64,000 bases of DNA from Methanoplanus endosymbiosus (GTDB taxonomy: Archaea > Halobacteriota > Methanomicrobia > Methanomicrobiales > Methanomicrobiaceae), in contig NZ_CP096115.1 in the NCBI RefSeq assembly GCF_024662215.1, positions 2,294,001 through 2,358,000 of the forward strand. The letters run 5' to 3'. This document shows, in pieces, positions 1-64,000 of this stretch. Position 1 is the first letter of the stretch. Every line of letters starts with the position of its first letter. Under the pieces are notes generated by a model. That model was given only the letters and a program-made list of their open reading frames with translations, did no database searches and had not been told where the DNA came from. The position numbers were made by a program, and so were the translations under genes.

Positions 1-87
1 TCTGTCTTCCCTCGTGCAATGGGCAGAGCAACTCCAAAATATGCGGACTCCGTAAATATTGAGATCGTTGTCAGAGAGGTGGAGTAA
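1..87 (+). CDS. rplV: 50S ribosomal protein L22 (C-terminal fragment)
   Basis: The window opens inside this gene; only the last 28 residues and the TAA stop are present. The visible tail contains PRAMGRATPK, the conserved basic loop end of L22 that lines the peptide exit tunnel. Its stop overlaps the start of rpsC (TAATG), as expected in the archaeal S19-L22-S3 order. The 5' part lies outside the window, so this is a window truncation and not a broken gene. Confidence 0.93.
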   Translation, partial: SVFPRAMGRATPKYADSVNIEIVVREVE

Positions 88-815
88 TGGCAGTAGAGAA
101 GAGATTTGTTGAAGATGGTGTTCGCACTGCACGTGTCGAGAAGTTTCTTGTAAAAGAGCTTAAGAGAGCAGGATACGGCGGCACTGATATTGTCAGGACA
201 CCTCTTGGTACACAGGTCACAATTTATGCTGAAAAACCGGGAATTGTTATCGGAAAGGGTGGAAAGGTAGTTCGTGAACTTACTTCCACACTTCAGCATG
301 ATTACGGCATTGAATCACCTCAGATTGAGGTTCAGCAGGTTGAAAATCCATCCTTCAATGCACAGATTATGGCTGAAAGGCTTGCAAATTCACTTGAACG
401 CGGCTGGTATTTCAGAAAGGCCGGTTCAAGCATCATGCGCCGTATAATGGAATCCGGAGCACTTGGCTGTGAGGTTATAACTTCAGGAAAACTTACAGGT
501 TCACGTGCACGTGTCCAGAAGTTTACAGAAGGGTACATCAAACATTCCGGTGAACCAAGCGAGACAATTGTTGAGCATGGTTTTGCAATTGCAGTCAAAA
601 AACTTGGCTGTATCGGATGTTCTGTCAAAATTGTTCCTCCGGGTGCAATTCTTCCCGACCACTTTGAAGTAATTGAGCCGGAATTAGTTCCGGAACCTGT
701 CAAAGAAACTTCAGAGCCGGTCCCTGAAGAGATCTCATCTGAAGAAGAATATGGACTTGAGACTGATGAAGAGATGGAAGCCACAGAGGATGTTCCGGTA
801 GAGGAGGATCTCTAA
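87..815 (+). CDS. rpsC: 30S ribosomal protein S3
   Basis: Small-subunit protein at the mRNA entry channel, 242 residues. An N-terminal KH domain with the GKGGKVVREL loop (about residues 56-66) is followed by the S3 C-terminal domain (about 95-185) and a very acidic tail (about 195-242), a common archaeal S3 extension. The ATG overlaps the L22 stop and the gene abuts L29 directly, which indicates translational coupling within the ribosomal operon. Confidence 0.98.
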   Translation: MAVEKRFVEDGVRTARVEKFLVKELKRAGYGGTDIVRTPLGTQVTIYAEKPGIVIGKGGKVVRELTSTLQHDYGIESPQIEVQQVENPSFNAQIMAERLANSLERGWYFRKAGSSIMRRIMESGALGCEVITSGKLTGSRARVQKFTEGYIKHSGEPSETIVEHGFAIAVKKLGCIGCSVKIVPPGAILPDHFEVIEPELVPEPVKETSEPVPEEISSEEEYGLETDEEMEATEDVPVEEDL

Positions 816-1022
816 ATGGCAATATTTCGTGCATCAGAAGTTGCGCAGCTCAGTGATGTAGAACTGGCTGAACAGCTTTCAAAACTTGAACTGGAGCATG
901 TCGAGAATCTCGGCAAGGTCAGCGCCGGCGGTGCACCCGATAATCCGGGACGTATCCGTGAGATCAGGCGCACTGTAGCCAGGATCAAGACAGAGCAGAA
1001 CAAAAGGAGAAATGAGGCTTGA
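816..1022 (+). CDS. rpmC: 50S ribosomal protein L29
   Basis: Short helical hairpin protein (68 residues) that binds 23S rRNA near the exit tunnel and contacts the SRP docking site. It has the L29 pattern of a first helix with ELxEQLxKLELE and a C-terminal RIREIRRTVARIKT helix. The ATG follows the rpsC stop with no gap, and the end overlaps the TTG start of the RNase P protein gene. Confidence 0.96.
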   Translation: MAIFRASEVAQLSDVELAEQLSKLELEHVENLGKVSAGGAPDNPGRIREIRRTVARIKTEQNKRRNEA

Positions 1023-1300
1023 TTAATCCGGGTAATGTGTGCAGGCATGAACTCACCGGCCTTGCTGTTAAGGTTGAATCCTCAACCAACAGTTTTCAGA
1101 ATGATATCTCCGGCCGGATTGTTGATGAAACAAAAAACATGCTTGTAATACATACCGGAACAGGTCTCAGAAAAGTGCAGAAGATAGGGGCTGTGTTTCA
1201 GATCCACCTCCCAGATGATACCCGGTTAAGGGTTGATGGTTCGGTGCTCGCTTCGCAGCCTGAAAAACGTATCAGTATGCGAATTAAAAATCCGAGGTAA
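1019..1300 (+). CDS. rnp1: Ribonuclease P protein component 1 (Rpp29/Pop4 family)
   Basis: Protein subunit of archaeal RNase P, which matures tRNA 5' ends; 93 residues, the usual archaeal size. The Sm-like beta-barrel core is seen in the segments [13 protein letters not shown] and [14 protein letters not shown]. It starts at TTG (1019), overlapping the L29 TGA stop by 3 nt, a standard position between L29 and S17 in euryarchaeal operons. The TTG start is favoured because no ATG lies near the conserved N-terminus. Confidence 0.95.
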
Positions 1301-1302
1301 AT

Positions 1303-1629
1303 ATGGCTAAAAATACAGGGTTAAACGTCGCTGTTCCTGAAAAGGAATGTAACGACGTAAACTGTCCATTCCACGGCACTTTGCCAGTACGCGGCCAGGT
1401 GATTACCGGCAAAGTCGTGAGTGACAAAATGCAGGGATCTGTTGTAATTGCAAGAGATTATCTGCACTACGTGAAGAAGTACAAGCGTTATGAAAAACGT
1501 TCTTCAAAGATTCACGCACACAACCCTTCTTGTCTTGGCGTAAAAGTCGGCGATACAGTAAAGATCGCTGAATGCAGGCCAATTTCAAAGACAAAGAAAT
1601 TTGTTGTTGTAGAGGTGTCTGAAGAATGA
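1303..1629 (+). CDS. rpsQ: 30S ribosomal protein S17
   Basis: Early-assembly 16S rRNA-binding OB-fold protein, 108 residues in the longer archaeal/eukaryal S11e-like form. The N-terminal extension has [10 protein letters not shown] and the core shows [13 protein letters not shown] and [27 protein letters not shown] ribosome-binding site at 1294-1298 overlaps the end of rnp1 and precedes the ATG. The stop overlaps the L14 ATG (ATGA). Confidence 0.97.
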
Positions 1630-2024
1630 AAGCAAAGCAGTCCAGAGTGCCAAGGGCACTTGCCACGGGCTCCAGGATGACATGCGCTGACAATACAGGT
1701 GCCCGTCAGGTACAGATTATATCTGTTGACAGGTATCATGGTGTCAAAAACCGTCAGCCAAAACTTGGTCTTGGCGATATGGCAACAGTTTCTGTCAAGA
1801 AGGGATCTCCTGAGATGCGCCGCAAGCTTGAAAAAGCGGTTGTTATCAGACAGAGTAAAGAGATAAGAAGAATAAACGGCCTCCGCCTATCCTTTGAGGA
1901 CAATGCAATGGTAATTACAAACGAACGTGGCGAACCTAAGGGCACTGAGATTAAGGGTCCTGTAGCACGTGAAGTTGCAGAGCGTTTCCCAAAGATCGGC
2001 TCAATGGCTACAATTATTGTCTGA
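1626..2024 (+). CDS. rplN: 50S ribosomal protein L14
   Basis: Intersubunit-bridge protein of the large subunit, 132 residues. The signature [16 protein letters not shown] near residues 19-34 and the [13 protein letters not shown] segment are diagnostic of archaeal L14. The ATG overlaps the S17 stop by 4 nt (1626-1629). It is followed after 10 nt by L24. Confidence 0.97.
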
Positions 2025-2034
2025 GGTGTGCTGA

Positions 2035-2400
2035 ATGGTAAGAATTTCTAGTACTCAGCCCAGGAAACAGCGCAAAGCACGCTACAATGCAAAGCTTCAC
2101 CAGCTTGGCAAATTCCTGAATGCACCACTGTCATCTGAACTCCGTGAAAAATATGGCAGAAGATCCTTCAGAATTGTTGAAGGTGACACTGTTAAAGTAA
2201 CACGCGGTGATTTCAAAGGCGATGAAGGCATAATTGATGGCGTAAACCTTGAGAAAGGAACAGTCCTTGTCCACGGAGTAACTTCTACAAAAGTGGACGG
2301 CACTGAAGTTCCAAGACCGGTTTATGCTTCAAATGTTCAGATTGTCAAACTGAATCTCAACGATAAAATCCGCCAGGAGAGACTGGAGGCGAAGAAGTAA
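2035..2400 (+). CDS. rplX: 50S ribosomal protein L24
   Basis: Assembly-initiator protein of the large subunit, 121 residues, archaeal L26e-like. It has an N-terminal basic stretch (QPRKQRKARYNAKLHQ) and a KOW motif, VKVTRGDFKGDEGIIDGV (about residues 52-69). The stop TAA shares its last base with the ATG of S4e (TAATG). Confidence 0.97.
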   Translation: MVRISSTQPRKQRKARYNAKLHQLGKFLNAPLSSELREKYGRRSFRIVEGDTVKVTRGDFKGDEGIIDGVNLEKGTVLVHGVTSTKVDGTEVPRPVYASNVQIVKLNLNDKIRQERLEAKK

Positions 2401-3128
2401 TGTCAAACCATCTTAAAAGATTAAATTCACCTTCCGGATGGCGTATTCCCAAAAAGACAAACACGTTTGTAAAGAAGACCGCACCGGGACCACACAACAG
2501 TCATGCTATGCCTGTAGCTGTCTGGCTCAGGGACCACACAGGTCTTGCAAACAATGTCAAGGAAGTTAAGAAGATTCTTACAGAGCGTTCCTTAATTGTG
2601 AATGGCAGTCCATGCACCGACTCAAAGATGGGTATTGGTGTCTTTGACATTATCTCAATTCCAAAGACCGGAAAGCACTACCGTATCCTTCGCAACAAGA
2701 AGGGCGACTACGTTTCCGTTGAAATTACAGAGGAAGCCTCAAAATCACGTCTATGTAAGATTGCAGACAAGACCATTGTCAAAGGCGGAAAGATTCAGCT
2801 GAATCTCAGATACGGCGCTAATGTAATTGTTGATACTCAGGAATACAATCCAAAGGATTCAATTGTCTTAAGCCTTGAACCTGAAACACGCTTTGAAGTT
2901 GTTGGTCATTTTCCGTTTGCAGTTGGCAGCGTTGCAATGATCATAGGCGGTAAGCATTCAGGTAAGGTTGGCAAAATAGCTGAGATTGTCACAGTTCCGG
3001 GAAGCATTCCTAACAGGATTTACCTGACTGAGGAGAAGACAGGTGAAGCATTTGACACAATCGAGGACTATGTCTTCATTGTGGGCAAAGATGAATCGGC
3101 AGTATCTGTATGGGGGATTGAAGAATGA
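2400..3128 (+). CDS. rps4e: 30S ribosomal protein S4e
   Basis: Archaeal/eukaryal-specific small-subunit protein, 242 residues. It begins with the typical HLKRLNSPSGWRIPKK segment, then an S4-like RNA-binding motif (VKEVKKILTERSLIVNG), the central S4e domain and a C-terminal KOW motif (IIGGKHSGKVGKIAEI, about residues 181-196). It is translationally coupled to L24 upstream and L5 downstream. Confidence 0.97.
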   Translation: MSNHLKRLNSPSGWRIPKKTNTFVKKTAPGPHNSHAMPVAVWLRDHTGLANNVKEVKKILTERSLIVNGSPCTDSKMGIGVFDIISIPKTGKHYRILRNKKGDYVSVEITEEASKSRLCKIADKTIVKGGKIQLNLRYGANVIVDTQEYNPKDSIVLSLEPETRFEVVGHFPFAVGSVAMIIGGKHSGKVGKIAEIVTVPGSIPNRIYLTEEKTGEAFDTIEDYVFIVGKDESAVSVWGIEE

Positions 3129-3631
3129 ACCCAATGCAGGAAGTCTGTGTTGACAAAGTTGTTGTCCACATGGGTGTTGGAGAGTCCGGTGACAAATTAA
3201 TGAAAGCTGAGACTATCATCTCAGAGATCACCGGTCAGAAGACTGTCAGGACAGTTGCAAAGAGAACCCAGCCTGCTTTTGGAATCAGAAAAGGACAGGC
3301 AATCGGCTGCAAAGTATTCCTCAGGGGAGAAAAAGCTGAAGAGGTTGTAAGAACAGCTCTTGATATCATTGAAAAGAAGCTTTATGCAGGGCAGTTTGAT
3401 AAAACAGGCAATGTATCTTTTGGTATTGAGGAGCACACCGATTTTCCGGGCCAGAGCTACGATCCAATGATCGGTATCTATGGAATGGATATAACAGTCA
3501 TTCTTGAGAGGAGAGGTGTACGTATCAGCCGCAGAAGCATTGAGAGAAAGAAACTTCCGGCAGCTCAGAGAGTTTCACGTGAAGATGCTATCAAATTCAT
3601 GGCAGACAGGTTTCAGGTGGAGGTGCAGTAA
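3125..3631 (+). CDS. rplE: 50S ribosomal protein L5
   Basis: 5S rRNA-binding central-protuberance protein, 168 residues. Diagnostic segments are [12 protein letters not shown], a [15 protein letters not shown] loop near residues 39-55 and [18 protein letters not shown]. The ATG overlaps the S4e TGA stop. The zinc-ribbon S14 gene begins two bases after its stop. Confidence 0.97.
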
Positions 3632-3633
3632 TT

Positions 3634-3810
3634 ATGGCACAGAATAAGAATGCAAACCAGGAAGAATCCACAAAGAAGTTTGGCCGTGGCGCAAATGTAT
3701 GCCAGATGTGCGGAAGAAAACAGGGACTTGTCCGCAGATACAATATCTGGCTTTGCAGACAGTGCTTCCGTGAGAACGCAGCAAAGATCGGGTTTAAGAA
3801 GCTCAATTAA
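3634..3810 (+). CDS. rpsN: 30S ribosomal protein S14 (zinc-binding form)
   Basis: A 58-residue protein in the conserved slot between L5 and S8. It carries the zinc ribbon Cys23-x2-Cys26 and Cys41-x2-Cys44 (CQMCGRKQG and [10 protein letters not shown]) and ends with the family-typical GFKKLN. S14 sits in the small-subunit head. The ATG is two bases after the L5 stop, and GGAGGTG at 3618-3624 can serve as ribosome-binding site. Confidence 0.95.
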
Positions 3811-3824
3811 ATGAGGTGTTTAAA

Positions 3825-4217
3825 TTGACAAAACTAAATCCAATTGCTGATGCAATGAGTACAATCAAGAACGCTTCTGATGTAGGCAAGACATTCTGTA
3901 TTGTTGAACCTGCCGCAAAGCTCATTGGATCAATGCTCGGCATTATGAAGGAAGAAGGTTACATCGAAGGATTTGAACTTATTGACGACGGAAGAGGCGG
4001 ACAGTTCAGAATCTCACTCAATGGTAATATCAATAAGTGTGGTTCAATCACTCCACGTTTCACCGTTAAAACCGATGAAATAGAAGAATGGGAAACCAGA
4101 TATCTTCCTGCAAAGAACTTTGGAATACTTATCCTGACAACTTCAAAAGGTGTCATCTCCCATGAGACGGCACGTCACGAGGGTGTCGGCGGTGAGCTTC
4201 TCGGATATGTGTATTAG
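3825..4217 (+). CDS. rpsH: 30S ribosomal protein S8
   Basis: Central-domain 16S rRNA-binding protein, 130 residues from the TTG at 3825. That start places [12 protein letters not shown] at the normal archaeal N-terminus and puts GAGGTG (3813-3818) seven bases upstream. An in-frame GTG at 3816 would consume the ribosome-binding site, so it is disfavoured. The C-terminal signature [20 protein letters not shown] is intact. Confidence 0.95.
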
Positions 4218-4231
4218 GTGGTGCGTACATA

Positions 4232-4756
4232 ATGGTAACAGAAAAAAGAATTCAGGTTCCTGATGGCGTAAACGCTGAAGTCAGAGGTTCAACTCTTGTA
4301 ATTTCAGGGCCAAAAGGCACTCTTGAAAGGAATCTGCACTATCCGGGTATAGCTCTCAGGGTTGAAGACGGTGAATTTGTCGCTTCAACTGAATCCACAA
4401 GGAAGAAGATCTATGCAATGCTTGGAACATTTGTTGCACATGCAGGAAATATGTGTAAAGGTGTCCAGGAAGAGTATGTGTACCGCTTAAAGGTAATATA
4501 CAACCACTTTCCGATTCAGCTTAAGCAGAGCAAGGATATGCTTGAGATCGTAAATTTCCTCGGAGAAAAGGAAGCAAGATATGCAGCTATTCCTGAAGGA
4601 GTTTCCATGAAGATTGATGGAGATGAAATTACACTCTCCGGAATTAATAAGGAACTTGTCGGCATTAGTGCATCAAGAATAGAGAAAGCAACAAAGGTCC
4701 GTGGACGTGATAACCGCGTTTTCCAGGACGGAATTTACATTGTTGAAAAGGCGTGA
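4232..4756 (+). CDS. rplF: 50S ribosomal protein L6
   Basis: Large-subunit protein near the GTPase-associated region, 174 residues, with two related alpha/beta domains. It shows VIYNHFPIQLKQSKDMLEI at the domain junction and the C-terminal IEKATKVRGRDNRVFQDGIY typical of archaeal L6 (L9e). GGTGGTG at 4217-4223 lies 8 nt before the ATG. L32e follows after 5 nt. Confidence 0.97.
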   Translation: MVTEKRIQVPDGVNAEVRGSTLVISGPKGTLERNLHYPGIALRVEDGEFVASTESTRKKIYAMLGTFVAHAGNMCKGVQEEYVYRLKVIYNHFPIQLKQSKDMLEIVNFLGEKEARYAAIPEGVSMKIDGDEITLSGINKELVGISASRIEKATKVRGRDNRVFQDGIYIVEKA

Positions 4757-4761
4757 GATAA

Positions 4762-5193
4762 ATGGCTGACGAAAAGATTAGACTTATTCGGGCACGCAAT
4801 TCCCAGCGTGCAACCTTCAAGCGCCAGGGCCTTTCCCGTAAGAAGAAACTTGAGGACACATGGAGAAGACCTCGTGGTCTTCAGAGCAAGCAGAGAAGAC
4901 AGTACAAGGCAAAAGGCCGTCACCCGCAGCCTGGATTCGGCAGCCCAAAAGCTGTACGTTTCATGCACCCAAGCGGATATGAAGATGTACTGGTTCACAA
5001 TCCTGCTGACATTGAGGGACTCAACCCTGAAGTTCAGGCATTAAGGATTGCCGGCACAGTTGGAAACAAAAAGCGTGCTGCAATTCAGGAAAAAGCTGAA
5101 GGCCTTGGATTTAAGATTCTCAACCCTAAGGTGATCAATGCTCCTGTAGAGGATGTTGAAGAATCTGTAGAGGAGGCGGAAGACGATGAGTGA
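4762..5193 (+). CDS. rpl32e: 50S ribosomal protein L32e
   Basis: Archaeal/eukaryal-specific large-subunit protein, 143 residues. Core motifs are [19 protein letters not shown] and [19 protein letters not shown] (about residues 30-80), followed by an acidic tail rich in Glu and Val. The final 8 nt overlap the L19e gene. Confidence 0.97.
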
Positions 5194-5638
5194 TCTGAGG
5201 AATCAGAAGCGCATCGCTGCCGCTGTAATGAAGTGTGGTGTGAACCGCGTAAAGCTCGATTCAGAGCGCTCAGAAGATATCAGTAATGCAATCTCGCGTG
5301 AGGATATCAGAGGGCTTATTGATGAGGGCGCAATTGTTGCAAAACCTGTCAAAGGTGTAAGCCGCGGCAGGGCAAGGGCACTGACGGCCAAGCGTTCATA
5401 TGGTCACAGAAAAGGACACGGACATCGTAAAGGTGCAAAAGGTGCACGTACTCCGTCCAAGAGAGAATGGATTAAGAAGATCCGTGCAATCAGAAGAGAA
5501 CTTCGCGTAATGCGTGACGAAAGTCAGATTGACGCTCATCTTTACAGAATAATGTACAGAAAAGCTTCCGGTGGACAGTTCAGAAATGTCGCCCACATGA
5601 AGGCTCAGCTTGAGCAGATTTCGGGGAGGATGAACTAA
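5186..5638 (+). CDS. rpl19e: 50S ribosomal protein L19e
   Basis: Archaeal/eukaryal-specific protein with long basic helices that bridge the subunits, 150 residues. It opens with [16 protein letters not shown] and has the [20 protein letters not shown] basic linker (about residues 57-76). It overlaps the end of L32e by 8 nt and abuts the L18 ATG. Confidence 0.97.
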
Positions 5639-6166
5639 ATGGCAACCGGACCAAGATATTTTGTTACGTTCCGCAGGAGAAGGGAAGGTAAGACAGATTA
5701 TTACAAACGTTCAAAGCTTGTTGTTTCAGGCAAACCACGTATGGTGGTTCGCATTACAAATAAGCAGGTAATCTGTCAGCTCGTTGAAGCAGGTCTTGAG
5801 GGTGACAGAACTCTCGTAGCTGCATATTCGGGCGAACTTGAGAAATTTGGATATAAGGGTTACAGTGGCAACACACCAGCAGCATATCTTACAGGAATGC
5901 TCTTCGCAGTAAAGGCATTCAATGCCGGATACGAAGAAGCAATTCTGGATATAGGTCTTCACCGTGCAAAACACGGTGCAAAGGTCTTTGCTGCACTTAA
6001 GGGTGCTGTGGCTGCCGGACTAAATGTACCGCACGGAGAAGAGATTCTTCCGGATGACGACAGGGTAAAGGGCGTTCATATCGCAGCATATCAGCCTGAA
6101 AAGGCAGGCGACCTTGCAGAAAATGTCGAAGCGGCTGAAGATGCAATAATGAAGGAGCTGAAATAA
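5639..6166 (+). CDS. rplR: 50S ribosomal protein L18
   Basis: 5S rRNA-binding protein (archaeal L5e-like), 175 residues. Motifs are [20 protein letters not shown] at the N-terminus, [11 protein letters not shown] and [20 protein letters not shown]. The start is immediately after the L19e stop, and the stop shares a base with the S5 start (TAATG). Confidence 0.97.
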
Positions 6167-6786
6167 TGGCCTATGAACAGGAAGTATGGATTCCTCTCAC
6201 TGGTCTTGGTAAACAGGTTTTAGCCGGAGAGTTTTCAAGTCTTGAAGCAATTCTTGAAGGTGGCAGGCCAATTAAGGAACCTCAGATTGTTGACTACTTC
6301 CTCCCTGATCTTGAGGATGAAGTTCTCGATATTAATATGGTTCAGAGGATGACAGACAGTGGAAGGCGTGTAAAATTCCGCTGTGCTGTAGTTGTCGGAA
6401 ACCGCAACGGATATATCGGCTTTGGCCAGGGTAAGGATGCCCAGGTCGGCAATGCAATTAAAAAGGCAATTGCCAATGCAAAGCTCAATATTATCAAAGT
6501 CAAGAGAGGCTGTGGCAGCTGGGAATGCGCATGTGGACAGGGTCACTCCATTCCTGTGCGTGTTACAGGAAGGGCTGGCAGTGTAAAGGTAAACCTTCTG
6601 CCTGCACCACAGGGTATCGGTCTTGTTACCGGTGACATCGGAAAGAAAGTGCTCGAACTTGCCGGAATTAAGGATGTCTGGACATCGTCAAGCGGACAGA
6701 CCAGGACAACAATTAATTTCGCCAAAGCAACATTTGATGCACTTAAGCAGGCAAATCTTATCAGAACCGACGGAGGTTCACGCTAA
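6166..6786 (+). CDS. rpsE: 30S ribosomal protein S5
   Basis: Decoding-fidelity protein, 206 residues. The S5 double-stranded RNA-binding domain is seen in [20 protein letters not shown] (about residues 66-85), followed by [18 protein letters not shown] and the C-terminal [20 protein letters not shown]. It is one-base coupled to L18 and to L30. Confidence 0.97.
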
Positions 6787-7247
6787 TGTATTTCGTTGTG
6801 CAGGTTCGCGGTGTTGTAAACGCCCGAAAGGAAATTAAGGACACCCTTAAGATGCTTCGTCTGCATCATGTCAACCACTGTGTCATTTTACCTGAAACTC
6901 CGGCATACATGGGTATGATCAGGAAGGTAAAGGACTATGTTGCATATGGTCAGGCAGATGCCGGTGTTCTTGCAACACTTCTCACTAACCGTGGCCGCCT
7001 TTCAGCAGACGGTAAGCTTACAGATGAGTATGTGAAGGAGAACTCCGACTTTGCAGATATTGCTTCCTTTGCAGAGGCAGTCTGTGCCGGTGAAGCAAAA
7101 CTGACTGATGTTCCGGATTTAAAACCGGTTCTCCGTCTCCACCCGCCCAGAAAGGGATACAAGTCCATAAAGCGCACATACCAGCAGGGTGGTGCTCTTG
7201 GAAATTACGGAAGTGAGATCAACGGACTTCTCTACAGAATGAGGTGA
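6786..7247 (+). CDS. rpmD: 50S ribosomal protein L30
   Basis: Large-subunit protein of the longer archaeal L7e-like type (153 residues). It opens with [20 protein letters not shown] and has [20 protein letters not shown]. The extra C-terminal region includes [20 protein letters not shown]. Start and stop overlap the neighbouring genes by one to a few bases. Confidence 0.96.
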
Positions 7248-7252
7248 ATTTG

Positions 7253-7678
7253 ATGCCGGTAAATAAAAGATCAAAGTACCGTGGTTCACGCACATGTGGC
7301 GGCGGTACCCATAAAAACCGCCGTGGTGCAGGAAATCGCGGAGGAAAAGGACGTGCAGGTCACAGAGACCACAGGTTTACACATTTCCTTTTGCTCGGTG
7401 AGGTTCACAATGGAAAGCACGGTTTTGTAAGTAAGAATAAAGTGGCAGCAAATGTGATTGATGTCGGCGACCTTGACCAGCTGGTTGACTCCCTTATTTC
7501 AAAGGGACTTGCAGCCATGCAGGACGATGTTGTCGTGATTGATGCCGGACAAATAGGAATTGATAAAATACTTGGCGGCGGAAAGATTAATCATAAAATG
7601 AATATTACTGCTCCTGCATTCTCCGAGAGTGCAAGGGCAAAAATCGAAGAGAATGGTGGTCAGGCTCTGACTGCCTGA
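7253..7678 (+). CDS. rplO: 50S ribosomal protein L15
   Basis: Large-subunit assembly protein, 141 residues from ATG 7253. The glycine/arginine-rich N-terminus (KYRGSRTCGGGTHKNRRGAG) wraps rRNA, and the C-terminal L18e/L15 domain ends in ITAPAFSESARAKIEENGG. ATG 7253 is chosen because GAGGTG (7241-7246) lies six bases upstream; the in-frame GTG at 7244 is part of that site. The gene is followed by a nine-T run before secY. Confidence 0.95.
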   Translation: MPVNKRSKYRGSRTCGGGTHKNRRGAGNRGGKGRAGHRDHRFTHFLLLGEVHNGKHGFVSKNKVAANVIDVGDLDQLVDSLISKGLAAMQDDVVVIDAGQIGIDKILGGGKINHKMNITAPAFSESARAKIEENGGQALTA

Positions 7679-7679
7679 T

Positions 7680-7689
7680 CTTTTTTTTT
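7680..7689 (+). terminator. Oligo-T tract between rplO and secY
   Basis: Nine consecutive T residues follow the L15 stop and end one base before the GGTGA ribosome-binding site of secY. Oligo-T runs are the usual intrinsic terminators in archaea, so this could partly terminate or attenuate transcription from the ribosomal operon into secY. Activity is not shown by sequence alone. Confidence 0.45.
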
Positions 7690-7701
7690 GGTGAACCATA
7701 T

Positions 7702-9135
7702 ATGGGAGCGATGCTGGATCGAATGGAGCCGCTTCTGGCAGCAATGCCGGCTGTCAGAGCACCAGAAGGGCATGTCCACTTCAAAAATAAAGTTTTGTGG
7801 ACATTAGCTGTTCTGATATTGTATTTTTTATTAACAAATGTTCAGATATTTGGTCTGAGTCCTGAATCTCAGGACTGGCTTGGAATGTACCGTGCTCTTC
7901 TTGCTGGTGCAAGTGGGTCACTGGTCCATCTGGGTATCGGGCCGATTGTCACAGCATCAATTGTCCTCCAGCTCTTAAACGGTGCAGATCTTCTGGGCAT
8001 CAATACATCTGACACCCGTGGGCAGGTTATGTACATGGGTCTTCAGAAACTGATGATCTTTGTGATGATTGTGCTTGAAGCTGCTCCAAACGTGGTAGGC
8101 GGCTTTCTGAGACCTGATCCTGCAATAGCTATGCAGCTCTTCGGCGGAAGTATGATGATTGTTACAATTCTGATATTTCTGCAGTTGTGCATGGGAGGGG
8201 TACTGATATTTCTGATGGATGAAGTCGTCACAAAATGGGGTGTCGGGTCAGGAGTTGGTCTGTTTATCGTTGCCGGTGTTTCACAGGGTCTGATAAACGG
8301 TTTCCTGAACTGGTCCCCTGTAAATGACGCTTATCCTATTGGATTCTTCCCAAGGTTATTTGCAGTGATTGCTGATGGTGCTAATTTCATTGAATATTTC
8401 GGGCTTGAAATTCTTGCTCTGCTGACAACAATATTCATATTCGGACTTGTTGTATATGCAGAATCCACAAGAATTGAGATCCCGCTTGCACATTCGGCTG
8501 TGAGGGGTGCAAGAGGAAGATTCCCTGTCAAGCTTATATATGCCAGTGTTCTTCCGATGATTCTTGTCCGTGTTCTTCAGGCAAACTGGCAGATGGTTGG
8601 CCTTTTCCTGAATAATATCGGTATCACATTCCTTGGTAAGTTTGACGGCCAGACTCCGGTTGACGGAATCATGTATGTGACTGCTCCGATTAATGCCCCG
8701 ACTGACTGGATGTGGTGGCTGTCTGATCTCGGTCATCCAGTATGGGAAGTTCTATTGCGTATGGGAATAGATTTCTTTATAATGGTGGTCGGAGGTGCGA
8801 TCTTTGCTCTCTTCTGGGTAAAGACTGCTGGACTTGATTCACCACATGTCGCAAGACAGATTCAGAGAAGCGGAATGCATATCCCCGGCTACAGGCGCAA
8901 TGAACAGGTTCTTGTAAAATACCTCGACAGGTACATCCCCCGTGTAACTGTTATCGGCGGTATTGCTGTCGGTCTGCTCAGTATCCTTGCCAATTATCTT
9001 GGTGTTATTGGTGCTGTAGGAGGTACAGGACTTCTTCTTACTGTCAGTATTGTTTACAGGCTGTATGAAGAGATTGCAAGTGAGCAGATTATGGAGATGT
9101 ATCCGTTTATGAGGGGATTCTTCGGAAAGGAGTGA
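7702..9135 (+). CDS. secY: Preprotein translocase subunit SecY
   Basis: Central channel subunit of the Sec translocon, 477 residues with about ten hydrophobic membrane segments. Family features include the plug region GPIVTASIVLQLL near residues 80-92, VGSGVGLFIVAGVSQG, and the cytosolic loops ESTRIEIPLAHSAVRGARG and GYRRNEQVLVKYLDRYIP. The start is ATG 7702, seven bases after GGTGA. It lies just after L15, the conserved position in archaea and bacteria. Confidence 0.97.
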   Translation: MGAMLDRMEPLLAAMPAVRAPEGHVHFKNKVLWTLAVLILYFLLTNVQIFGLSPESQDWLGMYRALLAGASGSLVHLGIGPIVTASIVLQLLNGADLLGINTSDTRGQVMYMGLQKLMIFVMIVLEAAPNVVGGFLRPDPAIAMQLFGGSMMIVTILIFLQLCMGGVLIFLMDEVVTKWGVGSGVGLFIVAGVSQGLINGFLNWSPVNDAYPIGFFPRLFAVIADGANFIEYFGLEILALLTTIFIFGLVVYAESTRIEIPLAHSAVRGARGRFPVKLIYASVLPMILVRVLQANWQMVGLFLNNIGITFLGKFDGQTPVDGIMYVTAPINAPTDWMWWLSDLGHPVWEVLLRMGIDFFIMVVGGAIFALFWVKTAGLDSPHVARQIQRSGMHIPGYRRNEQVLVKYLDRYIPRVTVIGGIAVGLLSILANYLGVIGAVGGTGLLLTVSIVYRLYEEIASEQIMEMYPFMRGFFGKE

Positions 9136-9142
9136 ACTGGTT

Positions 9143-9718
9143 TTGAGTACTGGCAGAAAGGTTGTAATAACGGGCGTTCCGGGAGTTGGAAAGACAACTG
9201 TCATTAATGCTTCTCTTGAGGCGCTTAAGGAGGAGGGTGTTGATTACACCTCCATCAATTTTGGGACATGCATGTTTGAAGTTGCATGTGAGCAGGGTAA
9301 GGTCCATGATCGTGACGAGATGAGGCGTCTTGATCAGGATATTCAGTGCTCACTGCAGAAGACTGCGGCCCAGGTTATAGCAAGAATTAATGAGAATGTT
9401 ATCATCGATACTCACTGCACAGTGAGCACCCCGTCAGGTTATCTGGCAGGTCTTCCTGCCTGGGTTTTAAACGAAATGAGGCCTGACATCATTGTGCTCG
9501 TTGAGACTGATGAAGATCAGATCTTAAAGCGCCGCCTCTCTGATATGAGCAGGCAGCGTGATATGGAAGGATATGCAGCAATTAAGGATCATCAGAGATA
9601 TAACCGCTATATGGCGGCTTCCTATTCAATGATGACCGGATGCACAGTAAAGATAATTAAGAATCTTGATTATCTTCTCGATAATGCAATATCTGAGATG
9701 GTAACACTTCTGAGGTGA
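9143..9718 (+). CDS. adkA: Archaeal adenylate kinase
   Basis: Makes ADP from ATP and AMP; 191 residues of the archaeal AdkA family. The P-loop GVPGVGKTT is at about residues 11-19, and DTHCTVSTPSGYLAGLP carries the AMP/lid region. The start is TTG at 9143, seven bases after GGAGTGA (9129-9135), which overlaps the secY stop. A position between SecY and the DUF106 protein is typical in euryarchaea. Confidence 0.95.
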   Translation: MSTGRKVVITGVPGVGKTTVINASLEALKEEGVDYTSINFGTCMFEVACEQGKVHDRDEMRRLDQDIQCSLQKTAAQVIARINENVIIDTHCTVSTPSGYLAGLPAWVLNEMRPDIIVLVETDEDQILKRRLSDMSRQRDMEGYAAIKDHQRYNRYMAASYSMMTGCTVKIIKNLDYLLDNAISEMVTLLR

Positions 9719-9724
9719 TACACA

Positions 9725-10330
9725 ATGGCTAAGGCAAAGACTCAGAACGCCGGAATGTTTAATTTTTTAATTATTATGGTCATTGCCATGGTCATCTACA
9801 GTATTCCGGCGCTCAGGGATTTGGTGGCTTCTATTGCAGGAGTTGTCTTAAATCCAATATATAATATTCTTGGAATCTCATGGCCTGAGATGATTCTTCT
9901 TCTTGCAGTAATTACAGGCTGTTACTCTTCTCTTCTTCAGAAATATACTATTGATTATGAGAAGATGCAGGCTGTTCAGAAGAAGATGCGTGATTTCCAG
10001 AAGGATTTCCGTGAAGCTCAGCTCTCCGGCGATGAGAAGAGAGTCAAAAAGATGACTGAGAAGAGAGATAAGATGATGCAGGATCAGCTTGCAATGTCTC
10101 AGGAGCAGTTTAAGCCTATGGGCTGGATAATGCTGATTACTATCCCTATATTCCTGTGGCTTTTGCATATGGCTCCTGATATGGGTAATATTACCTTCCC
10201 TTTTATGGGCACAGTGAATCTGATTGAGCCTACATTCCTGATACTTCCGGGATGGATTCTCTGGTATATGCTCTGCTCTCTGACACTGAGTCAGGTCATC
10301 AGAAAGACCCTGGATATTGGTGGTCTCTGA
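9725..10330 (+). CDS. DUF106 membrane protein (archaeal EMC3/TMCO1/YidC-like)
   Basis: A 201-residue integral membrane protein. It has an N-terminal membrane segment (about 12-32), a second (about 48-68), a highly charged coiled-coil loop (about 78-125) and C-terminal hydrophobic segments (about 135-190). This layout matches the DUF106 family, the archaeal branch of the Oxa1/YidC/EMC3/TMCO1 insertase superfamily. Its location after secY supports a role in membrane protein insertion; no catalytic motif is expected. Its stop overlaps the cmk start. Confidence 0.9.
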   Translation: MAKAKTQNAGMFNFLIIMVIAMVIYSIPALRDLVASIAGVVLNPIYNILGISWPEMILLLAVITGCYSSLLQKYTIDYEKMQAVQKKMRDFQKDFREAQLSGDEKRVKKMTEKRDKMMQDQLAMSQEQFKPMGWIMLITIPIFLWLLHMAPDMGNITFPFMGTVNLIEPTFLILPGWILWYMLCSLTLSQVIRKTLDIGGL

Positions 10331-10869
10331 TGAGAGTTACAGTGAGTGGCCCTCCCGGAAGCGGGACAACCTCACTATCAAAAAAACTCTCTGAGACCTT
10401 TTCTTTTAAGTTCATATCTGCCGGTGAGGTATTCCGTTCCCTTGCAAAGGAGAAGGGAATGGACCTCATTGAGTTTGGAAAGTTGTGTGAGTCGGACCCG
10501 CAGGTTGACCGGCAGATTGACGAAAGGCAGAAAGAGATCGGTGAGAAAGAAGATAATATAATTATTGAAGGCCGGCTTGCAGGGCATATGGTTGACAATG
10601 CAGATATTAAGATCTGGGTTGCAGCATCCCCTCAGTGTCGTGCTATGCGGATTTCCGGAAGGGAAGAGTCCGATATTGAATCCGCAAAAGAGGAGACTAT
10701 CAAGAGAGAACTCTCTGAAGCTGCACGATATAAGATGTATTATGATATCGATATCACTGATCTCTCAATATATGATCTCGTTATAAATTCTGAGAAGTGG
10801 GGAGTTGACGAATTGTCAGGTTTTGTCATCTCCGCTGTTAATAATCTTAACAGACATTTGCAGGATTAA
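10330..10869 (+). CDS. cmk: Cytidylate kinase
   Basis: Phosphorylates CMP/dCMP; 179 residues of the short archaeal form. The P-loop GPPGSGTTSLSKKL is at about residues 7-20, and the NMP-binding segment ISAGEVFRSLA and IIEGRLAGHM follow. ATG 10330 is chosen because it gives the usual short N-terminus before the P-loop and forms an ATGA overlap with the previous gene. A longer in-frame extension from 10252 would overlap DUF106 and is unlikely. Last gene of the ribosomal operon here. Confidence 0.95.
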   Translation: MRVTVSGPPGSGTTSLSKKLSETFSFKFISAGEVFRSLAKEKGMDLIEFGKLCESDPQVDRQIDERQKEIGEKEDNIIIEGRLAGHMVDNADIKIWVAASPQCRAMRISGREESDIESAKEETIKRELSEAARYKMYYDIDITDLSIYDLVINSEKWGVDELSGFVISAVNNLNRHLQD

Positions 10870-11021
10870 TTACTGTAATAATAGGATTATCTTCTATTTT
10901 TTCATTTTTGGTGTTTTATCTTCAGTTTTAACCCGAACATCTGAATTGCTCATATTCCTGAAATGAGTGGCAATCTGTCAAGAATATATTTATCACATTA
11001 GGTGAAGATTAGTAGCACGGA
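10870..11021 (+). terminator. T-rich intergenic region after cmk
   Basis: The 152-bp gap contains two T-runs (about 10896-10901 and 10904-10908), likely terminating the ribosomal operon transcript. It also holds the promoter region of the next gene, where AGGTGAAG at 11000-11007 and an A/T-rich stretch at 10984-10999 can be seen. No small gene is evident. Confidence 0.4.
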
Positions 11022-12686
11022 ATGATTATGACTTATATTAAAGCCATTTTACGTTATTCAATTACAATTTTGCTTATTTTGTTATTGCCGTCTTTAACAT
11101 CCGCAATCTCAGCTCCATATGTTGGGATTGATAACGTTGATCTTGTCTGGAGTGAGTCTGAGTCGGAAGATTTTGTAAATTATCAGCTCTACCGGGATGG
11201 AGTACTAATAGTTACTATTACTGAGAGGATGACAACAGAATACCGCGCCGGAGATCTTGATTCCGGTAAAGATTATACATTCAGACTTGTTGAAAACAGG
11301 AGTGATTCGGGGCCTGTTGAATCATCTATTGATGTTTGTCCCGGAAATGTTAATGGGATGCTCATCCCTGGTGACGGTAATATATCATCAAAGGAAAGTC
11401 CGGTGCACAACTACACGGCAGCCGGCAATTATACTGTCAGCCTGACAGTTGCCAATAACGGCGTTAGCAGCAATATATTAAATGCAGATTATATTCCTGG
11501 ATCTATTAATTGTGACTTCAACGACAATGGAGTGGTCGATATTGGTGATATATCAAAGGTTGCATACATGGTTGCAGACTTAACTCCGGTGGATCTGGCT
11601 GCTGATTTTAATGATGACGGAAAAGTTGATGTCGGAGACGCTGCAAAGATTGCATATTATTTTGTAGGAAAAATTAGTGAACCTGACAGCCAGTTTGGTA
11701 ATATTCTTGATTCATATTCTCTTTCAGATAAACCCGGAGTTGTGGTTTATGTGACCGGAGATAAGGGCACTTATTCCGCAACCGCCGGTCTTTCAGATCT
11801 TGAGGCGAAGAAGGGTGTCTCTGCAAACGATCTCTTCCGTATTGCAAGTGCAACAAAATCGTTTGTTGCAACGGTTGTACTGCAGCTGGCAGAAGAAGGA
11901 CTCATTGATCTGGATGCACCGATTGGTAACTATCTGCCTGAAGATATTGCATCCTCTGTTGCAAATGCGGATGAGGCAACTGTCAGGGATACTCTGCAGA
12001 TGAGAAGCGGAATTCCGGATTACATGACAGATGGATTTGATGATGCAGTGGAAGATGATCCCTCCCACTGGTGGACAGCGGAAGAGGTTGTAACCTACAG
12101 TTATGATATTCCGCCTGGATTTTCTCCGCGAGAGAAGTTTGAATACTGCAATAACAATTATGTCCTGCTCCAGATTCTTATTGAGAAGATTACCGGAAAT
12201 CCACTTGCTGATGAACTGGAGAACCGGATATTCGGTCCTGTCGGTATGAACTCATGCTACCTCGAAAGTCCGGAAAATACCGGTGCTGGAATTGTCAGGG
12301 GATATGAAGAGGCTAACGGAAAATTTACTGACGTTACCATGTACAATGACGGCTTTGGCCTTGGTGATGGCGGTATTGTCGGAAATGCCGAGGATCTTGC
12401 TAAATTTATGCCTGCACTTATGAACGGGAAGTTTATCAGCAGCAATACCCTTTCACAGATGCTTCAGACAGTTCCGGATGACTCCGGGGATGGCTACGGT
12501 CTTGGTATTGCAGTGATTGATAAACCCTTTGGCCGTCTTGTTGGTCATGATGGCTCATCAGGTGGTTTTGCCTCGGAGATATACTGTCTGCCTGAGTGTA
12601 ATACAAGCATAGTTGTCCTGACAAATAATTTTGATTCGGAAATCGCTGAAGAAATTCTGTTTCGTGTTGCTGAAAAAATGAAGTAA
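11022..12686 (+). CDS. Secreted dockerin-containing serine hydrolase (class C beta-lactamase/transpeptidase fold)
   Basis: A 554-residue exported protein. It has a signal peptide (about 1-28), a fibronectin-III-like segment (about 35-105), a PKD-like stretch (NYTAAGNYTVSLTV), a dockerin-like pair of calcium loops (DFNDNGVVDIGD near 163 and DFNDDGKVDVGD near 194), and a C-terminal serine beta-lactamase-like domain (about 228-554). Catalytic motifs are SATK (Ser276, Lys279), YCN (Tyr375, Asn377) and HDG (509-511). The substrate is unknown; an extracellular esterase or peptidase is as likely as a lactamase. It stands alone and converges with the ECF operon. Confidence 0.88.
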   Translation: MIMTYIKAILRYSITILLILLLPSLTSAISAPYVGIDNVDLVWSESESEDFVNYQLYRDGVLIVTITERMTTEYRAGDLDSGKDYTFRLVENRSDSGPVESSIDVCPGNVNGMLIPGDGNISSKESPVHNYTAAGNYTVSLTVANNGVSSNILNADYIPGSINCDFNDNGVVDIGDISKVAYMVADLTPVDLAADFNDDGKVDVGDAAKIAYYFVGKISEPDSQFGNILDSYSLSDKPGVVVYVTGDKGTYSATAGLSDLEAKKGVSANDLFRIASATKSFVATVVLQLAEEGLIDLDAPIGNYLPEDIASSVANADEATVRDTLQMRSGIPDYMTDGFDDAVEDDPSHWWTAEEVVTYSYDIPPGFSPREKFEYCNNNYVLLQILIEKITGNPLADELENRIFGPVGMNSCYLESPENTGAGIVRGYEEANGKFTDVTMYNDGFGLGDGGIVGNAEDLAKFMPALMNGKFISSNTLSQMLQTVPDDSGDGYGLGIAVIDKPFGRLVGHDGSSGGFASEIYCLPECNTSIVVLTNNFDSEIAEEILFRVAEKMK

Positions 12687-12780
12687 GATAGTTAAGTGCC
12701 TGATGGTACTCTGAAAATAAATAAGAACAATAAGTTCAGTTAATGGCTGGGAAAAATAAATATTATTTTTTAAATTTATC
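12687..12780. terminator. Convergent terminator region
   Basis: A 94-bp gap between the converging serine hydrolase and ecfT genes. T6 at 12766-12771 serves the plus strand, and A-rich tracts near 12751-12758 read as T runs on the minus strand. It looks like a bidirectional terminator. Confidence 0.4.
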
Positions 12781-13578
12781 TTAGAATGTCAGAATTCCGG
12801 CAAAATACGCCGCCATCACAGCACCTGCAACAAGAATCAGGGCAATACAGATATAATCTGCACTCTTTAACCGATCTTCAACAAGCGGTGTCCTCTTCAT
12901 TGTCCTTAAGCCCCTCATGTCGATGGTAAGCCCCAGGACATTTGCTTTTCCAAGAGCGTTTGATACAAGCGGAATTATGATCGGTGTCAGTGACTTTACC
13001 TTTCCCATTGCTCCGCCGCCCGGATTGTATGCCCGTGCAAGCTGAGCCTCCTGAATTCTCTTTCCCTCAAGCTGAAGACTTGGGATAAACCTGATTGCTA
13101 TCAGGAGCATTAATGTGTAGTCCACCGGCATTCTGGCCTTCTGGAGTGCATGGACAAGATCCCTTGGCTGTGTGGATATGATTAATATCTGGAATGCAAA
13201 GAGCATTGCAAAGAATCTCAGTGAGAGAATTGCCGCAAAGTTAAGGGCACCTGTGGTAATCGGTATATGTCCTCCGATTACGGGAATTGCAGATGGGATT
13301 AGATAACCAACCACATCCCCGCTCTGCATGGTAAGAACAGTAAGCAGCACAAGTCCGGCAGAGAGGAATACAAGCATTGGAACCTGCCGTGCAAGTTCAC
13401 CTGCAAATTTACCGATTGCAGAGAGGATGAACAGAACTACCACAAGCCCGGCAATGATCACAGGATCAGTCGCTGCAATTGCGGTCAGCAGTACAAAAAT
13501 TAAAAAGAGCACCTTTGAGAGTGCATTTAAGTTGTGAAATATGCCGTTTATTCTTTTGTACTGTAATATCTCTGCCAT
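12781..13578 (-). CDS. ecfT: Energy-coupling factor transporter transmembrane protein EcfT
   Basis: The 265-residue T component of an ECF-type ABC importer. Several hydrophobic segments (about 20-70, 95-150, 240-260) surround a coupling region containing AQLARAYNPGGG (about 180-191) and TIDMRGLRTMKRT (about 224-236). These correspond to the two conserved Ala-Arg-Gly/Met-Arg-Gly coupling helices that contact the ATPases. It is downstream of the fused S-A-A gene with 1 nt between them, so the whole transporter is one operon. Confidence 0.92.
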   Translation of the reverse strand: MAEILQYKRINGIFHNLNALSKVLFLIFVLLTAIAATDPVIIAGLVVVLFILSAIGKFAGELARQVPMLVFLSAGLVLLTVLTMQSGDVVGYLIPSAIPVIGGHIPITTGALNFAAILSLRFFAMLFAFQILIISTQPRDLVHALQKARMPVDYTLMLLIAIRFIPSLQLEGKRIQEAQLARAYNPGGGAMGKVKSLTPIIIPLVSNALGKANVLGLTIDMRGLRTMKRTPLVEDRLKSADYICIALILVAGAVMAAYFAGILTF

Positions 13579-13579
13579 A

Positions 13580-15658
13580 TCAGATCACCCCTGAAATACT
13601 GCATGAAATGTCCCCGGTAATCTTTCCGCCTTCCATTTTTATGATCCTTCCGGCATGCTTCTCAACAATCTTCATATCATGGCTGACCATAATGACTGTA
13701 TGCCCTTCTGCTGCAAGGCGGCGGATGATATTCATTATCCTGAGTGACTCCTCAGGGTCAAGTCCGGTTGTCGGTTCGTCAAGAATAATAATCTCCGGTT
13801 TCATTGCAGTTACACAGGCAATTGCAAGCCTCTGCCTCTCTCCCCGGCTCATTGATCTTGGAAATATATTATTTTTCCCGGAAAGTCCGAACTCGTCAAG
13901 AATTCTGTTGATGTAATCCGGATCTTTGGTCAAATCAGCACCAATATTTTTAAGCCCGAATAATATCTCCTTTTCGACACTGTCCTCAAAGAGCATGGTG
14001 TCAGGATTCTGAAATACCAGCCCTGCATGTTTTGCAAGTTCTGTGACAGTACTTCCGGCGGTATTGATTCCGGCTACCACAACTTCCCCTGAGGTTGGTT
14101 TTAAGAGTCCGTTTATATGCTTTGACAGTGTGGTCTTACCTGATCCATTCTCACCGATTATAGCAATCAGTTCTCCCTTAAATATCTTTAATGATACATT
14201 GTCAAGGGCAGTCTCTTTTCCGTAATTATGCGTGACATTTTTAAATTCAACGACTATCCTGTCACTGTTCTTCTCTGTAATATCTGTGGTATTTAAAAAT
14301 ATTTTTCCGGCGCATTCCCCTTCAGCACCGATATCATCTTTCCGGATGTTATAATCTCTGAAATACTCGTCTGCCGGGTAATTTCCGGAAATTCTTCCGT
14401 CATCTATGATGACTACCCTGTCGGCAATTCCGGACATCTCTTCTGGTTTCTGTTCAACAACGATGATAGTCCTGCCTTCACTTTTAAGTTTTGAGAGGAT
14501 CTTTATTATCTTCTCAGTTGCCTCAGTGTCAAGTTCTGCTGTTGCCTCATCAAGGATTAAGCATTCAGTTCCTGAAGCAAGTGTTGCTGCCAGTGCCACC
14601 CTCTGCTTCTGCCCGCCGGAGAGTGTATGCGGTGCCCTGTATCGTAAGCCTGAAATCTCTGTGAGGTTCATTATCTCCTCAAGTTTATCCCTGACTGATC
14701 TTTCATCAAGCCCGCGGTTCTCAAGCCCGGAGAGTACTTCCTCTTCTACGGTTGTGAAGATGAGCTGGGCATCTGCATCATCAAATACAAAGCCTATGTG
14801 GCTTCCAATCTCTCCCATGTCCTGATATTCCATGACTTCCCTTCCGGAAATCTCCAGTCTGCCGCCGGAAGTCCCTTCATATTCATGGTTTAAAATACCT
14901 GCTGCGGCGAGGCAGAATGTTGTTTTACCTGCACCTGTTGTGCCGTTTACAAGGATAAATTCGCCTTTTTTAATCTCAAGATCAATACTGCTGAGGGCCT
15001 TTCCTTCACCCTGGGGGTAACTGTACGAATAATTCTCAAATCTGAAGGCCGGAAATTTATCTGTTATTTCTTTCTTTCCGGCAGTTGCTCCTGCATGCCC
15101 GGAAACTGAACTGTCCTCAGGAATACCTGAGGAGTTTCTCATAAGAATTCTTGAGGATGGTATTGAGAGAATCTGTGTAATCACAGAGTTTGCTATAGCC
15201 GTCAGGATAATTATCGGGGATACTGTAAGCACAAATAACTCAAATGTGAATGATTCTCCTGGTGCGGAGATAATTGACGACATTATCACTGCAATACTTA
15301 TTATCAGGAATGAAAATCCGCTTGCAAGGGTTGCAATAAAGGTTGAAATTCCGGGTGAGAGCGGAACTCTGTTTCTGGTGAGATTATACACACCAAGGCA
15401 GACAAGTGCACCTATCGGCTCACTGATGAGGTTTGCCGGCGGAAATATCGAATGGCTGATTATTGCGGATATAATTCCGGCAACTATGCCTATACCGAGT
15501 GCATCCTTCAATTTTGGCCTGATAAGTATAATTGCAAGACAGTACAGGGCAATAATCGGATTGGCTACTATTGCCCCCGGTACAATGTTTGAGAGGTACC
15601 TTAAAATTGCACCTATTGCCAGGAGTATTCCGGCTATTGCGATATCCCTTGATTTCAT
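13580..15658 (-). CDS. Fused ECF transporter: S component plus two ATPase domains
   Basis: A 692-residue fusion. Residues 1-175 are a membrane S component, closely similar to the neighbouring free S protein (shared FPPANLISEP and KSxDIAI). The first ABC ATPase has Walker A GTTGAGKTT near 234, signature LSGGQKQR near 344 and Walker B LILDEATAELD near 366. The second has GENGSGKTT near 498, a divergent signature MSRGERQR near 600 and LDEPTTGLDPE near 625. ATG 15658 is preferred over an extension to 15703 because it aligns with the paralog start and the extension would cross the palindrome. Substrate unproven. Confidence 0.9.
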   Translation of the reverse strand: MKSRDIAIAGILLAIGAILRYLSNIVPGAIVANPIIALYCLAIILIRPKLKDALGIGIVAGIISAIISHSIFPPANLISEPIGALVCLGVYNLTRNRVPLSPGISTFIATLASGFSFLIISIAVIMSSIISAPGESFTFELFVLTVSPIIILTAIANSVITQILSIPSSRILMRNSSGIPEDSSVSGHAGATAGKKEITDKFPAFRFENYSYSYPQGEGKALSSIDLEIKKGEFILVNGTTGAGKTTFCLAAAGILNHEYEGTSGGRLEISGREVMEYQDMGEIGSHIGFVFDDADAQLIFTTVEEEVLSGLENRGLDERSVRDKLEEIMNLTEISGLRYRAPHTLSGGQKQRVALAATLASGTECLILDEATAELDTEATEKIIKILSKLKSEGRTIIVVEQKPEEMSGIADRVVIIDDGRISGNYPADEYFRDYNIRKDDIGAEGECAGKIFLNTTDITEKNSDRIVVEFKNVTHNYGKETALDNVSLKIFKGELIAIIGENGSGKTTLSKHINGLLKPTSGEVVVAGINTAGSTVTELAKHAGLVFQNPDTMLFEDSVEKEILFGLKNIGADLTKDPDYINRILDEFGLSGKNNIFPRSMSRGERQRLAIACVTAMKPEIIILDEPTTGLDPEESLRIMNIIRRLAAEGHTVIMVSHDMKIVEKHAGRIIKMEGGKITGDISCSISGVI

Positions 15659-15683
15659 AATTGATCCCTTAGCTAAAATGCTT

Positions 15684-15705
15684 TGATGTATATTGTTATA
15701 CATCA
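15684..15705. promoter_or_regulatory. Perfect palindrome upstream of the S-A-A fusion gene (candidate operator)
   Basis: Arms TGATGTATA and TATACATCA are perfect 9-bp inverted repeats around TTGT, 26 bp upstream of the fusion gene start, in the 67-bp gap between the two S-component genes. A matching element precedes the first S gene (16297-16318). The shared TGATGTAYATT half resembles the TGTACA-containing TRP boxes bound by the methanogen repressor TrpY; that link is inference. Confidence 0.6.
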
Positions 15706-15725
15706 GAGTTTATTAGTGTGATTAT

Positions 15726-16244
15726 TCATCTTGACAGAACTTTCTTTGACGGAATGTAAAGAATCTGTGTGACAACCGAATTAATAACTGCTGTGATTAT
15801 GATTATCGGAAGAACAGCAATGAAAAATCCTGTAACTGTGCCTGTCGGAACTGCAACAAAGGAGGCCAGCATGACAACCATGCAGATCCCTATGAAGGAA
15901 AATCCACTGACGCATGTTGATACAAATGTTGTAACTGCTTCCTTCATGGGTATCTTCTCCCTCAGCAGGCTGTATGTCACTGCACAGACAACTGCTCCCA
16001 GTGGTTCACTGATGAGGTTTGCCGGCGGAAATATCGAATGACTGATAAGCATAGACATAACGCCTGCCACAAGTCCGATTCCTGCTGCTTCCTTTACTGA
16101 TGGTCTTATCAGAATAACTGCAAGACAGTACAGGGCAATAACCGGATTTCCGACTATGGCCCCGGGGAACATATTTGCAACAAACCTTAGAATTGCCCCG
16201 ATTGCAAGGCATATTCCTACAATAGCTATATCTTTTGATTTCAT
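15726..16244 (-). CDS. ECF transporter S component (substrate-binding membrane protein)
   Basis: A 172-residue, six-segment membrane protein beginning MKSKDIAIVGICLAIGAI. It is a clear paralog of the N-terminal domain of the downstream fusion gene: identical FPPANLISEP, similar NPxIALYCLAxILIRP and a shared VVTQILxIPS ending. It presumably captures a small molecule and docks on the shared EcfT/ATPases. The overall pattern recalls TrpP-like tryptophan S components, and the upstream palindrome contains a TGTACA core, but the substrate is not established. First gene of the operon. Confidence 0.82.
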   Translation of the reverse strand: MKSKDIAIVGICLAIGAILRFVANMFPGAIVGNPVIALYCLAVILIRPSVKEAAGIGLVAGVMSMLISHSIFPPANLISEPLGAVVCAVTYSLLREKIPMKEAVTTFVSTCVSGFSFIGICMVVMLASFVAVPTGTVTGFFIAVLPIIIITAVINSVVTQILYIPSKKVLSR

Positions 16245-16544
16245 TTTTTTAATTCACCTGAATCTGTCTGTCAATCTGTTGTTTTAGATAATACTTTGAT
16301 GTACATTATTGTACTTTGTAGTATATTATATTTTTGTGTGGGTTTACACTTATATTATAACAGATAATTGAAACAAACCACAATATGCTGGTTATATCTC
16401 ATTTTGTCATGATAAGGATGGAATTATCCGGATGTAAATCTTATCTGCCTGATATTTTCAGTGCTTTTTTTATCATGGAAATTATTCCATTTTATGAGAA
16501 TATTTTGGTAGATTTATATGTCATAATGAACAAGGAGTTATATT
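16245..16544. promoter_or_regulatory. Divergent promoter region between the ECF operon and the histidine kinase
   Basis: A 300-bp A/T-rich gap with no gene. It contains the operator-like element at 16297-16318, and A/T-rich TATA-like stretches such as 16320-16334. AAGGAG at 16531-16536 is the ribosome-binding site of the kinase. Exact core promoters cannot be fixed by eye. Confidence 0.5.
16297..16318. promoter_or_regulatory. Operator-like element upstream of the S component gene
   Basis: TGATGTACA-TTAT-TGTAC reads as an inverted repeat (GTACA/TGTAC, 4-bp spacer), about 53 bp upstream of the ATG at 16244 on the minus strand. It aligns base by base with the left half of the palindrome at 15684-15705. 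Two such sites in one operon suggest a common regulator. It contains the TGTACA hexamer known as the core of TRP boxes in Methanothermobacter. Confidence 0.55.
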
Positions 16545-19097
16545 ATGTCTGATCCTCTTTATCCACCTTTTTTTAGAGTTCAGAGGAGAGAGCGTCTGGT
16601 GATCTGTCTCTCTATTCTTGCAGCGGTGATCCTGGTAAATATTCTTTTTCTGGTGAATGGCTATACCCTGATATCATCCCATCTGTATTACATACCAATT
16701 TTACTGTTTGTAATCTGGTTTGGCAGGAAGGGTTTTTATCTCTCTCTTGGCATTATTTTCTTTTATATTGTGTCTTTCTGGATATTAATTCCGGACAATA
16801 GTGCTATGGACGGGACACTGCTAAGGGCCCTTGTTATGATCTCAGTCGCACTTATCATCTCATTTTTAAGTGAGGAGTTTATAAAGAATTTTTCCGGTTT
16901 CAATGCCCTCTTCAGAAATATCCCTGCACCTGCGGTAAATATGGATAAATCAGGTAGAATTCTGGATGCAAACGATAAATTTGCTGATCTGATTAAATTT
17001 AAGTGTCCGGATGTTAAAGGCTTAAATGTTCTTGAACTTGACCTCTTCTCCGGAGAAAACCGTGAAAAGATCCACAATTCCATAAAAAAATGCATTGATG
17101 GAGAAAAACCGGAAGAGTCTGTTATAAGCTCCGAAATTGTTACGCCTGACGGAATAAAAAAATATAACCTTTTATTTATTATGATCTCACAGAATCAGAA
17201 GAATTTTGGTTTTATTATGGCATTTCATGATCTCACAGATATATTATCTGCAAAATCAGAACTTCTCAGAATAAATGAACTTCTGGATAATATCATCAGT
17301 TTTCTTCCGGTTCCGGCATTTGCGATGGACAGAGATCATAATGTTACACACTGGAATGTGGCACTTGAGAATTATACCGGAATTTCTGCCGGAGATATTA
17401 TTGGGACCAGAGATGCGTGGAAACCTTTTTTTAAGAAAAAAACTCCGATGCTTGCAGATCTGATTATAGATAATAATGGGAGGGATGCAGAACTCTTTTC
17501 ATATCAATCATCCGCATTTGGGCGCAATGGTATTGAGGAGACGAGATATTTCAATAATACGGATGGGATAAATGATATCTGGTTCAGAATGAGTGCAGAA
17601 CTTCTGAAGGATAATGATGGCAATATTACAGGTGCAATTCAGGTTTTTGAAGATATAACCGGACTCAAAAAAACTGAGAAAGAACTGCTCGAGAGCCGTG
17701 AGCTTTACAGGGAAGTAGTGGATGTAAATTCTGAATATATTGTACGATTCAGAGAGGATCATACCATTACATTCTGCAATGAGGCGTACTGTAAATTAAC
17801 CGGAAAAAATCCGGATGAGATATCCGGAAGTCTTTTTGGACATGATATGTGCGGGGAGGATATCTCAGTATTCACCGATTTTTACAGTTCACTCACTCCG
17901 GATAAATTTTCCGGATCAGTTGAGTACAGGGCAGTACTGCCTGACGGTGGAATTCGCTGGATTAGGTGGGATATAGTTGCATTTTTTGATGAATATAATA
18001 ATGTCCGTGAATATCAGGCAATAGGAAGGGATTTCACTGACCAGAAAAATGCGGTCGACTATCTGTTAAAGGCTGAGAAGAAATTCAGGGATCTCTGTGA
18101 TTTTCTGCCTCAGACAGTATTTGAACTGGATATTAAGAGAAATGTTGTCTTCCTTAACAAAAGGGGCTGTAACAAACTGGGCTATTCTCCGGATGACCTG
18201 AAAAAAGGTCTTGGTTTTCTTGATCTTGTAACTCCTGAGGATCATAACCGTGCACTTGACAATATTGTCCTCTCATCATATGGACAGGAGCTTGGAATCA
18301 GATATTCCATGAAAAAGAAGGATGGGACATTATTTGGTGCAATGCTCTTTACAAGCCCTATTATGAGAGAAAATACCCCGGTAGGTGTCAGGGGAATTGT
18401 CATAGATTTAAGCAGTGTTGAGGAACCTGATGCTGCTTATGATCTCAGCCATAATTTATACATCGAAAATCTTAAAGAGTCACTTAAGGAGAAAGAGACA
18501 CTGTTAAAGGAGGTCCATCACAGAGTAAAGAATAATCTTCAGATTATTACAAGTATCCTGAGGCTGCACTCCTATAATACATCTGATCAGGGCTTAAAGG
18601 ATATATTGCAGGAATGCTACAATCAGGTCTATTCGATGAGTATGCTTCATGAAAAGATGTATCGTTCAGATACCCTTTCAGATGTTGATGCTGATGAACA
18701 TATCAGATCTCTTGGTACATATCTTATAAATGAGATATCTGCAAGAGGTGCAGATGTTGGATTTTTGACCGATATTGATCCTGAGATCAGGTTTTCTCTC
18801 GACAAGGGTATTCCTCTCAGCCTTATGCTGAATGAAATGATTACCAACTCATTGAAGTACGCTTTTTCAGGAGAAAATCCCGGACAAATAACTATTTCTC
18901 TCAAAAAGGACAATTCAAATAATTACAGGCTTATATACTCAGATAATGGCTGTGGCCTTCCTGAGGATTTCAGAATAGAGGATTCCGACAGCCTGGGTTT
19001 TGAGCTGATTATAAATCTGGCAGAACAGCTTGATGGTAATCTTGATATTGAAAATAACGGCGGTCTTAAGTATATAATGATCTTTCCGGTACAGTAA
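16545..19097 (+). CDS. Membrane-anchored multi-PAS sensor histidine kinase (HisKA_2 type)
   Basis: An 850-residue sensor. About four membrane segments lie in residues 15-112, then three to four PAS/PAC domains (about 118-230, 245-370, 385-505, 520-630). A HisKA_2 dimerisation helix follows with EVHHRVKNNLQ near residue 660 (phospho-acceptor His) and an HATPase domain with N-box LNEMITNSLKYAF near 765 and G-box SDNGCGLP near 799. The downstream response regulator 12 bp away is the likely partner. The signal is unknown. Confidence 0.92.
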   Translation: MSDPLYPPFFRVQRRERLVICLSILAAVILVNILFLVNGYTLISSHLYYIPILLFVIWFGRKGFYLSLGIIFFYIVSFWILIPDNSAMDGTLLRALVMISVALIISFLSEEFIKNFSGFNALFRNIPAPAVNMDKSGRILDANDKFADLIKFKCPDVKGLNVLELDLFSGENREKIHNSIKKCIDGEKPEESVISSEIVTPDGIKKYNLLFIMISQNQKNFGFIMAFHDLTDILSAKSELLRINELLDNIISFLPVPAFAMDRDHNVTHWNVALENYTGISAGDIIGTRDAWKPFFKKKTPMLADLIIDNNGRDAELFSYQSSAFGRNGIEETRYFNNTDGINDIWFRMSAELLKDNDGNITGAIQVFEDITGLKKTEKELLESRELYREVVDVNSEYIVRFREDHTITFCNEAYCKLTGKNPDEISGSLFGHDMCGEDISVFTDFYSSLTPDKFSGSVEYRAVLPDGGIRWIRWDIVAFFDEYNNVREYQAIGRDFTDQKNAVDYLLKAEKKFRDLCDFLPQTVFELDIKRNVVFLNKRGCNKLGYSPDDLKKGLGFLDLVTPEDHNRALDNIVLSSYGQELGIRYSMKKKDGTLFGAMLFTSPIMRENTPVGVRGIVIDLSSVEEPDAAYDLSHNLYIENLKESLKEKETLLKEVHHRVKNNLQIITSILRLHSYNTSDQGLKDILQECYNQVYSMSMLHEKMYRSDTLSDVDADEHIRSLGTYLINEISARGADVGFLTDIDPEIRFSLDKGIPLSLMLNEMITNSLKYAFSGENPGQITISLKKDNSNNYRLIYSDNGCGLPEDFRIEDSDSLGFELIINLAEQLDGNLDIENNGGLKYIMIFPVQ

Positions 19098-19109
19098 TGG
19101 ATAATTTAT

Positions 19110-20438
19110 ATGAAGAAAATTTTTGTTGTTGAGGATGAGATGATTGTTGCAATGGCAATAAAAAAGTCATTAAAAAACCTTGGATATGACGTTGTTGGTC
19201 ATACCACGAGGGGTGAAGATGCAATTCTTAAGGCCGGCGAACTCAGGCCCGATCTTATACTGATGGATATCAGGTTAAAAGGGGAGATGGATGGTGTTGA
19301 TGCAGCCAAAAGAATAAAATCCCTTTATGATGTCCCTGTAATATTTCTGACGGCACATTCAGACATTGACACAATGCAGAGAGCTATTAAGGCAGAACCT
19401 GCCGGATATCTTGTTAAACCATTCAATGAGAGGGAACTTCATACCAACATTGAGATGACTCTTTATAAATCCAGAATAAAAAGCCGGGTGGATGATGAAA
19501 GTTCCGTTATAAATAATGATGCAGTCATAAAGAGCATAAGAAATATCAAAGATCCGATATTTGCTGCGGACAAAGAATTCCGGCTTACAGGAATAAATAA
19601 AGCCTTTTCAGAGATGTCCGGGTTAAGTGAATCTGAGGCTGAAGGTATTTTTGTACCGGACATTATCGGGCCTGTGGGAAATTCGGGAGATGGCGGAAAT
19701 ATTGTATGGCCTGATCAGTTATCTCTGAGACTTTCTGAATCAGATAATCCTGTTGTTCTCAATGCCGGTTATATACATAATGATGAAGGGGTATTTTCAG
19801 GTTTAATTCTGCATGTGAAAAGTAAATCTTCTGTGGATAAGGCTGAAAAGAAGAATATATTCCGTCAGATTCTTGAGCATGACAAAAGCCCTATGTTTAT
19901 CATTGACAAATCTCTGAATATAATTTATTTCAATCCCCTGTTCCTTGATCTATGCAGAGGTGCCGGAATATCTGAGTATTTTCTGAGCCGGCCATTATAT
20001 GAAATTCCGGGATTTTCAGTATTTGGGGATATTGATGATTACCGGCATATTTTGCGGCTTAAAAGTAGAGATTATTCGGTTAAATCATTTAAGAAAGATA
20101 ACATTATCCAGTACATCGAATTTATGAAGATTCCGCTCTTCTCAGACGGAGATGTAACTCATATTGCTGTCCGGATGACTGACATCTCCATGGAGAGAAG
20201 ATATGAAGAGATGAAGGAAGGTCTTGAGGGAAAGATAGACCGCCTTGAATATTTTATCAATGAGATGGTCTCATCTATAAAAGAACTTAAGAATCCTGTA
20301 TTTGAGATTATGAAGAGATCAGTTTCTAAAGATGATCCAAATCTAATAGAGATATCTGATTATAATTCTGATATAAATGTCCTTGTAAATAAAATTGAGA
20401 TGAAATCGCTGGAATTTGAAAATTTAAAGGAAAAGTGA
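19110..20438 (+). CDS. Response regulator with PAS domains and C-terminal coiled coil
   Basis: A 442-residue protein. An N-terminal receiver domain (1-120) has acidic Glu8/Asp9, phospho-acceptor Asp53 in ILMDIRLKG, a FLTAHSD segment and the Lys of LVKPFNE. Two PAS-like domains follow (about 140-245 and 255-370), and a charged helical tail (about 370-442) looks like a coiled coil. There is no DNA-binding domain, so output is probably by protein contact. It lies 12 bp after the histidine kinase and probably shares its transcript. Confidence 0.9.
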   Translation: MKKIFVVEDEMIVAMAIKKSLKNLGYDVVGHTTRGEDAILKAGELRPDLILMDIRLKGEMDGVDAAKRIKSLYDVPVIFLTAHSDIDTMQRAIKAEPAGYLVKPFNERELHTNIEMTLYKSRIKSRVDDESSVINNDAVIKSIRNIKDPIFAADKEFRLTGINKAFSEMSGLSESEAEGIFVPDIIGPVGNSGDGGNIVWPDQLSLRLSESDNPVVLNAGYIHNDEGVFSGLILHVKSKSSVDKAEKKNIFRQILEHDKSPMFIIDKSLNIIYFNPLFLDLCRGAGISEYFLSRPLYEIPGFSVFGDIDDYRHILRLKSRDYSVKSFKKDNIIQYIEFMKIPLFSDGDVTHIAVRMTDISMERRYEEMKEGLEGKIDRLEYFINEMVSSIKELKNPVFEIMKRSVSKDDPNLIEISDYNSDINVLVNKIEMKSLEFENLKEK

Positions 20439-20497
20439 GTGAATTCATATCCTGGTGTGAATTCTCCTCTCATGAAACATTATCATCAGATTTCTTG

Positions 20498-20537
20498 ATG
20501 TTTCATCCATTATCTGTGTACAGGCAGAAATGCCGGC
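20498..20537 (+). repeat. 40-bp repeated element, copy 1
   Basis: This stretch (ATGTTTCAT ... CCGGC) matches 30913-30952 at 36 of 40 positions, same orientation. Both copies lie downstream of a plus-strand gene in a convergent intergenic gap. In one reading frame three of the four differences are at third codon positions (shared peptide IICVQAE), which could mean a gene remnant or tiny protein. Confidence 0.6.
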
Positions 20538-20550
20538 AGATCTGATTCAT

Positions 20551-21006
20551 TCAGTGAACGATTATCATAGGTATTTCGACATCCTTTGCTATCATACCCG
20601 ATAATGTTCCGGTTTTCACATTGGATTTTTTACCAAAAGCACCCATAACAATGTATGAGTAATCTTCAGAACCAATCTCTTTTAATATCTCTTCCTCACG
20701 AAGTCCAACAGCCAGTTTTGAGGAGCATTTGATGCCCTCTCTGTTAAACCTGAGGAGTATTTCAGATATCTCCCCGTTTATGTCATGGCGTGTGTCTCTC
20801 TGGATCTTCTCCTCGTAATCTTTTATTATGCTGCATGAGTTGTTCTGCTTGCAATAATAAAAGGCGGTGGATCTGATCTCCTCCCTGTCAATTACTGAAA
20901 ATAATACAATTTCAGTATTGCCTTTCTTCTCCGCAAGCATTCTGGCATGCTTTGCGGCTTTATGGCTCCATTTTGATCCGTCCAGGAGCACTAATATTTT
21001 ATTCAT
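20551..21006 (-). CDS. Universal stress protein (UspA family)
   Basis: A 151-residue single Usp domain. It starts KILVLLDGSKWSHKAAKHA and carries the C-terminal nucleotide-binding region YIVMGAFGKKSNVKTGTLSG, close to the GxxG-9x-G(S/T) pattern. It probably binds ATP. It is the last gene of an operon with an ion permease and a second Usp-like protein, which suggests it modulates that transporter. Confidence 0.9.
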   Translation of the reverse strand: MNKILVLLDGSKWSHKAAKHARMLAEKKGNTEIVLFSVIDREEIRSTAFYYCKQNNSCSIIKDYEEKIQRDTRHDINGEISEILLRFNREGIKCSSKLAVGLREEEILKEIGSEDYSYIVMGAFGKKSNVKTGTLSGMIAKDVEIPMIIVH

Positions 21007-21019
21007 TGTTATTTCCTCC

Positions 21020-22351
21020 TTAAAACATCATATACAGCATTAAAAGTCCGACAGAAATTGTAATGAAGAGTACAAGCATTCCAATCTTCAGAAAGTCCAT
21101 GAATGATATATGGATGCCTTCTCTCTCGCCAATACCGATGACAACAACATTTGCGGATGCAGCAATGGCAGTACCGTTTCCTCCAAGGCATGCTCCCAGC
21201 GACAATGCCCACCATAGCGGGTATGTATCTATTGCAGTTGTCGGATTTGCACCGATATCATGTATCAGCGGAATCAGTGCAGCTGTAAGTGGTATATTGT
21301 CCACAATTGCAGAGGCAATTCCTGAAAACCATGCAATAACAAACATTGCCTCGCCTGTTGTTTTCACATTGTCAATCATGAACTGTGCAATGTCAGATAT
21401 TACTCCTGTTTCAACAAGGCCCCCTACAAGGACAAAAAGTCCTCCAAAGAAGAAGAGGGCCGGCCATTCAATTTTTTCAAATATCTTCTCCGGAGACTGC
21501 CTTGACCAGATGAGGATGAGTGCAGCTCCTATAAGTGCAACCTCTGCGGGTTCAAGAGTCATTGACGGGTCAACAAACGGAATTACCATGTGAAGTATTT
21601 CTCCGATGTTGTTGTGCATGAAAAAGAGTGCAATTACAATTCCAAGTGTGATAATTGACTTTTTAAATAGTTCGATATCCTGAATTGCCGCCCTTTCATC
21701 CAGTGAGTCAAGGGTATTTTTTATTGCCATTCTCTCGTTTTCATCGACCTTTAATTTCTTTCTGTACATCAGGAAGAAGATCACTAAAACTATCAGTAGA
21801 TCCACTAAGGCAATCGGCCCCATAATCATCAGAAATTCATTGAATGAAAGTCCGGCTGATGAGGCGATCATGATATTTGGAGGGTCTCCTATGAGTGTAC
21901 CCATTCCCCCCACATTTGAGGAGATGATCTCGGCTAACAGAAATGGCACCGGATTTAAGTCCATTACCTTTGATATGTACAGCAGCATCGGGGTCAGCAG
22001 AAGAACGGTTGTGACATTGTCGAGAAATGCACTTGTCACTGCCGTTACTATTGAGAAGAGGAATAAGACCCTCATCGGGCTTCCTTTTGCTGATTTTGCT
22101 GTAATTATCGCGAGGTATTCAAAAAGACCGCTGTTGCTTGCTACATTGACTATGATCATCATTCCCATTAACAGGAATATCGTACCAAAGTCAATGTTTT
22201 CAAGCATGGCATCCCAGGACACTATGCCGAGTATGACAAGTATTGCCGCGCCTGACATTGCGGCAACAGCCCTGTGAATTCTCTCATCTATTATGAGAGC
22301 ATATGTTATCAGAAAGATTGCTATTGCAACGAGGGTTTCAATTGGAAACAT
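21020..22351 (-). CDS. ArsB/NhaD-type ion permease
   Basis: A 443-residue transporter with about eleven hydrophobic segments in the two-repeat layout of the ArsB/NhaD/SLC13 (ion transporter) superfamily. Conserved pieces include TAVTSAFLDNVTTVLLLTPM, GGMGTLIGDPPNIMIASSAG and the matching second-repeat GIASAIVDNIPLTAALIPL and GACLGGNGTAIAASANVV. These are the helix-hairpin substrate sites. Sodium/proton antiport or anion export are both possible. It is sandwiched between two Usp-like genes. Confidence 0.88.
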   Translation of the reverse strand: MFPIETLVAIAIFLITYALIIDERIHRAVAAMSGAAILVILGIVSWDAMLENIDFGTIFLLMGMMIIVNVASNSGLFEYLAIITAKSAKGSPMRVLFLFSIVTAVTSAFLDNVTTVLLLTPMLLYISKVMDLNPVPFLLAEIISSNVGGMGTLIGDPPNIMIASSAGLSFNEFLMIMGPIALVDLLIVLVIFFLMYRKKLKVDENERMAIKNTLDSLDERAAIQDIELFKKSIITLGIVIALFFMHNNIGEILHMVIPFVDPSMTLEPAEVALIGAALILIWSRQSPEKIFEKIEWPALFFFGGLFVLVGGLVETGVISDIAQFMIDNVKTTGEAMFVIAWFSGIASAIVDNIPLTAALIPLIHDIGANPTTAIDTYPLWWALSLGACLGGNGTAIAASANVVVIGIGEREGIHISFMDFLKIGMLVLFITISVGLLMLYMMF

Positions 22352-22363
22352 GTTATCAAACCA

Positions 22364-22906
22364 TCAGAAAAGGACTGTATTTACTTTTAGCAGCTGAACA
22401 AGTCTCTGTGCGACCGGGCTGATCTCGTTATCGTCGGCCCTGCCGCCGCCGTAATCCTTTGAGATGGCAACCATATCAAACTCTTCGGATATTCTCTCAA
22501 TATCGTCCCATTTGTTCCCTGAAAACATCCTTTTTTTAACAATAAGTTCTTTATTTTCAAGATTTCTGGTTACGTCATTCAGAATCTCCTCTCCCATACT
22601 TTCCTTTACTGTACAGTAATTCTCTGCCGTATCCCTGCCTAATACCTCTTCTATAACTGAACAGATATAACTGTCAGTAATGTACACCAGGGTTATTTCT
22701 CCGTTATACAGCTCAAGAAGGTCGTACATGCTCTCCGGAATTCTTTTCACTGAGATGTCCAGAGGGAAGAGGATTCTGTTGATCTCCGTCTCCAGATACT
22801 CCTCTTCAGATATGAAGAATTCCTTATAATCCTTCATAATTTCGTCATAACGCTGGCCTACAACGTCTTTGAATTTTCTGTTTAATAGTGATGAGTAGTA
22901 GCCCAT
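22364..22906 (-). CDS. Usp-like protein, divergent
   Basis: A 180-residue soluble protein, first in the operon with the permease. A charged N-terminal helix region (about 1-48) is followed by a Usp-like alpha/beta core beginning ILFPLDISVKRIPESMYDLL and ending VAQRLVQLLKVNTVLF. The loop VAISKDYGGGRADDNE replaces the usual ATP-binding GxxG-x9-G(S/T) motif, so nucleotide binding is doubtful. Assignment is from fold pattern and context. Confidence 0.65.
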   Translation of the reverse strand: MGYYSSLLNRKFKDVVGQRYDEIMKDYKEFFISEEEYLETEINRILFPLDISVKRIPESMYDLLELYNGEITLVYITDSYICSVIEEVLGRDTAENYCTVKESMGEEILNDVTRNLENKELIVKKRMFSGNKWDDIERISEEFDMVAISKDYGGGRADDNEISPVAQRLVQLLKVNTVLF

Positions 22907-23070
22907 ATTTCTCTTCCGTATTAGTCATTATCTCTTAAGGTCTGAGATCCAATAAGTTTTGGGGAATTATTGCAGTTCAGTCTTATGGATGAGTGTATAT
23001 TCCGGCAATAATTACTATACCGGGATTTTTCACATTTTGTAATCGCTAACGTGATCCGGGGAGATAGATA

Positions 23071-23658
23071 TTATCTGTACGGGAGAAGAAGTCCGGAGAT
23101 CTGTCTGAGCCTTGACTGCTGTATTTCAAGGTCTGTTTTTATTTTTGTGATTATATCCTGGCTCTCTTTGCTTAAAGCCTTCTGATTGATCTCATCTGCC
23201 ATATATCCAAGATATTCTGCTCTCCTGTCCAGAATTTCAGCACCGGTTAAAATATCTGCAGTTTCTATTTTAAATTCCGAAGGGCCGGATGCAAAGATTA
23301 CCTCTGTTCTCTCTTCAAGTCCGTTAACAGACTGATACACATCAAGAGTATCATATTTAAGCTGTAGATACCGTAACCTGTTGTTGTAGATGAATACATC
23401 CATACACTCCATATCCCTGATGCTGAAAATTATGGTCAGGGCCTCGTAATACTGCTCTTTTGAGGCATCTGTCTGTGCAACTGTTATTCCGTCACCTGCA
23501 TCTGATAAATCAAGTGTTTTTAATCTTTCATCGGCTGATTTTTCGAGTCTGTCAATGTCTGAGATCAGAGGGCCGCATTCGTCCTCTTCAGAGCAGCCCG
23601 GAATAATTATGAAGGCAAAGAGTACCAGACCCAGCAAAAAAAACCTTTTAAATTCCAT
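23071..23658 (-). CDS. Exported lipoprotein of unknown function
   Basis: A 195-residue protein starting MEFKRFFLLG, with a hydrophobic signal and lipobox IIPGC (Cys about residue 21), then a mostly helical charged domain. ATG 23658 puts the start immediately before the signal; it overlaps the preceding transglutaminase-like gene by 11 nt, implying co-translation. I do not recognise a family. It is likely membrane-anchored outside the cell together with the two upstream products. Confidence 0.75.
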   Translation of the reverse strand: MEFKRFFLLGLVLFAFIIIPGCSEEDECGPLISDIDRLEKSADERLKTLDLSDAGDGITVAQTDASKEQYYEALTIIFSIRDMECMDVFIYNNRLRYLQLKYDTLDVYQSVNGLEERTEVIFASGPSEFKIETADILTGAEILDRRAEYLGYMADEINQKALSKESQDIITKIKTDLEIQQSRLRQISGLLLPYR

Positions 23659-24487
23659 ATATCTTCGGCTCCCCGAATTTAGTCTTTCCAAAATAGATGA
23701 CCTGTTTGGATTCCTTATTCCACTCCCCGTCAGGATAAAAATATGCTACAGTTTTTTCCGGGCTGTAATATTCTCCTCCTGGATGGTAAATGTCATGGAT
23801 CAGGCCGGATTTTCCGTAGATATAGTAGCCTTCCGGTGGGGGAATACCAATTCTCCAGTCAAGATTCAGCCAGTATCCTGTTTCTCCTCCATTGTCTGAA
23901 GATGAAAAATAGACATTTATACAGTCATATCTCTGTCTGATATATTCTCCGGCAGTTCTGATGTCAGATTCGCTGTTTCCGATATATACTTCAGGATATG
24001 CGTGGCCGGGATTTACACCTGTATTGTCAACACCGGCAATTCTTGTATCAATATCAAGGGAGTTTATCATGCCTGAGAGAAAGACTGAAAAGTCATCGCA
24101 GTCTCCGTGCAGATCCGCCTTCGCCGTTTCAGTTACCGGCGATATGAATTCAGGCCCGCGTGGGTCGCTGACAATGGTCCATTCATCGTTTGCATAATCC
24201 CAGAGGTCACAGATCTTCGCAATATCCGGCCCTCCTGAATTCTGAGGCTTGATCCGTATCTGCGTGAATTTTTTTATCTCCGGATCTCCGGTCTGAAGCG
24301 CATCTCTGTACATGGCGGCTTTATGGCTGTTGTAATCGGTATATGTGGCCTTGGTGCTCTCATCATATGGATATGGGTTTGATAATGCCCCTTCTGCCGT
24401 CTGAAAGAATATAAGGGAGATGATTATCACTCCTGCGGCGAGTGCGATCAGTGTTATCAGTCCTTTTTTTTGGTCCATCAGTTTCAT
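23648..24487 (-). CDS. Exported transglutaminase-like protein
   Basis: A 279-residue protein with an N-terminal membrane anchor (about 9-30) and a transglutaminase-like papain fold. The triad is visible: Cys130 in HGDCDDFSVFLSGM, His162 in GHAYPEVYIG and Asp210 in WLNLDWR. Such enzymes act as proteases, transferases or crosslinkers outside the cell; the substrate is unknown. It is preceded by a paralog that has lost the cysteine and followed by a lipoprotein gene. Confidence 0.88.
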   Translation of the reverse strand: MKLMDQKKGLITLIALAAGVIIISLIFFQTAEGALSNPYPYDESTKATYTDYNSHKAAMYRDALQTGDPEIKKFTQIRIKPQNSGGPDIAKICDLWDYANDEWTIVSDPRGPEFISPVTETAKADLHGDCDDFSVFLSGMINSLDIDTRIAGVDNTGVNPGHAYPEVYIGNSESDIRTAGEYIRQRYDCINVYFSSSDNGGETGYWLNLDWRIGIPPPEGYYIYGKSGLIHDIYHPGGEYYSPEKTVAYFYPDGEWNKESKQVIYFGKTKFGEPKIYGI

Positions 24488-24564
24488 CTCCCGGATTTTT
24501 CAGTCAGGCCCGGATTATTTACGGAAAGTTCTGCATTATATTCTACTGTTCACCGTGATTCCGG

Positions 24565-25884
24565 TTATGCCAGGCCTGACATGTCATTTACTCTGAGGTT
24601 GTCCCATGTGCCATCGGAATAATATACAGTTGAAGTGCCGGAATCCGGATATAGTATATCTCCGGGATACCTTCCGTTGTAGTCCATCTTCATCCAGTAT
24701 GTCTTTGAACCGTCATTCTCGTAATTGTATGTATAGGCGACATCCCTGACATTCCTGTCCCTGTGGTAGTTCTCATCCTTCTCTCCGTATCTGACCTGAA
24801 TGTACATAAGTTCAAAGTCTGCCGTGTTTATCTCCGGAAAAAGGAGCAGGTAATTGATCAGTTCAGGATATCTGTAGCATATTTCGCCGTATTTCTCCGG
24901 TTCATTCATTATTGTCAGAAGCGGGTGTGAATATTCAACAGGTTTGTCATTATCTCTTGTATCTGTGCCGGTGGTTACCACCGCTGTAATGGTATCATCG
25001 GCTCCGAAATTTAGGAGATCAAATATCGCATTCTGGGTGCTTACTGCTGAGCTGACTTCTGTACTGACTGCGTTTCCATCAGAACCGGTCACTCCTTCTA
25101 TTTCAGCAGGCGGGTTATTTACCCCGATAACACTGTACCTGTACCTCATAACAGTAAGGCCGGAGGGATCATAATCATATATAAATGAATTATTTGCTCT
25201 GAATGCGGCATATTTATTATTGTTAATAACTTTCTTGCCTAATATGCTGTTATCTCCCAGAAATAATTCAGCATATGTGTGCTCTCCAAGTTCCGGACTC
25301 CAGGCTGTGCGTATTCTTGCCTCACCGCCTATTGCTTTTATAAATGAGGCCATTGTGACGGCAAAATCGGCATCATCTCCTGAATAGCCAAGATGAACAG
25401 TTCTGCTTGCAGGCTGGACATCTGTTATTCCTCCGGAACTCTCCTTCGTCCATTCCTCCTTTAGACCGTCCCAGATGTCGCACACCTGCTCTATTGTAAA
25501 TACACCGCCATGCTCTTCGGGTATCATTATGTCTGCCGCAGTTCTGACAGACGGGGTATAGTAGTCCATTGCCCACGAGACTTTTCTGCCGTTCTGGTTA
25601 TTCTCCTCTTCAGCAGATATAAATGCCGTGTCAGTTCTGTAGCGTGAAAGCTCCGCAGCGGCAGCTGATGAGTCAGTGGCTGCTTTTTCCGGTTCATTAC
25701 TGTCATCAGACGGCATGACGCTTTTCAGGATATTTTGTACATGGCTGTAAATATCTTTTACAAAATCCCCTTCATTATCAGAACCGGCGGTATCTCCGGC
25801 TGGCGTATTCAGTATGAAGGATATTGCAACGACTATTGCAAGTGCAGAAATAAGTGCAATTATGTCCAGCCTTCTGGAGTCCAT
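24565..25884 (-). CDS. Transglutaminase-fold protein lacking the catalytic cysteine
   Basis: A 439-residue exported protein: membrane anchor (about 8-26), low-complexity acidic linker, then a transglutaminase-like region. The segment SGDDADFAVTMASFIKAIGG (about 168-187) aligns with GDCDDFSVFLSGMINSL of the next gene, but Asp171 stands where the nucleophile Cys should be. His202 (EHTYAELFLG) and an Asp in YWMKMDYNG are kept. It is probably a binding or regulatory pseudoenzyme. It precedes the active paralog by 77 nt and is likely co-transcribed. Confidence 0.82.
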   Translation of the reverse strand: MDSRRLDIIALISALAIVVAISFILNTPAGDTAGSDNEGDFVKDIYSHVQNILKSVMPSDDSNEPEKAATDSSAAAAELSRYRTDTAFISAEEENNQNGRKVSWAMDYYTPSVRTAADIMIPEEHGGVFTIEQVCDIWDGLKEEWTKESSGGITDVQPASRTVHLGYSGDDADFAVTMASFIKAIGGEARIRTAWSPELGEHTYAELFLGDNSILGKKVINNNKYAAFRANNSFIYDYDPSGLTVMRYRYSVIGVNNPPAEIEGVTGSDGNAVSTEVSSAVSTQNAIFDLLNFGADDTITAVVTTGTDTRDNDKPVEYSHPLLTIMNEPEKYGEICYRYPELINYLLLFPEINTADFELMYIQVRYGEKDENYHRDRNVRDVAYTYNYENDGSKTYWMKMDYNGRYPGDILYPDSGTSTVYYSDGTWDNLRVNDMSGLA

Positions 25885-26035
25885 TCAGTTAAATATCTCC
25901 ATATGATTAATTATTGTTTTTTATTCCGGTAACTTTTGGTCAGGACGGGCATAATTGATGTTTTTTGCCTTATCTCGCTGATTTTATCCCATTCTGGCGA
26001 TATTACGCTCTGGTTTATGTTTCCGGAATATCTTT

Positions 26036-26587
26036 TTAATCCGCAGATTCTGTAAATTTATAGATGTTTAACTCCTGATAGCATTTTTCACAGAGTGTCT
26101 TCTTCTTCCGGTCAAGTTCGTCAAGTGTCTGCGGGCAGTACATGATGCATTCCGGATTATCACAGTGGTCAAGGCCCATACAGTGGCATAATTCATGTGT
26201 ACCCTCCTTAACAAGCCTGTCAATCATATCGTCCACATTATCCTGCCGCCCGTACCAGCTGTTCTTCAGCCTGGCATTTGAGACAATTGATACGTTTATG
26301 CCTGGCCTTGCAAGCCCGAATACAAAATCCCTTCCCTGTATATAGAGGTCTTTTCCTGTCACTATCAGTATGGAGTTGCCGCACCCCATCCTGCGTGTAT
26401 AAAAGTCCTGCATGTCACCAAGAATTCTGCTTGCATCGTTCTGGTTCTTTGTCCGGTCATATCCTCTGAGCATAACAGTGTTTCCCTGTGACTTAACAGG
26501 CATATCAAGTATAACTGATATCATCTTCTCAGCAGACTTTCTTATGTCTCTGTCCACGTCATTATCCCAAAAGATAAGAATTCCCAT
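26036..26587 (-). CDS. amzA: Archaemetzincin (zinc metalloprotease)
   Basis: A 183-residue protease. It carries the full archaemetzincin signature: HELCHCMGLDHC supplies the three zinc-binding His and the catalytic Glu, and downstream Cys residues (NPECIM and CEKC) complete the HExxHxxGx3Cx4CxMx17CxxC pattern with its second zinc site. Physiological substrates of the family are unknown. Its start lies only 12 bp from the divergent UPF0146 start. Confidence 0.93.
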   Translation of the reverse strand: MGILIFWDNDVDRDIRKSAEKMISVILDMPVKSQGNTVMLRGYDRTKNQNDASRILGDMQDFYTRRMGCGNSILIVTGKDLYIQGRDFVFGLARPGINVSIVSNARLKNSWYGRQDNVDDMIDRLVKEGTHELCHCMGLDHCDNPECIMYCPQTLDELDRKKKTLCEKCYQELNIYKFTESAD

Positions 26588-26599
26588 ATTCAGATTATT

Positions 26600-27001
26600 A
26601 TGTACGTTATGGTTTGCTATAAGGATATTGAAGCAGGAATCGCAGATTATCTGTCAGATAATTACAGCTCTGCCATTGAAATCGGCATAGGCAGAAATCC
26701 GGATGTGGCAGCGGCACTTAAAGAGAGGGGTGTTGATGTTTCAGCGGTTGACATCCGGAAATACTCTGATGATTATGGCATTGAGTTTAACTGTGATGAT
26801 GTATATTCGCCAGATCTTACCCTTTACGCAGACAAGGAGGTGATATACTCTGTGCGCCCCGGAATTGAGATGATTCCTTCAATGATCTCAATTGCTGATA
26901 AGGTGGGTTCTGATCTGATTGTCTATCATCTTGGATGTGAGATCTATATGGACGGCGGAGAAATCATCGACTGCGGTGTAATTCTGCGTAAATACTGCTG
27001 A
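26600..27001 (+). CDS. UPF0146 family protein
   Basis: A 133-residue archaeal protein with a Rossmann-like start (AIEIGIGRNPDVAAALKERG, about residues 25-44) and VDIRKYSDDYGIEFNCDDV, resembling a shortened SAM-dependent methyltransferase core. This matches UPF0146; no reaction is known. It is divergent from archaemetzincin and convergent with rfcL. A second ATG at 26609 is an alternative start. Confidence 0.85.
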   Translation: MYVMVCYKDIEAGIADYLSDNYSSAIEIGIGRNPDVAAALKERGVDVSAVDIRKYSDDYGIEFNCDDVYSPDLTLYADKEVIYSVRPGIEMIPSMISIADKVGSDLIVYHLGCEIYMDGGEIIDCGVILRKYC

Positions 27002-27014
27002 AAAAAGGTTTTTT
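27001..27014. terminator. Bidirectional terminator between UPF0146 and rfcL
   Basis: AAAAAAGGTTTTTT gives a T6 run on each strand at the convergence of two genes. The plus-strand run at 27009-27014 would end the UPF0146 transcript. Confidence 0.5.
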
Positions 27015-28506
27015 AAAATCCGTCAAAAAGTGTGGCCTGTGTGACTCTCTTTTTATCCAGGCTGCCGTTTTCGCAGTCAGGCTCTTTTTTGGTGGTTTCA
27101 TCGTCATTTATTCCTTTACTGCATGCTTTATTCTCATCTGAGGAATTATTCTGAAATGCAGCTTTGAGGGTGACCTGATCTTTTCCTTCCGGAATTTCCG
27201 GCTGCTTCTTTGTACTTTCCCTCTTTGGAGCCTCTCTCTTCTTAGATGCTTTTTCAGCTTTCTCCCTCTCTTTCTCCTCTTTTTTTATCTGTTTTATTAT
27301 ATCTGCGGACTTTGTTCTGTCATGGAGGAAGAAGTCGAGTTCGTCCCTGTCAAAGCCTGTCTCCCTTGCAAATCCAACCGGGTTTTTTTCAATAAGAACT
27401 GATATCAGGTTTACATAATCATCGCGCAGTGTGTCCGAGGGCATGTGATATCTCTCTGAGAGGCTGTTGAATACAGAATTTCTGATACCTTTCTGTTTTC
27501 TTGCGCCTGCCATCTTTCTCCATCTTGAAGGCGGCATTATTCTTGCTGATATTCCCTCTCCCTCTGCGGCATATGCTGTGCCTATAAGCATCAGTGCAGA
27601 GGCATATCTCCAGAGTGTGTAGTACTGCCTGCTGAATGTTCTGCCTATGTAAATGTCTGATTCGGAGAGGTAATGATATGCTTCTGCTCTTTTCTTCTCA
27701 TTTTTGATGTATGAAGCGCCCTCCTCAATCCATTGTGACATAACATCAGGTGTCTCTGAAATTTCGGCTGAAAGCTGCAAAAGTCTCCTGTCTTCCCTTG
27801 ATTTCAGCACTGATCCCACAAGATCAAATATTGAAGCCCGCTCGTCCTTTGAGGCAGTGCTTACTGCTTCGTCTGTTAAGGACTCTTCTCCAACACCTGC
27901 CGCGTACAGTTTATTCAGTGCTGATCTCATATCCCCGGCTGACCCTTCAGCAATTTCGTTCAGGGTTGATTCACTGCATTTCAGGTTCTCAAGTGAGCAT
28001 ATGTCACGCAGATGGGCAGCTATGGTTTTTGCGGTGAGTGCCCTGAACTGAACCTGTTCACACGCTGATTTTAGCTCCTTTGCAATGCCATAGCTGTCAT
28101 TTGCAATGAGAATGATCGGCTGTCTGGAGATTTTGATTATGTCCAGGATGGCTCTTGCCCCGCCTTTATCTGCACTGCCGTGAAGATTGTCAGCTTCATC
28201 GAAGAGCAGCAGCTTTCTTTCTGCGCCGGTGAGGCTCATGGTTGTTGCACAGCTTCCGGCTATCTTCTCAATGATCGATTTTGTACGCTGATCGCTGGCG
28301 TTAAGCTCAATTATCTCCCACTTCATGTCATTCGCAAGAGCATATGCGGCAGAAGTTTTGCCTATACCCGGTTTGCCGTAGAGAAGAAGCGGCTCTCTTC
28401 CGAAATCCCAGTTTTTGGCCCATTCCGCCATTTGGCGGGCGGAATTCCGGTTACCAATGATATCTTTCAGAGTTTTCGGCCTGTATTTTTCAACCCAGTC
28501 AAGCAT
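27013..28506 (-). CDS. rfcL: Replication factor C large subunit
   Basis: Clamp-loader subunit that opens PCNA with RfcS; 497 residues. It opens with DWVEKYRPKTLKDIIGN, then Walker A GKPGIGKTSA (about 44-53), Walker B LLFDEADN and the sensor region. After the AAA+ and collar domains (to about 400) there is a Lys/Glu-rich linker. The protein ends in a PCNA-interacting box, QATLFDGF. Confidence 0.96.
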   Translation of the reverse strand: MLDWVEKYRPKTLKDIIGNRNSARQMAEWAKNWDFGREPLLLYGKPGIGKTSAAYALANDMKWEIIELNASDQRTKSIIEKIAGSCATTMSLTGAERKLLLFDEADNLHGSADKGGARAILDIIKISRQPIILIANDSYGIAKELKSACEQVQFRALTAKTIAAHLRDICSLENLKCSESTLNEIAEGSAGDMRSALNKLYAAGVGEESLTDEAVSTASKDERASIFDLVGSVLKSREDRRLLQLSAEISETPDVMSQWIEEGASYIKNEKKRAEAYHYLSESDIYIGRTFSRQYYTLWRYASALMLIGTAYAAEGEGISARIMPPSRWRKMAGARKQKGIRNSVFNSLSERYHMPSDTLRDDYVNLISVLIEKNPVGFARETGFDRDELDFFLHDRTKSADIIKQIKKEEKEREKAEKASKKREAPKRESTKKQPEIPEGKDQVTLKAAFQNNSSDENKACSKGINDDETTKKEPDCENGSLDKKRVTQATLFDGF

Positions 28507-28633
28507 AGAACAGTACAGTTATTTATGGTTGTTATGTTGTAAAAATATCTGGTGTCCGGTAATGGAGCAGCCTTAATGTTCCGGATACAGAATCAGACAT
28601 CTTATTTTATAAAAGGTTAAAATATAGGTCAGG

Positions 28634-29638
28634 ATGGTGTTCGTTGTGGAGGAAAACTGTTCCACAGATAATATAGCAAAAACGGTCCGTGAATATGCGG
28701 GAGTAAGAAGGAAACATGCAATAGGTGAGATAGTTCATGCCTTCAATTTTCAGTCTGAGGATGTGGTCGTCTCTTTTGGAGAGGATGCGGCTCTCATACG
28801 GAATGGTAAGGATGGCCTTTTACTTGCTGCTGATGGTATCTGGAGCATGCTTATGCGGGCAGATCCGTACTGGGCGGGTTTCTGTGCTGTTCTTGTAAAT
28901 GTTCATGATATTGCAGCTATGGGAGGTAAACCTCTTGCTATGGTTGATATTCTCTCTGTTGAGGATGAGAAGATCTGCCATGAGGTACTCAGGGGTATGT
29001 CAGATGCCTCATCAAAATTCGGAGTGCCTGTTGTAGGCGGGCATCTGCATCCTGATACGGATTTTTCAGCCATTGATGTGGCAATAATGGGCATTGTAAA
29101 GACTGATGATGCTATCTATTCCCATACTGCCTGTGCGGGTGACAGGGTTGTCGCCGCTTTTGATCTTGACGGGCGTATCCATCCTTCCTGTGCACTCAAC
29201 TGGGACTCTGCGACACTCAGATCCCCTGAAGAGCTTCGTTTACAGATTGGGGTTATGCAGGAGCTTGGGCAGAGACATCTTGTCACTGCCGGAAAGGATA
29301 TCAGCAATCCTGGTGTAATCGGGACTCTTGGAATGCTTCTTGAAACCAGCAGAAAAGGCGCTGTTATTGACCTTGCAAAGATTCCAAGGCCGGATCTCTC
29401 TGCACTTGACATCCCGTTCTCGCACTGGGTAAGGATGTATCCCGGAATGGGTTTTATTCTTACTGCAAAGGAAGAATGCGTGGATGAAATTATTTCACTC
29501 TTCGGGGCTGCCGGTATGCAGGCTGCGGATATTGGTTATGTCGATGATACATCAAACCTGACTATAAAATACCACAATAAGGAAAGTTCTGTATTTGACC
29601 TCACAAAAGAGGGTATTATGGGCCTGTATATTGAGTGA
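28634..29638 (+). CDS. Methanogenesis marker protein 2 (AIR synthase-related)
   Basis: A 334-residue PurM/HypE/ThiL-like ATP-binding protein. Features are [15 protein letters not shown] with [20 protein letters not shown] (N-terminal AIRS domain, about 45-100), [18 protein letters not shown], and the C-terminal [17 protein letters not shown]. This pattern corresponds to the marker found in essentially all methanogens, with no settled reaction. It is followed directly by marker 4 (mtxX). Confidence 0.9.
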
Positions 29639-29643
29639 GGTGA
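29637..29643 (+). promoter_or_regulatory. Shine-Dalgarno site deciding the mtxX start
   Basis: GAGGTGA overlaps the stop of marker 2 and also places an in-frame TGA at 29641-29643 upstream of mtxX. The first ATG in that frame is 160 bases away, while ATT 29650 is at the ideal six-base spacing. Confidence 0.65.
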
Positions 29644-29649
29644 ATTTTT

Positions 29650-30384
29650 ATTATCATCGGAATAGGTGCAGGGGATGACGGTGGCAAGGTCTTTGGTCAG
29701 GTATCAGAACTGACTTCCGGAAATTTTGATGTCAGGGTTTACAGTGGCCGGGCATCTGATATTGCCTGTGATACTTATGTATGCGAAAAGCCCTGGGAGT
29801 CCATGATCAGGGATTTGTATAGCGGAAAGATATCTGCGGCTGTACGGGGGACACTTCCGGCAAATCGCACTCTTGGGTTTCTTAAGGAATTTTCGGGGTG
29901 CGGTTCTCTTAAAAGGGTTGCATTTCTTGAAACCCCTGATGGCAGGAGGTTTATTCTCGCGCCTGTCGGGGTTGATGAGGGCTGGACTGTCAGTGATAAG
30001 ATCGATTTTGTAAATTATTCGCGTGGTATTGCGCCGAAATTCGGCATCAGCGATAAGGTCGCGATACTATCCGGAGGGCGCTATGGTGATGCCGGCAGGC
30101 ATGAGGCTGTGGATCGCTCTCTTGCAGATGCTGAACTTGCCGCAAAGATTACAGGTTCTGATCACTGTGAGATTCTTATTGAGGATGCTATAAAAGATCA
30201 CGGTATAATCATCGCTCCGGATGGCATCTCCGGTAACCTGATATTTCGTACGCTTACCATGATTGGAGGGGGTTTTGCACATGGAGCACCTGTGGTAAAT
30301 CTTGGCAAAATATTTGTGGATACTTCGCGCGCCTCACCAGATTATTCCAATGCCATTTTACTCGCTTCAGCGCTCTCTGAATAA
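29650..30384 (+). CDS. mtxX: Methanogenesis marker protein 4 (MtxX, phosphotransacetylase-like)
   Basis: About 244 residues from an ATT at 29650. The family is found in methanogens and looks like a phosphate acetyl/butyryltransferase fold; its reaction is unknown. The frame from 29650 reads IIGIGAGDDGGKVFG and continues as convincing protein sequence up to the first ATG (29803), yet contains no ATG, GTG or TTG. The upstream TGA is at 29641. So either translation begins at a rare ATT or the start is misread. Conserved parts include APVGVDEGWTVSDK and GGFAHGAPVVNLG. Confidence 0.8.
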   Translation: MIIGIGAGDDGGKVFGQVSELTSGNFDVRVYSGRASDIACDTYVCEKPWESMIRDLYSGKISAAVRGTLPANRTLGFLKEFSGCGSLKRVAFLETPDGRRFILAPVGVDEGWTVSDKIDFVNYSRGIAPKFGISDKVAILSGGRYGDAGRHEAVDRSLADAELAAKITGSDHCEILIEDAIKDHGIIIAPDGISGNLIFRTLTMIGGGFAHGAPVVNLGKIFVDTSRASPDYSNAILLASALSE

Positions 30385-30578
30385 ATCTGGCTTGCCTGGG
30401 TTCTTATTTTTTAGATTTGGCCGTATTTTATCGTTGATTTTGCGATTTGGGTGTGGTGTTGATAATGTCCGGTTTATTGTGTTTAAAACTATTTTTTCTG
30501 AAAATAAGTTTAAATCACGTTTAAATCCCAAAAGGTTTTTATATCTGCCGATATACTTTCATTTGAGGTTGAATTTCA
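30385..30578 (+). promoter_or_regulatory. Histone gene promoter region with repeats
   Basis: Upstream of the histone gene are two direct GTTTAAATC repeats (30508-30516 and 30519-30527), one helical turn apart. A TATA-like stretch TTTTTATAT (30536-30544) follows, then an inverted repeat TATATC-TGCC-GATATA (30540-30555). GAGGT at 30565-30569 is the ribosome-binding site. The arrangement suggests a strong, possibly regulated promoter. Confidence 0.5.
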
Positions 30579-30785
30579 ATGGCTAATGATCTACCTATTG
30601 CAGCAGTAGTAAGAATTGCAAAGAAACACGGCGCAGAGAGAGTCGGTTCAGATGCAGCACAGGCAATTGTTGACGCAGCAGAAGAGTACATTGCAACTCT
30701 GACAACAGAGGCAGCAAAGTATGCTCAGCATGCAGGACGCAAGACAATCAAGAAGGAAGATGTTGACATGGCAGTAAATGCCTGA
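30579..30785 (+). CDS. Archaeal histone
   Basis: A 68-residue HMf-like core histone. It has the three-helix histone fold: LPIAAVVRIAKKHGAERVG, the long middle helix SDAAQAIVDAAEEYIATLT and the C-terminal RKTIKKEDVDMAV. It dimerises and wraps DNA. There are no tails. It is monocistronic with its own promoter and a T6 terminator just downstream. Confidence 0.97.
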   Translation: MANDLPIAAVVRIAKKHGAERVGSDAAQAIVDAAEEYIATLTTEAAKYAQHAGRKTIKKEDVDMAVNA

Positions 30786-30792
30786 AACCTTC

Positions 30793-30798
30793 TTTTTT
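30793..30798 (+). terminator. Histone gene terminator
   Basis: A T6 run eight bases after the histone stop codon, an archaeal-type intrinsic terminator. Confidence 0.5.
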
Positions 30799-30912
30799 CA
30801 AAAACTGTAAATATAATTCTGAACTGTTTTCGCAAATTTCTCATTTGTTATTCCCGGATCTGATATTTGTCGTTTCGGTCTTCTGTCAGTACTGCTTCTA
30901 TGAAATATCTGA

Positions 30913-30952
30913 ATGTTTCATTCATTATCTGCGTACAGGCTGAAATACCGGC
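30913..30952 (+). repeat. 40-bp repeated element, copy 2
   Basis: Ninety percent identical to 20498-20537 in the same orientation, located 128 bp downstream of the histone gene. A 20-codon open frame (30900-30962, starting MKYLNVSFIIC) covers it; whether it is translated is unknown. Otherwise it may be a conserved small RNA segment or a dispersed repeat. Confidence 0.6.
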
Positions 30953-31176
30953 TTATGAATGACTTTTTTTGCCTCTTTTATACCCTTTGCTTAAATCCGG
31001 GTACTCTACTTTTCATATAGTCCAAATGCGGGTTTCATGGTATTGTGGCTGCAATGCCGGTTGGTAAAACGGTAATGATCAATAATAATTTTTATGCACC
31101 GGAATTCTGCCGGAACCGCTCTGTAAAAAAAAGAATTCAGGTTATATATTTCCGGCACTGCGTGGAATGCTGCTTT

Positions 31177-31755
31177 TTACAGAACACCCTTTGTGCTTGG
31201 GATGCCCTTTCCTTTCATAACCCTTACAGAGTCACACAGGGCCACTCCAAAGGCTTTGAAGATGGCTTCACATATGTGGTGGTCGTTTCTGCCTTCAAAG
31301 GCAATGTGGGCCGTTATTCCTGCGTTTGAGCAGAGGCTGTAGAAGAAGTGCTCAAACATATCAGGTGGTATGCCTGATATGTCCCTTCCTGAAAACTCCC
31401 CTTTCATCACAAGATAGAAGCGCCCGCCGAAGTCAAGCGTCACGTGGGCTATTGCTTCATCCATAGGAACCGCGGTATGAGAAAACCGCTTAATGCCTCT
31501 CTTGTCCCCGGCAGATTTCCGGATAGCAAGCCCCAGTACAATTCCTATATCCTCCATTGTGTGGTGGCAGTCGATCTCAAGATCACCTTTCGCTTTTATA
31601 TCCAGATCAAAACCGCCGTGCTTTCCCATGGCATTCAGCATATGGTCAAGGAATGGAATCCCTGTATCTGAACTGACATTTCCGCTTCCGTCAGGGTCAA
31701 AGGTTATGGATATCTCTGTTTCAGAGGTCTCTCTCTTAACTTCAGCTTTTCTCAT
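31177..31755 (-). CDS. hisB: Imidazoleglycerol-phosphate dehydratase
   Basis: Histidine biosynthesis step 6; 192 residues. The two manganese-binding repeats are visible as [18 protein letters not shown] and [11 protein letters not shown] in the first half, and [16 protein letters not shown] and [16 protein letters not shown] in the second. The start overlaps the hisA stop by 4 nt. Last gene of the hisG-hisA-hisB operon. Confidence 0.96.
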
Positions 31756-32468
31756 CTGATCACCTCCAGGGCATCCTTAAAGTTAATTTTTCCACTGTAA
31801 AGGGCAGAACCGAGTACAACTCCTCCGGCACCCATCTCATATAACTCCCTGACATCGTCAGCCGAGGTCACGCCGCCGGAGGCTATGACAGGGATTTTTG
31901 TCTTTGCTATCAGGTCCCGTACAGGCTGTGAGGATATTCCCCTTTCAAGTCCTTCAACATCAACATTGGTATAGAGCAGTGATCCGGCTCCAAGCTCCTC
32001 AAACTTCTCTGCCCAGGAGAGATAGCCGCCCGCCGACTCCTCCCAGCCCTTCACAACGACCTGTCCGCCCTTTGCATCAACTCCGGCACAGATCCTCTCA
32101 CTGCCCCATTCGTCAGCAAGGGTTCTGACAGTCTCAGGTTCTTTCACTGCCATCGTTCCGATGATAACCCTGTCTACGCCGGTATTCAGCCATCCTGAGG
32201 CATCCTCAGTGCTTCTGATGCCCCCTCCAAGCTGAATAAATACTCCGGTCTCATCAATAATCTCCCTGATGATCTCTGCATTTGCCCCTGCATCACCGAA
32301 TGCACCGTCAAGGTTTATGATGTGCAGGCAGTCAGCCCCTTTTTCTATCCATCCGGATGCGCATGTCAGAGGATTGCCGTACTCTGTTGAACTCTCCCTT
32401 CTGCCCTGTACAAGCTGAACGCACTGCCCGCCCAGGATGTCAACTGCGGGAAATATCTTCACGATCAA
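31752..32468 (-). CDS. hisA: Phosphoribosylformimino-AICAR-P isomerase
   Basis: Histidine biosynthesis TIM barrel (238 residues). It starts [17 protein letters not shown] with the catalytic Asp, has LQ-type phosphate-binding loops ([27 protein letters not shown]) and ends with [14 protein letters not shown]. It sits one base after hisG and overlaps hisB, so the three are co-translated. Confidence 0.96.
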
Positions 32469-32469
32469 A

Positions 32470-33354
32470 TCACCTGATCATTCTTTCGATAGGAACCACA
32501 AGAATGTCTCTTGCACCTGCATTTTTCAGGCTGCTGACAAGTCCATACAGATGCTCTTCCGATACAACGGCATGTACTGCCACCAGATTTTCTTCTGATG
32601 CCACATCCATGACTGTCGGGCCGGAAAGTCCGGGCAGGACATTTCTGACGGCTTCAAGTGCCTCTCTGTGGACATTCATCATCAGATACTTCTTGCCCTT
32701 TGCACGCAGCACACTCTCAATTGCAAGGCAGAATTCAGCTATCTTATCACTGTAAATCTTCTGTGCATCCCTGTTTGCAATGATTATCGTTGTTGACACT
32801 AAAATTTCTGATATTACTCTCAAGTTGTTCGTCCTGATTGTGTCTCCTGAGCTTGAGAGATCAACGATAGCATCGGCAATCCCAAGATAAGGCGCTGCCT
32901 CACATGCTCCGCCCACAGATACAATTGAGACACTGAGCTTTTCATTCCTGAAATATCTCTCACAGATCCCCGGAAATTCGGTTGCAATCTTTTTACCGTC
33001 AAGATCTCTGATCTCCGTTATACCTGAGTCATCAGGGACGGCAATCACAAGGGTCGCCTTTCCGGATTTAAGGTCCATAAGTTCCTCAACATCCACACCT
33101 CTCTCCATAACCATATCCCTGCCTGTGATGCCAAGGTCTGCCGCACCGTTTGCCACATAGGCGGGTATGTCAACCGGACGTGCAAAAAGGACTTCTATTG
33201 CAGGATCTGAAGTCTGTGTAATCAGTTTCCTGTTGGCGCTGTTTTGCAGAATAAGTCCGCTGTCCTCGATGAGTTCAATGATTGGGTTTGCAATTCTGCC
33301 TTTGTTTGGAATTGCAAGACGGAGAATTCTCTTCTCTGTTTGCCTGGAAGTCAT
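32470..33354 (-). CDS. hisG: ATP phosphoribosyltransferase (long form)
   Basis: First histidine biosynthesis enzyme; 294 residues. Its length and C-terminal ACT-like regulatory domain (about 220-294, [20 protein letters not shown]) identify the feedback-regulated HisG-L that needs no HisZ. The catalytic part starts [11 protein letters not shown] and includes [10 protein letters not shown] and [16 protein letters not shown]. Confidence 0.96.
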
Positions 33355-33375
33355 AATTGAAAAAAGAGTTTGTAA

Positions 33376-34581
33376 TTAGAATGTCTTTAATTCACCGCGG
33401 ATGACACGCTCGGTAATTGTTCTGATGTCAGCAAGATTGTCGTCAATAATTGCGCTGATATCTTTCCCGATTTCAGATTCACTGCCATCACCGTTGTAGA
33501 TATACTGTGCACTTGCGACAAGCGGCTGATCGATCGGCTTTCCTATCTGGGATAAGAGCCTGATGTAGAGATCGTCAATACCGTCAACCTTTGCAACACA
33601 CTCCTTCGCAATTTCGGTTGAGAGGAGGTTGTATATCTTTCCTATGTGGTTGATTGGATTTTTGCCGCTTGTGGCTTCCATGCTCATCGGGCGCTGTGGT
33701 GTGATAAGTCCGTTGCAGCGGTTTCCTCTGCCGACACTGCCGTCATCGCCCATCTCGGCTGAAGTTCCTGTGACTGTCAGGAAGATGCTGCCGTTTTCAG
33801 GGTTGTCACCGGTATTTACGAATACATTTACCTTTCTGTCTGTGGAAGCGGATGCAACTTTTCTGACTTCTTCAGTCATAAATGCCTTGGCTTCGTTGTA
33901 CTCATCCATCCCGGAGCAGAATCTGTCCACCATCGGCACACAGAGTGTAAGTGATATGTCATCATTCTCTCTGAGTCCCATGATCTTAATATCTGTGCCT
34001 ATAACCGGTTTTTTTGGCCTGACATTTCCATCAATGTGCTCGCTTACACTGAGAATTATCTTTTCAAGATCGCTGAACGGAGCGTGTCCTATACCAAATG
34101 ATGTATCGTTTGCATGCGGAATTGGATTGTTATTGCATGCCTTAAATACGTCCCTTAAGTCTGATGACCCGACACCCATACGGCAGTCAACAATTACGTC
34201 ACTGTCCATGTCGATATACTGTAGGGTATCTTTGATGTAATCGCGTGCTGCTTTGAGTGCGATTGAATCAGTAGGAATACTCTTGCCTTCATAGTTCTTG
34301 GTTGCGCGTCCTGTGAGGAGGACATATGTCGGCCTGAGTATATCTCCGCCGCCGAACTTCGGCATTGATTCTCCGGCAACGATCTCGCCCTGATCTGTAT
34401 TGTGGTGAAGGATTGCATCGCACTCTTCAAGATAAGCATTTGATAGTGCCCTTGATACTGCCTCTGCAATTCCATCTGCAATACTGTCAGGATGTCCTAT
34501 GCACTTTCTCTCTGCAATTTCGATCTGCTGCTTTTCGATTGGTGTCTGTGTCAGTCTCTCTACTGAAATATTTCTTGGCAT
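33376..34581 (-). CDS. mat: S-adenosylmethionine synthetase (archaeal type)
   Basis: Makes AdoMet from methionine and ATP; 401 residues of the archaeal family, distinct from bacterial MetK. Recognisable segments are ERKCIGHPDSIADGIAEAVS (residues 25-44), HHNTDQGEIVAGES, GMGVGSSDLRDVF and GRGNRCNGLITPQRPMSMEA. It is likely a single-gene transcript with a T-rich upstream region. Confidence 0.96.
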   Translation of the reverse strand: MPRNISVERLTQTPIEKQQIEIAERKCIGHPDSIADGIAEAVSRALSNAYLEECDAILHHNTDQGEIVAGESMPKFGGGDILRPTYVLLTGRATKNYEGKSIPTDSIALKAARDYIKDTLQYIDMDSDVIVDCRMGVGSSDLRDVFKACNNNPIPHANDTSFGIGHAPFSDLEKIILSVSEHIDGNVRPKKPVIGTDIKIMGLRENDDISLTLCVPMVDRFCSGMDEYNEAKAFMTEEVRKVASASTDRKVNVFVNTGDNPENGSIFLTVTGTSAEMGDDGSVGRGNRCNGLITPQRPMSMEATSGKNPINHIGKIYNLLSTEIAKECVAKVDGIDDLYIRLLSQIGKPIDQPLVASAQYIYNGDGSESEIGKDISAIIDDNLADIRTITERVIRGELKTF

Positions 34582-34735
34582 ATTGAATTCTCAGTCTCCT
34601 ATGTAATATTCTAAAATTTAGTAATGATTCTATAAATATATTTTCACACTCCAATTATGATTGTAGGTAATTATTGGGGTCTAAGGATCAGGTATTCCGG
34701 TTGAAATAATGGTAAAAAGTGGTTGATTTTAAAAA

Positions 34736-35548
34736 TTATCTGATTCTGATGTCAGATCGTATGGTTATTGCACATTTCCCGTCACGGAATACCCTCACCA
34801 CTCCGCCGGATTCAGAGACTGTTACTCCTATAACCGGAATGTCAAGTGTTATCGCCGCAGTGGCAAGGTGCCGTCCTCCCATCCCTCCGGGAAGATTATT
34901 TGAGGCGGTATTTATATTGAGGTATCTTCCGGCTGAGACAATATGCCCGGCTTCATCAATTACAAAGACACCGTCTATCTGTGCAATCTCCTTGATGCTC
35001 TCCCAGTTGTTCTCATTTTTTATATCGCAGTCTTCTTCTGCCTGGCCTTTATACGGGTTGATTATTGCCTGGTATGAATGCGCCAGTATCTTCTCCGGAT
35101 CCCCCATAATAAATGCCGTGCCAATGGGCCTGCCTTCACGCCCTTCAACTGCAACATTCAGTGCAAGCCTGAGAACAGCTGACATCACATCACGTGTGAT
35201 TATATCTTCAAATGATTTCAGGTCAATGAAATTCTTTCCCTGATCGATATCATATATCACAAGAGCGTAGGGAAAGACTGCAACGACTTGCCCTTCTGCA
35301 AAATTTTTGAGGAGATATATCTGAACCGCAGCATCATGCAGATGTTTTTCAGAAATTTCAAGGATGTCATGCATTGTTAAGTCTTTTAAGACATCAAGCT
35401 GGAGATCCTCTACTCTTATTACCGGAATTTCAGATTCAAATTCAACATCCCTTATGAATGAAACTATGGCCTTCGCCCCTATCTCGCCTGCAATCTTCTT
35501 TGCGCTCTCCATCATGAGCAGAGCCTTGTCTGTGCAGTTTTCAGCCGT
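34736..35548 (-). CDS. dacZ: Diadenylate cyclase (DacZ type)
   Basis: Makes c-di-AMP. The C-terminal DAC domain shows IDGVFVIDEAGHIVSAGRYL (DGA-like motif) and GGMGGRHLATAAIT (RHR-like motif). The first ATG is 35515, but AAGGAG at 35558-35563 lies 39+ bases away from it, and the frame continues upstream as plausible protein (TAENCTDKALLMMESAKK) to an ACG at 35548 (or ATA 35554) with no stop until 35641. I chose 35548 as the best spaced start; 35515 is the conservative alternative. Confidence 0.78.
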   Translation of the reverse strand, partial: TAENCTDKALLMMESAKKIAGEIGAKAIVSFIRDVEFESEIPVIRVEDLQLDVLKDLTMHDILEISEKHLHDAAVQIYLLKNFAEGQVVAVFPYALVIYDIDQGKNFIDLKSFEDIITRDVMSAVLRLALNVAVEGREGRPIGTAFIMGDPEKILAHSYQAIINPYKGQAEEDCDIKNENNWESIKEIAQIDGVFVIDEAGHIVSAGRYLNINTASNNLPGGMGGRHLATAAITLDIPVIGVTVSESGGVVRVFRDGKCAITIRSDIRIR

Positions 35549-35554
35549 TTTTAT

Positions 35555-35563
35555 CCTCTCCTT
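35555..35563 (-). promoter_or_regulatory. Shine-Dalgarno site upstream of dacZ
   Basis: Reads AAGGAGAGG on the minus strand. It is too far from the ATG at 35515 and fits a start at 35548 (ACG) with six bases of spacing, or ATA 35554 directly after it. Confidence 0.5.
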
Positions 35564-35638
35564 ATTGTATGACTGCCAAAATATGGTTGTATTATTATGT
35601 GTAATGTGGTTTTTTGTTTGTCCGGATATTTCCGGGCT

Positions 35639-36505
35639 TCAGATCATCTCTTCTATCAGTTCCGGGATCTCCGACGGCTTTTTCGCAACCGTTATTCCGA
35701 TCTCCTCAAGTCGTCTGATCTTTGATTTTGCATCACCTTCTCCTCCGGCAACGATTGCACCTGCATGCCCCATCCTCTTCTCAGGCGGTGCTGATACTCC
35801 TGCAATATATGCAACTATGGGCAGGTCGGTGTATGATGCACCCTCCTCCTCAAGATTGCCCCCGACTTCGCCGATTAAGACCACAGCCTTTGTCTGACGG
35901 TCATTATCAAACTTCTCAAGAACATCAACAAAAGTCTGGCCAATCACCGGATCGCCTCCGATTCCGACAATGCTGCTCTGCCCTATGCCGGCCCTTGAGA
36001 GTTCATTGACAACCTCGTAGGTGAGGGTTCCGCTTCTCGAAATTATTCCGGTATTTCCCGGCATTGCAAGATGTGCCGGCATGATGCCGAGTTTTATTTC
36101 TCCGGGTGAGAGAATTCCCGGGCAGTTTGGCCCGATTACGCTGCACCCTTCCATCTTTGCATATGATATGGCACACATAGCATCATGGACCGGTATATGT
36201 TCGGTGATTGCAACTACGGTCTCTATGCCGTTGTATGCTGCTTCCATTATTGAATCCCCGGCTGCGAACGCCGGTACAAAGAGTACGCTTACCTCTGCGT
36301 CATGCTCTGTCAGAGCTTCCCGTACTGAGTTGTACACCGGAACTCCGTTCACTTCCTGTCCGCCCTTTCCGGGGGTAACTCCTGCAACGACTCCTCTTCC
36401 GCCCACCTCATCGGCGTAGCGGTTCATGAGATCTATATGAAATGCACCCTGCTTTCCGGTTGCACCCTGCACTATCACAGGGGTATTTTTATCTCCGTAT
36501 ATCAT
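35639..36505 (-). CDS. sucD: Succinyl-CoA synthetase (ADP-forming) alpha subunit
   Basis: CoA-binding subunit, 288 residues. It begins with VIVQGATGKQGAFHIDLM, has GPNCPGILSPGE and a GIISRSGTLTYEVVNELS segment, and ends with the phospho-His region RMGHAGAIVAGGEGDAKSK (His of GHAGA). It overlaps sucC by 4 nt. With the upstream kor genes it forms the succinate to 2-oxoglutarate branch of the partial reductive TCA pathway. Confidence 0.96.
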   Translation of the reverse strand: MIYGDKNTPVIVQGATGKQGAFHIDLMNRYADEVGGRGVVAGVTPGKGGQEVNGVPVYNSVREALTEHDAEVSVLFVPAFAAGDSIMEAAYNGIETVVAITEHIPVHDAMCAISYAKMEGCSVIGPNCPGILSPGEIKLGIMPAHLAMPGNTGIISRSGTLTYEVVNELSRAGIGQSSIVGIGGDPVIGQTFVDVLEKFDNDRQTKAVVLIGEVGGNLEEEGASYTDLPIVAYIAGVSAPPEKRMGHAGAIVAGGEGDAKSKIRRLEEIGITVAKKPSEIPELIEEMI

Positions 36506-37590
36506 TCTTCTGCAACCTCCACAGCGGTTTTTACGGCATCTTCCATGGTGTCAGGCATATCATAGCCCTTCTCCTTAAGCATCTCTCTTCCGGCATGCTC
36601 GTTTGTCCCTGCAAGGCGGACAACAACCTTCTGCGGCACACCTGCATCTATGATTCCGGCAGCGACTTCGTCACATCTTGTAATGCCGCCAAGCAGGTTT
36701 ACTACTATAACTTTCACACCCGGCATCTCAGATACAAGCTGTACTGCATTGCAGACTCTGTCACGGGCCGCTCCTCCGCCTACATCGAGGAAGTTTGCGG
36801 CCTTTCCGCCGTAATATTCAATAAGATCAAGGGTGGACATGGTAAGTCCTGCACCGTTTCCGATAACTCCGATTGAACCTTCCAGTTCGACATATGAAAA
36901 TCCAAACTCTTCTGCCCTTCTTTCCCGGTCTGTAAGGTCACGGTTTACCTTTATGCCCTGTCTGTAGAGGGCATTGTCATCAATTACAAGTTTGGCATCT
37001 GCGGCATAGATGCCCTTCTCTGTGACAACCAGTGGATTTATCTCTGCCAGCAGTGCATCCTTCTCGCAGAATACCCTGTACAGTGAATTTATTACCGGGG
37101 CTAACTCCTTTGGTGCGTCCTTCAGTAGCCTTCTCATCATGAATGACGGTATTTCATGAAGAATCGGGGTTATTCTTACGGTCTGGATGGCATCCGGATT
37201 TGTCCTTGCTGTCTCCTCAATCTCAACTCCTCCGTCTGAGGAGAAGAGAATAACAGGTATCTTTTTTGAACGGTCAATTGTGATGCTGACGTAATATTCC
37301 TTTAAGATTGGAAGTTTCTCTTCTATGAGGATCTTTTCAACCGGAATTCCCTTTATTTCCTTTGTAAAGAGTTTTGATGCCTCCTGCATGGCATCCCCGG
37401 TTTTTGTTATGATGATGCCGCCGGCCTTGCCCCTTCCTCCGACATCGATCTGTGCCTTTAAGACTATCTCATCGCCGAATTCCTTCTCACGTCCGTCTAT
37501 CTCACCGGCTTTTGTTACTGTATATCCTTTCGCTACCGGAATGTTATATTCCCTGAAAATATCCTTCGCTTCGTATTCAAGCAGTTTCAA
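36502..37590 (-). CDS. sucC: Succinyl-CoA synthetase (ADP-forming) beta subunit
   Basis: ATP-grasp subunit, 362 residues. It starts KLLEYEAKDIFREYNIPVAKG, has KAQIDVGGRGKAGGI and the C-terminal NLLGGITRCDEVAAGI and ANFLDVGGGA. The start overlaps the korC stop by 4 nt and its stop overlaps sucD, giving a tightly coupled block. Confidence 0.96.
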   Translation of the reverse strand: MKLLEYEAKDIFREYNIPVAKGYTVTKAGEIDGREKEFGDEIVLKAQIDVGGRGKAGGIIITKTGDAMQEASKLFTKEIKGIPVEKILIEEKLPILKEYYVSITIDRSKKIPVILFSSDGGVEIEETARTNPDAIQTVRITPILHEIPSFMMRRLLKDAPKELAPVINSLYRVFCEKDALLAEINPLVVTEKGIYAADAKLVIDDNALYRQGIKVNRDLTDRERRAEEFGFSYVELEGSIGVIGNGAGLTMSTLDLIEYYGGKAANFLDVGGGAARDRVCNAVQLVSEMPGVKVIVVNLLGGITRCDEVAAGIIDAGVPQKVVVRLAGTNEHAGREMLKEKGYDMPDTMEDAVKTAVEVAEE

Positions 37591-38129
37591 TCGAGAACTC
37601 CTCCTCTGTCAATTATTTCAAATCCTGCATTCAGTGCCTTTAAGTTGAGCTGTTCTGTTCCTTTGGGCACGCTGTCAAGCACTGCCATCTCAATTGCCTC
37701 CCTGCTCACAACGCCTGTTGCTGCCACAAGACTGCCAAGCATTATGATGTTTGCAACGATTGGCCGACCAAGGCTCTTCTTGGCTTCTTCGGTTGCAGGT
37801 ATCTCAAAGTACTTACAGTCCGGCCTTGAGAAGACAAGCCCGGAGTCGATGAGCATACAGTCAGTCTGCTCTGCTTTTGTCCCGTATTTGTCATACCCCT
37901 GCTGTGACATTATCACATAAATGTCCGGGTTGCTCACCTTTGGGTATAATATCTCATCGTCATCTATGATGTCCGCACTCATGGAAGCGCCGCCCCTGGC
38001 TTCCGGGCCGTACACCTGTGTCTGGACTGCAAATTTTTCATCATAGATTGCCGCTGCTTTCCCAAGAATTACGGCGGAGAGGATTATCCCCTGTCCTCCG
38101 AATCCTGAAAAGAGAATCTCATGCCTCAT
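37587..38129 (-). CDS. korC: 2-oxoglutarate:ferredoxin oxidoreductase gamma subunit
   Basis: A 180-residue gamma domain: GFGGQGIILSAVILGKAAA near the N-terminus and TQVYGPEARGGASMSADIII-like segment around 38-57. It completes the KorDABC enzyme that carboxylates succinyl-CoA reductively. It overlaps korB by one base and sucC by 4 nt. Confidence 0.95.
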   Translation of the reverse strand: MRHEILFSGFGGQGIILSAVILGKAAAIYDEKFAVQTQVYGPEARGGASMSADIIDDDEILYPKVSNPDIYVIMSQQGYDKYGTKAEQTDCMLIDSGLVFSRPDCKYFEIPATEEAKKSLGRPIVANIIMLGSLVAATGVVSREAIEMAVLDSVPKGTEQLNLKALNAGFEIIDRGGVLD

Positions 38130-38923
38130 TACTTTGGCACCCCCATTGCAGGTTTATTCCGGTTGACAAACTCACCTACTGTGAATCGCTCTGCCGGAAT
38201 TTCTTCTCCGATCTCCTCCATTCTTCTCTTTTTTGAGAGCAGGAGCGCATTTGTTCTCATATACTCAAGCATATCTGAGGCCGTCCTCAGTTTGTTTCTT
38301 CTGCCGTATGAGGTGGGGCACTGTGTTATTGATTCGATGAATGACAGACCGGGTTTTTCAAGGCCGGTTTTAATCGCATCGGAAAGCTGCTTGACATGGT
38401 ATGCTGTCCAGCGTGCAGAGTAGTTTGCACCTGCGGCTGCTGCAAGTTCTGCCAGGTCAAAGGCAGGTTCATGAGCGCCGTAAGGGGTTGTGGTGGAATA
38501 TTTTCCTTCCGGCGTGCACGGGCTTCCCTGCCCGCCTGTCATCCCGTAGATCATATTGTTTATGCAGATGACTGTCATGTCAATATTTCTCCGGCAGGCA
38601 TGAATGAAGTGGTTTCCGCCTATTGCAGAGAGATCCCCGTCGCCTGTGAATACAACCACATTCAGCTCCGGTTTTGCCATCTTTACTCCGGTGGCAAAGG
38701 CGAGTGCACGCCCGTGGGTGGTATGCAGGGAATCGGTTGAGATGTATCCTGATGCACGTGATGAGCATCCGATTCCGGATACAAATACTGTGTCGTCTAT
38801 CTCCCAGCCCATCTGTGTGACTGCGCTTAGTGTGCAGTTTATGACTGTGCCGTTTCCGCACCCTGTGCAGTATATATGCGGAAGCCGATCCTGCCTCAGC
38901 CAGTCCTTTATCTTACTGCTCAC
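38129..38923 (-). CDS. korB: 2-oxoglutarate:ferredoxin oxidoreductase beta subunit
   Basis: Thiamine-diphosphate-binding subunit, 264 residues. It has IYCTGCGNGTVINC, a VSGIGCSSRASGY loop and the TPP-binding GDGDLSAIGGNHFIHACRRN (about residues 94-113), then NMIYGMTGGQ. It overlaps korA by 4 nt. Confidence 0.96.
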   Translation of the reverse strand: MSSKIKDWLRQDRLPHIYCTGCGNGTVINCTLSAVTQMGWEIDDTVFVSGIGCSSRASGYISTDSLHTTHGRALAFATGVKMAKPELNVVVFTGDGDLSAIGGNHFIHACRRNIDMTVICINNMIYGMTGGQGSPCTPEGKYSTTTPYGAHEPAFDLAELAAAAGANYSARWTAYHVKQLSDAIKTGLEKPGLSFIESITQCPTSYGRRNKLRTASDMLEYMRTNALLLSKKRRMEEIGEEIPAERFTVGEFVNRNKPAMGVPK

Positions 38924-40020
38924 AGGTATTCCTCCATTGCCTTCATGAGTTCATCCGGCGTGTGCATCTCACCGCCAATCTTTGGTACAGAGAGAACCGG
39001 CACATTGGTATTCTTCTTAACCTCGCCTGCGATCTGGCCGAGGTTCATCTCCGGGACTATGAAGACCTTTGCATTGGCAAATTCTGCCAGTGCATGATCC
39101 GGAAACGGCCAGACCATTCTCATATTGAGATGCCCTATCAGGATGTCATCTCTCTCCTTCATCAGCTGCCTGACCGTTCGTGTGGCAGGGCCGTATGTGA
39201 CAAAGACGATCTCAGCAGAGGTATTGACGAGGTCAAAGTCTGCAATCTCCTCTTTTTTCGACTCTATCTTATCCCTGAGCCTTTGTACCAGATCTGCATG
39301 AACTGTACAGTCTGTGGCATCCGGATATCCCCTTGTGTCATGGGTAAGTCCTGTCACGTGGGTCCTGTAGCCTTTTCCAAACTCCGGAAATCCCGGCACT
39401 CCGTCTTCTTCCGGTTCAAAAGGCAGCATCCCTTCCTTTAAGGGTTTACGTGGTATGATCTCCACAGAGTCGGGGATGGTTATCTTCTCCCTCATATGAC
39501 CTATTGTCTCATCTGACATCAGGAATACAGGACATCTGAACCTGTCGGCAAGATTGAATGCCTTCACTGTAAGGTCAAACATCTCCTGAACAGTTGATGG
39601 TGTTAGTGCGATTATCGAATAATCGCCGTGAGATCCATATCTGCACTGCATCATGTCGCCCTGTGCCGACATTGTGGGCTGTCCTGTTGAAGGGCCGCCC
39701 CTCTGGATGTTAACTACCACAAGTGGTGTCTCAGTCATGACGGCATATCCGAGATTCTCCATCATAAGGGAGAATCCCGGCCCGCTTGTCGCTGTCATTG
39801 CCCTTGCTCCGGTCCATGATGCGCCTATTACCGCGGATATGCTGGCAATCTCGTCCTCCATCTGAATGAATGTCCTCTCCATTTTTGGAAGGCGCAGTGC
39901 CATCTGTTCAGCAACTTCTGTCGATGGTGTTATCGGGTAACCACCGAAAAAGTCGCATCCGGCAGCGAGTGCTCCTTCTGCACAGGCATAATTGCCCTGC
40001 ATAAATTCAGTCCGCGTCAA
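38920..40020 (-). CDS. korA: 2-oxoglutarate:ferredoxin oxidoreductase alpha subunit
   Basis: A 366-residue alpha subunit: GNYACAEGALAAGCDFFGGY at the N-terminus, TATSGPGFSLMMENLGYAVM, and the MSDETIGHMREKI segment. The GYPITPSTEVAEQMA motif is typical of the KorA/VorA family. It lies between korD and korB with 4-nt overlaps at both ends. Confidence 0.96.
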   Translation of the reverse strand: MTRTEFMQGNYACAEGALAAGCDFFGGYPITPSTEVAEQMALRLPKMERTFIQMEDEIASISAVIGASWTGARAMTATSGPGFSLMMENLGYAVMTETPLVVVNIQRGGPSTGQPTMSAQGDMMQCRYGSHGDYSIIALTPSTVQEMFDLTVKAFNLADRFRCPVFLMSDETIGHMREKITIPDSVEIIPRKPLKEGMLPFEPEEDGVPGFPEFGKGYRTHVTGLTHDTRGYPDATDCTVHADLVQRLRDKIESKKEEIADFDLVNTSAEIVFVTYGPATRTVRQLMKERDDILIGHLNMRMVWPFPDHALAEFANAKVFIVPEMNLGQIAGEVKKNTNVPVLSVPKIGGEMHTPDELMKAMEEYL

Positions 40021-40289
40021 TATTCAATCACCACCTTCTCTGTAAGGCCTTCTGTCTCTTCAACCCATGATATCGCCTGATCCGGACATATGAGCTGGCA
40101 TACTCCGCAGAGCTGCCTGTTATATAAATTCCTCAGCCTGCAGTTTGTGCACCTCTGCGGCCTGTCAAGGACAGGTACAACTATTCCCCTCTCGTTTAGT
40201 TTTTTACCTTCCGTAAATATGCTGTAGGGGCATACTGTCGTGCAGAGGTTGCATCCCTTGCAGCGGGTTTCATCAATTATAAGTTTCAT
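40017..40289 (-). CDS. korD: 2-oxoglutarate:ferredoxin oxidoreductase delta subunit (ferredoxin)
   Basis: A 90-residue iron-sulfur protein, first in the kor-suc operon. Cluster one is canonical (Cys10, 13, 16, 20). The second has Cys47, Cys50, then a 10-residue basic insert (RLRNLYNRQL) before Cys61, Cys64 and Cys68-Pro, so the usual CxxCxxCxxxCP spacing is disrupted. ATG 40289 is preferred, with GGTTGAT seven bases upstream, over TTG 40298. Confidence 0.93.
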   Translation of the reverse strand: MKLIIDETRCKGCNLCTTVCPYSIFTEGKKLNERGIVVPVLDRPQRCTNCRLRNLYNRQLCGVCQLICPDQAISWVEETEGLTEKVVIEY

Positions 40290-40542
40290 CGGTATCAACC
40301 GGTAAGCTGTATATAGTTGTTTATATCATTTATCTGTAAAACTACTAAATATATCCTGATTTCCTATATCTGCACTGTGAAATGTGCTGGGTGTCTCTTC
40401 TTTTTTTATCGTTTTAAGGCTTATATTTGCGCTTAAATCTCTTATTTGATGATATTTCTGAATTTAATTTTGGTTCTGTAAAAAAAAATTTGATTTATTT
40501 GCCGGAAAACCGGGTGCAAAACTCCGTAAAGGTGGTGTGATC
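40290..40542. promoter_or_regulatory. Promoter region of the kor-suc operon
   Basis: A gap of about 250 bp. On the minus strand a TATA-like AACTATATACAG lies near 40310-40321, about 25-30 bp before korD. T-rich runs near 40409-40416 and an A9 run near 40480-40488 may include the end signal of the upstream fumarase transcript. No small gene is evident. Confidence 0.45.
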
Positions 40543-41097
40543 TTAACAGATCTCTCTGAATTTCTCTTCTGCAAGGCCTCTCACATCACTGTACAGGTTG
40601 CCTCTGTGGGCATCCATTGCAACTGTGAGTGGCAGATCCTTAACGTCAATAATCCAGATGGCCTCTGCCATTCCAAGCTCCTCAAAATATACTCCCTTAA
40701 GCTCCATTCTTGATGCCGCAAGCGCGGCGCAGCCACCTGTGAATGCGAGATATACTCCCTTATCTCTCAGTGCCTCTGAGACCTCATCACTCATGCCGCC
40801 CTTGCCTATGAATGCCTTCACACCCTCTTCAGGGAGGAAAGAACAGATATTATTCATGCGTGCCGATGTGGTCGGCCCTGCCGCTATGATCTTATTGTCC
40901 TGAATTACCGGTCCGCAGTGATATATGACAGCACCTTTCGGATCGAAGGGAATGCCGTCTTTCATCATCTCAAGGTGTGCCTCATCTCTTGCTGTATAGA
41001 TAGTGCCGGAGAGAAGGACGTGATCTCCGGCTTTAAGCTTCAGCACTTCCTCTCCAAGAGGTGCTTTGAGCCTGACTGCCTGTTTATCTTCAGTCAT
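40543..41097 (-). CDS. fumB: Fumarate hydratase beta subunit (class I)
   Basis: A 184-residue C-terminal-domain subunit of the two-subunit iron-sulfur fumarase. Diagnostic pieces are LKAGDHVLLSGTIYTARDEAH, GPTTSARMNNICSFL (about residues 75-90), FIGKGGMSDEV and FTGGCAALAA. ATG 41097 is chosen because it overlaps the alpha-subunit stop (ATGA); a longer extension to 41139 lies within the alpha gene. It supplies fumarate to the partial reductive TCA route. Confidence 0.94.
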   Translation of the reverse strand: MTEDKQAVRLKAPLGEEVLKLKAGDHVLLSGTIYTARDEAHLEMMKDGIPFDPKGAVIYHCGPVIQDNKIIAAGPTTSARMNNICSFLPEEGVKAFIGKGGMSDEVSEALRDKGVYLAFTGGCAALAASRMELKGVYFEELGMAEAIWIIDVKDLPLTVAMDAHRGNLYSDVRGLAEEKFREIC

Positions 41098-41918
41098 CAG
41101 AGATTCACCTCTACGGTTGCACGCCGGCAGACCCAGCACTGGACATTTACGGCCACGGGCAGTGATGCCGTATGGCAGTGCTCTGTCTTCACCTTGACTG
41201 CAATTGCCGTAATGTCTCCGCCAAGGCCCATCGGGCCGATGCCGAGTTCATTTACTGCATCGCATAACTCCTGCTCGTATTCGTCCATATCATCAACAGG
41301 CATGAGCAGAGCCTCTTTTGCCAGTGAGGCAACGCCGTCAAAGGTGCTGCCTATACCTATTCCAAGCACTACGGGCGGGCAGGGTTTTCCTCCGGCAAGT
41401 AGCATTGTTTCAGCAACGAATTTTTTAATATTCTTAACTTCTGAAGGCAGCATCATGGCAAGCCTTGAGGAGTTCTCACTGCCGCCGCCTTTTGGCATGG
41501 CGGTTATCGTGAATTTTTCACCTTTCTTTATATGCACTGCCGGAAAACCTGCTCCCGTATTGTCCCCGGAATTTTTTCTGGTTATGGGATCAACTGCATT
41601 TGGTCTTAGGGGAACTCCTGAATTTGCCCTTAACAGACCCTCTAAAATCCCCTCCCGGATGATCTCTCTCTCTTCAAAACCTTCCGGTATTGTGACATAG
41701 AAGATATGCATCCCGGTATCCTGGCATATTGGAATATCTCTCTCTTCTGCCTGTCCGATATTGTCGAGAATATTTCTGTACTCCGCTTTTGCAACGGGAT
41801 TTGTCTCCTTCTCTATTGCAGCGTTCATTGCCCGCAGGAAGTCGTCCGGAAGTCTGACCTCTGCTGTATGTATCGCCTCTTCTGTGGCGGATGCAATCTT
41901 CTCCTTTAAATTATTCAT
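41097..41918 (-). CDS. fumA: Fumarate hydratase alpha subunit (class I)
   Basis: A 273-residue catalytic subunit binding a 4Fe-4S cluster. Features are RDIPICQDTGMHIFYVTIPEG (cluster Cys in CQDTG), a KGGGSENSSRLAMM segment and the later Cys-containing GGKPCPPVVLGIGIGSTFDG and VNVQCWVCRRA. It is co-transcribed with the beta subunit and lies upstream of the kor-suc block. Confidence 0.94.
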   Translation of the reverse strand: MNNLKEKIASATEEAIHTAEVRLPDDFLRAMNAAIEKETNPVAKAEYRNILDNIGQAEERDIPICQDTGMHIFYVTIPEGFEEREIIREGILEGLLRANSGVPLRPNAVDPITRKNSGDNTGAGFPAVHIKKGEKFTITAMPKGGGSENSSRLAMMLPSEVKNIKKFVAETMLLAGGKPCPPVVLGIGIGSTFDGVASLAKEALLMPVDDMDEYEQELCDAVNELGIGPMGLGGDITAIAVKVKTEHCHTASLPVAVNVQCWVCRRATVEVNL

Positions 41919-42002
41919 GTTATCACTTTACTGATTCTGTAATTTTTCCGGTAAAATATGTATGGCACTGCGCTCTTCTGGGACCTGCATCTCCGGGAGT
42001 CT

Positions 42003-42272
42003 CTAAATTATCCGTTTATGTCTTAGGAATATCAAAATAAATACTGCTGCAATGCTGAAGATTATTGCACCCAGAAGAATTTCAAGTTCTTTGGAAAAGG
42101 CAATGTCGAGTTTTTTATCCGGGTCCGGATCATCTGCCGGATTCTGGTATTCATTACTCCCGATTCGGTCAGAGACATAGATGTATGATGTAAAAAATAG
42201 AATGACAACAGCAATTAAAAGAAGCACCGTTGCCAGAAATGGCAGGCCCAAAGCAGATTTTTTCTTCTTCAC
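42003..42272 (-). CDS. Small membrane protein, unknown
   Basis: An 89-residue protein with a Lys-rich N-terminus, two hydrophobic helices (about 8-31 and 64-84) and a short Asp/Pro-rich loop (NPADDPDPDKK) between them. No family recognised. It starts at a proper ATG, and the charge distribution fits a real two-span protein. Function cannot be inferred from the neighbours (fumarase, L10e). Confidence 0.6.
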   Translation of the reverse strand: MKKKKSALGLPFLATVLLLIAVVILFFTSYIYVSDRIGSNEYQNPADDPDPDKKLDIAFSKELEILLGAIIFSIAAVFILIFLRHKRII

Positions 42273-42431
42273 AGATACTCACGAATTATTCTATATTAAT
42301 TCTGGTATATCTGCATTCCTTCTGGGAACTTTTGGCCTGAAGGGAAATAATCCCCATAACGGTGATCTTAATTATTCTGAATATTATAATTTGGGATATA
42401 AAAAATATATCTGTTTATATTATCCCTGTAT

Positions 42432-42944
42432 TCAGGCTTGAGCAGGTCTTTCGATTACAATTCTCGTTGGTGTCGGGAGTTTGTACCCGGCAGTCTTGAG
42501 ACTCTTCTTGGCTTTATCAGCCATTGCATCGGAGGTGTAGATTGTAAAGACTTTCTGTCCTGACTGTACACGTGCTGCTGTACCTACTGCTTTTCCGAAT
42601 GCCGATCTCATACCTTCAGAAACACGGTCCGCACCTGCACCTGTTGCCTGCTTGTTCTCGCGGAGAACCTGGTGTGGGTATGTTCTGAGCTTGAAATGAT
42701 AGTTCATCCTTCCAATCTCCCTCTGAAGTTTACGGTTCACTGACATACGTGCTGCTTCAAGAGCCTTGTGCTGAATCTGGCATGATTCATCAGCAATTAT
42801 TGATACTCTTACTGGGAACTCTGCTTTTGTATTGCCCATGTCGAACTGGACTACCTTTGATCCGGGCACACCTCCCATATACTCGCGCCTTGTATATGCT
42901 CTCTTGGAGATTGCCCTGTACATTTTTGCGGGTTTTCGAACCAT
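42432..42944 (-). CDS. rpl10e: 50S ribosomal protein L10e (L16 family)
   Basis: A 170-residue archaeal L10e: starts [20 protein letters not shown], has [20 protein letters not shown] and [20 protein letters not shown], the loop near the peptidyl transferase centre and A-site tRNA. It is a solitary gene with AGGAGTG upstream and a TATA-like TTTTTTATAG on the minus strand near 42972-42981. Confidence 0.96.
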
Positions 42945-43017
42945 TGCTGAACACTCCTGAATTACTAAATGTGCTATAAAAAATGGGGATGTATCATAAT
43001 AAAATTAACTATATACG

Positions 43018-43785
43018 TTAATGTTCCTGCGGGTTATCACTGATTTGTGAGAGTATGTACTTTCTCAGCCGGATAAATTCGGGATCTGTTCTCTCTCTTT
43101 TCTTTCCTTCCGGAAGATCGATCTCAACTATCTCCCTGATTCTTCCCGGTCTTGTGCCAAGGATCACCACTCTGTCTGAAAGAAATACAGCCTCATCAAC
43201 GCTGTGCGTTACAAAAATGACTGTCTTTCTGGTCTTTTCATGTATGTCTAAGAGTTCGTGCTGCATCCTGTTTCTGGTCTGTGCATCAAGGGCACCGAAA
43301 GGCTCATCCATCAGGAGAAGTTTGGGCGCGTTTGCAAGTGCCCTTGCAATGGCGACCCTCTGCCTCATGCCTCCTGATAGTTCATGGGGGTAGGAATTTT
43401 CAAATCCCTCAAGGTTTACTATATCAATATATTCAGCAGCTCTCTCTCTTCGCTCTTCTTTTCCGATTCCCTTCATCTCAGGGCCGAATGCAATATTGTC
43501 AATTATATTCAGCCATGGGAAGAGGGAATATTCCTGAAAGACCATTCCTCTTTCAGGGTCAGGCCCCTGTATCTTATTGCCCTCAAGCAGAATTTCTCCT
43601 GAAGTGGGTTCTTCAAGGCCGGCTATTATCCTTAACAATGTTGTCTTGCCGCATCCTGAAGGTCCTACCAGTGATATGAACTCCTCCTTTTCAATGTCAA
43701 GGTTTATACTGTCCAGTGCTGTGAGGGGTTTTACACCCTCCTTTGAGAATTTTTTATTGAGGTTTTTTACTGATAAAAATGCCAT
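43018..43785 (-). CDS. ABC transporter ATP-binding protein (nitrate/sulfonate/taurine type)
   Basis: A 255-residue ATPase: Walker A GPSGCGKTTLLR (about residues 40-51), Q-loop MVFQEYSLFPWLN, signature LSGGMRQRVAIARAL and Walker B LLLMDEPFGALDA with H-loop VTHSVDEAVFL. This matches the SsuB/TauB/NrtD group. Last gene of an operon with a permease and a binding lipoprotein. Confidence 0.94.
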   Translation of the reverse strand: MAFLSVKNLNKKFSKEGVKPLTALDSINLDIEKEEFISLVGPSGCGKTTLLRIIAGLEEPTSGEILLEGNKIQGPDPERGMVFQEYSLFPWLNIIDNIAFGPEMKGIGKEERRERAAEYIDIVNLEGFENSYPHELSGGMRQRVAIARALANAPKLLLMDEPFGALDAQTRNRMQHELLDIHEKTRKTVIFVTHSVDEAVFLSDRVVILGTRPGRIREIVEIDLPEGKKRERTDPEFIRLRKYILSQISDNPQEH

Positions 43786-44583
43786 TTACATCCCCTCTTC
43801 CATCCATTTCAGCATCTCTCTGTTGACATAATACCTGAAGAGAAGATCAATCGCAAGGCCGATAAAACCTAATACAAGCATATATACGACAACGCTCGGC
43901 ATCTGGTGGAGATTGTAATATGTCCAGAGATTCTTTCCAAGACCGTATTTTCCGCTTCCTGCACCAAATATCTCTGCTGCTACAAGGCACATCCAGCCTA
44001 CACCCATTGCAATTCTTATCCCGGAAATTATTGACGGCACTGCTGATGGGAATGCAATTTTTCTGATAAGTGTTATATTGTTGGTGCAGCCAAGAACCTT
44101 TCCGGCTTCAATAAACACTTTTGGGACATTGCGAAATCCCGTATAAGTGTTGATCATTATCGGGAATACAGCACCTATGAATATTATAAATCCTGCGGCA
44201 ATATCTGTCAGGCCAAACCAGATGATTGCAAACGGAATCCATGCAAGCGGTGGTATTGGTCTTAATATCTCTATTATAGGGTTTAGGGCAGAGTCTGCAT
44301 CCTTAAACCATCCCATGAGTATCCCCACCGGAATTCCGACTAACAGTGCTGCAATCATTCCTATGAAGAAATGGAGCATACTGTAAAGGAAGTCCTCAAA
44401 GAGAGTCCCTTTTGGGCCGAATATTGTCATATATCCTGCTTCAAGGACATCGGTGAAGGAAGGAAGGAAAAATTTGTTGCCTACGATAAAAACAGCAACA
44501 GCCTGCCATATTAAAATGATGGCAATTATAGTCCCAACCGGAAGGAGCAGTTTTTTACTGGTTAATTTTTTCTTAATATTCAT
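43786..44583 (-). CDS. ABC transporter permease (SsuC/TauC type)
   Basis: A 265-residue BPD-type permease with about six membrane segments and the ATPase-contacting EAA region ROUGHLY at residues 160-180 (VFIEAGKVLGCTNNITLIRK). The ending VNREMLKWMEEGM is typical of nitrate/sulfonate permeases. One base from the ATPase gene; 134 bp from the binding protein. Confidence 0.93.
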   Translation of the reverse strand: MNIKKKLTSKKLLLPVGTIIAIILIWQAVAVFIVGNKFFLPSFTDVLEAGYMTIFGPKGTLFEDFLYSMLHFFIGMIAALLVGIPVGILMGWFKDADSALNPIIEILRPIPPLAWIPFAIIWFGLTDIAAGFIIFIGAVFPIMINTYTGFRNVPKVFIEAGKVLGCTNNITLIRKIAFPSAVPSIISGIRIAMGVGWMCLVAAEIFGAGSGKYGLGKNLWTYYNLHQMPSVVVYMLVLGFIGLAIDLLFRYYVNREMLKWMEEGM

Positions 44584-44717
44584 CTATAGAACCTATCCAT
44601 TAGCGGCGGGGTGCATTTTCATTAACTGTATATGTAACAGTGATGCACAAAAAACATTTATCCCAGATATTTGTGTCCGGGTGATAAAAAAAATATTTGT
44701 CTGATTGTCAGACTTCT

Positions 44718-45725
44718 TCAGGCAGTTGCCTTTTCGTAGAATGAAAGGTCAAAAATTTCGTCCTGGGTCAGTTCTTTCTCGATATATCCAAGTTCTGCCT
44801 GTGTTTTAACGTAATCCATCACACCTCCGGTGATGATATTTGGATCAGATACCCATTCTCCGTCCCAGTTGCTGAATGAGTCCTTAACTGTCTCAACGGT
44901 GTTCTTGGTGTAGCCTGAATAGATCTCGGCAGCTTCGTCTTTGTTTGCCTTGATATAATCTGTAGCCTTAATGTGGGTCTTTATAATTTCCGCAACTGCA
45001 TCAGGGTTTTCCCTGATCATCTTTCCGCTGACTACAAGTACACAGCATGGGTGGTTCTTCATCATTTCGCCGGAATTTACCACAATTCTGCCTGCGCCGT
45101 CATTTTCAACGATTGTGGGTGAGGGTGCCGGCAGGAATACTGCATCTATCTGTCCTGCGGTTATTGCAGTAATTGCATCTCCGGGGCCCATCGGGCGAAT
45201 GTCAACATCATTTTCGTCATCAATGCCGTTATCCCTGAGCCATCCCCTGAGGAGAGTATCCTGTATTGTTCCGGGTGGGAATGTTGCAATGGTGTGTCCC
45301 TTTAAGTCTTCTGGTTTTTCATATACAATGTCATTGCCGACAACGAGTGCAGAACCCTGTGTCTGTACTGCGGCGACAATCTTTCCGTCAAGTCCGGTTG
45401 CGAGTGCGGATATGACCGGGGCTGCGCCGACATATGCCACGTCAATGTCCCCTGCAATCATAGACTGCATCTCCGGTGCGCCTGTAGGGAACTGGAACTC
45501 GTTTTTGTTTCTGTCAATGGTGTATCCAAATGGTGCAAGGTTCTCACTCCACCATCCCTTCTCCATTGCTGCCATATAGGCAATCTGATGTGTGCTTGGC
45601 TGGTAGCCAAAATTCAGCTCTTCTGCTGTTCCTGCCGGTGTTTCATCTGTGCCAGTACACCCTGCTGTAAGCACGACAGCTGCCGCAATAAATACCAGTA
45701 ATATTAATCCTGAAATCTTTTTCAT
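44718..45725 (-). CDS. ABC transporter substrate-binding lipoprotein (NMT1/SsuA-like)
   Basis: A 335-residue lipoprotein: lipobox LTAGCTG (Cys about 23), a two-lobe binding fold starting LNFGYQPSTHQIAYMAAMEKGWW, and FPTGAPEMQSMIAGDIDVAYVGAAP. Closest in layout to sulfonate/nitrate/taurine binders. The ligand is not predictable by eye. First gene of the three-gene operon; its long upstream gap (45726-45935) holds the promoter. Confidence 0.92.
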   Translation of the reverse strand: MKKISGLILLVFIAAAVVLTAGCTGTDETPAGTAEELNFGYQPSTHQIAYMAAMEKGWWSENLAPFGYTIDRNKNEFQFPTGAPEMQSMIAGDIDVAYVGAAPVISALATGLDGKIVAAVQTQGSALVVGNDIVYEKPEDLKGHTIATFPPGTIQDTLLRGWLRDNGIDDENDVDIRPMGPGDAITAITAGQIDAVFLPAPSPTIVENDGAGRIVVNSGEMMKNHPCCVLVVSGKMIRENPDAVAEIIKTHIKATDYIKANKDEAAEIYSGYTKNTVETVKDSFSNWDGEWVSDPNIITGGVMDYVKTQAELGYIEKELTQDEIFDLSFYEKATA

Positions 45726-45941
45726 ATCTAACCTCTCCTGCGGGAGTTGTATAATTATTTCCTTAAGATTAGTATTTAACTGGTCTCATTCGTGCCAAAA
45801 TTATTTCCTTTTTGTATTGTAATCTCTATTTTTTTGGCTTTCTGGGTTATTTTTATCTGGTTATTCTTAACGGGTATCTTTCCGGTGCTTATGCGTGGAT
45901 TTAATCATTTATTCTGACACCTATAATAAGAGGAGTTGTTT

Positions 45942-47429
45942 TTGCATATGACAAAAGATCCACTCAGGGGCGGGCGACTTGGAGACTCACGCCCGTCTGA
46001 AGTCTGGGACTATTTATCCTCGATGGAAGCTGACCGCTTCATCGGGAAGGCGGACGTATCTGTTGATATTGCTCATCTGCTGATGCTTTCCAGGCAGGAA
46101 ATAATAGATCAGGAATCTGCAAAAAAAATAATGAATGTTCTGCTAAAACTGCATGATAATGGTCTTCCTGATTCAGTATATGATGAAAAATTTGAAGATG
46201 TCCATGCCGGAATTGAGGCATATATCATAGATAAGATCGGAATTGATTCCGGTGGCAGGCTTCATATGGGACGTTCAAGAAATGATGAGGTGGCGACCTG
46301 TGTCAGAATCAGGCTCAGAGAGGAGATCCTGGATCTGATGTCGGATGTTGCTATCCTCAGAAGTATCTTCTGCGGTTTTGCAAAGGATAATACTGATATT
46401 TATATGCCTGGATTTACCCATCTTCAGCATGCTCAGCCGACAACGGTGGCTCATTATCTGATGAACTATGAGCAGGCATTTAAGAGGGATTTTGAGAGGC
46501 TTGGCGATGCTTATTTAAGGGTGGATCAGTGCCCGCTCGGTGCTGCGGCCTTTGCCTCCACCGGATATCCGATTGACAGGGAATACACATCTGATCTGCT
46601 TGGCTTTGGCGGTGTTCTGGAGAACACAATGGACTGTGTTGCCGGCCGTGATTTTGCACTTGAGGTGATCTCGGACTGCGCTATCCTTATGAATAATATA
46701 AGCCGTCTATGTGAGGAGATTATCTTCTGGAGTTCTTCATTTGTCAGTTTTGTAATCCTTGCTGATGAATACTGCTCTACAAGTTCTATAATGCCTCAGA
46801 AGAAGAACCCAGACTGTGCCGAGATTATGAGGGCAAAGGCAGGTTCTGTCTCCGGATGCCAGATGGCGGCATTTTCAATAATAAAGAACCTCCCTATGAG
46901 CTATAACCGCGACATGCAGGAGTTATGGCCTCATCTATGGAAAGCAATAGTGGATACAAAAGTATCAATTAAGATCCTCAACGGGATGATAAGGACTGCT
47001 CATATCAACCGGAGGAGAATGGCGGAAGAGGCAGTGAAGGGAAATACGACTGCAACCGAACTTGCTGATATCCTTGTAAGGGAGTATGGCCTTGCCTTCA
47101 GGACTGCGCATAATATTGTAGGCCGTGCTGTGAGGATTGGGAAACTTGATCTGAAAACACTTGAGATGTCTGCAAAAGAGATGGCCGGCATATCCCTTGT
47201 GGATCTTGGTCTGACTGAGGAGGCGGTTGCTGACGGTCTTGAGGTAAGTACTTCGGTCAATGTCAGAAAAGCAACCGGCGGGCCGTCGCCACAGGCTGTA
47301 ATGGCTAATATAATGAGAAGTGAGGCTGCATATGCGGATGATCTTGAATGGATCAGAGGCCTTAAGATGTACCTTCACTCGTCAGAGAAGCATATGATTG
47401 AGAAAGCAAGAGAGATGGTACAGGAATAA
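45942..47429 (+). CDS. argH: Argininosuccinate lyase
   Basis: Final enzyme of arginine biosynthesis, about 495 residues. Conserved regions are EDVHAGIEAYI, GRSRNDEVATCVRIRLREE, TSIMPQ-like SSIMPQKKNPDCAEIMRAK (catalytic Ser loop) and PGFTHLQHAQPTTVAHYL. AGGAG at 45931-45935 lies six bases before TTG 45942 and 12 before ATG 45948; I chose TTG on spacing. gatD begins at its last base (TAATG). Confidence 0.95.
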   Translation: MHMTKDPLRGGRLGDSRPSEVWDYLSSMEADRFIGKADVSVDIAHLLMLSRQEIIDQESAKKIMNVLLKLHDNGLPDSVYDEKFEDVHAGIEAYIIDKIGIDSGGRLHMGRSRNDEVATCVRIRLREEILDLMSDVAILRSIFCGFAKDNTDIYMPGFTHLQHAQPTTVAHYLMNYEQAFKRDFERLGDAYLRVDQCPLGAAAFASTGYPIDREYTSDLLGFGGVLENTMDCVAGRDFALEVISDCAILMNNISRLCEEIIFWSSSFVSFVILADEYCSTSSIMPQKKNPDCAEIMRAKAGSVSGCQMAAFSIIKNLPMSYNRDMQELWPHLWKAIVDTKVSIKILNGMIRTAHINRRRMAEEAVKGNTTATELADILVREYGLAFRTAHNIVGRAVRIGKLDLKTLEMSAKEMAGISLVDLGLTEEAVADGLEVSTSVNVRKATGGPSPQAVMANIMRSEAAYADDLEWIRGLKMYLHSSEKHMIEKAREMVQE

Positions 47430-48655
47430 TGGATTCAGGAGACCGGGTGTCGTGCAGTTATGCCGGAAGCATGCTTGAGGGCACCTATATTACAAAGAGA
47501 GATGGTAAAGCGGTAATTAAGCTGGGAAACGGGTACAACATTGGTGTATCCTTTGATGCAGTGACAAAGACCGGTGATGCTGAGAAGAGAGAGGTTGTTA
47601 AAGGCGGATTTACTCAGGAGGAAGGTCTTCCTGATCTCGCGATTGTCTCAACCGGAGGAACGATTGCCTCCAAGATTGATTACAGGACAGGGGCTGTAAC
47701 AAGCCAGTTTGAGGCTGAGGATATTATGAGGGCAATTCCGGGTCTGGCTTCGATTGGTAATTTCACCTCTCATGTGCCGGCAACTATTCTTTCTGAGAAT
47801 ATGACTGCTTCCATCTGGAGAGAGCTTGCCTCAACCATTTACAGTGAGATTGAGTCTGGTGTTGAGGGTGTAATTGTCACGCATGGGACAGATACGATGT
47901 CATATTCGGCTGCGGCTGTAAGTTTCATGCTCAAAACTCCCGTTCCGGTTGTCTTTGTCGGTTCACAGAGGTCTGCTGACCGTCCGTCAAGCGATAATCT
48001 GATGAACGGTCTGTGCAGTGCTGCTGCGGCAGTATCTGACTTAGGTGAAGTTTCGGTTGTGATGCACGGGACATCAAGCGATGATTATTGTGCCATTCAC
48101 AGGGGAACAAGGGTCAGAAAGATGCACACCTCAAGGCGTGATGCTTTCCGGACTCTTGATATGGATATTCTCGGTAAGGTTGATTATCCGTCTCTGAAGG
48201 TCAGCCTGAATAAGCATGCCGGAAGGCGTGGCAGTTTTGAGCCTGAACTTCATGCTGATCTTGAGGAGAAGGTGGGGCTTGTGCAGTTTTATCCGGGCAT
48301 GAATCCTGACCTCATTCGCAGCTATGACGGTTACGCCGGTCTTGTCGTTGCCGGAAGTGGTCTAGGTCATACCTCTTCAGCCTGTATTGAGCCTTTAAGG
48401 GAACTGGTCTCATCCGGAACAACGGTTGTGATGACTTCGCAGTGTCTGAACGGCAGGGTCTGTGACCGTGTCTATGATACCGGCAGGGATCTCATTGAGG
48501 CAGGTGTAATTGAAGGCGTGGATATGCTGCCTGAGGTTGCCATGGTTAAACTGATGTGGGTGCTTGGTATGGAAGATGATAAGGAGAAGGTGAGGGAGCT
48601 TATGCTCTCTGATTTACGCGGTGAACTTGGGGGGTGCACGCCTCATGGATTATAA
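47429..48655 (+). CDS. gatD: Glutamyl-tRNA(Gln) amidotransferase subunit D
   Basis: A 408-residue glutaminase subunit of the archaeal GatDE enzyme that makes Gln-tRNA. An N-terminal AnsA-like leader domain precedes an L-asparaginase-type domain with the catalytic Thr in VSTGGTIASKIDYRTGAV and HGTDTMSYSAAAVSFML, and later GSQRSADRPSSDN. It is coupled to argH upstream and overlaps gatE by 11 nt. Confidence 0.95.
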   Translation: MDSGDRVSCSYAGSMLEGTYITKRDGKAVIKLGNGYNIGVSFDAVTKTGDAEKREVVKGGFTQEEGLPDLAIVSTGGTIASKIDYRTGAVTSQFEAEDIMRAIPGLASIGNFTSHVPATILSENMTASIWRELASTIYSEIESGVEGVIVTHGTDTMSYSAAAVSFMLKTPVPVVFVGSQRSADRPSSDNLMNGLCSAAAAVSDLGEVSVVMHGTSSDDYCAIHRGTRVRKMHTSRRDAFRTLDMDILGKVDYPSLKVSLNKHAGRRGSFEPELHADLEEKVGLVQFYPGMNPDLIRSYDGYAGLVVAGSGLGHTSSACIEPLRELVSSGTTVVMTSQCLNGRVCDRVYDTGRDLIEAGVIEGVDMLPEVAMVKLMWVLGMEDDKEKVRELMLSDLRGELGGCTPHGL

Positions 48656-50477
48656 GAAACTCGGTCTTAAAGCCGGAATTGAGATCCATCAGCAGCTCAA
48701 TACCAAAGAGAAGCTCTTCTGTCACTGCCCTACTCTGCTTCGCGATGCCGAAGAGAGAAATGGTGAATTTTTCAGATATCTCCGGGCAACCGAGAGTGAG
48801 ATGGGAAAGATTGACCGGGCGGCAGAGGAGGAGATGAAGAAGGAGAACCGTGCCTATACCTACTACGCCTATGACACGACCTGTCTTGTAGAGAACGATG
48901 AGGAACCTCCGGCACCGATGAATCCGGAGGCCATTGAATTATCGATGACTCTTGCAAAGATGCTTGGCATGACTGCTGTTGAGCAGATTCATGTGATGAG
49001 AAAGCTTGTCATTGACGGCTCAAACACTTCCGGTTTTCAGAGGACTGCCCTTGTTGCACTGAATGGTAAAATTCCGGCCGGTGCTGTTATTGAATCCATA
49101 TGTCTGGAGGAGGAGGCGGCACAGAGGGTTGAGGGGGATATATTCTCACTTGACAGGCTTGGCATTCCCCTTGCTGAGATCACAACCGGCCCTGATATGA
49201 AGACTCCTGAGGAAGTAAAGGAGGTTGCGGCATATATCGGAATGATCCTGAGATCTACAGGCCGGGTTAAGAGAGGGCTTGGAACCATCAGGCAGGATGT
49301 CAATATCTCCATTCGTGAGGGTGCCCGTGTTGAGATCAAGGGTGTGCAGGATTTAAGCCTCATTGAGGAGGTTGTGAAACGTGAGGTATTAAGGCAGGTG
49401 AATCTCCTTGAGATTCGCGCTGAGCTTATCCGCCGTGGTGCCTCTGTTCCTGAGGATTATACCGATGTCACATCTGTCTTTTCAGAGACCGGTTCCAGCA
49501 TTTTAAAGAAGGCTAAGACTATTCTTGCGGTTAATCTCAGAGGTTTTGCAGGCCTTGTCGGAAGGGAGGTCCAGCCCGGAAGAAGACTTGGCAGTGAGAT
49601 ATCCGACTATGCGAAGAAGTGCGGTGTCGGCGGGCTGTTCCATACGGATGAACTTCCGGCATATGGTGTGACTGAGGAGGAGGTTGCTGCTCTCAGGAGT
49701 TTTGTAGGTGCGGCTGATGATGACTGCGTCATCATAGTTGCAGATAAGAAGAAGAGGGCTGAGTGTGCAATCTCACAGATAATCAAGCGCTCAAAGATGG
49801 CATTTGAGGGTGTCCCTGAAGAGACGAGAAAGATGCTTGAGGAGGGCAGCACTGCTTATATGAGGCCGCTACCCGGGGCTGCAAGGATGTATCCGGAGAC
49901 TGATGTATTTCCGGTTGAGATTACCGGTGAGTACTGGGATTCACTTGAGATTCCTGAGCTTTTAACTGCTAAAGAAGAGAGGTTTAAGAATGAACTGAAT
50001 CTTGATGCAGCGGTTGCGAAACAGATGGCCTATTCTCCGCGTATGCCCCTCTTTGAGAGGATGATTCGTGAGGGTATTAAGGCAAATCTTGCGTCAAGAA
50101 CGCTTCTGGCAACCTTAAGGGAGCTGTACCGTGACGGTGTCGATACCTATTCACTATCTGATGATTCCCTGCTTGAGCTTCTGAAACTTGTTGAGGGCGG
50201 AAAGGCTGCAAAGGAGGCGATTCCTGATCTGATTCGTGCCATTTCAAAGGGTATGTCTCCGGCAGATGCTGTTGAGAGTGTCGCCCCCGGAATTTCTGAA
50301 GAGGAACTGACCGGAATTATCCAAACGATTATCGGTGAGAGGAAGGATTTCATCAAAGAGCAGGGCATGAGATCTTTAGGTCCTCTTATGGGTGTTGTCA
50401 TGAAGGAGGCCCGCGGGCGTGCTGACGGTAAGGTCATCAGCGAGATCCTTAAGAGAGAAATTCAGAGTGTTCTCTGA
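48645..50477 (+). CDS. gatE: Glutamyl-tRNA(Gln) amidotransferase subunit E
   Basis: A 610-residue tRNA-binding transamidase subunit: GLKAGIEIHQQLNTKEKLFC at the N-terminus, VIDGSNTSGFQRTALVA, GLGTIRQDVNISI, an inserted AspRS-like domain in the middle, and the C-terminal YqeY-like tail ending KEARGRADGKVISEILK. ATG 48645 is chosen, with GGGGTG upstream; an extension to 48621 would lie inside gatD. Confidence 0.95.
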   Translation: MDYKKLGLKAGIEIHQQLNTKEKLFCHCPTLLRDAEERNGEFFRYLRATESEMGKIDRAAEEEMKKENRAYTYYAYDTTCLVENDEEPPAPMNPEAIELSMTLAKMLGMTAVEQIHVMRKLVIDGSNTSGFQRTALVALNGKIPAGAVIESICLEEEAAQRVEGDIFSLDRLGIPLAEITTGPDMKTPEEVKEVAAYIGMILRSTGRVKRGLGTIRQDVNISIREGARVEIKGVQDLSLIEEVVKREVLRQVNLLEIRAELIRRGASVPEDYTDVTSVFSETGSSILKKAKTILAVNLRGFAGLVGREVQPGRRLGSEISDYAKKCGVGGLFHTDELPAYGVTEEEVAALRSFVGAADDDCVIIVADKKKRAECAISQIIKRSKMAFEGVPEETRKMLEEGSTAYMRPLPGAARMYPETDVFPVEITGEYWDSLEIPELLTAKEERFKNELNLDAAVAKQMAYSPRMPLFERMIREGIKANLASRTLLATLRELYRDGVDTYSLSDDSLLELLKLVEGGKAAKEAIPDLIRAISKGMSPADAVESVAPGISEEELTGIIQTIIGERKDFIKEQGMRSLGPLMGVVMKEARGRADGKVISEILKREIQSVL

Positions 50478-50697
50478 ATTAAATATATTTTCTGATATGA
50501 TATTCTCAAATTCAACCTACTTATTTTCTGATATTTATCTGAGATGTAGTATTTGAATCAGTATAGCTTTGCTGCTGGTTTTTTGATCTGCCGGAAATAT
50601 TACGGTAATTCAGTGACATAATAAATTCATTATATGGTAATCTTATGTGCTTGTTCTTCTCTTCCTTAAATAAGAATATCCAATGTGAGGATATTTA
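50478..50697 (+). promoter_or_regulatory. Promoter region of the DUF4258/DUF2283 pair
   Basis: 220 bp, A/T-rich, without a gene. An inverted repeat AATATCC (50675-50681) / GGATATT (50689-50695) lies just before the ATG at 50698, and its right arm includes part of the GAGG ribosome-binding site. It could be a repressor operator or an mRNA hairpin masking the site. Confidence 0.5.
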
Positions 50698-51021
50698 ATG
50701 AATATATTGGAATTATTGCAATATATCAGCAGTTTAAAGAAAGGAAATCTCTATGTTTCAAGGCATTTTAAAATCAGGTATGAAGAGCGAAAAGATAGTT
50801 TGATGCCTGAAATTGATGATTTTTGCAATCTGCTGAATATTGCTGTTCCTGTTGAAATATCTCAGCAGGATCTTCAAAAGTTTAAAGTTATATACAATCT
50901 TAACGAAGAATATGATTTAGTACTGATTATTTCAGTTAAATGGATAAACTCAGAAATAATAATTAATTTAATCACATGTTACAGGCAGAGTACCGGAAAA
51001 AGAGTGAGAAAAGATGAATAA
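50698..51021 (+). CDS. DUF4258-like protein, putative toxin
   Basis: A 107-residue protein with SRHFKIRYEERKDSL near residues 20-34, the His/Arg pattern of DUF4258 proteins (RelE-like fold relatives), and a beta-rich middle (VLIISVKWINSEIIINLITC). It overlaps the next gene by 8 nt. In other genomes DUF4258 genes often pair with DUF2283, as here, which suggests a toxin-antitoxin module. Low G+C for this genome fits transfer. Confidence 0.68.
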   Translation: MNILELLQYISSLKKGNLYVSRHFKIRYEERKDSLMPEIDDFCNLLNIAVPVEISQQDLQKFKVIYNLNEEYDLVLIISVKWINSEIIINLITCYRQSTGKRVRKDE

Positions 51022-51388
51022 TAATCCAGTTCAGCAGAAGGCAGATTCAATTGATTATGATTATGGGAATGACAGTCTGTTTTTGTATACAAAAGGAATG
51101 GGGTATAAACAGTCATTAAATCTGGATAATATAATTGTTGATTTTGATGACAAATATCAGATAAAAGGTGTTGAAATACTTGGTGCCTCTGAAAAATTTG
51201 GTGTTTCTAAATTTGAATTAAGGAAACCCGAAGAGATTAAGATTCATCTCAAAATATCTGAAAATGTGGTTGAACTCAGCGTCAATCTTACTCTTGAAAG
51301 AAGAAACCGGCATGTCCCTAAAGTAATCTCTGTAACAGGACTTAATGAGTCTAATATCCCATCCGGAACAATGGCCATGTCGTGCTGA
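51014..51388 (+). CDS. DUF2283 family protein, putative antitoxin
   Basis: A 124-residue protein with the DUF2283 pattern: IDYDYGNDSLFLYTK, then NLDNIIVDFDDKYQIKGVEI LGASEKFGV, normally a short acidic beta-rich domain of about 60 residues. A C-terminal extension (about 75-124) follows. It overlaps the upstream DUF4258 gene, fitting co-translation of a toxin-antitoxin pair. Confidence 0.72.
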   Translation: MNNNPVQQKADSIDYDYGNDSLFLYTKGMGYKQSLNLDNIIVDFDDKYQIKGVEILGASEKFGVSKFELRKPEEIKIHLKISENVVELSVNLTLERRNRHVPKVISVTGLNESNIPSGTMAMSC

Positions 51389-51470
51389 ATTTTTGTTTTT
51401 GATAGTCTTATGGTTGCAACCTGCCAGTGCCAATGTCCTGGGATTTTGAATATTAGCAAGGAATAATCAT

Positions 51471-52952
51471 ATGAAACAGTCCGATTTAACTCTTGAGATC
51501 GCTACCGGTGAGGACAGCACTCACCAGTTCAAGGTAAATATCAATAATGGTGAGTCTATAGCGGCAGAAATGGCGGCTTTTGCTAATTCAAAGGGTGGCA
51601 CAATATATATTGGGGTTGCTGATGACGGGACTGCTCCGGGCCTTACAAAGAAGGATGTTTCCCGGATTAATCAGCTTATCAGCAATGCTGCCAGCCAGCA
51701 GGTAAAAAGTCCTCTTGCCGTACATACGGAAAATGTTGCCCTTGATAATGGCAGGATTGTAATAGTTCTGAATGTTCCTAAAGGTATAGACAAACCATAT
51801 TTTGATAAAAATGGTGTGATCTGGCTGAAAACCGGTTCAGACAAACGAAGGATCAATTCTAAGGAGGAATTGCGGCGGCTTTTTCAGGTGACTGATCAGT
51901 TCCATGCAGATGAAGTTCCAACTAAAGCGGGTATCAATAAACTTGATAACATTCGCTTTCGTGATTTTTTAAAGAGTGCATATAAGCAGGATGTGCCATC
52001 GTCTTCTGAAGAACTTATCAGACTTTTGCAGAACATGAATCTTGCAGCAGACAATGGGATGCTGAATCTTGCAGGTGTGCTGATGTTTGCCGAAAGGCCT
52101 GAATGGATAAAACCACAGTTTATTGTTAAGGCAATCTGCTATCCGGGAAATGATATTCACATCAGTGAATATCTGGATACGGAAATTTATGAAGGTCCTT
52201 TTCAGAAGGTTTTTGAGAGTTCTCTTGCATTTATTATGCGTAATCTGCATAAGATTCAGGCCGGACGTGGTATTAATTCGCCGGGACTCCCTGAGGTTCC
52301 GGAAAGTGTCTTTGAGGAACTTCTTGTAAATGCACTTGTTCATCGTGATTATTTTGTAAGTGCTCCGATCCGTATTTTTGTTTTTGATAACCGGATAGAG
52401 ATTGTAAGTCCGGGACATCTTCCAAATAATCTGACAGTGGAGAAGATCAGGACTGGTAATTCAAATATAAGAAACCCGATTCTTGTCTCCTATGTTGCAA
52501 AGGGTCTGTTGCCATATCATGGGCTTGGTTCGGGAATAAAACGTGCACTGGAGCAGTGGCCGGATATTGACTTTGAGGACGATCGTGAAGGGTGTAAGTT
52601 CACCGTTACGGTTCACCGGAAGGTTGCCGGTGGGGCTGATGAACTGAAAAGTTCACCAAAAAGTTCACCAAAAAGTTCACCAAAAAGTTCACCAAAAAGT
52701 TCACCAAAAAGTTCACCAAAAAGTTCACCAAAAAGTTCACCAAAAAGTTCACCAAAAACAGAAGATCAGATTATTGAACTAATACTGAATAACTCCTTTA
52801 TCACTTCGGCCCAGTTGGGTGAAGTTCTTGGAATATCCAAACGTGCAGTGCTGAAACAGATTGAAAAGCTTAAAAAACAGGGTCGTCTGAAACGCATTGG
52901 TTCGACAAGAAGCGGTCAATGGGAATTAATCTCAGATAATAGTGATCGGTGA
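51471..52952 (+). CDS. AlbA_2/RecG-like protein with tetrapeptide repeats
   Basis: A 493-residue protein. The N-terminal AlbA_2 (divergent AAA-4) domain includes AAFANSKGGTIYIGVADDG (about residues 32-50), a middle ATPase/helicase-like domain has FEELLVNALVHRDYF and PYHGLGSGIKRALEQWPDI, and a C-terminal winged helix (about 432-480) contains FITSAQLGEVLGISKRAVL. Between them are nine perfect KSSP units. Likely a DNA-binding regulator; substrates unknown. Confidence 0.85.
   Translation: MKQSDLTLEIATGEDSTHQFKVNINNGESIAAEMAAFANSKGGTIYIGVADDGTAPGLTKKDVSRINQLISNAASQQVKSPLAVHTENVALDNGRIVIVLNVPKGIDKPYFDKNGVIWLKTGSDKRRINSKEELRRLFQVTDQFHADEVPTKAGINKLDNIRFRDFLKSAYKQDVPSSSEELIRLLQNMNLAADNGMLNLAGVLMFAERPEWIKPQFIVKAICYPGNDIHISEYLDTEIYEGPFQKVFESSLAFIMRNLHKIQAGRGINSPGLPEVPESVFEELLVNALVHRDYFVSAPIRIFVFDNRIEIVSPGHLPNNLTVEKIRTGNSNIRNPILVSYVAKGLLPYHGLGSGIKRALEQWPDIDFEDDREGCKFTVTVHRKVAGGADELKSSPKSSPKSSPKSSPKSSPKSSPKSSPKSSPKSSPKTEDQIIELILNNSFITSAQLGEVLGISKRAVLKQIEKLKKQGRLKRIGSTRSGQWELISDNSDR
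52647..52757 (+). repeat. 12-bp minisatellite inside the AlbA_2 gene
   Basis: Nine copies of AAAAGTTCACCA in perfect tandem (52647-52754) plus one extra AAA codon, each encoding Lys-Ser-Ser-Pro. No copy carries a substitution, which points to recent expansion or ongoing homogenisation. Unit length keeps the frame, so copy-number change would alter linker length without frameshift. Confidence 0.95.
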
Positions 52953-53043
52953 TTTAATTGGTCATATTATGGTTTAATGGATAAAATGTCGGTTTTTCAG
53001 GTCGTTTGCTGTGACCTTTTAAACCGTTGGTTCTTTCTCATCT
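52953..53043. other. Short convergent gap
   Basis: 91 bp between the AlbA_2 gene and the converging nucleotidyltransferase gene. T-rich pieces occur near 53013-53018 and 53030-53038; no strong terminator stands out. Confidence 0.35.
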
Positions 53044-53973
53044 TCACTCCCTGTTTTCAACGAGTGTCTTTGAGATGATATATTCGCCCCTGGCTTCTCT
53101 TGTTGAACCAATAATTAACCACTTCTCCTCACCATGCTCTTCAACATATCCGCAGGCCTTTATTAACTCACCTTCAAGCGCCTGCCCGCTGTAGGTGTGT
53201 GTGAATGAGAGCACCTTTGAGATCTCCTCATGATCAACAGAGTATATAGCAGGGCTGTCAAATGAGAATGAGGCATCGGTAACTGTGGCCTCAATCTCCA
53301 TCTTTCCGGTAACTCTGCCCTTGCTGACTGTTATTCTGTTTAAGTCCTCATAGTCGCGGGTATAGAGAAGATCAAAATAAGTCCCGTCAATCTCGCCGCG
53401 GTTCCACTTCCTCTTCTCATGGAGAATAAAAGTCTCATAATCTATCTCAGGAATACGCTTATTGTAAACCTTCTTCCAGAGTTCCTCAGAAAGCGGTGAG
53501 GCTTTTCCCTTTTCAATGGCAGCTATAAGGTTTTTCTGGGCCAAAAACCAGTATTTGCCATATACTACCATATCAATATCTGACGCATCATTCTCAAGTC
53601 CGAGAAGAAGAGATCCTGTGCATCCGGCCTTACCTTTTGGGACATCAAAAATCTTCAGCAGTTTTTTTACTCTTGGGTCTCTCCCTGCAATATTTTCTAT
53701 CTCAACCTCCGGTTTAATGACTTTTTTAATGTCACTAAGAGGAACCCTGTGAACTACATCCAGATATTCCGGCTTGTATTTTCTTATATATTCAAAAGCA
53801 GGCTCAAAATCATATTTTTTGTATTTTACCCCTTTCGCAGATGTTCTCTCGCCCTCTTCATCAGGGACATATCTCAAAACTCCGCCTGCCTTTTTCTCAT
53901 TGTCGTATGCCGAGACTGCATAGAGGCATCCGTCCTTATCCTCAAAAAAATCTCTCAGTCTAATAGATTTCAT
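53044..53973 (-). CDS. Predicted nucleotidyltransferase
   Basis: A 309-residue protein with a Pol-beta-type nucleotidyltransferase core: CTGSLLLGLENDASDIDMVV (about residues 118-137), where GS and the Asp-x-Asp pattern bind metal. Long N- and C-terminal arms have no recognisable domain. It fits the archaeal predicted nucleotidyltransferases (COG1665-like); the substrate is unknown. Two bases downstream of the tsaC gene, likely co-transcribed. Confidence 0.78.
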   Translation of the reverse strand: MKSIRLRDFFEDKDGCLYAVSAYDNEKKAGGVLRYVPDEEGERTSAKGVKYKKYDFEPAFEYIRKYKPEYLDVVHRVPLSDIKKVIKPEVEIENIAGRDPRVKKLLKIFDVPKGKAGCTGSLLLGLENDASDIDMVVYGKYWFLAQKNLIAAIEKGKASPLSEELWKKVYNKRIPEIDYETFILHEKRKWNRGEIDGTYFDLLYTRDYEDLNRITVSKGRVTGKMEIEATVTDASFSFDSPAIYSVDHEEISKVLSFTHTYSGQALEGELIKACGYVEEHGEEKWLIIGSTREARGEYIISKTLVENRE

Positions 53974-53975
53974 CT

Positions 53976-54557
53976 TTAAATTCCATATTCTGCCAGATAT
54001 TTGCCTATTTTCTCAATGTCGCTGCCGGCCCTTATTACATTGCCTGATTTTAGATCTACAACCGTGCTTGGAGTGCCGGGAAGTGTACCGCCGTCAATAA
54101 ATATATCGTGAACTACATTCACCTGTGAGAACTCAACCGGAGATACCTTTCCTGAAATATTGGCGCTCGTTGATGTTATCGGACAGTCAAATCCGCTGAT
54201 CAGCTCAAGGGCAGTCTCATGCGCCGGCATTCTTATGCCTATAAGACCTGTTCCTCCGGTCAGAATATCCGGCACGCATTTTGATGCCCGTACAACAACA
54301 GTTACAGGTCCTGGCATGAACTCCCTGATGAAATTCTCTTCCTTCTCCTCAAGAATTGTAACTGCATGGAGCATCTCCATATCACATACAGCAATTGATA
54401 TCGGCTTTGATATTGACCTGTGCTTTGCATGGTACACCTTCTCAACCGCATGATCGGAGAATGCATCTCCGCCAAGACCATAGACGGTCTCAGTCGGATA
54501 TACAACCAGACCGTCTTTTTTTAAAATCTCTATTGCTTCTTCTGTTTTAATACTCAA
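53976..54557 (-). CDS. tsaC: Threonylcarbamoyl-AMP synthase (TsaC/Sua5/YrdC)
   Basis: First enzyme for t6A37 tRNA modification, 193 residues, YrdC domain only. Motifs are LVVYPTETVYGLGGDAFSD (about residues 17-35), AKHRSISKPISIAV, GPVTVVVRASKC and PITSTSANISGKVSP. It overlaps the upstream ACT gene by 4 nt. A KEOPS subunit (Pcc1) of the same pathway is encoded at 57407. Confidence 0.94.
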   Translation of the reverse strand: MSIKTEEAIEILKKDGLVVYPTETVYGLGGDAFSDHAVEKVYHAKHRSISKPISIAVCDMEMLHAVTILEEKEENFIREFMPGPVTVVVRASKCVPDILTGGTGLIGIRMPAHETALELISGFDCPITSTSANISGKVSPVEFSQVNVVHDIFIDGGTLPGTPSTVVDLKSGNVIRAGSDIEKIGKYLAEYGI

Positions 54558-55237
54558 AAATGCCGCCCCCTTACTCTGTATATATCAAATACTGCCAGCT
54601 CACTTGCATGCATAACCGCAAAAACTCCTGCCTGTATAGGATCTGTCACAACAAGGTCTGCGTGATCGGGCAGGCTTCCTGCCATTGAGAGGGAGATAAC
54701 CGGAATTCCGTATTGCTTGACCCTCTCAACAACAGATACGATTGTGCCGCCCATCAGTGACCCTGCAAGGACCAGTACTGCAACTCTTGGGAGGCGCGAG
54801 ATTGCATCAATGGCAGCAGTCAGGTTCTTCTCCCCGACAACCGGAAATGTATCCACTGATATTCTTTCCCCGCGGATATTGTGCCTGTCTGCTTCATTGA
54901 CCGCACCAAGGGCAACCTGTGCAACCTGTGCGCCTCCCCCGAATATTATAATCCTCTTACCAAAGATCTGTGACAGCGGCCTGTAGGTTTTAATATCATA
55001 AACCGGATCCAGCCTGATCAGGCTTTCTTTAAGGTGTTCATACTCTTCAATCTCCCCAAATTCAAAATATAGGAGTGATTTGCCCTTGTCTGGCCCGAAT
55101 GGAAGTACTGATGACTGCACCATCTCAATATTTGCACCATTCTCTGCCATAACTTCAGAGATGTCACGCAGAACACCCTGCCGGTGCTCACAGATTATGC
55201 TTACAGCCCGGACCGAAATATCGCCTGATTCTGTCAT
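54554..55237 (-). CDS. ACT-domain regulator (COG2150-like)
   Basis: A 227-residue protein. The N-terminal ACT domain (about 8-75: AVSIICEHRQGVLRDISEVM) binds amino acids in relatives. The rest is an archaeal C-terminal region with IFGGGAQVAQVALGAVNEAD and AVLVLAGSLMGGTIVSVVE. It resembles the predicted amino-acid metabolism regulators of archaea (COG2150/DUF5612). First gene of the tsaC-nucleotidyltransferase operon. Confidence 0.8.
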   Translation of the reverse strand: MTESGDISVRAVSIICEHRQGVLRDISEVMAENGANIEMVQSSVLPFGPDKGKSLLYFEFGEIEEYEHLKESLIRLDPVYDIKTYRPLSQIFGKRIIIFGGGAQVAQVALGAVNEADRHNIRGERISVDTFPVVGEKNLTAAIDAISRLPRVAVLVLAGSLMGGTIVSVVERVKQYGIPVISLSMAGSLPDHADLVVTDPIQAGVFAVMHASELAVFDIYRVRGRHF

Positions 55238-55729
55238 TTTTTTAAAATTTCCGGAAATTATGGATTATATTATCTTCAATAACCTTCTGATCAATTGACT
55301 CATAACGGATATAGGTTTTATTGTATTGACTCACCCTTTTCTCCTCCTCTCAGATCCTGACACAGCCGGGAGACAGTACACAGATGTTACCTCCGGTTGT
55401 CATGGTGCAATTAATTCCTGCGATATTATTAATATCTCATCCATCCTAGTTTTATGAAGCACTTATCTTTGATAGTGCTGGCTTTTGTAAGTCCGACGTG
55501 TTCTGTAATAACAGGCACTGCCGTAAGGCTAGGGATTACAAAAAGGTCAGTATATGGCTCTTTTTGTGGACTTACAGTTGTATCCGGATAATATTTGATA
55601 CTTCAAAACCGGAAAAGCGGGATATTAGTCAATAATATTCCCTGAGTAACTCTGTTAAATGCGTAATTAATCATGCGTAACAGATGCAGATGCTCGTTAA
55701 AGTATCTTTTAAAATAAAGGTGGTGAAAA
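55238..55729. other. 492-bp gene-free region with structured segments upstream of rpsO
   Basis: No convincing gene. On the left are the minus-strand promoter sequences of the ACT gene (A/T-rich near 55262-55272). The middle (55358-55577) holds several stems, listed separately. The right end has CTTTTAAAATAAA (about 55708-55720) as a TATA-like stretch and GGTGGTGA before the S15 ATG. Confidence 0.6.
55358..55577 (+). ncRNA. Candidate structured RNA or leader upstream of rpsO
   Basis: Stems visible: TGAC...GTCA plus CCGG/CCGG and AG/CT (55358-55372 with 55391-55402); AGCAC-T-TATC / GATA-GTGCT with TTT loop (55458-55479); an outer stem TTGTAAGTCC (55485-55494) pairing GGACTTACAG (55568-55577). 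Within that outer stem are CTGT-AATA-ACAG (55503-55514), a GTAA-tetraloop hairpin GCC-GTAA-GGC (55520-55529) and ACAAAAAG (55538-55545) / CTTTTTGT (55560-55567). Together these form a multi-branch junction. No known RNA family is recognised; strand is undetermined because stems are symmetric. Confidence 0.5.
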
Positions 55730-56188
55730 ATGGCACGAATGCACGCCCGCAGGCGCGGTAAATCCGGCTCAGTCCGTCCACTCCGCACAGAAGCACCGGA
55801 ATGGTCCAACAAGGACGCAGCAGAGATCATAAAGACAGTAGTAGAACTAAGAAAGGATGGACTTTCAAGTGCCGCAATCGGACTTGTCCTGAGAGACAAG
55901 CACGGTGTTCCGAGTGTTAAGCTCGCAACCGGCAGGAGAGTTGACCAGATTCTCGCAGACAACGGTCTTGAATCTGATATCCCTGAAGATCTCAGAAACC
56001 TCATTGTAAAGGCACTTGGTATGAGAAAACACCTTTCTGAGAATAAGAAGGATGTACACAACAAGCGCCAGCTCCAGCTCACCGAAGCAAAGGTGCGCAG
56101 GCTTGGGAAGTACTACGTAAGAACAGGCAAAATGCCAAAGGGATGGGCATACAAACCTGATACTGCGGAATTCCTGCTATCAAGATAA
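55730..56188 (+). CDS. rpsO: 30S ribosomal protein S15
   Basis: A 152-residue archaeal S15/S13e. It begins ARMHARRRGKSGSVRPLR, then VVELRKDGLSSAAIGLVLRD and the S15 helical core with RKHLSENKKDVHNKRQLQLT and GKYYVRTGKMPKGWAY. GGTGGTGA precedes the ATG. It leads an operon with the GAN nuclease, Pcc1 and S3Ae, as in many euryarchaea. Confidence 0.97.
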   Translation: MARMHARRRGKSGSVRPLRTEAPEWSNKDAAEIIKTVVELRKDGLSSAAIGLVLRDKHGVPSVKLATGRRVDQILADNGLESDIPEDLRNLIVKALGMRKHLSENKKDVHNKRQLQLTEAKVRRLGKYYVRTGKMPKGWAYKPDTAEFLLSR

Positions 56189-56195
56189 TCTGATA

Positions 56196-57410
56196 ATGTC
56201 CATCGAAGCCGCTGCAGAAGTTCTGGCTGATAATTTATCCAAAGCGGATTTTGTCAGGGTATATGGTCATCATGACGCGGACGGGATAGCCTCCGCTTCA
56301 ATCATATGCCATGCCCTCTCACGCCTTGGGAAAAAATATCACCTGACAATCAAATCCGGCATCAATGCCGGAGATGTCAGTGATGAAGTCCCCACAATAT
56401 TGTGTGATTTCGGTTCATCATCAGAAGATCTTGCAGAGGACGTAATGGTTGTTGATCACCATCTTCCACATTTCTCCGGAGAATACCACGTAAATCCGAG
56501 ACTGCATGGAATAGACGGAGATAACGAACTCTCATCGTCAGGTGCGGCATTTATTGTTGCAAACCGGATGGGTGACAACCGGGATCTCTGCGGACTTGCC
56601 CTGCTCGGCATAATCGGCGACAGTCAGACTGTCACCGGAAAGAATGAAGAGATCATAAACGAAGGGATTGCAAACCAGTTTATCACTCCAAAAAGGGGCA
56701 TTGCACTTCCCGGAAAAGATCCGGCTGAGAAGCTCTATACAGCAATCGATCCTTATCTCTCCGGAATCAGCGGTGATAAGGCTAAGGCACTTGAGATCTC
56801 AAAGCCCGGATCTGATGCGGGGGACAGCCCTGACAGTATGCTCTCTTCGGTCATACTTGAGATTGCCGGCACGTCAAGTCTGCATGCAATGCAGTCAGTC
56901 TGGGGAGATATATATGAGATTGAACGTGGCGTTATTCACGATGCACACACCCTTGCCGCAACTGTGGAAGGGTGCGGGCTTTCTGGAAGGGGCGGTCTTG
57001 GTGCCGCTTTATGTCTGCGTTCAGTCAGCTGCACAGAGATGGCAGAGGAGACTGCCGTCTCATTCAGGCTTAATGTAATCTCTTCCCTTAAAAGCGCGAA
57101 GAAACCGGATGAAAATCTTGCGCTCTTTGAGATTGACAGCCCAAAGGTCTCAGGCAGTGTGGCAGATATTCTCTCAAAAGATCTCATAGCAGATTCACCT
57201 GTATTTACGGTTGCAAAGAAGGATGATGGCGGATATTCTGTTTCTGCCAGATCTCCTCCCTGTTATGGGCTGAATATAGGTGAGTTTCTTGAAAAACTTG
57301 CATCTGAATGCGGAGGTACTGGCGGCGGCCATGTGTCAAGAGGCGGTGCAGCATTCCCGGAGTCCGGTTATCCGGCATTCAGGAAAGGAATAGAGGGGAT
57401 GTCTGCATGA
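56196..57410 (+). CDS. DHH-family RecJ-like nuclease (GINS-associated nuclease type)
   Basis: A 404-residue exonuclease. DHH motif residues are in YGHHDADGIASASI (about 24-37) and MVVDHHLPHFSG (about 84-95), and the DHHA1 end shows GGTGGGHVSRGGAAF. Archaeal members (GAN) associate with the GINS replication complex and degrade single-stranded nucleic acid. It sits between S15 and Pcc1 and overlaps Pcc1 by 4 nt. Confidence 0.88.
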   Translation: MSIEAAAEVLADNLSKADFVRVYGHHDADGIASASIICHALSRLGKKYHLTIKSGINAGDVSDEVPTILCDFGSSSEDLAEDVMVVDHHLPHFSGEYHVNPRLHGIDGDNELSSSGAAFIVANRMGDNRDLCGLALLGIIGDSQTVTGKNEEIINEGIANQFITPKRGIALPGKDPAEKLYTAIDPYLSGISGDKAKALEISKPGSDAGDSPDSMLSSVILEIAGTSSLHAMQSVWGDIYEIERGVIHDAHTLAATVEGCGLSGRGGLGAALCLRSVSCTEMAEETAVSFRLNVISSLKSAKKPDENLALFEIDSPKVSGSVADILSKDLIADSPVFTVAKKDDGGYSVSARSPPCYGLNIGEFLEKLASECGGTGGGHVSRGGAAFPESGYPAFRKGIEGMSA

Positions 57411-57655
57411 GCCTTTTGATCTCCGGAGAGATAAGAACCCGTCATAAATCGCCGGAATCTGTTGCAGAAGCACTGTCAGCAGACAATCTGCTTTCAATGA
57501 GAACAGTTCCCGACGGAGTTTATGTTAAGAGTACGATAGAGGGAAATAAGCTCAGATCTGTGGTAGCATCGGTGGATGATTATCTGATGAATCTCTCTGT
57601 TGCAGAGGATATATGCAGATGTATCTTTTCTGTGCAGGAGAGCAGCAGAAAATAA
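57407..57655 (+). CDS. pcc1: KEOPS complex subunit Pcc1
   Basis: An 82-residue protein starting SLLISGEIRTRHKSPESVAE, with a KSTIEGNKLRSVVASVDDYL segment, matching the dimerisation subunit of KEOPS, which makes t6A37 in tRNA. The ATG overlaps the GAN stop (ATGA). tsaC for the same modification is about 3 kb upstream on the other strand. Confidence 0.85.
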   Translation: MSLLISGEIRTRHKSPESVAEALSADNLLSMRTVPDGVYVKSTIEGNKLRSVVASVDDYLMNLSVAEDICRCIFSVQESSRK

Positions 57656-57671
57656 TTAAAAAGGTGAATAA

Positions 57672-58277
57672 ATGGCAGCAAGAAGAAAGTCAGTTGGAAG
57701 AAGAGTAGAGGGATGGAAGACGAAAAGCTGGTACAAGGTATATGCACCTGAAAATTTCAATAAAGCATACCTTGGCGAGACCATCTCCAATGAACCTGAA
57801 AAGGTTTACGGAAGAGTAATGCAGACAACACTTGGTGAGATAACCCAGGATTATTCCAAGCAGAACATCAAGATGAGATTTAAGGTCAACAATGTAGCAG
57901 GCGATTCTGCATACACTGACTTTGTCGGTCATGAGGTTACAAAGGACTATCTCCGTGCAATGGTGAAGCGCAGAACATCAAGGATAGACTCGATTGTTCT
58001 TCTCACAACAAAGGATGGCAGAAAGATCAGGGTTACAACCACCTGCTTTACAATTAACAGGGCAGATTCAAGCCAGGCACATGCAATCAGGCAGACAATA
58101 ACGGATTCTGTAAAGGCAAGAGCAGCAGAACTTTCATATGAGCAGTTTGTCAGGGAAATGGTTCTTGGAGAACTCTCCCGTGAGGTATTCAAGCTTGTAA
58201 AGAAGATCCATCCTGTCCGCCGTGTTGAGGTCATTAAATCCAAGGGCATTGAAGCGTCCTCGGTTTATGCACAGTAA
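57672..58277 (+). CDS. rps3ae: 30S ribosomal protein S3Ae
   Basis: Archaeal/eukaryal-specific small-subunit protein, 201 residues. It has WKTKSWYKVYAPENFNKAYL near the N-terminus, RFKVNNVAGDSAYTDFVGH, and the C-terminal LVKKIHPVRRVEVIKSKGIE. AAGGTGA lies upstream of the ATG at 57672. It follows Pcc1 closely in the S15 operon. Confidence 0.96.
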   Translation: MAARRKSVGRRVEGWKTKSWYKVYAPENFNKAYLGETISNEPEKVYGRVMQTTLGEITQDYSKQNIKMRFKVNNVAGDSAYTDFVGHEVTKDYLRAMVKRRTSRIDSIVLLTTKDGRKIRVTTTCFTINRADSSQAHAIRQTITDSVKARAAELSYEQFVREMVLGELSREVFKLVKKIHPVRRVEVIKSKGIEASSVYAQ

Positions 58278-58320
58278 TTTAATCAACAAATTTTAGATAT
58301 ATTGAAAGGAGCTGAAAAAG

Positions 58321-58602
58321 ATGGGAAAAACAGGAACCACAACCTGGACTCAGATTAAAAGTGTTTCCGGACAGCTTAGGCTTGTCCCGCAGAAAGAAGC
58401 AGGCTATAAAAAACCAGGCCCAAACCAGCGTTTTAAGTCCGGTGCAAAACTGAAGAAAGCTATCAGCAAGAGTCAGGATGCAGGACGCGGAAGAAGAGGA
58501 GGAAGACCTGCAAGAGGCCGTGGCAAACAGATTGATCCAAGATTCAGAAGGCGTATCAAGCGCTCTCCGGCATCAGTCAAAGGCACAAAGGGTTCAAAAT
58601 AA
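58321..58602 (+). CDS. Small basic protein, DUF5350 family
   Basis: A 93-residue, very basic protein. It starts MGKTGTTTWTQIKSVSGQLR and has an Arg/Gly-rich segment GRGRRGGRPARGRGKQIDPR (about residues 59-78), like a nucleic acid- or ribosome-associated factor. It resembles the methanogen DUF5350 family, whose function is unknown. AAAGGAG precedes the ATG. It follows S3Ae, which suggests a role in translation. Confidence 0.75.
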   Translation: MGKTGTTTWTQIKSVSGQLRLVPQKEAGYKKPGPNQRFKSGAKLKKAISKSQDAGRGRRGGRPARGRGKQIDPRFRRRIKRSPASVKGTKGSK

Positions 58603-58663
58603 TACTCCCAAATATTATTTTGAAATTTTTTCTTAAACCTGTATTTCAGGGGAGGTTATTATA

Positions 58664-59020
58664 ATGAATTCAAATGAAGCAGTTCAGGCTTATCTTTTTG
58701 GTGAAAACAGCAAAGTTAATCTGATAACTGCATCACAGACTGTACCTGTTATATCCGGACTTAAGGGTGCGGAGAAGAGCGGTGCAAAGAAAGTTCTGTT
58801 TATTCTGCTTGATTCATACTGGACCCAGCTTAATCTTGCCGGGCAGAAGACCGGATTTAAAGAATTCGGTGAAGCAGCAGACCTTATTGATAAGGCAAAG
58901 AAGCAGATTGAGATTGAAGATTTTGATGATGCAGTAATAACCATCTCAATGGCTATTACAAAATGCACCACGCCTGCACAGTCGGCATGGGCTGTACTGA
59001 GTGAAAATGAGCTCATTTGA
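58664..59020 (+). CDS. Unknown helical protein
   Basis: A 118-residue, mostly helical soluble protein preceded by a very strong GGGGAGGTT ribosome-binding site. Helices such as GFKEFGEAADLIDKAKKQIE and DFDDAVITISMAITKC suggest a compact bundle. I do not recognise a family. It overlaps the following nitroreductase gene, so the two are translated together. Confidence 0.7.
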   Translation: MNSNEAVQAYLFGENSKVNLITASQTVPVISGLKGAEKSGAKKVLFILLDSYWTQLNLAGQKTGFKEFGEAADLIDKAKKQIEIEDFDDAVITISMAITKCTTPAQSAWAVLSENELI

Positions 59021-59534
59021 TTTTCTGAATTTTGTCTCCACAAGATCTTCTGTGAGGGATTATTCAGATAAAGAGGTCTCAGATGATGAGATCTCAGGTA
59101 TAATCAGGTGTGCTTCTGAAGCACCAAGTGCGGGCAACCGTGAGTCCTGGGACGTAATAATCATCACTGACCCAGGGATAAAAGAGGATCTTTCGGATGC
59201 GTCTTTCCAGCAGCAGCACCTCATCTCAGCGCCTGTACTGCTTGTGGTCTGTGCAAATTATGTGCGTTCCATGTCACAGTACGGTGAGAGGGGAATTCTT
59301 TATGCAATTGAGGATGCCTCTATTGCATGTACATATATGATGCTTGCCGCACATTCAATGGGTCTTCAGACCTGCTGGACAGGTGCGTTTGACGATGAGG
59401 CTGTGCCGGAGATTTTGGCTCTGCCACAGCATGCACGCCCGGTTGCCATACTGGCACTCGGAAGAGGTGTTATAACCGGTGAAAGACCGGGAAGAATGCC
59501 TTTAAATGAACATATTCATGAAGATGTCTGGTAG
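59007..59534 (+). CDS. Nitroreductase family protein
   Basis: A 175-residue flavoenzyme fold: [20 protein letters not shown] with the FMN-binding Arg/Ser cluster, [19 protein letters not shown], and [19 protein letters not shown] with [16 protein letters not shown] near the end. It probably binds FMN and reduces nitro or quinone compounds, or acts in cofactor redox chemistry. ATG 59007 or GTG 59001 could be the start. Confidence 0.87.
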
Positions 59535-59539
59535 ATATT

Positions 59540-59884
59540 ATGGCTGATTATCTTGTAACTGTTGAATCCGGATGGGTTATCAAGGATGTCGGGTCACTCG
59601 ACGATGCAATTGGTATTGCAATAAGTGAGGCAGGAAAACGCCTCAATCCTTCGGCAAAGTTTGTTGAAATTGAGATTGGACAGCTGACATGTCCTTTCTG
59701 TGAGCAGGAGCTTAATAACGCTCTTATTGTTGGAAATATTGCTCTTGTCGGCCTTATACTTGAGATGAAGGTATTTAAGGCTGAGAGTGAGGAGCATGCC
59801 GGAAGAATTGCAAAATCTGTAATCGGACGGGCACTCCGTGATATTCCGCTAAAGATTGCAGAAGTAGAGGAAATCAAGGCATGA
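59540..59884 (+). CDS. DUF555/UPF0212 family protein
   Basis: A 114-residue archaeal protein. It starts [20 protein letters not shown] and has a single CPFC pair ([19 protein letters not shown], about residues 51-69), the hallmark of this methanogen-conserved family of unknown function. It overlaps the PfkB kinase gene by 4 nt. Confidence 0.85.
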
Positions 59885-60768
59885 TTTCGGTCGTGGGCCA
59901 CACTGCAACAGATCATATCTTTAAGGTGCCGGAATTTCCAGACAGGCACAGTTCAGTGCCTATACTGGATCATAAAATATATTATGGCGGCGGCGCTGCA
60001 AATATCGCAGCAGGAATTGCAAAACTTGGGGGAGAGTGTGAACTCTTCTCTGCCGTTGGTTTTGATTTTTCCGGCAGTGAATATGACCAGTGGATGGATG
60101 GGCTTGGCATCCGGAAAAATTTACTATGTTCGGATGACAAGCGGACTGCATCGTGCTATCTGTATAATGATGAGGGCGGCGATCAGATCACATTCTTTGA
60201 GTGGGGTGCTTCTGAGCTGTTCACAACTGCAGATTCGCCAAAGTTTGATTTTGTCCATATGGCAACCGCAGATCCGTCGTTCAATGTGAAAGTATCTGAA
60301 AATTCTGAGTTTGCATCTTTCGATCCCGGACAGGATTTAATCAATTATTCCGGTGAGCAGCTCTCCGTCATTCTTGACAATATTGATATTCTCTTTGCCA
60401 ATCAGCATGAGATGAAGGGAATGGCTGAGAAGATCGGGATCTCAGAGGCTGATATTATAAAATCTGTTCCTGTTTCGGTTGTCACCATGTCTGGTGATGG
60501 CAGTGTTATTCACATGAAGGGCAGTAAGACGAGGATTCCATCCGTTCCTGTGACTCTTGCCGATCCTACCGGTGCCGGTGATGCCTACAGGGCAGGTTTT
60601 CTGACAGCACATCAGATTGGTTATGATCCTGTAACCTGCTGTAAGATTGGTACTGTTGCCGCTTCATTTAATGTGGAGTCGGTTGGCCCGCAGACAAATC
60701 TCCCTGACTGGGAGAGAATGAAACTGCGCTTTGAGAAGCATTTTGGAAAACTTGAGGCTGTTATATAA
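59881..60768 (+). CDS. PfkB-family carbohydrate or nucleoside kinase
   Basis: A 295-residue ribokinase-like enzyme. It has the N-terminal [20 protein letters not shown] loop and the signature [20 protein letters not shown] with the catalytic Asp near residue 233. Family members phosphorylate sugars or nucleosides; archaeal relatives include nucleoside kinases. The substrate cannot be fixed by eye. Confidence 0.9.
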
Positions 60769-60837
60769 TTCCGGAGCATTTATCCGGAATTATGGCCTTT
60801 ATTAATCAGAATTTAATACTATATTATATAATCAGGG

Positions 60838-60844
60838 AGAGTGA
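60838..60844 (+). promoter_or_regulatory. Shine-Dalgarno site deciding the DUF2070 start
   Basis: GAGAGTGA-like sequence whose TGA (60842-60844) is in frame with the DUF2070 gene. Spacing to CTG 60851 is six bases, so a CTG start is the simplest reading. Confidence 0.5.
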
Positions 60845-60850
60845 TTTGAT

Positions 60851-62590
60851 CTGTCTGCTTCAGGTGATACAAAAATAGAGGGTCTGAGCAGATATCTGTT
60901 TATTGCGCCGTCATGGCCGCGTTCTCTTACAATTATTATAATCCTCGGAATTCTGACAGATGTTGCCAGTCTTTTTGGGAACAGTGAATTCAGGTTTTTT
61001 GGGACATTTGGTTTTACCCTGCCTGCAATAATGTCTTTTGTCTTTACAAAGCCGCTTGTTGAATATTTCGGGAAGAAGATTACCTGGAACAGGTCTGCAC
61101 TGCTGGTTCTTGCCTGTTTTATATTCTCAATTATTATCAGTTTCTTTCCGGTTCTGCTGATATTTGAGGGGATAGTTCCGCTTTTATTTGCGGTCTCGCT
61201 TGGGTTTATATTCGGCATCAGGCTGATTGTTCTTGTAGCAATAGCAGATTTCCGGCTCAAGAAGATGTTTCCGGCAGCGGTAACCCAGAGTTTTTTCGGG
61301 ACTTTTGTGGGTTATTTTTATTTCGGGCCTGATTTTTTACTGCTTTCTGTAACGACTCATATTCTCTTCGGGATATGTGTATTCCTCTTTCTGTGGCTCA
61401 TTGAGCGGCCGCTTAAGAAAAATTTCAATATAAGTGCCCTGAATTTCATCAATGCGTTTATTGCGCACAATACGGACGGTTCAAAGGCTCTTGAGACATT
61501 TTTCCGGGAAATTGGCGAGGAGGTATATGTCCCTCAGGTCTCGCTCTTCTTTAAGCGGGAAGACAAGGAGGATGTAATCTTTACTGTGCCTAATCTGCAT
61601 CCCGGACCTATGGGTGAGATTGGCGGTGGCAATCTTCCGCGTATTCTGCATGATTCTCTTCCCGGAGAGGCGTTTGTTGCCCACGGGTGTGCAACGCATG
61701 ATTTCAATCTTGTCTCTGAGGATGAGGTTTCAAAGATTGCCGATGCCGTGAAGAAGTCTGCGCTTGATGTTGAATATTCTGAATATGCCGGAAAGTCGAT
61801 GCGCTTTGAGTGCGGTACGGTTAAGACTCTTGTTCAGACCTTTGGTGACAGTGTTCTGGCTATCAGTACAAGGTCGCCGGGGATGACTGAGGATCTCGAC
61901 TATCCTATTGGCCTTGCCATTATGGCTGAGGGCCATAAGAGGTTTAAGAATGTCGCCTTTGTTGATGCCCACAACTGTATGGTTGATGTTGTTACGTCAG
62001 TGCTGCCTGCTTCCTTTACTGCATATGAATATATCCGGGGTGCACTCTCCGCATTTGAGGGTTGTTATGACTGCGGGCAGGATGAATTTTCAATAGGTGT
62101 CTGCCGGATGGAGCTGCCCTTTACACGTGCGGACGGTTTTGGTGATCTTGGTATTCAGACTCTTGTTGTTGAGACTGCCGGTCAGAGGACTGCATATGTG
62201 CTGTTTGACGGTAATAATATTCATCAGGGTGTCAGGGAGAAGATCAGGGCTGAGGTTTTAAGATATGTTGATGAGTGTGAGTTAATGACGAGTGATTCAC
62301 ATGTGGTCAATACAATGAGCGGAAAGAATCCTGTCGGGCTTAGAGTTCCTCCTGAGGATATTATTCCGTATGTTATTGATTCGGTTAAGACTGCGGTTAA
62401 GGATCTCTCGCCTGCGACTGCCGCGGCCTCTACCGGGTGGTGTGAGGGTGTTGTGGTATTTGGCTCACAGAGGATTTCACAGCTTGCAAGTACTGTCAAT
62501 GCAATGCTCACCTATGTCGCGCCCCTCGGTGTTGCAATACTTGGTGTTGCGCTTGTTTTTTCGGTGATTGCGTATCTGATTCTGCTGTGA
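60851..62590 (+). CDS. DUF2070 family membrane protein
   Basis: About 579 residues from a CTG at 60851. An N-terminal half with six or seven membrane segments (first at LTIIIILGILTDVASLFG) is followed by a soluble domain with NLHPGPMGEIGGGNLPRIL and VDAHNCMVD, then a C-terminal membrane segment. The first ATG is 61031, but the frame upstream reads KIEGLSRYLFIAPSWPRSL, a family-typical start, and an in-frame TGA at 60842 precludes further extension. No ATG, GTG or TTG lies between. CTG 60851 is six bases after GAGTGA. Function of the family is unknown. Confidence 0.82.
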   Translation: MSASGDTKIEGLSRYLFIAPSWPRSLTIIIILGILTDVASLFGNSEFRFFGTFGFTLPAIMSFVFTKPLVEYFGKKITWNRSALLVLACFIFSIIISFFPVLLIFEGIVPLLFAVSLGFIFGIRLIVLVAIADFRLKKMFPAAVTQSFFGTFVGYFYFGPDFLLLSVTTHILFGICVFLFLWLIERPLKKNFNISALNFINAFIAHNTDGSKALETFFREIGEEVYVPQVSLFFKREDKEDVIFTVPNLHPGPMGEIGGGNLPRILHDSLPGEAFVAHGCATHDFNLVSEDEVSKIADAVKKSALDVEYSEYAGKSMRFECGTVKTLVQTFGDSVLAISTRSPGMTEDLDYPIGLAIMAEGHKRFKNVAFVDAHNCMVDVVTSVLPASFTAYEYIRGALSAFEGCYDCGQDEFSIGVCRMELPFTRADGFGDLGIQTLVVETAGQRTAYVLFDGNNIHQGVREKIRAEVLRYVDECELMTSDSHVVNTMSGKNPVGLRVPPEDIIPYVIDSVKTAVKDLSPATAAASTGWCEGVVVFGSQRISQLASTVNAMLTYVAPLGVAILGVALVFSVIAYLILL

Positions 62591-62812
62591 GAATTATTAT
62601 CATCTAATATTTTTTTGAAGAACTGGCCTTTTTTCCGGATTATTTTGGTATTTGTCAGTATATGTTTGTGTTTTGTGTGTTTTTTGCCGGAATTTTATAC
62701 TGGCTTTTCTCTATGCGTGAGTCCTGGGAATTTTTGTTATGTTGTGGGTTTTATCCGGATTTTCGGGTACAATTGCATAAATGTTAATTTGATGGAGTTT
62801 CATTTTATATGG

Positions 62813-62897
62813 GCGAGGGTAGGTAAGCTTGGCCAAAACCGACGGACTTAAGATCCGTTCTCTCAGGAGTCCATGGGTTCGAATCCCATCCCTCGCA
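62813..62897 (+). tRNA. tRNA-Leu (anticodon TAA)
   Basis: Full cloverleaf: acceptor GCGAGGG (62813-62819) pairs CCCTCGC near the 3' end; the anticodon arm ACGGA-CTTAAGA-TCCGT gives anticodon TAA; a long variable arm (class II) and the TGGGTTCGAATCCCA T-arm follow. The discriminator is A and CCA is not encoded. Reads UUA leucine codons. A T5 run directly after it can terminate transcription. Confidence 0.95.
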
Positions 62898-62903
62898 TTT
62901 TTG
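62897..62903 (+). terminator. T-run after tRNA-Leu
   Basis: TTTTT immediately 3' of the tRNA discriminator base, an archaeal-type terminator. Confidence 0.4.
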
Positions 62904-63070
62904 TAGTCGGGTCTGAATCCGGCTGTTCTTTTTGTAATATTTAATCAATTTCTCTTTTTGGATAATGTTAATGCCATCTTTATTTTCCTTAGGTCCGGTA
63001 TAAGGAATCATTTTGTTTATTTGTAAATGGTTCTGATGTAGTTTTAAAAATTATTTCCCCATAAATAATT

Positions 63071-63081
63071 ATATGTCATAT
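63071..63081 (+). promoter_or_regulatory. Short palindrome upstream of hicB
   Basis: ATATG-T-CATAT, a perfect inverted repeat 21 bp before the hicB ATG, next to the TATA-like AATAATTATAT. HicB antitoxins often repress their own operons, so this may be the operator. Confidence 0.4.
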
Positions 63082-63102
63082 TAATCAAAACATAAGGTAG
63101 AT

Positions 63103-63351
63103 ATGAAATTTAATATAATTATTGAAATAGATGAAGAAGGAGGGTATATTGCAGAATGCCCTGATTTACCGGGTTGTATTACTGAAGGTGATACTCAGGA
63201 TGAAGCTATCAGGAACTTGAATGAGGCTATCATTGGCTGCCTGAAATCAAGGCTGAAAAGTGCAATAAATAATATTAAATTTATCGAATCTGATGAAAAA
63301 TTAAATATCTCGCTTGACATATCTGAAAATACAGGTAGCAGTTATGCCTAA
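63103..63351 (+). CDS. hicB: HicB-family antitoxin
   Basis: An 82-residue partial RNase H-fold antitoxin starting KFNIIIEIDEEGGYIAECPD with the LPGCITEGDTQDEAIRNLNE stretch, which is the HicB signature. No C-terminal DNA-binding domain is present. It overlaps hicA by 8 nt. Low G+C relative to the surrounding genes suggests mobility. Confidence 0.93.
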   Translation: MKFNIIIEIDEEGGYIAECPDLPGCITEGDTQDEAIRNLNEAIIGCLKSRLKSAINNIKFIESDEKLNISLDISENTGSSYA

Positions 63352-63580
63352 ACTGCCACGCGCATCCGGTGAAAAACATATACATGCACTGAAAAAAGAT
63401 GGCTGGAAGATAAATCATATTGAGGGCAGTCGTTACATCCTCATAAAAGATGGCCTTAATGTTCATCTTTCAATACCTGTTCATTCCGGAAAAACAATGG
63501 GTCCGGGACTTCTTAAAAGGATAATTAATAAAGCAGGACTGACAACTGAAGAATACTGTAAGCTTTTCAATAATAAATAA
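63344..63580 (+). CDS. hicA: HicA-family toxin (catalytic His replaced)
   Basis: A 78-residue double-stranded RNA-binding-fold protein: PKLPRASGEKHIHALKKDGW at the start, then IPVHSGKTMGPGLLKRIINK AGL. In HicA the active-site His lies in a GSH motif, but here it reads EGSRYILIK (Arg29). This suggests an inactive or altered mRNA interferase. ATG 63344 overlaps the hicB end. Confidence 0.88.
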   Translation: MPKLPRASGEKHIHALKKDGWKINHIEGSRYILIKDGLNVHLSIPVHSGKTMGPGLLKRIINKAGLTTEEYCKLFNNK

Positions 63581-64000
63581 CAGGATTTCAGAATCTATTT
63601 TAAAATCCAGCCGGATGTACCAATTAAATTTATGTTTCATTTGTGTTTGCTTTCGTTTTTTTCCAGACATTGTTGGATGCTTTGAGGAAAGTCTCCTGTG
63701 CATGTCTTTAGAGGTTACTTTTTACCGAATTCGGAAGTTCTGTTATGAATTTGTATGGTCTGGTTTTGATTTTTGTATGTGGGTTTGCCGGTGGTATGCT
63801 GAATTGGTAATTGTGGATTAATATTCTGATCGTTTTGTGAAGTCTGAGAATGTGTCGTGTATCATTTAGTGCTGTAAAAATGAGTATTTTAAATTAATAT
63901 GCGGGCTATACCAATTAATTAGTAATATTTTCAGGAGTTATTGTCAGAATATTTTGGACATTGATTGCTAAATATATGAGTTATTTCAAAGATAATTGCT
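63581..64000. other. Gene-free tail of the window
   Basis: About 420 bp, A/T-rich. An open frame at 63615-63821 is rich in Phe and Cys with no family likeness and is not called. TACCAATTAA occurs twice (63617-63626 and 63909-63918). Nothing else is supportable. Confidence 0.5.

Follow-up and report, generated by a model that had tools for sequence, protein, structure and literature searches.

A conserved 3' extension of the S15-Methanomicrobia leader upstream of rpsO in Methanoplanus endosymbiosus appears to form the mobile part of a two-state RNA switch

RESULTS

The element upstream of rpsO is a known S15 leader

The element upstream of rpsO in M. endosymbiosus is the S15-Methanomicrobia leader (RF03137, clan CL00121), and the conserved 3' half of this leader seems to provide the mobile part of a two-state RNA switch. 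Sequence comparison indicates that conservation on the 3' side of the element reaches beyond the end of the RF03137 model. We give about even chances to the reading that this is an autoregulatory leader of the rpsO-recJ-rps3ae operon, with its conserved 3' platform acting as a two-state switch and termination as the likeliest output.

The window analyzed here, a stretch of 64,000 nucleotides, contains a single cis-regulatory Rfam match as judged by cmscan (Rfam 15). This match, to RF03137, lies on the + strand at positions 55458-55539, spans model positions 1-74 of 74, and scores 60.4 bits against a gathering cut-off of 42.2 bits. Open reading frames and Pfam matches place rpsO, a recJ-like DHH gene (PF01368/PF02272) and then rps3ae (PF01015) downstream on the same strand, which is the operon given for RF03137 leaders by Eckert and Weinberg 2020 (PMC7247131). 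The match and the matching operon together identify the core of the finding as the known leader. A preliminary description, made from the DNA sequence alone, had taken the element for a possible new structured RNA or a regulatory leader for the S15 operon. The latter suggestion was right, but the core is not new, having been published as RF03137 in 2020 (PMC7247131). The 492-bp gap that it had described as free of genes is indeed so (55238-55729), and it had correctly seen the 3' part that the Rfam model leaves out.

RF03137 was found in 209 of the 232 genomes of the order Methanomicrobiales, with one match in each. Among the most complete genomes of the order the figure was 132 of 135, and 37 of the 40 genera carried the leader. 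A class-level search gave the same genomes as the order search. In a sample of the phylum, 104 of 391 genomes had the leader, all within the order, and it was found in none of the 285 sampled genomes outside it. The element is therefore conserved across the order, in keeping with the lineage (Methanomicrobia) given for RF03137.

Twenty rpsO loci of other lineages were scanned for Rfam S15 leaders. Four carry the S15-Halobacteria leader (RF03143), are haloarchaeal by that leader, and were the only ones in which an Rfam S15 leader was detected. Three loci of this type (L144, L148, and L150) have a common TTCCAATC word just before the rpsO start. In these three, CAAUC might base-pair with the GAUUG in the GGGAUUGCGG strand of the leader, which makes a switch possible in this family too. 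In family f8 (L121, L123, and L124) there is an inverted repeat, TCAAGTTA..TAACTTGA, upstream of rpsO, and a TTCGCC word occurs upstream of rpsO in f8 and f14 (L131, L133, L135, and L138). No Rfam leader match was found upstream of rpsO in the f8 and f14 loci scanned; their upstream words are possible candidates for undescribed rpsO leaders. Elsewhere in the window, an open reading frame at 51471-52952 encodes about ten tandem SSPK repeats (SSPKSSPKSSPK...), which from the sequence seem to lie between an AlbA_2-like/ATP-binding-like front and a C-terminal helix-turn-helix-like end.

Limits of the element and its promoter

The features of the promoter and leader are listed in Table 1. In a sister species of the same genus, near-identity starts abruptly at ~55417 and continues to 55577; nearly all of the differences fall in the P3 and P4 loops. 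These limits define a conserved unit of promoter plus leader at ~55417-55577 rather than the originally proposed extent of 55358-55577. The 3' end of that extent stands, but its 5' limit does not, the element beginning with the first hairpin at 55458.

Table 1. Features of the rpsO promoter and leader (window positions)
Feature	Position	Strand	Basis or remark
TATA-like box TTAATATC	55429-55436	+	Order-wide signal; identical in sister species
P1, 5' hairpin AGCACU..AGUGCU	55458-55479	+	Part of RF03137 match
D5, CUGGC, 5' strand of helix D (state 1)	55478-55482	+	Pairing counts; unpaired in Rfam model
Shared strand GUAAGUCC, pairs with A3 (state 1) or B3 (state 2)	55487-55494	+	Alignment, pairing counts
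P3, hairpin mimicking 16S helix 20, holds CTGT-AATA-ACAG	55498-55518	+	RF03137 model, 16S comparison
P4, GCC-GTAA-GGC hairpin, helix 21 position	55520-55529	+	RF03137 model; loop letters vary among genomes
A3, GGGAUUAC, state 1 partner of shared strand (helix 22 mimic)	55532-55539	+	Rfam model ends here
D3, GUCAG, pairs with D5 (state 1) or within hairpin C (state 2)	55546-55550	+	
Hairpin C, ACAAAAAGGUCA/UGGCUCUUUUUGU (state 2)	55538-55567	+	Outside Rfam model
Conserved U-tract UUUUU	55561-55565	+	Run of at least 4 U in most leaders
B3, GGACUUAC, competitor strand for GUAAGUCC in state 2 (outer stem of the preliminary description)	55568-55575	+	
Structured spacer, B3 to ribosome site	55578-55716	+	-35.8 versus -23.8 kcal/mol (shuffles)
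Shine-Dalgarno (SD) region AAGGUGGUGA of rpsO	55717-55726	+	Sequence; conserved in family
rpsO, S15, 152 aa, first gene of rpsO - recJ-like DHH - rps3ae	55730-56188	+	PF08069, PF00312

The stems reported earlier are present in the sequence, namely TTGTAAGTCC (55485-55494) with GGACTTACAG (55568-55577), in which one pair is U-G, together with CTGT-AATA-ACAG, GCC-GTAA-GGC, and ACAAAAAG/CTTTTTGT. Folding of the region 55340-55600 exceeds chance as had been supposed, at -76.9 kcal/mol versus -62.3 +/- 4.7 kcal/mol for dinucleotide shuffles (z = -3.1). The outer stem and the ACAAAAAG/CTTTTTGT hairpin fall outside the Rfam model but are maintained across the order. However, the stems do not all belong to one fold with the rRNA-like core, as they had been drawn, because formation of the outer stem is incompatible with the conserved GUAA/UUAC stem in the Rfam model. 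The GNRA loop noted in the small hairpin is present here (GTAA) but is not conserved, being TTAT in the sister species. Overall, the earlier observations were partly confirmed and their interpretation partly supported.

A further stem at 55358-55402 exists in the window as described but was rejected as part of the element, being destroyed in the sister species and located 5' of the promoter. This stem is rich in GC (GCCGG..CCGGTTGTC, -14.7 kcal/mol) and lies where rpsO and the DUF5612/ACT gene diverge.

When 108 distinct upstream sequences were aligned on the GCAC of P1, a promoter signal was evident as T in 97% at -29, A in 78% at -27, and A in 86% at -11. The signal is sharp only in alignments on the 5' arm of P1 and blurs when the sequences are aligned on GUAAG; the spacing of the P1 arms ranges from 8 to 27 nt across genomes. 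A signal that is sharp on the 5' side of so variable a hairpin suggests that the transcript should begin at P1, and from the promoter position a start at ~55458 is expected. In some genomes TTTATATA adjoins P1, which had prompted the idea that P1 is a DNA operator between the TATA box and the start. This was rejected, as the order-wide TATA box keeps a fixed distance to the P1 5' arm while P1 varies in length. Scans for sigma-70 promoters and bacterial-type terminators gave chance-level matches only.

The leader has two mutually exclusive conserved folds

We read 124 leaders, comprising 113 and a further 11 that are more divergent. After GGGAUUAC, nearly all have a purine run, GUCAG, a loop, CUCUUUU, and then GGACUUAC or a variant of it. 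Two folds can be drawn. State 1 consists of the Rfam GUAA..CC/GG..UUAC stem (helix A, GUAAGUCC/GGGAUUAC) and of helix D (CUGRC/GUCAG), which is unannotated in Rfam, the model leaving the CUGRC linker unpaired. In state 2 the same GUAAGUCC pairs with the downstream GGACUUAC (helix B) and GUCAG enters a hairpin with the conserved U-tract (hairpin C). Since A and D share GUAAGUCC and GUCAG with B and C, the two folds cannot coexist.

Pairing was counted in an alignment of 70 sequences (A1), made with MAFFT by sequence alone with the 3' ends of the rows set by the B3 consensus motif. Helix A was paired in 100% of cells, helix D in 98.5-99.6%, and helix B in 96%, as compared with 20-50% when helix B was slid by 1-3 columns; for all three helices the counts were well above slid controls. 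Helix D occurs as CUGAC/GUCAG, CUGGC/GUCAG, CUGGC/GCCAG, CAGGC/GCCGG, and other combinations and, read by eye, is rebuilt with other letters in genera g35 and g38. The covariation score of helix B exceeded those of all 500 shuffles. One of its positions is G-C in 50 sequences, G-U in 12, and A-U in 6, and another is U-A or U-G, with a C-G pair, accompanied by a bulge, in genus g36. Compensatory changes, a check proposed in the preliminary description, thus exist. The changes on both sides of helix B all fall within one family of the order and could trace to a small number of events. Of 119 distinct leaders, 100 have a helix B that is better (p<=0.05) than those from dinucleotide shuffles of the sequence downstream; the helix is missing or weak in genera g26 and g38.

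Substitutions in the shared strand bear on both states. In g36 the shared strand has become GCAA, A3 UUGC, and B3 UUUUGC, so that both partners followed the change. A G-to-A change within GUAAGUCC is matched by C-to-U in B3 only, and is therefore specific to state 2. GGGAUU is invariant although it is unpaired in state 2, as would be expected if S15 binds state 1. The leader therefore has two mutually exclusive pairings, each conserved or covarying, which is the mark of a switching leader.

Hairpin C differs in sequence from lineage to lineage yet keeps folding strongly (mean z -2.5), and it is better than chance at p<=0.05 in 57 of 79 distinct sequences. In genus g17 (L060-L064) the loop of hairpin C contains an insertion of ~45 nt; B3 is retained there, as for the most part is the U run. 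Of 119 distinct leaders, 112 have four or more consecutive U, and in the other 7 the run is interrupted or absent. Even opposite AGGGA, where C would pair better, the run stays U, an indication that it matters in its own right.

Helix D, hairpin C, the context of the U-tract, and B3 are absent from the RF03137 model and from the main text of PMC7247131. The 3' extension may have been seen earlier, for example in the supplementary alignments of that paper.

State 1 preserves a junction resembling 16S rRNA

The genome's own 16S rRNA was located by a search with an SSU rRNA model, and the leader was set against it at what we take to be the position of the S15 site. The 16S sequences of helices 20-22 are GGCUUCGACAGUGAGG and UUCUAGGAACCGG, and their counterparts in the leader are AGUCCGACGUG and GGCUAGGGAUUAC. 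By eye, the likeness to the h20-h21-h22 junction of the genome's own 16S rRNA is seen in UCCGACGUG / UUCGACAGUG and CUAGGGAUUAC / CUAGGAACCGG. State 1 keeps the helix-22-like stem beside the junction, and state 2 removes it. The match agrees with the rRNA mimicry claimed for the leader in PMC7247131.

Predicted energies of the two states

In folding calculations made without protein and with the pairs of each state forced, 96 of 104 genomes had state 2 within 1 kcal/mol of the minimum free energy, and no genome had state 1 so close to it. The gap between the states averages 10.7 kcal/mol; for the window genome the energies are -83.5 kcal/mol (state 2) and -75.1 kcal/mol (state 1). State 2 is thus the predicted ground state. 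The predicted unpaired fraction of the U-tract is 0.54 in state 1 versus 0.32 in state 2.

DISCUSSION

S15 probably controls its own gene through this leader. S15 binding and repression of the operon by RF03137 are predictions of PMC7247131, and a literature search for an experiment on either found none. In the mechanism that we propose, the transcript would begin at the P1 hairpin and, since A3 (GGGAUUAC) is synthesized ahead of B3, folding would start with the core. When free S15 is lacking, GGACUUAC further downstream would displace A3 from the shared GUAAGUCC and GUCAG would join hairpin C. The resulting state 2 would destroy the S15 site, hide the U-tract, and leave the rpsO ribosome site relatively open. 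Excess S15 would instead hold the 16S-like three-way junction closed by helices A and D. State 1 would thereby free the U-tract and B3, and the operon would be turned down.

The likeliest output would be premature transcription termination at the U-tract, assisted by aCPSF1/FttA. The U-tract is already behind the RNA polymerase when B3 is synthesized, so termination of the classical intrinsic type would have to act slowly or after synthesis. From the sequence, we would rank transcription attenuation first and translational repression second. The fuller form of the proposal, in which RF03137 is the sensor half only and an S15-driven exchange of A and D for B and C exposes a tract of four or more U for aCPSF1/FttA-dependent attenuation in the 5' UTR, we put forward tentatively, at a little below even chances. 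We know of no experimental demonstration of such attenuation in archaea. Archaeal terminators do not require a hairpin (PMC8716108), and the leader has a U5 run, exceeding the four U of the minimal tract. Two U4 tracts, however, are the minimum for efficient aCPSF1 binding in vitro in Methanococcus maripaludis (PMC8716108), and the leader has a single uninterrupted U run near its 3' end, at 55561-55565; we therefore do not class it as a canonical terminator. Poly-U stretches are mentioned in the main text of PMC7247131.

The same S15-driven switch could act on translation, with state 1 lowering ribosome access to the rpsO start, which we regard as rather unlikely. Predicted exposure of the SD bases is indeed 0.25 in state 1 versus 0.53 in state 2 and is lower in state 1 in 84 of 104 genomes. 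Selected sequestration of the SD by the freed strand was nevertheless not supported: shuffling that strand left state 1 exposure alike (0.27 versus 0.25, p = 0.20), and no selected anti-SD pairing is visible. Position likewise points both ways. In most genomes that do not belong to the window's own family, just ~20-30 nt separate the end of B3 from the ATG, and most genomes with long spacers have them folded well beyond shuffles, which would keep the leader near the SD and speaks for a translational output; against it, the spacer between B3 and the ribosome site varies from ~20 to >180 nt. Long folded spacers also occur in L006, L010, L019, L021, L022, and others, and in the window's family an AGTATCT-like word often closes the spacer a short way ahead of the SD. 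A translational output has an archaeal precedent in L7Ae, which induces a fold in its own leader (PMC6298567), but it leaves the conserved U run unexplained.

Neither output would apply if the leader were static, with RF03137 as an S15 site acting by simple blockage and helices B and C merely stabilizing or spacing it in the absence of any ligand-driven exchange. Genera g26 and g38 do manage without a strong helix B. Such a leader seems improbable from the sequence comparisons, given that A and B share one strand and C and D share GUCAG, so that both conserved sets cannot coexist, and given that in g36 A3 and B3 each changed along with the shared strand. Finally, the preliminary description had also entertained a small RNA or a MITE. 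The long inverted repeat at the outer ends invites this idea, and an end of transcription at the U-tract could let a short leader RNA build up. An independent element of either kind is nonetheless very improbable, and the MITE reading is refuted by the copy number. A whole-genome search gave one full-length copy and two short matches; the longer of these two (L002; 33 bp, 86%) is a chance match inside an unrelated open reading frame and not a second copy. The element also has a fixed position just upstream of rpsO in the relatives examined, and its promoter, which starts transcription at the first hairpin, forms one unit with the leader.

Among known systems, the closest is RF03137 itself, with a full-length match of the core from P1 to GGGAUUAC, the same operon, and the same 16S-like junction. 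The difference is that the model ends at GGGAUUAC with the linker unpaired and lacks helix D, hairpin C, and B3. The S15-Halobacteria leader (RF03143) belongs to the same clan and has a core of the CCGCAAGUCYGAC / GGCUUGGGAUUGCGG type upstream of rpsO, but its stems are arranged otherwise and no B3 equivalent was evident in four loci viewed by eye. In the archaeal L7Ae leader a regulator of a ribosomal protein family likewise switches the fold of its own mRNA leader (PMC6298567). That leader, however, uses a K-turn rather than an rRNA junction, is unstructured without protein, and has occlusion of the ribosome site as its demonstrated output (PMC6298567). In the bacterial rpsO leaders, S15 recognizes an rRNA-like mRNA element and represses its own gene (reviewed in PMC7247131); their structures appear to differ from that of RF03137.

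RF03137 was published as a predicted S15-binding structure, with the regulatory mechanism left open. The sequences indicate a platform around it, made up of a strand that competes for pairing, another closing helix, a hairpin with the U-tract, and a promoter at a fixed distance. This platform gives exact mutations with which to test RNA-level gene control in archaea, and it bears on whether a ribosomal protein can steer the general archaeal termination factor.
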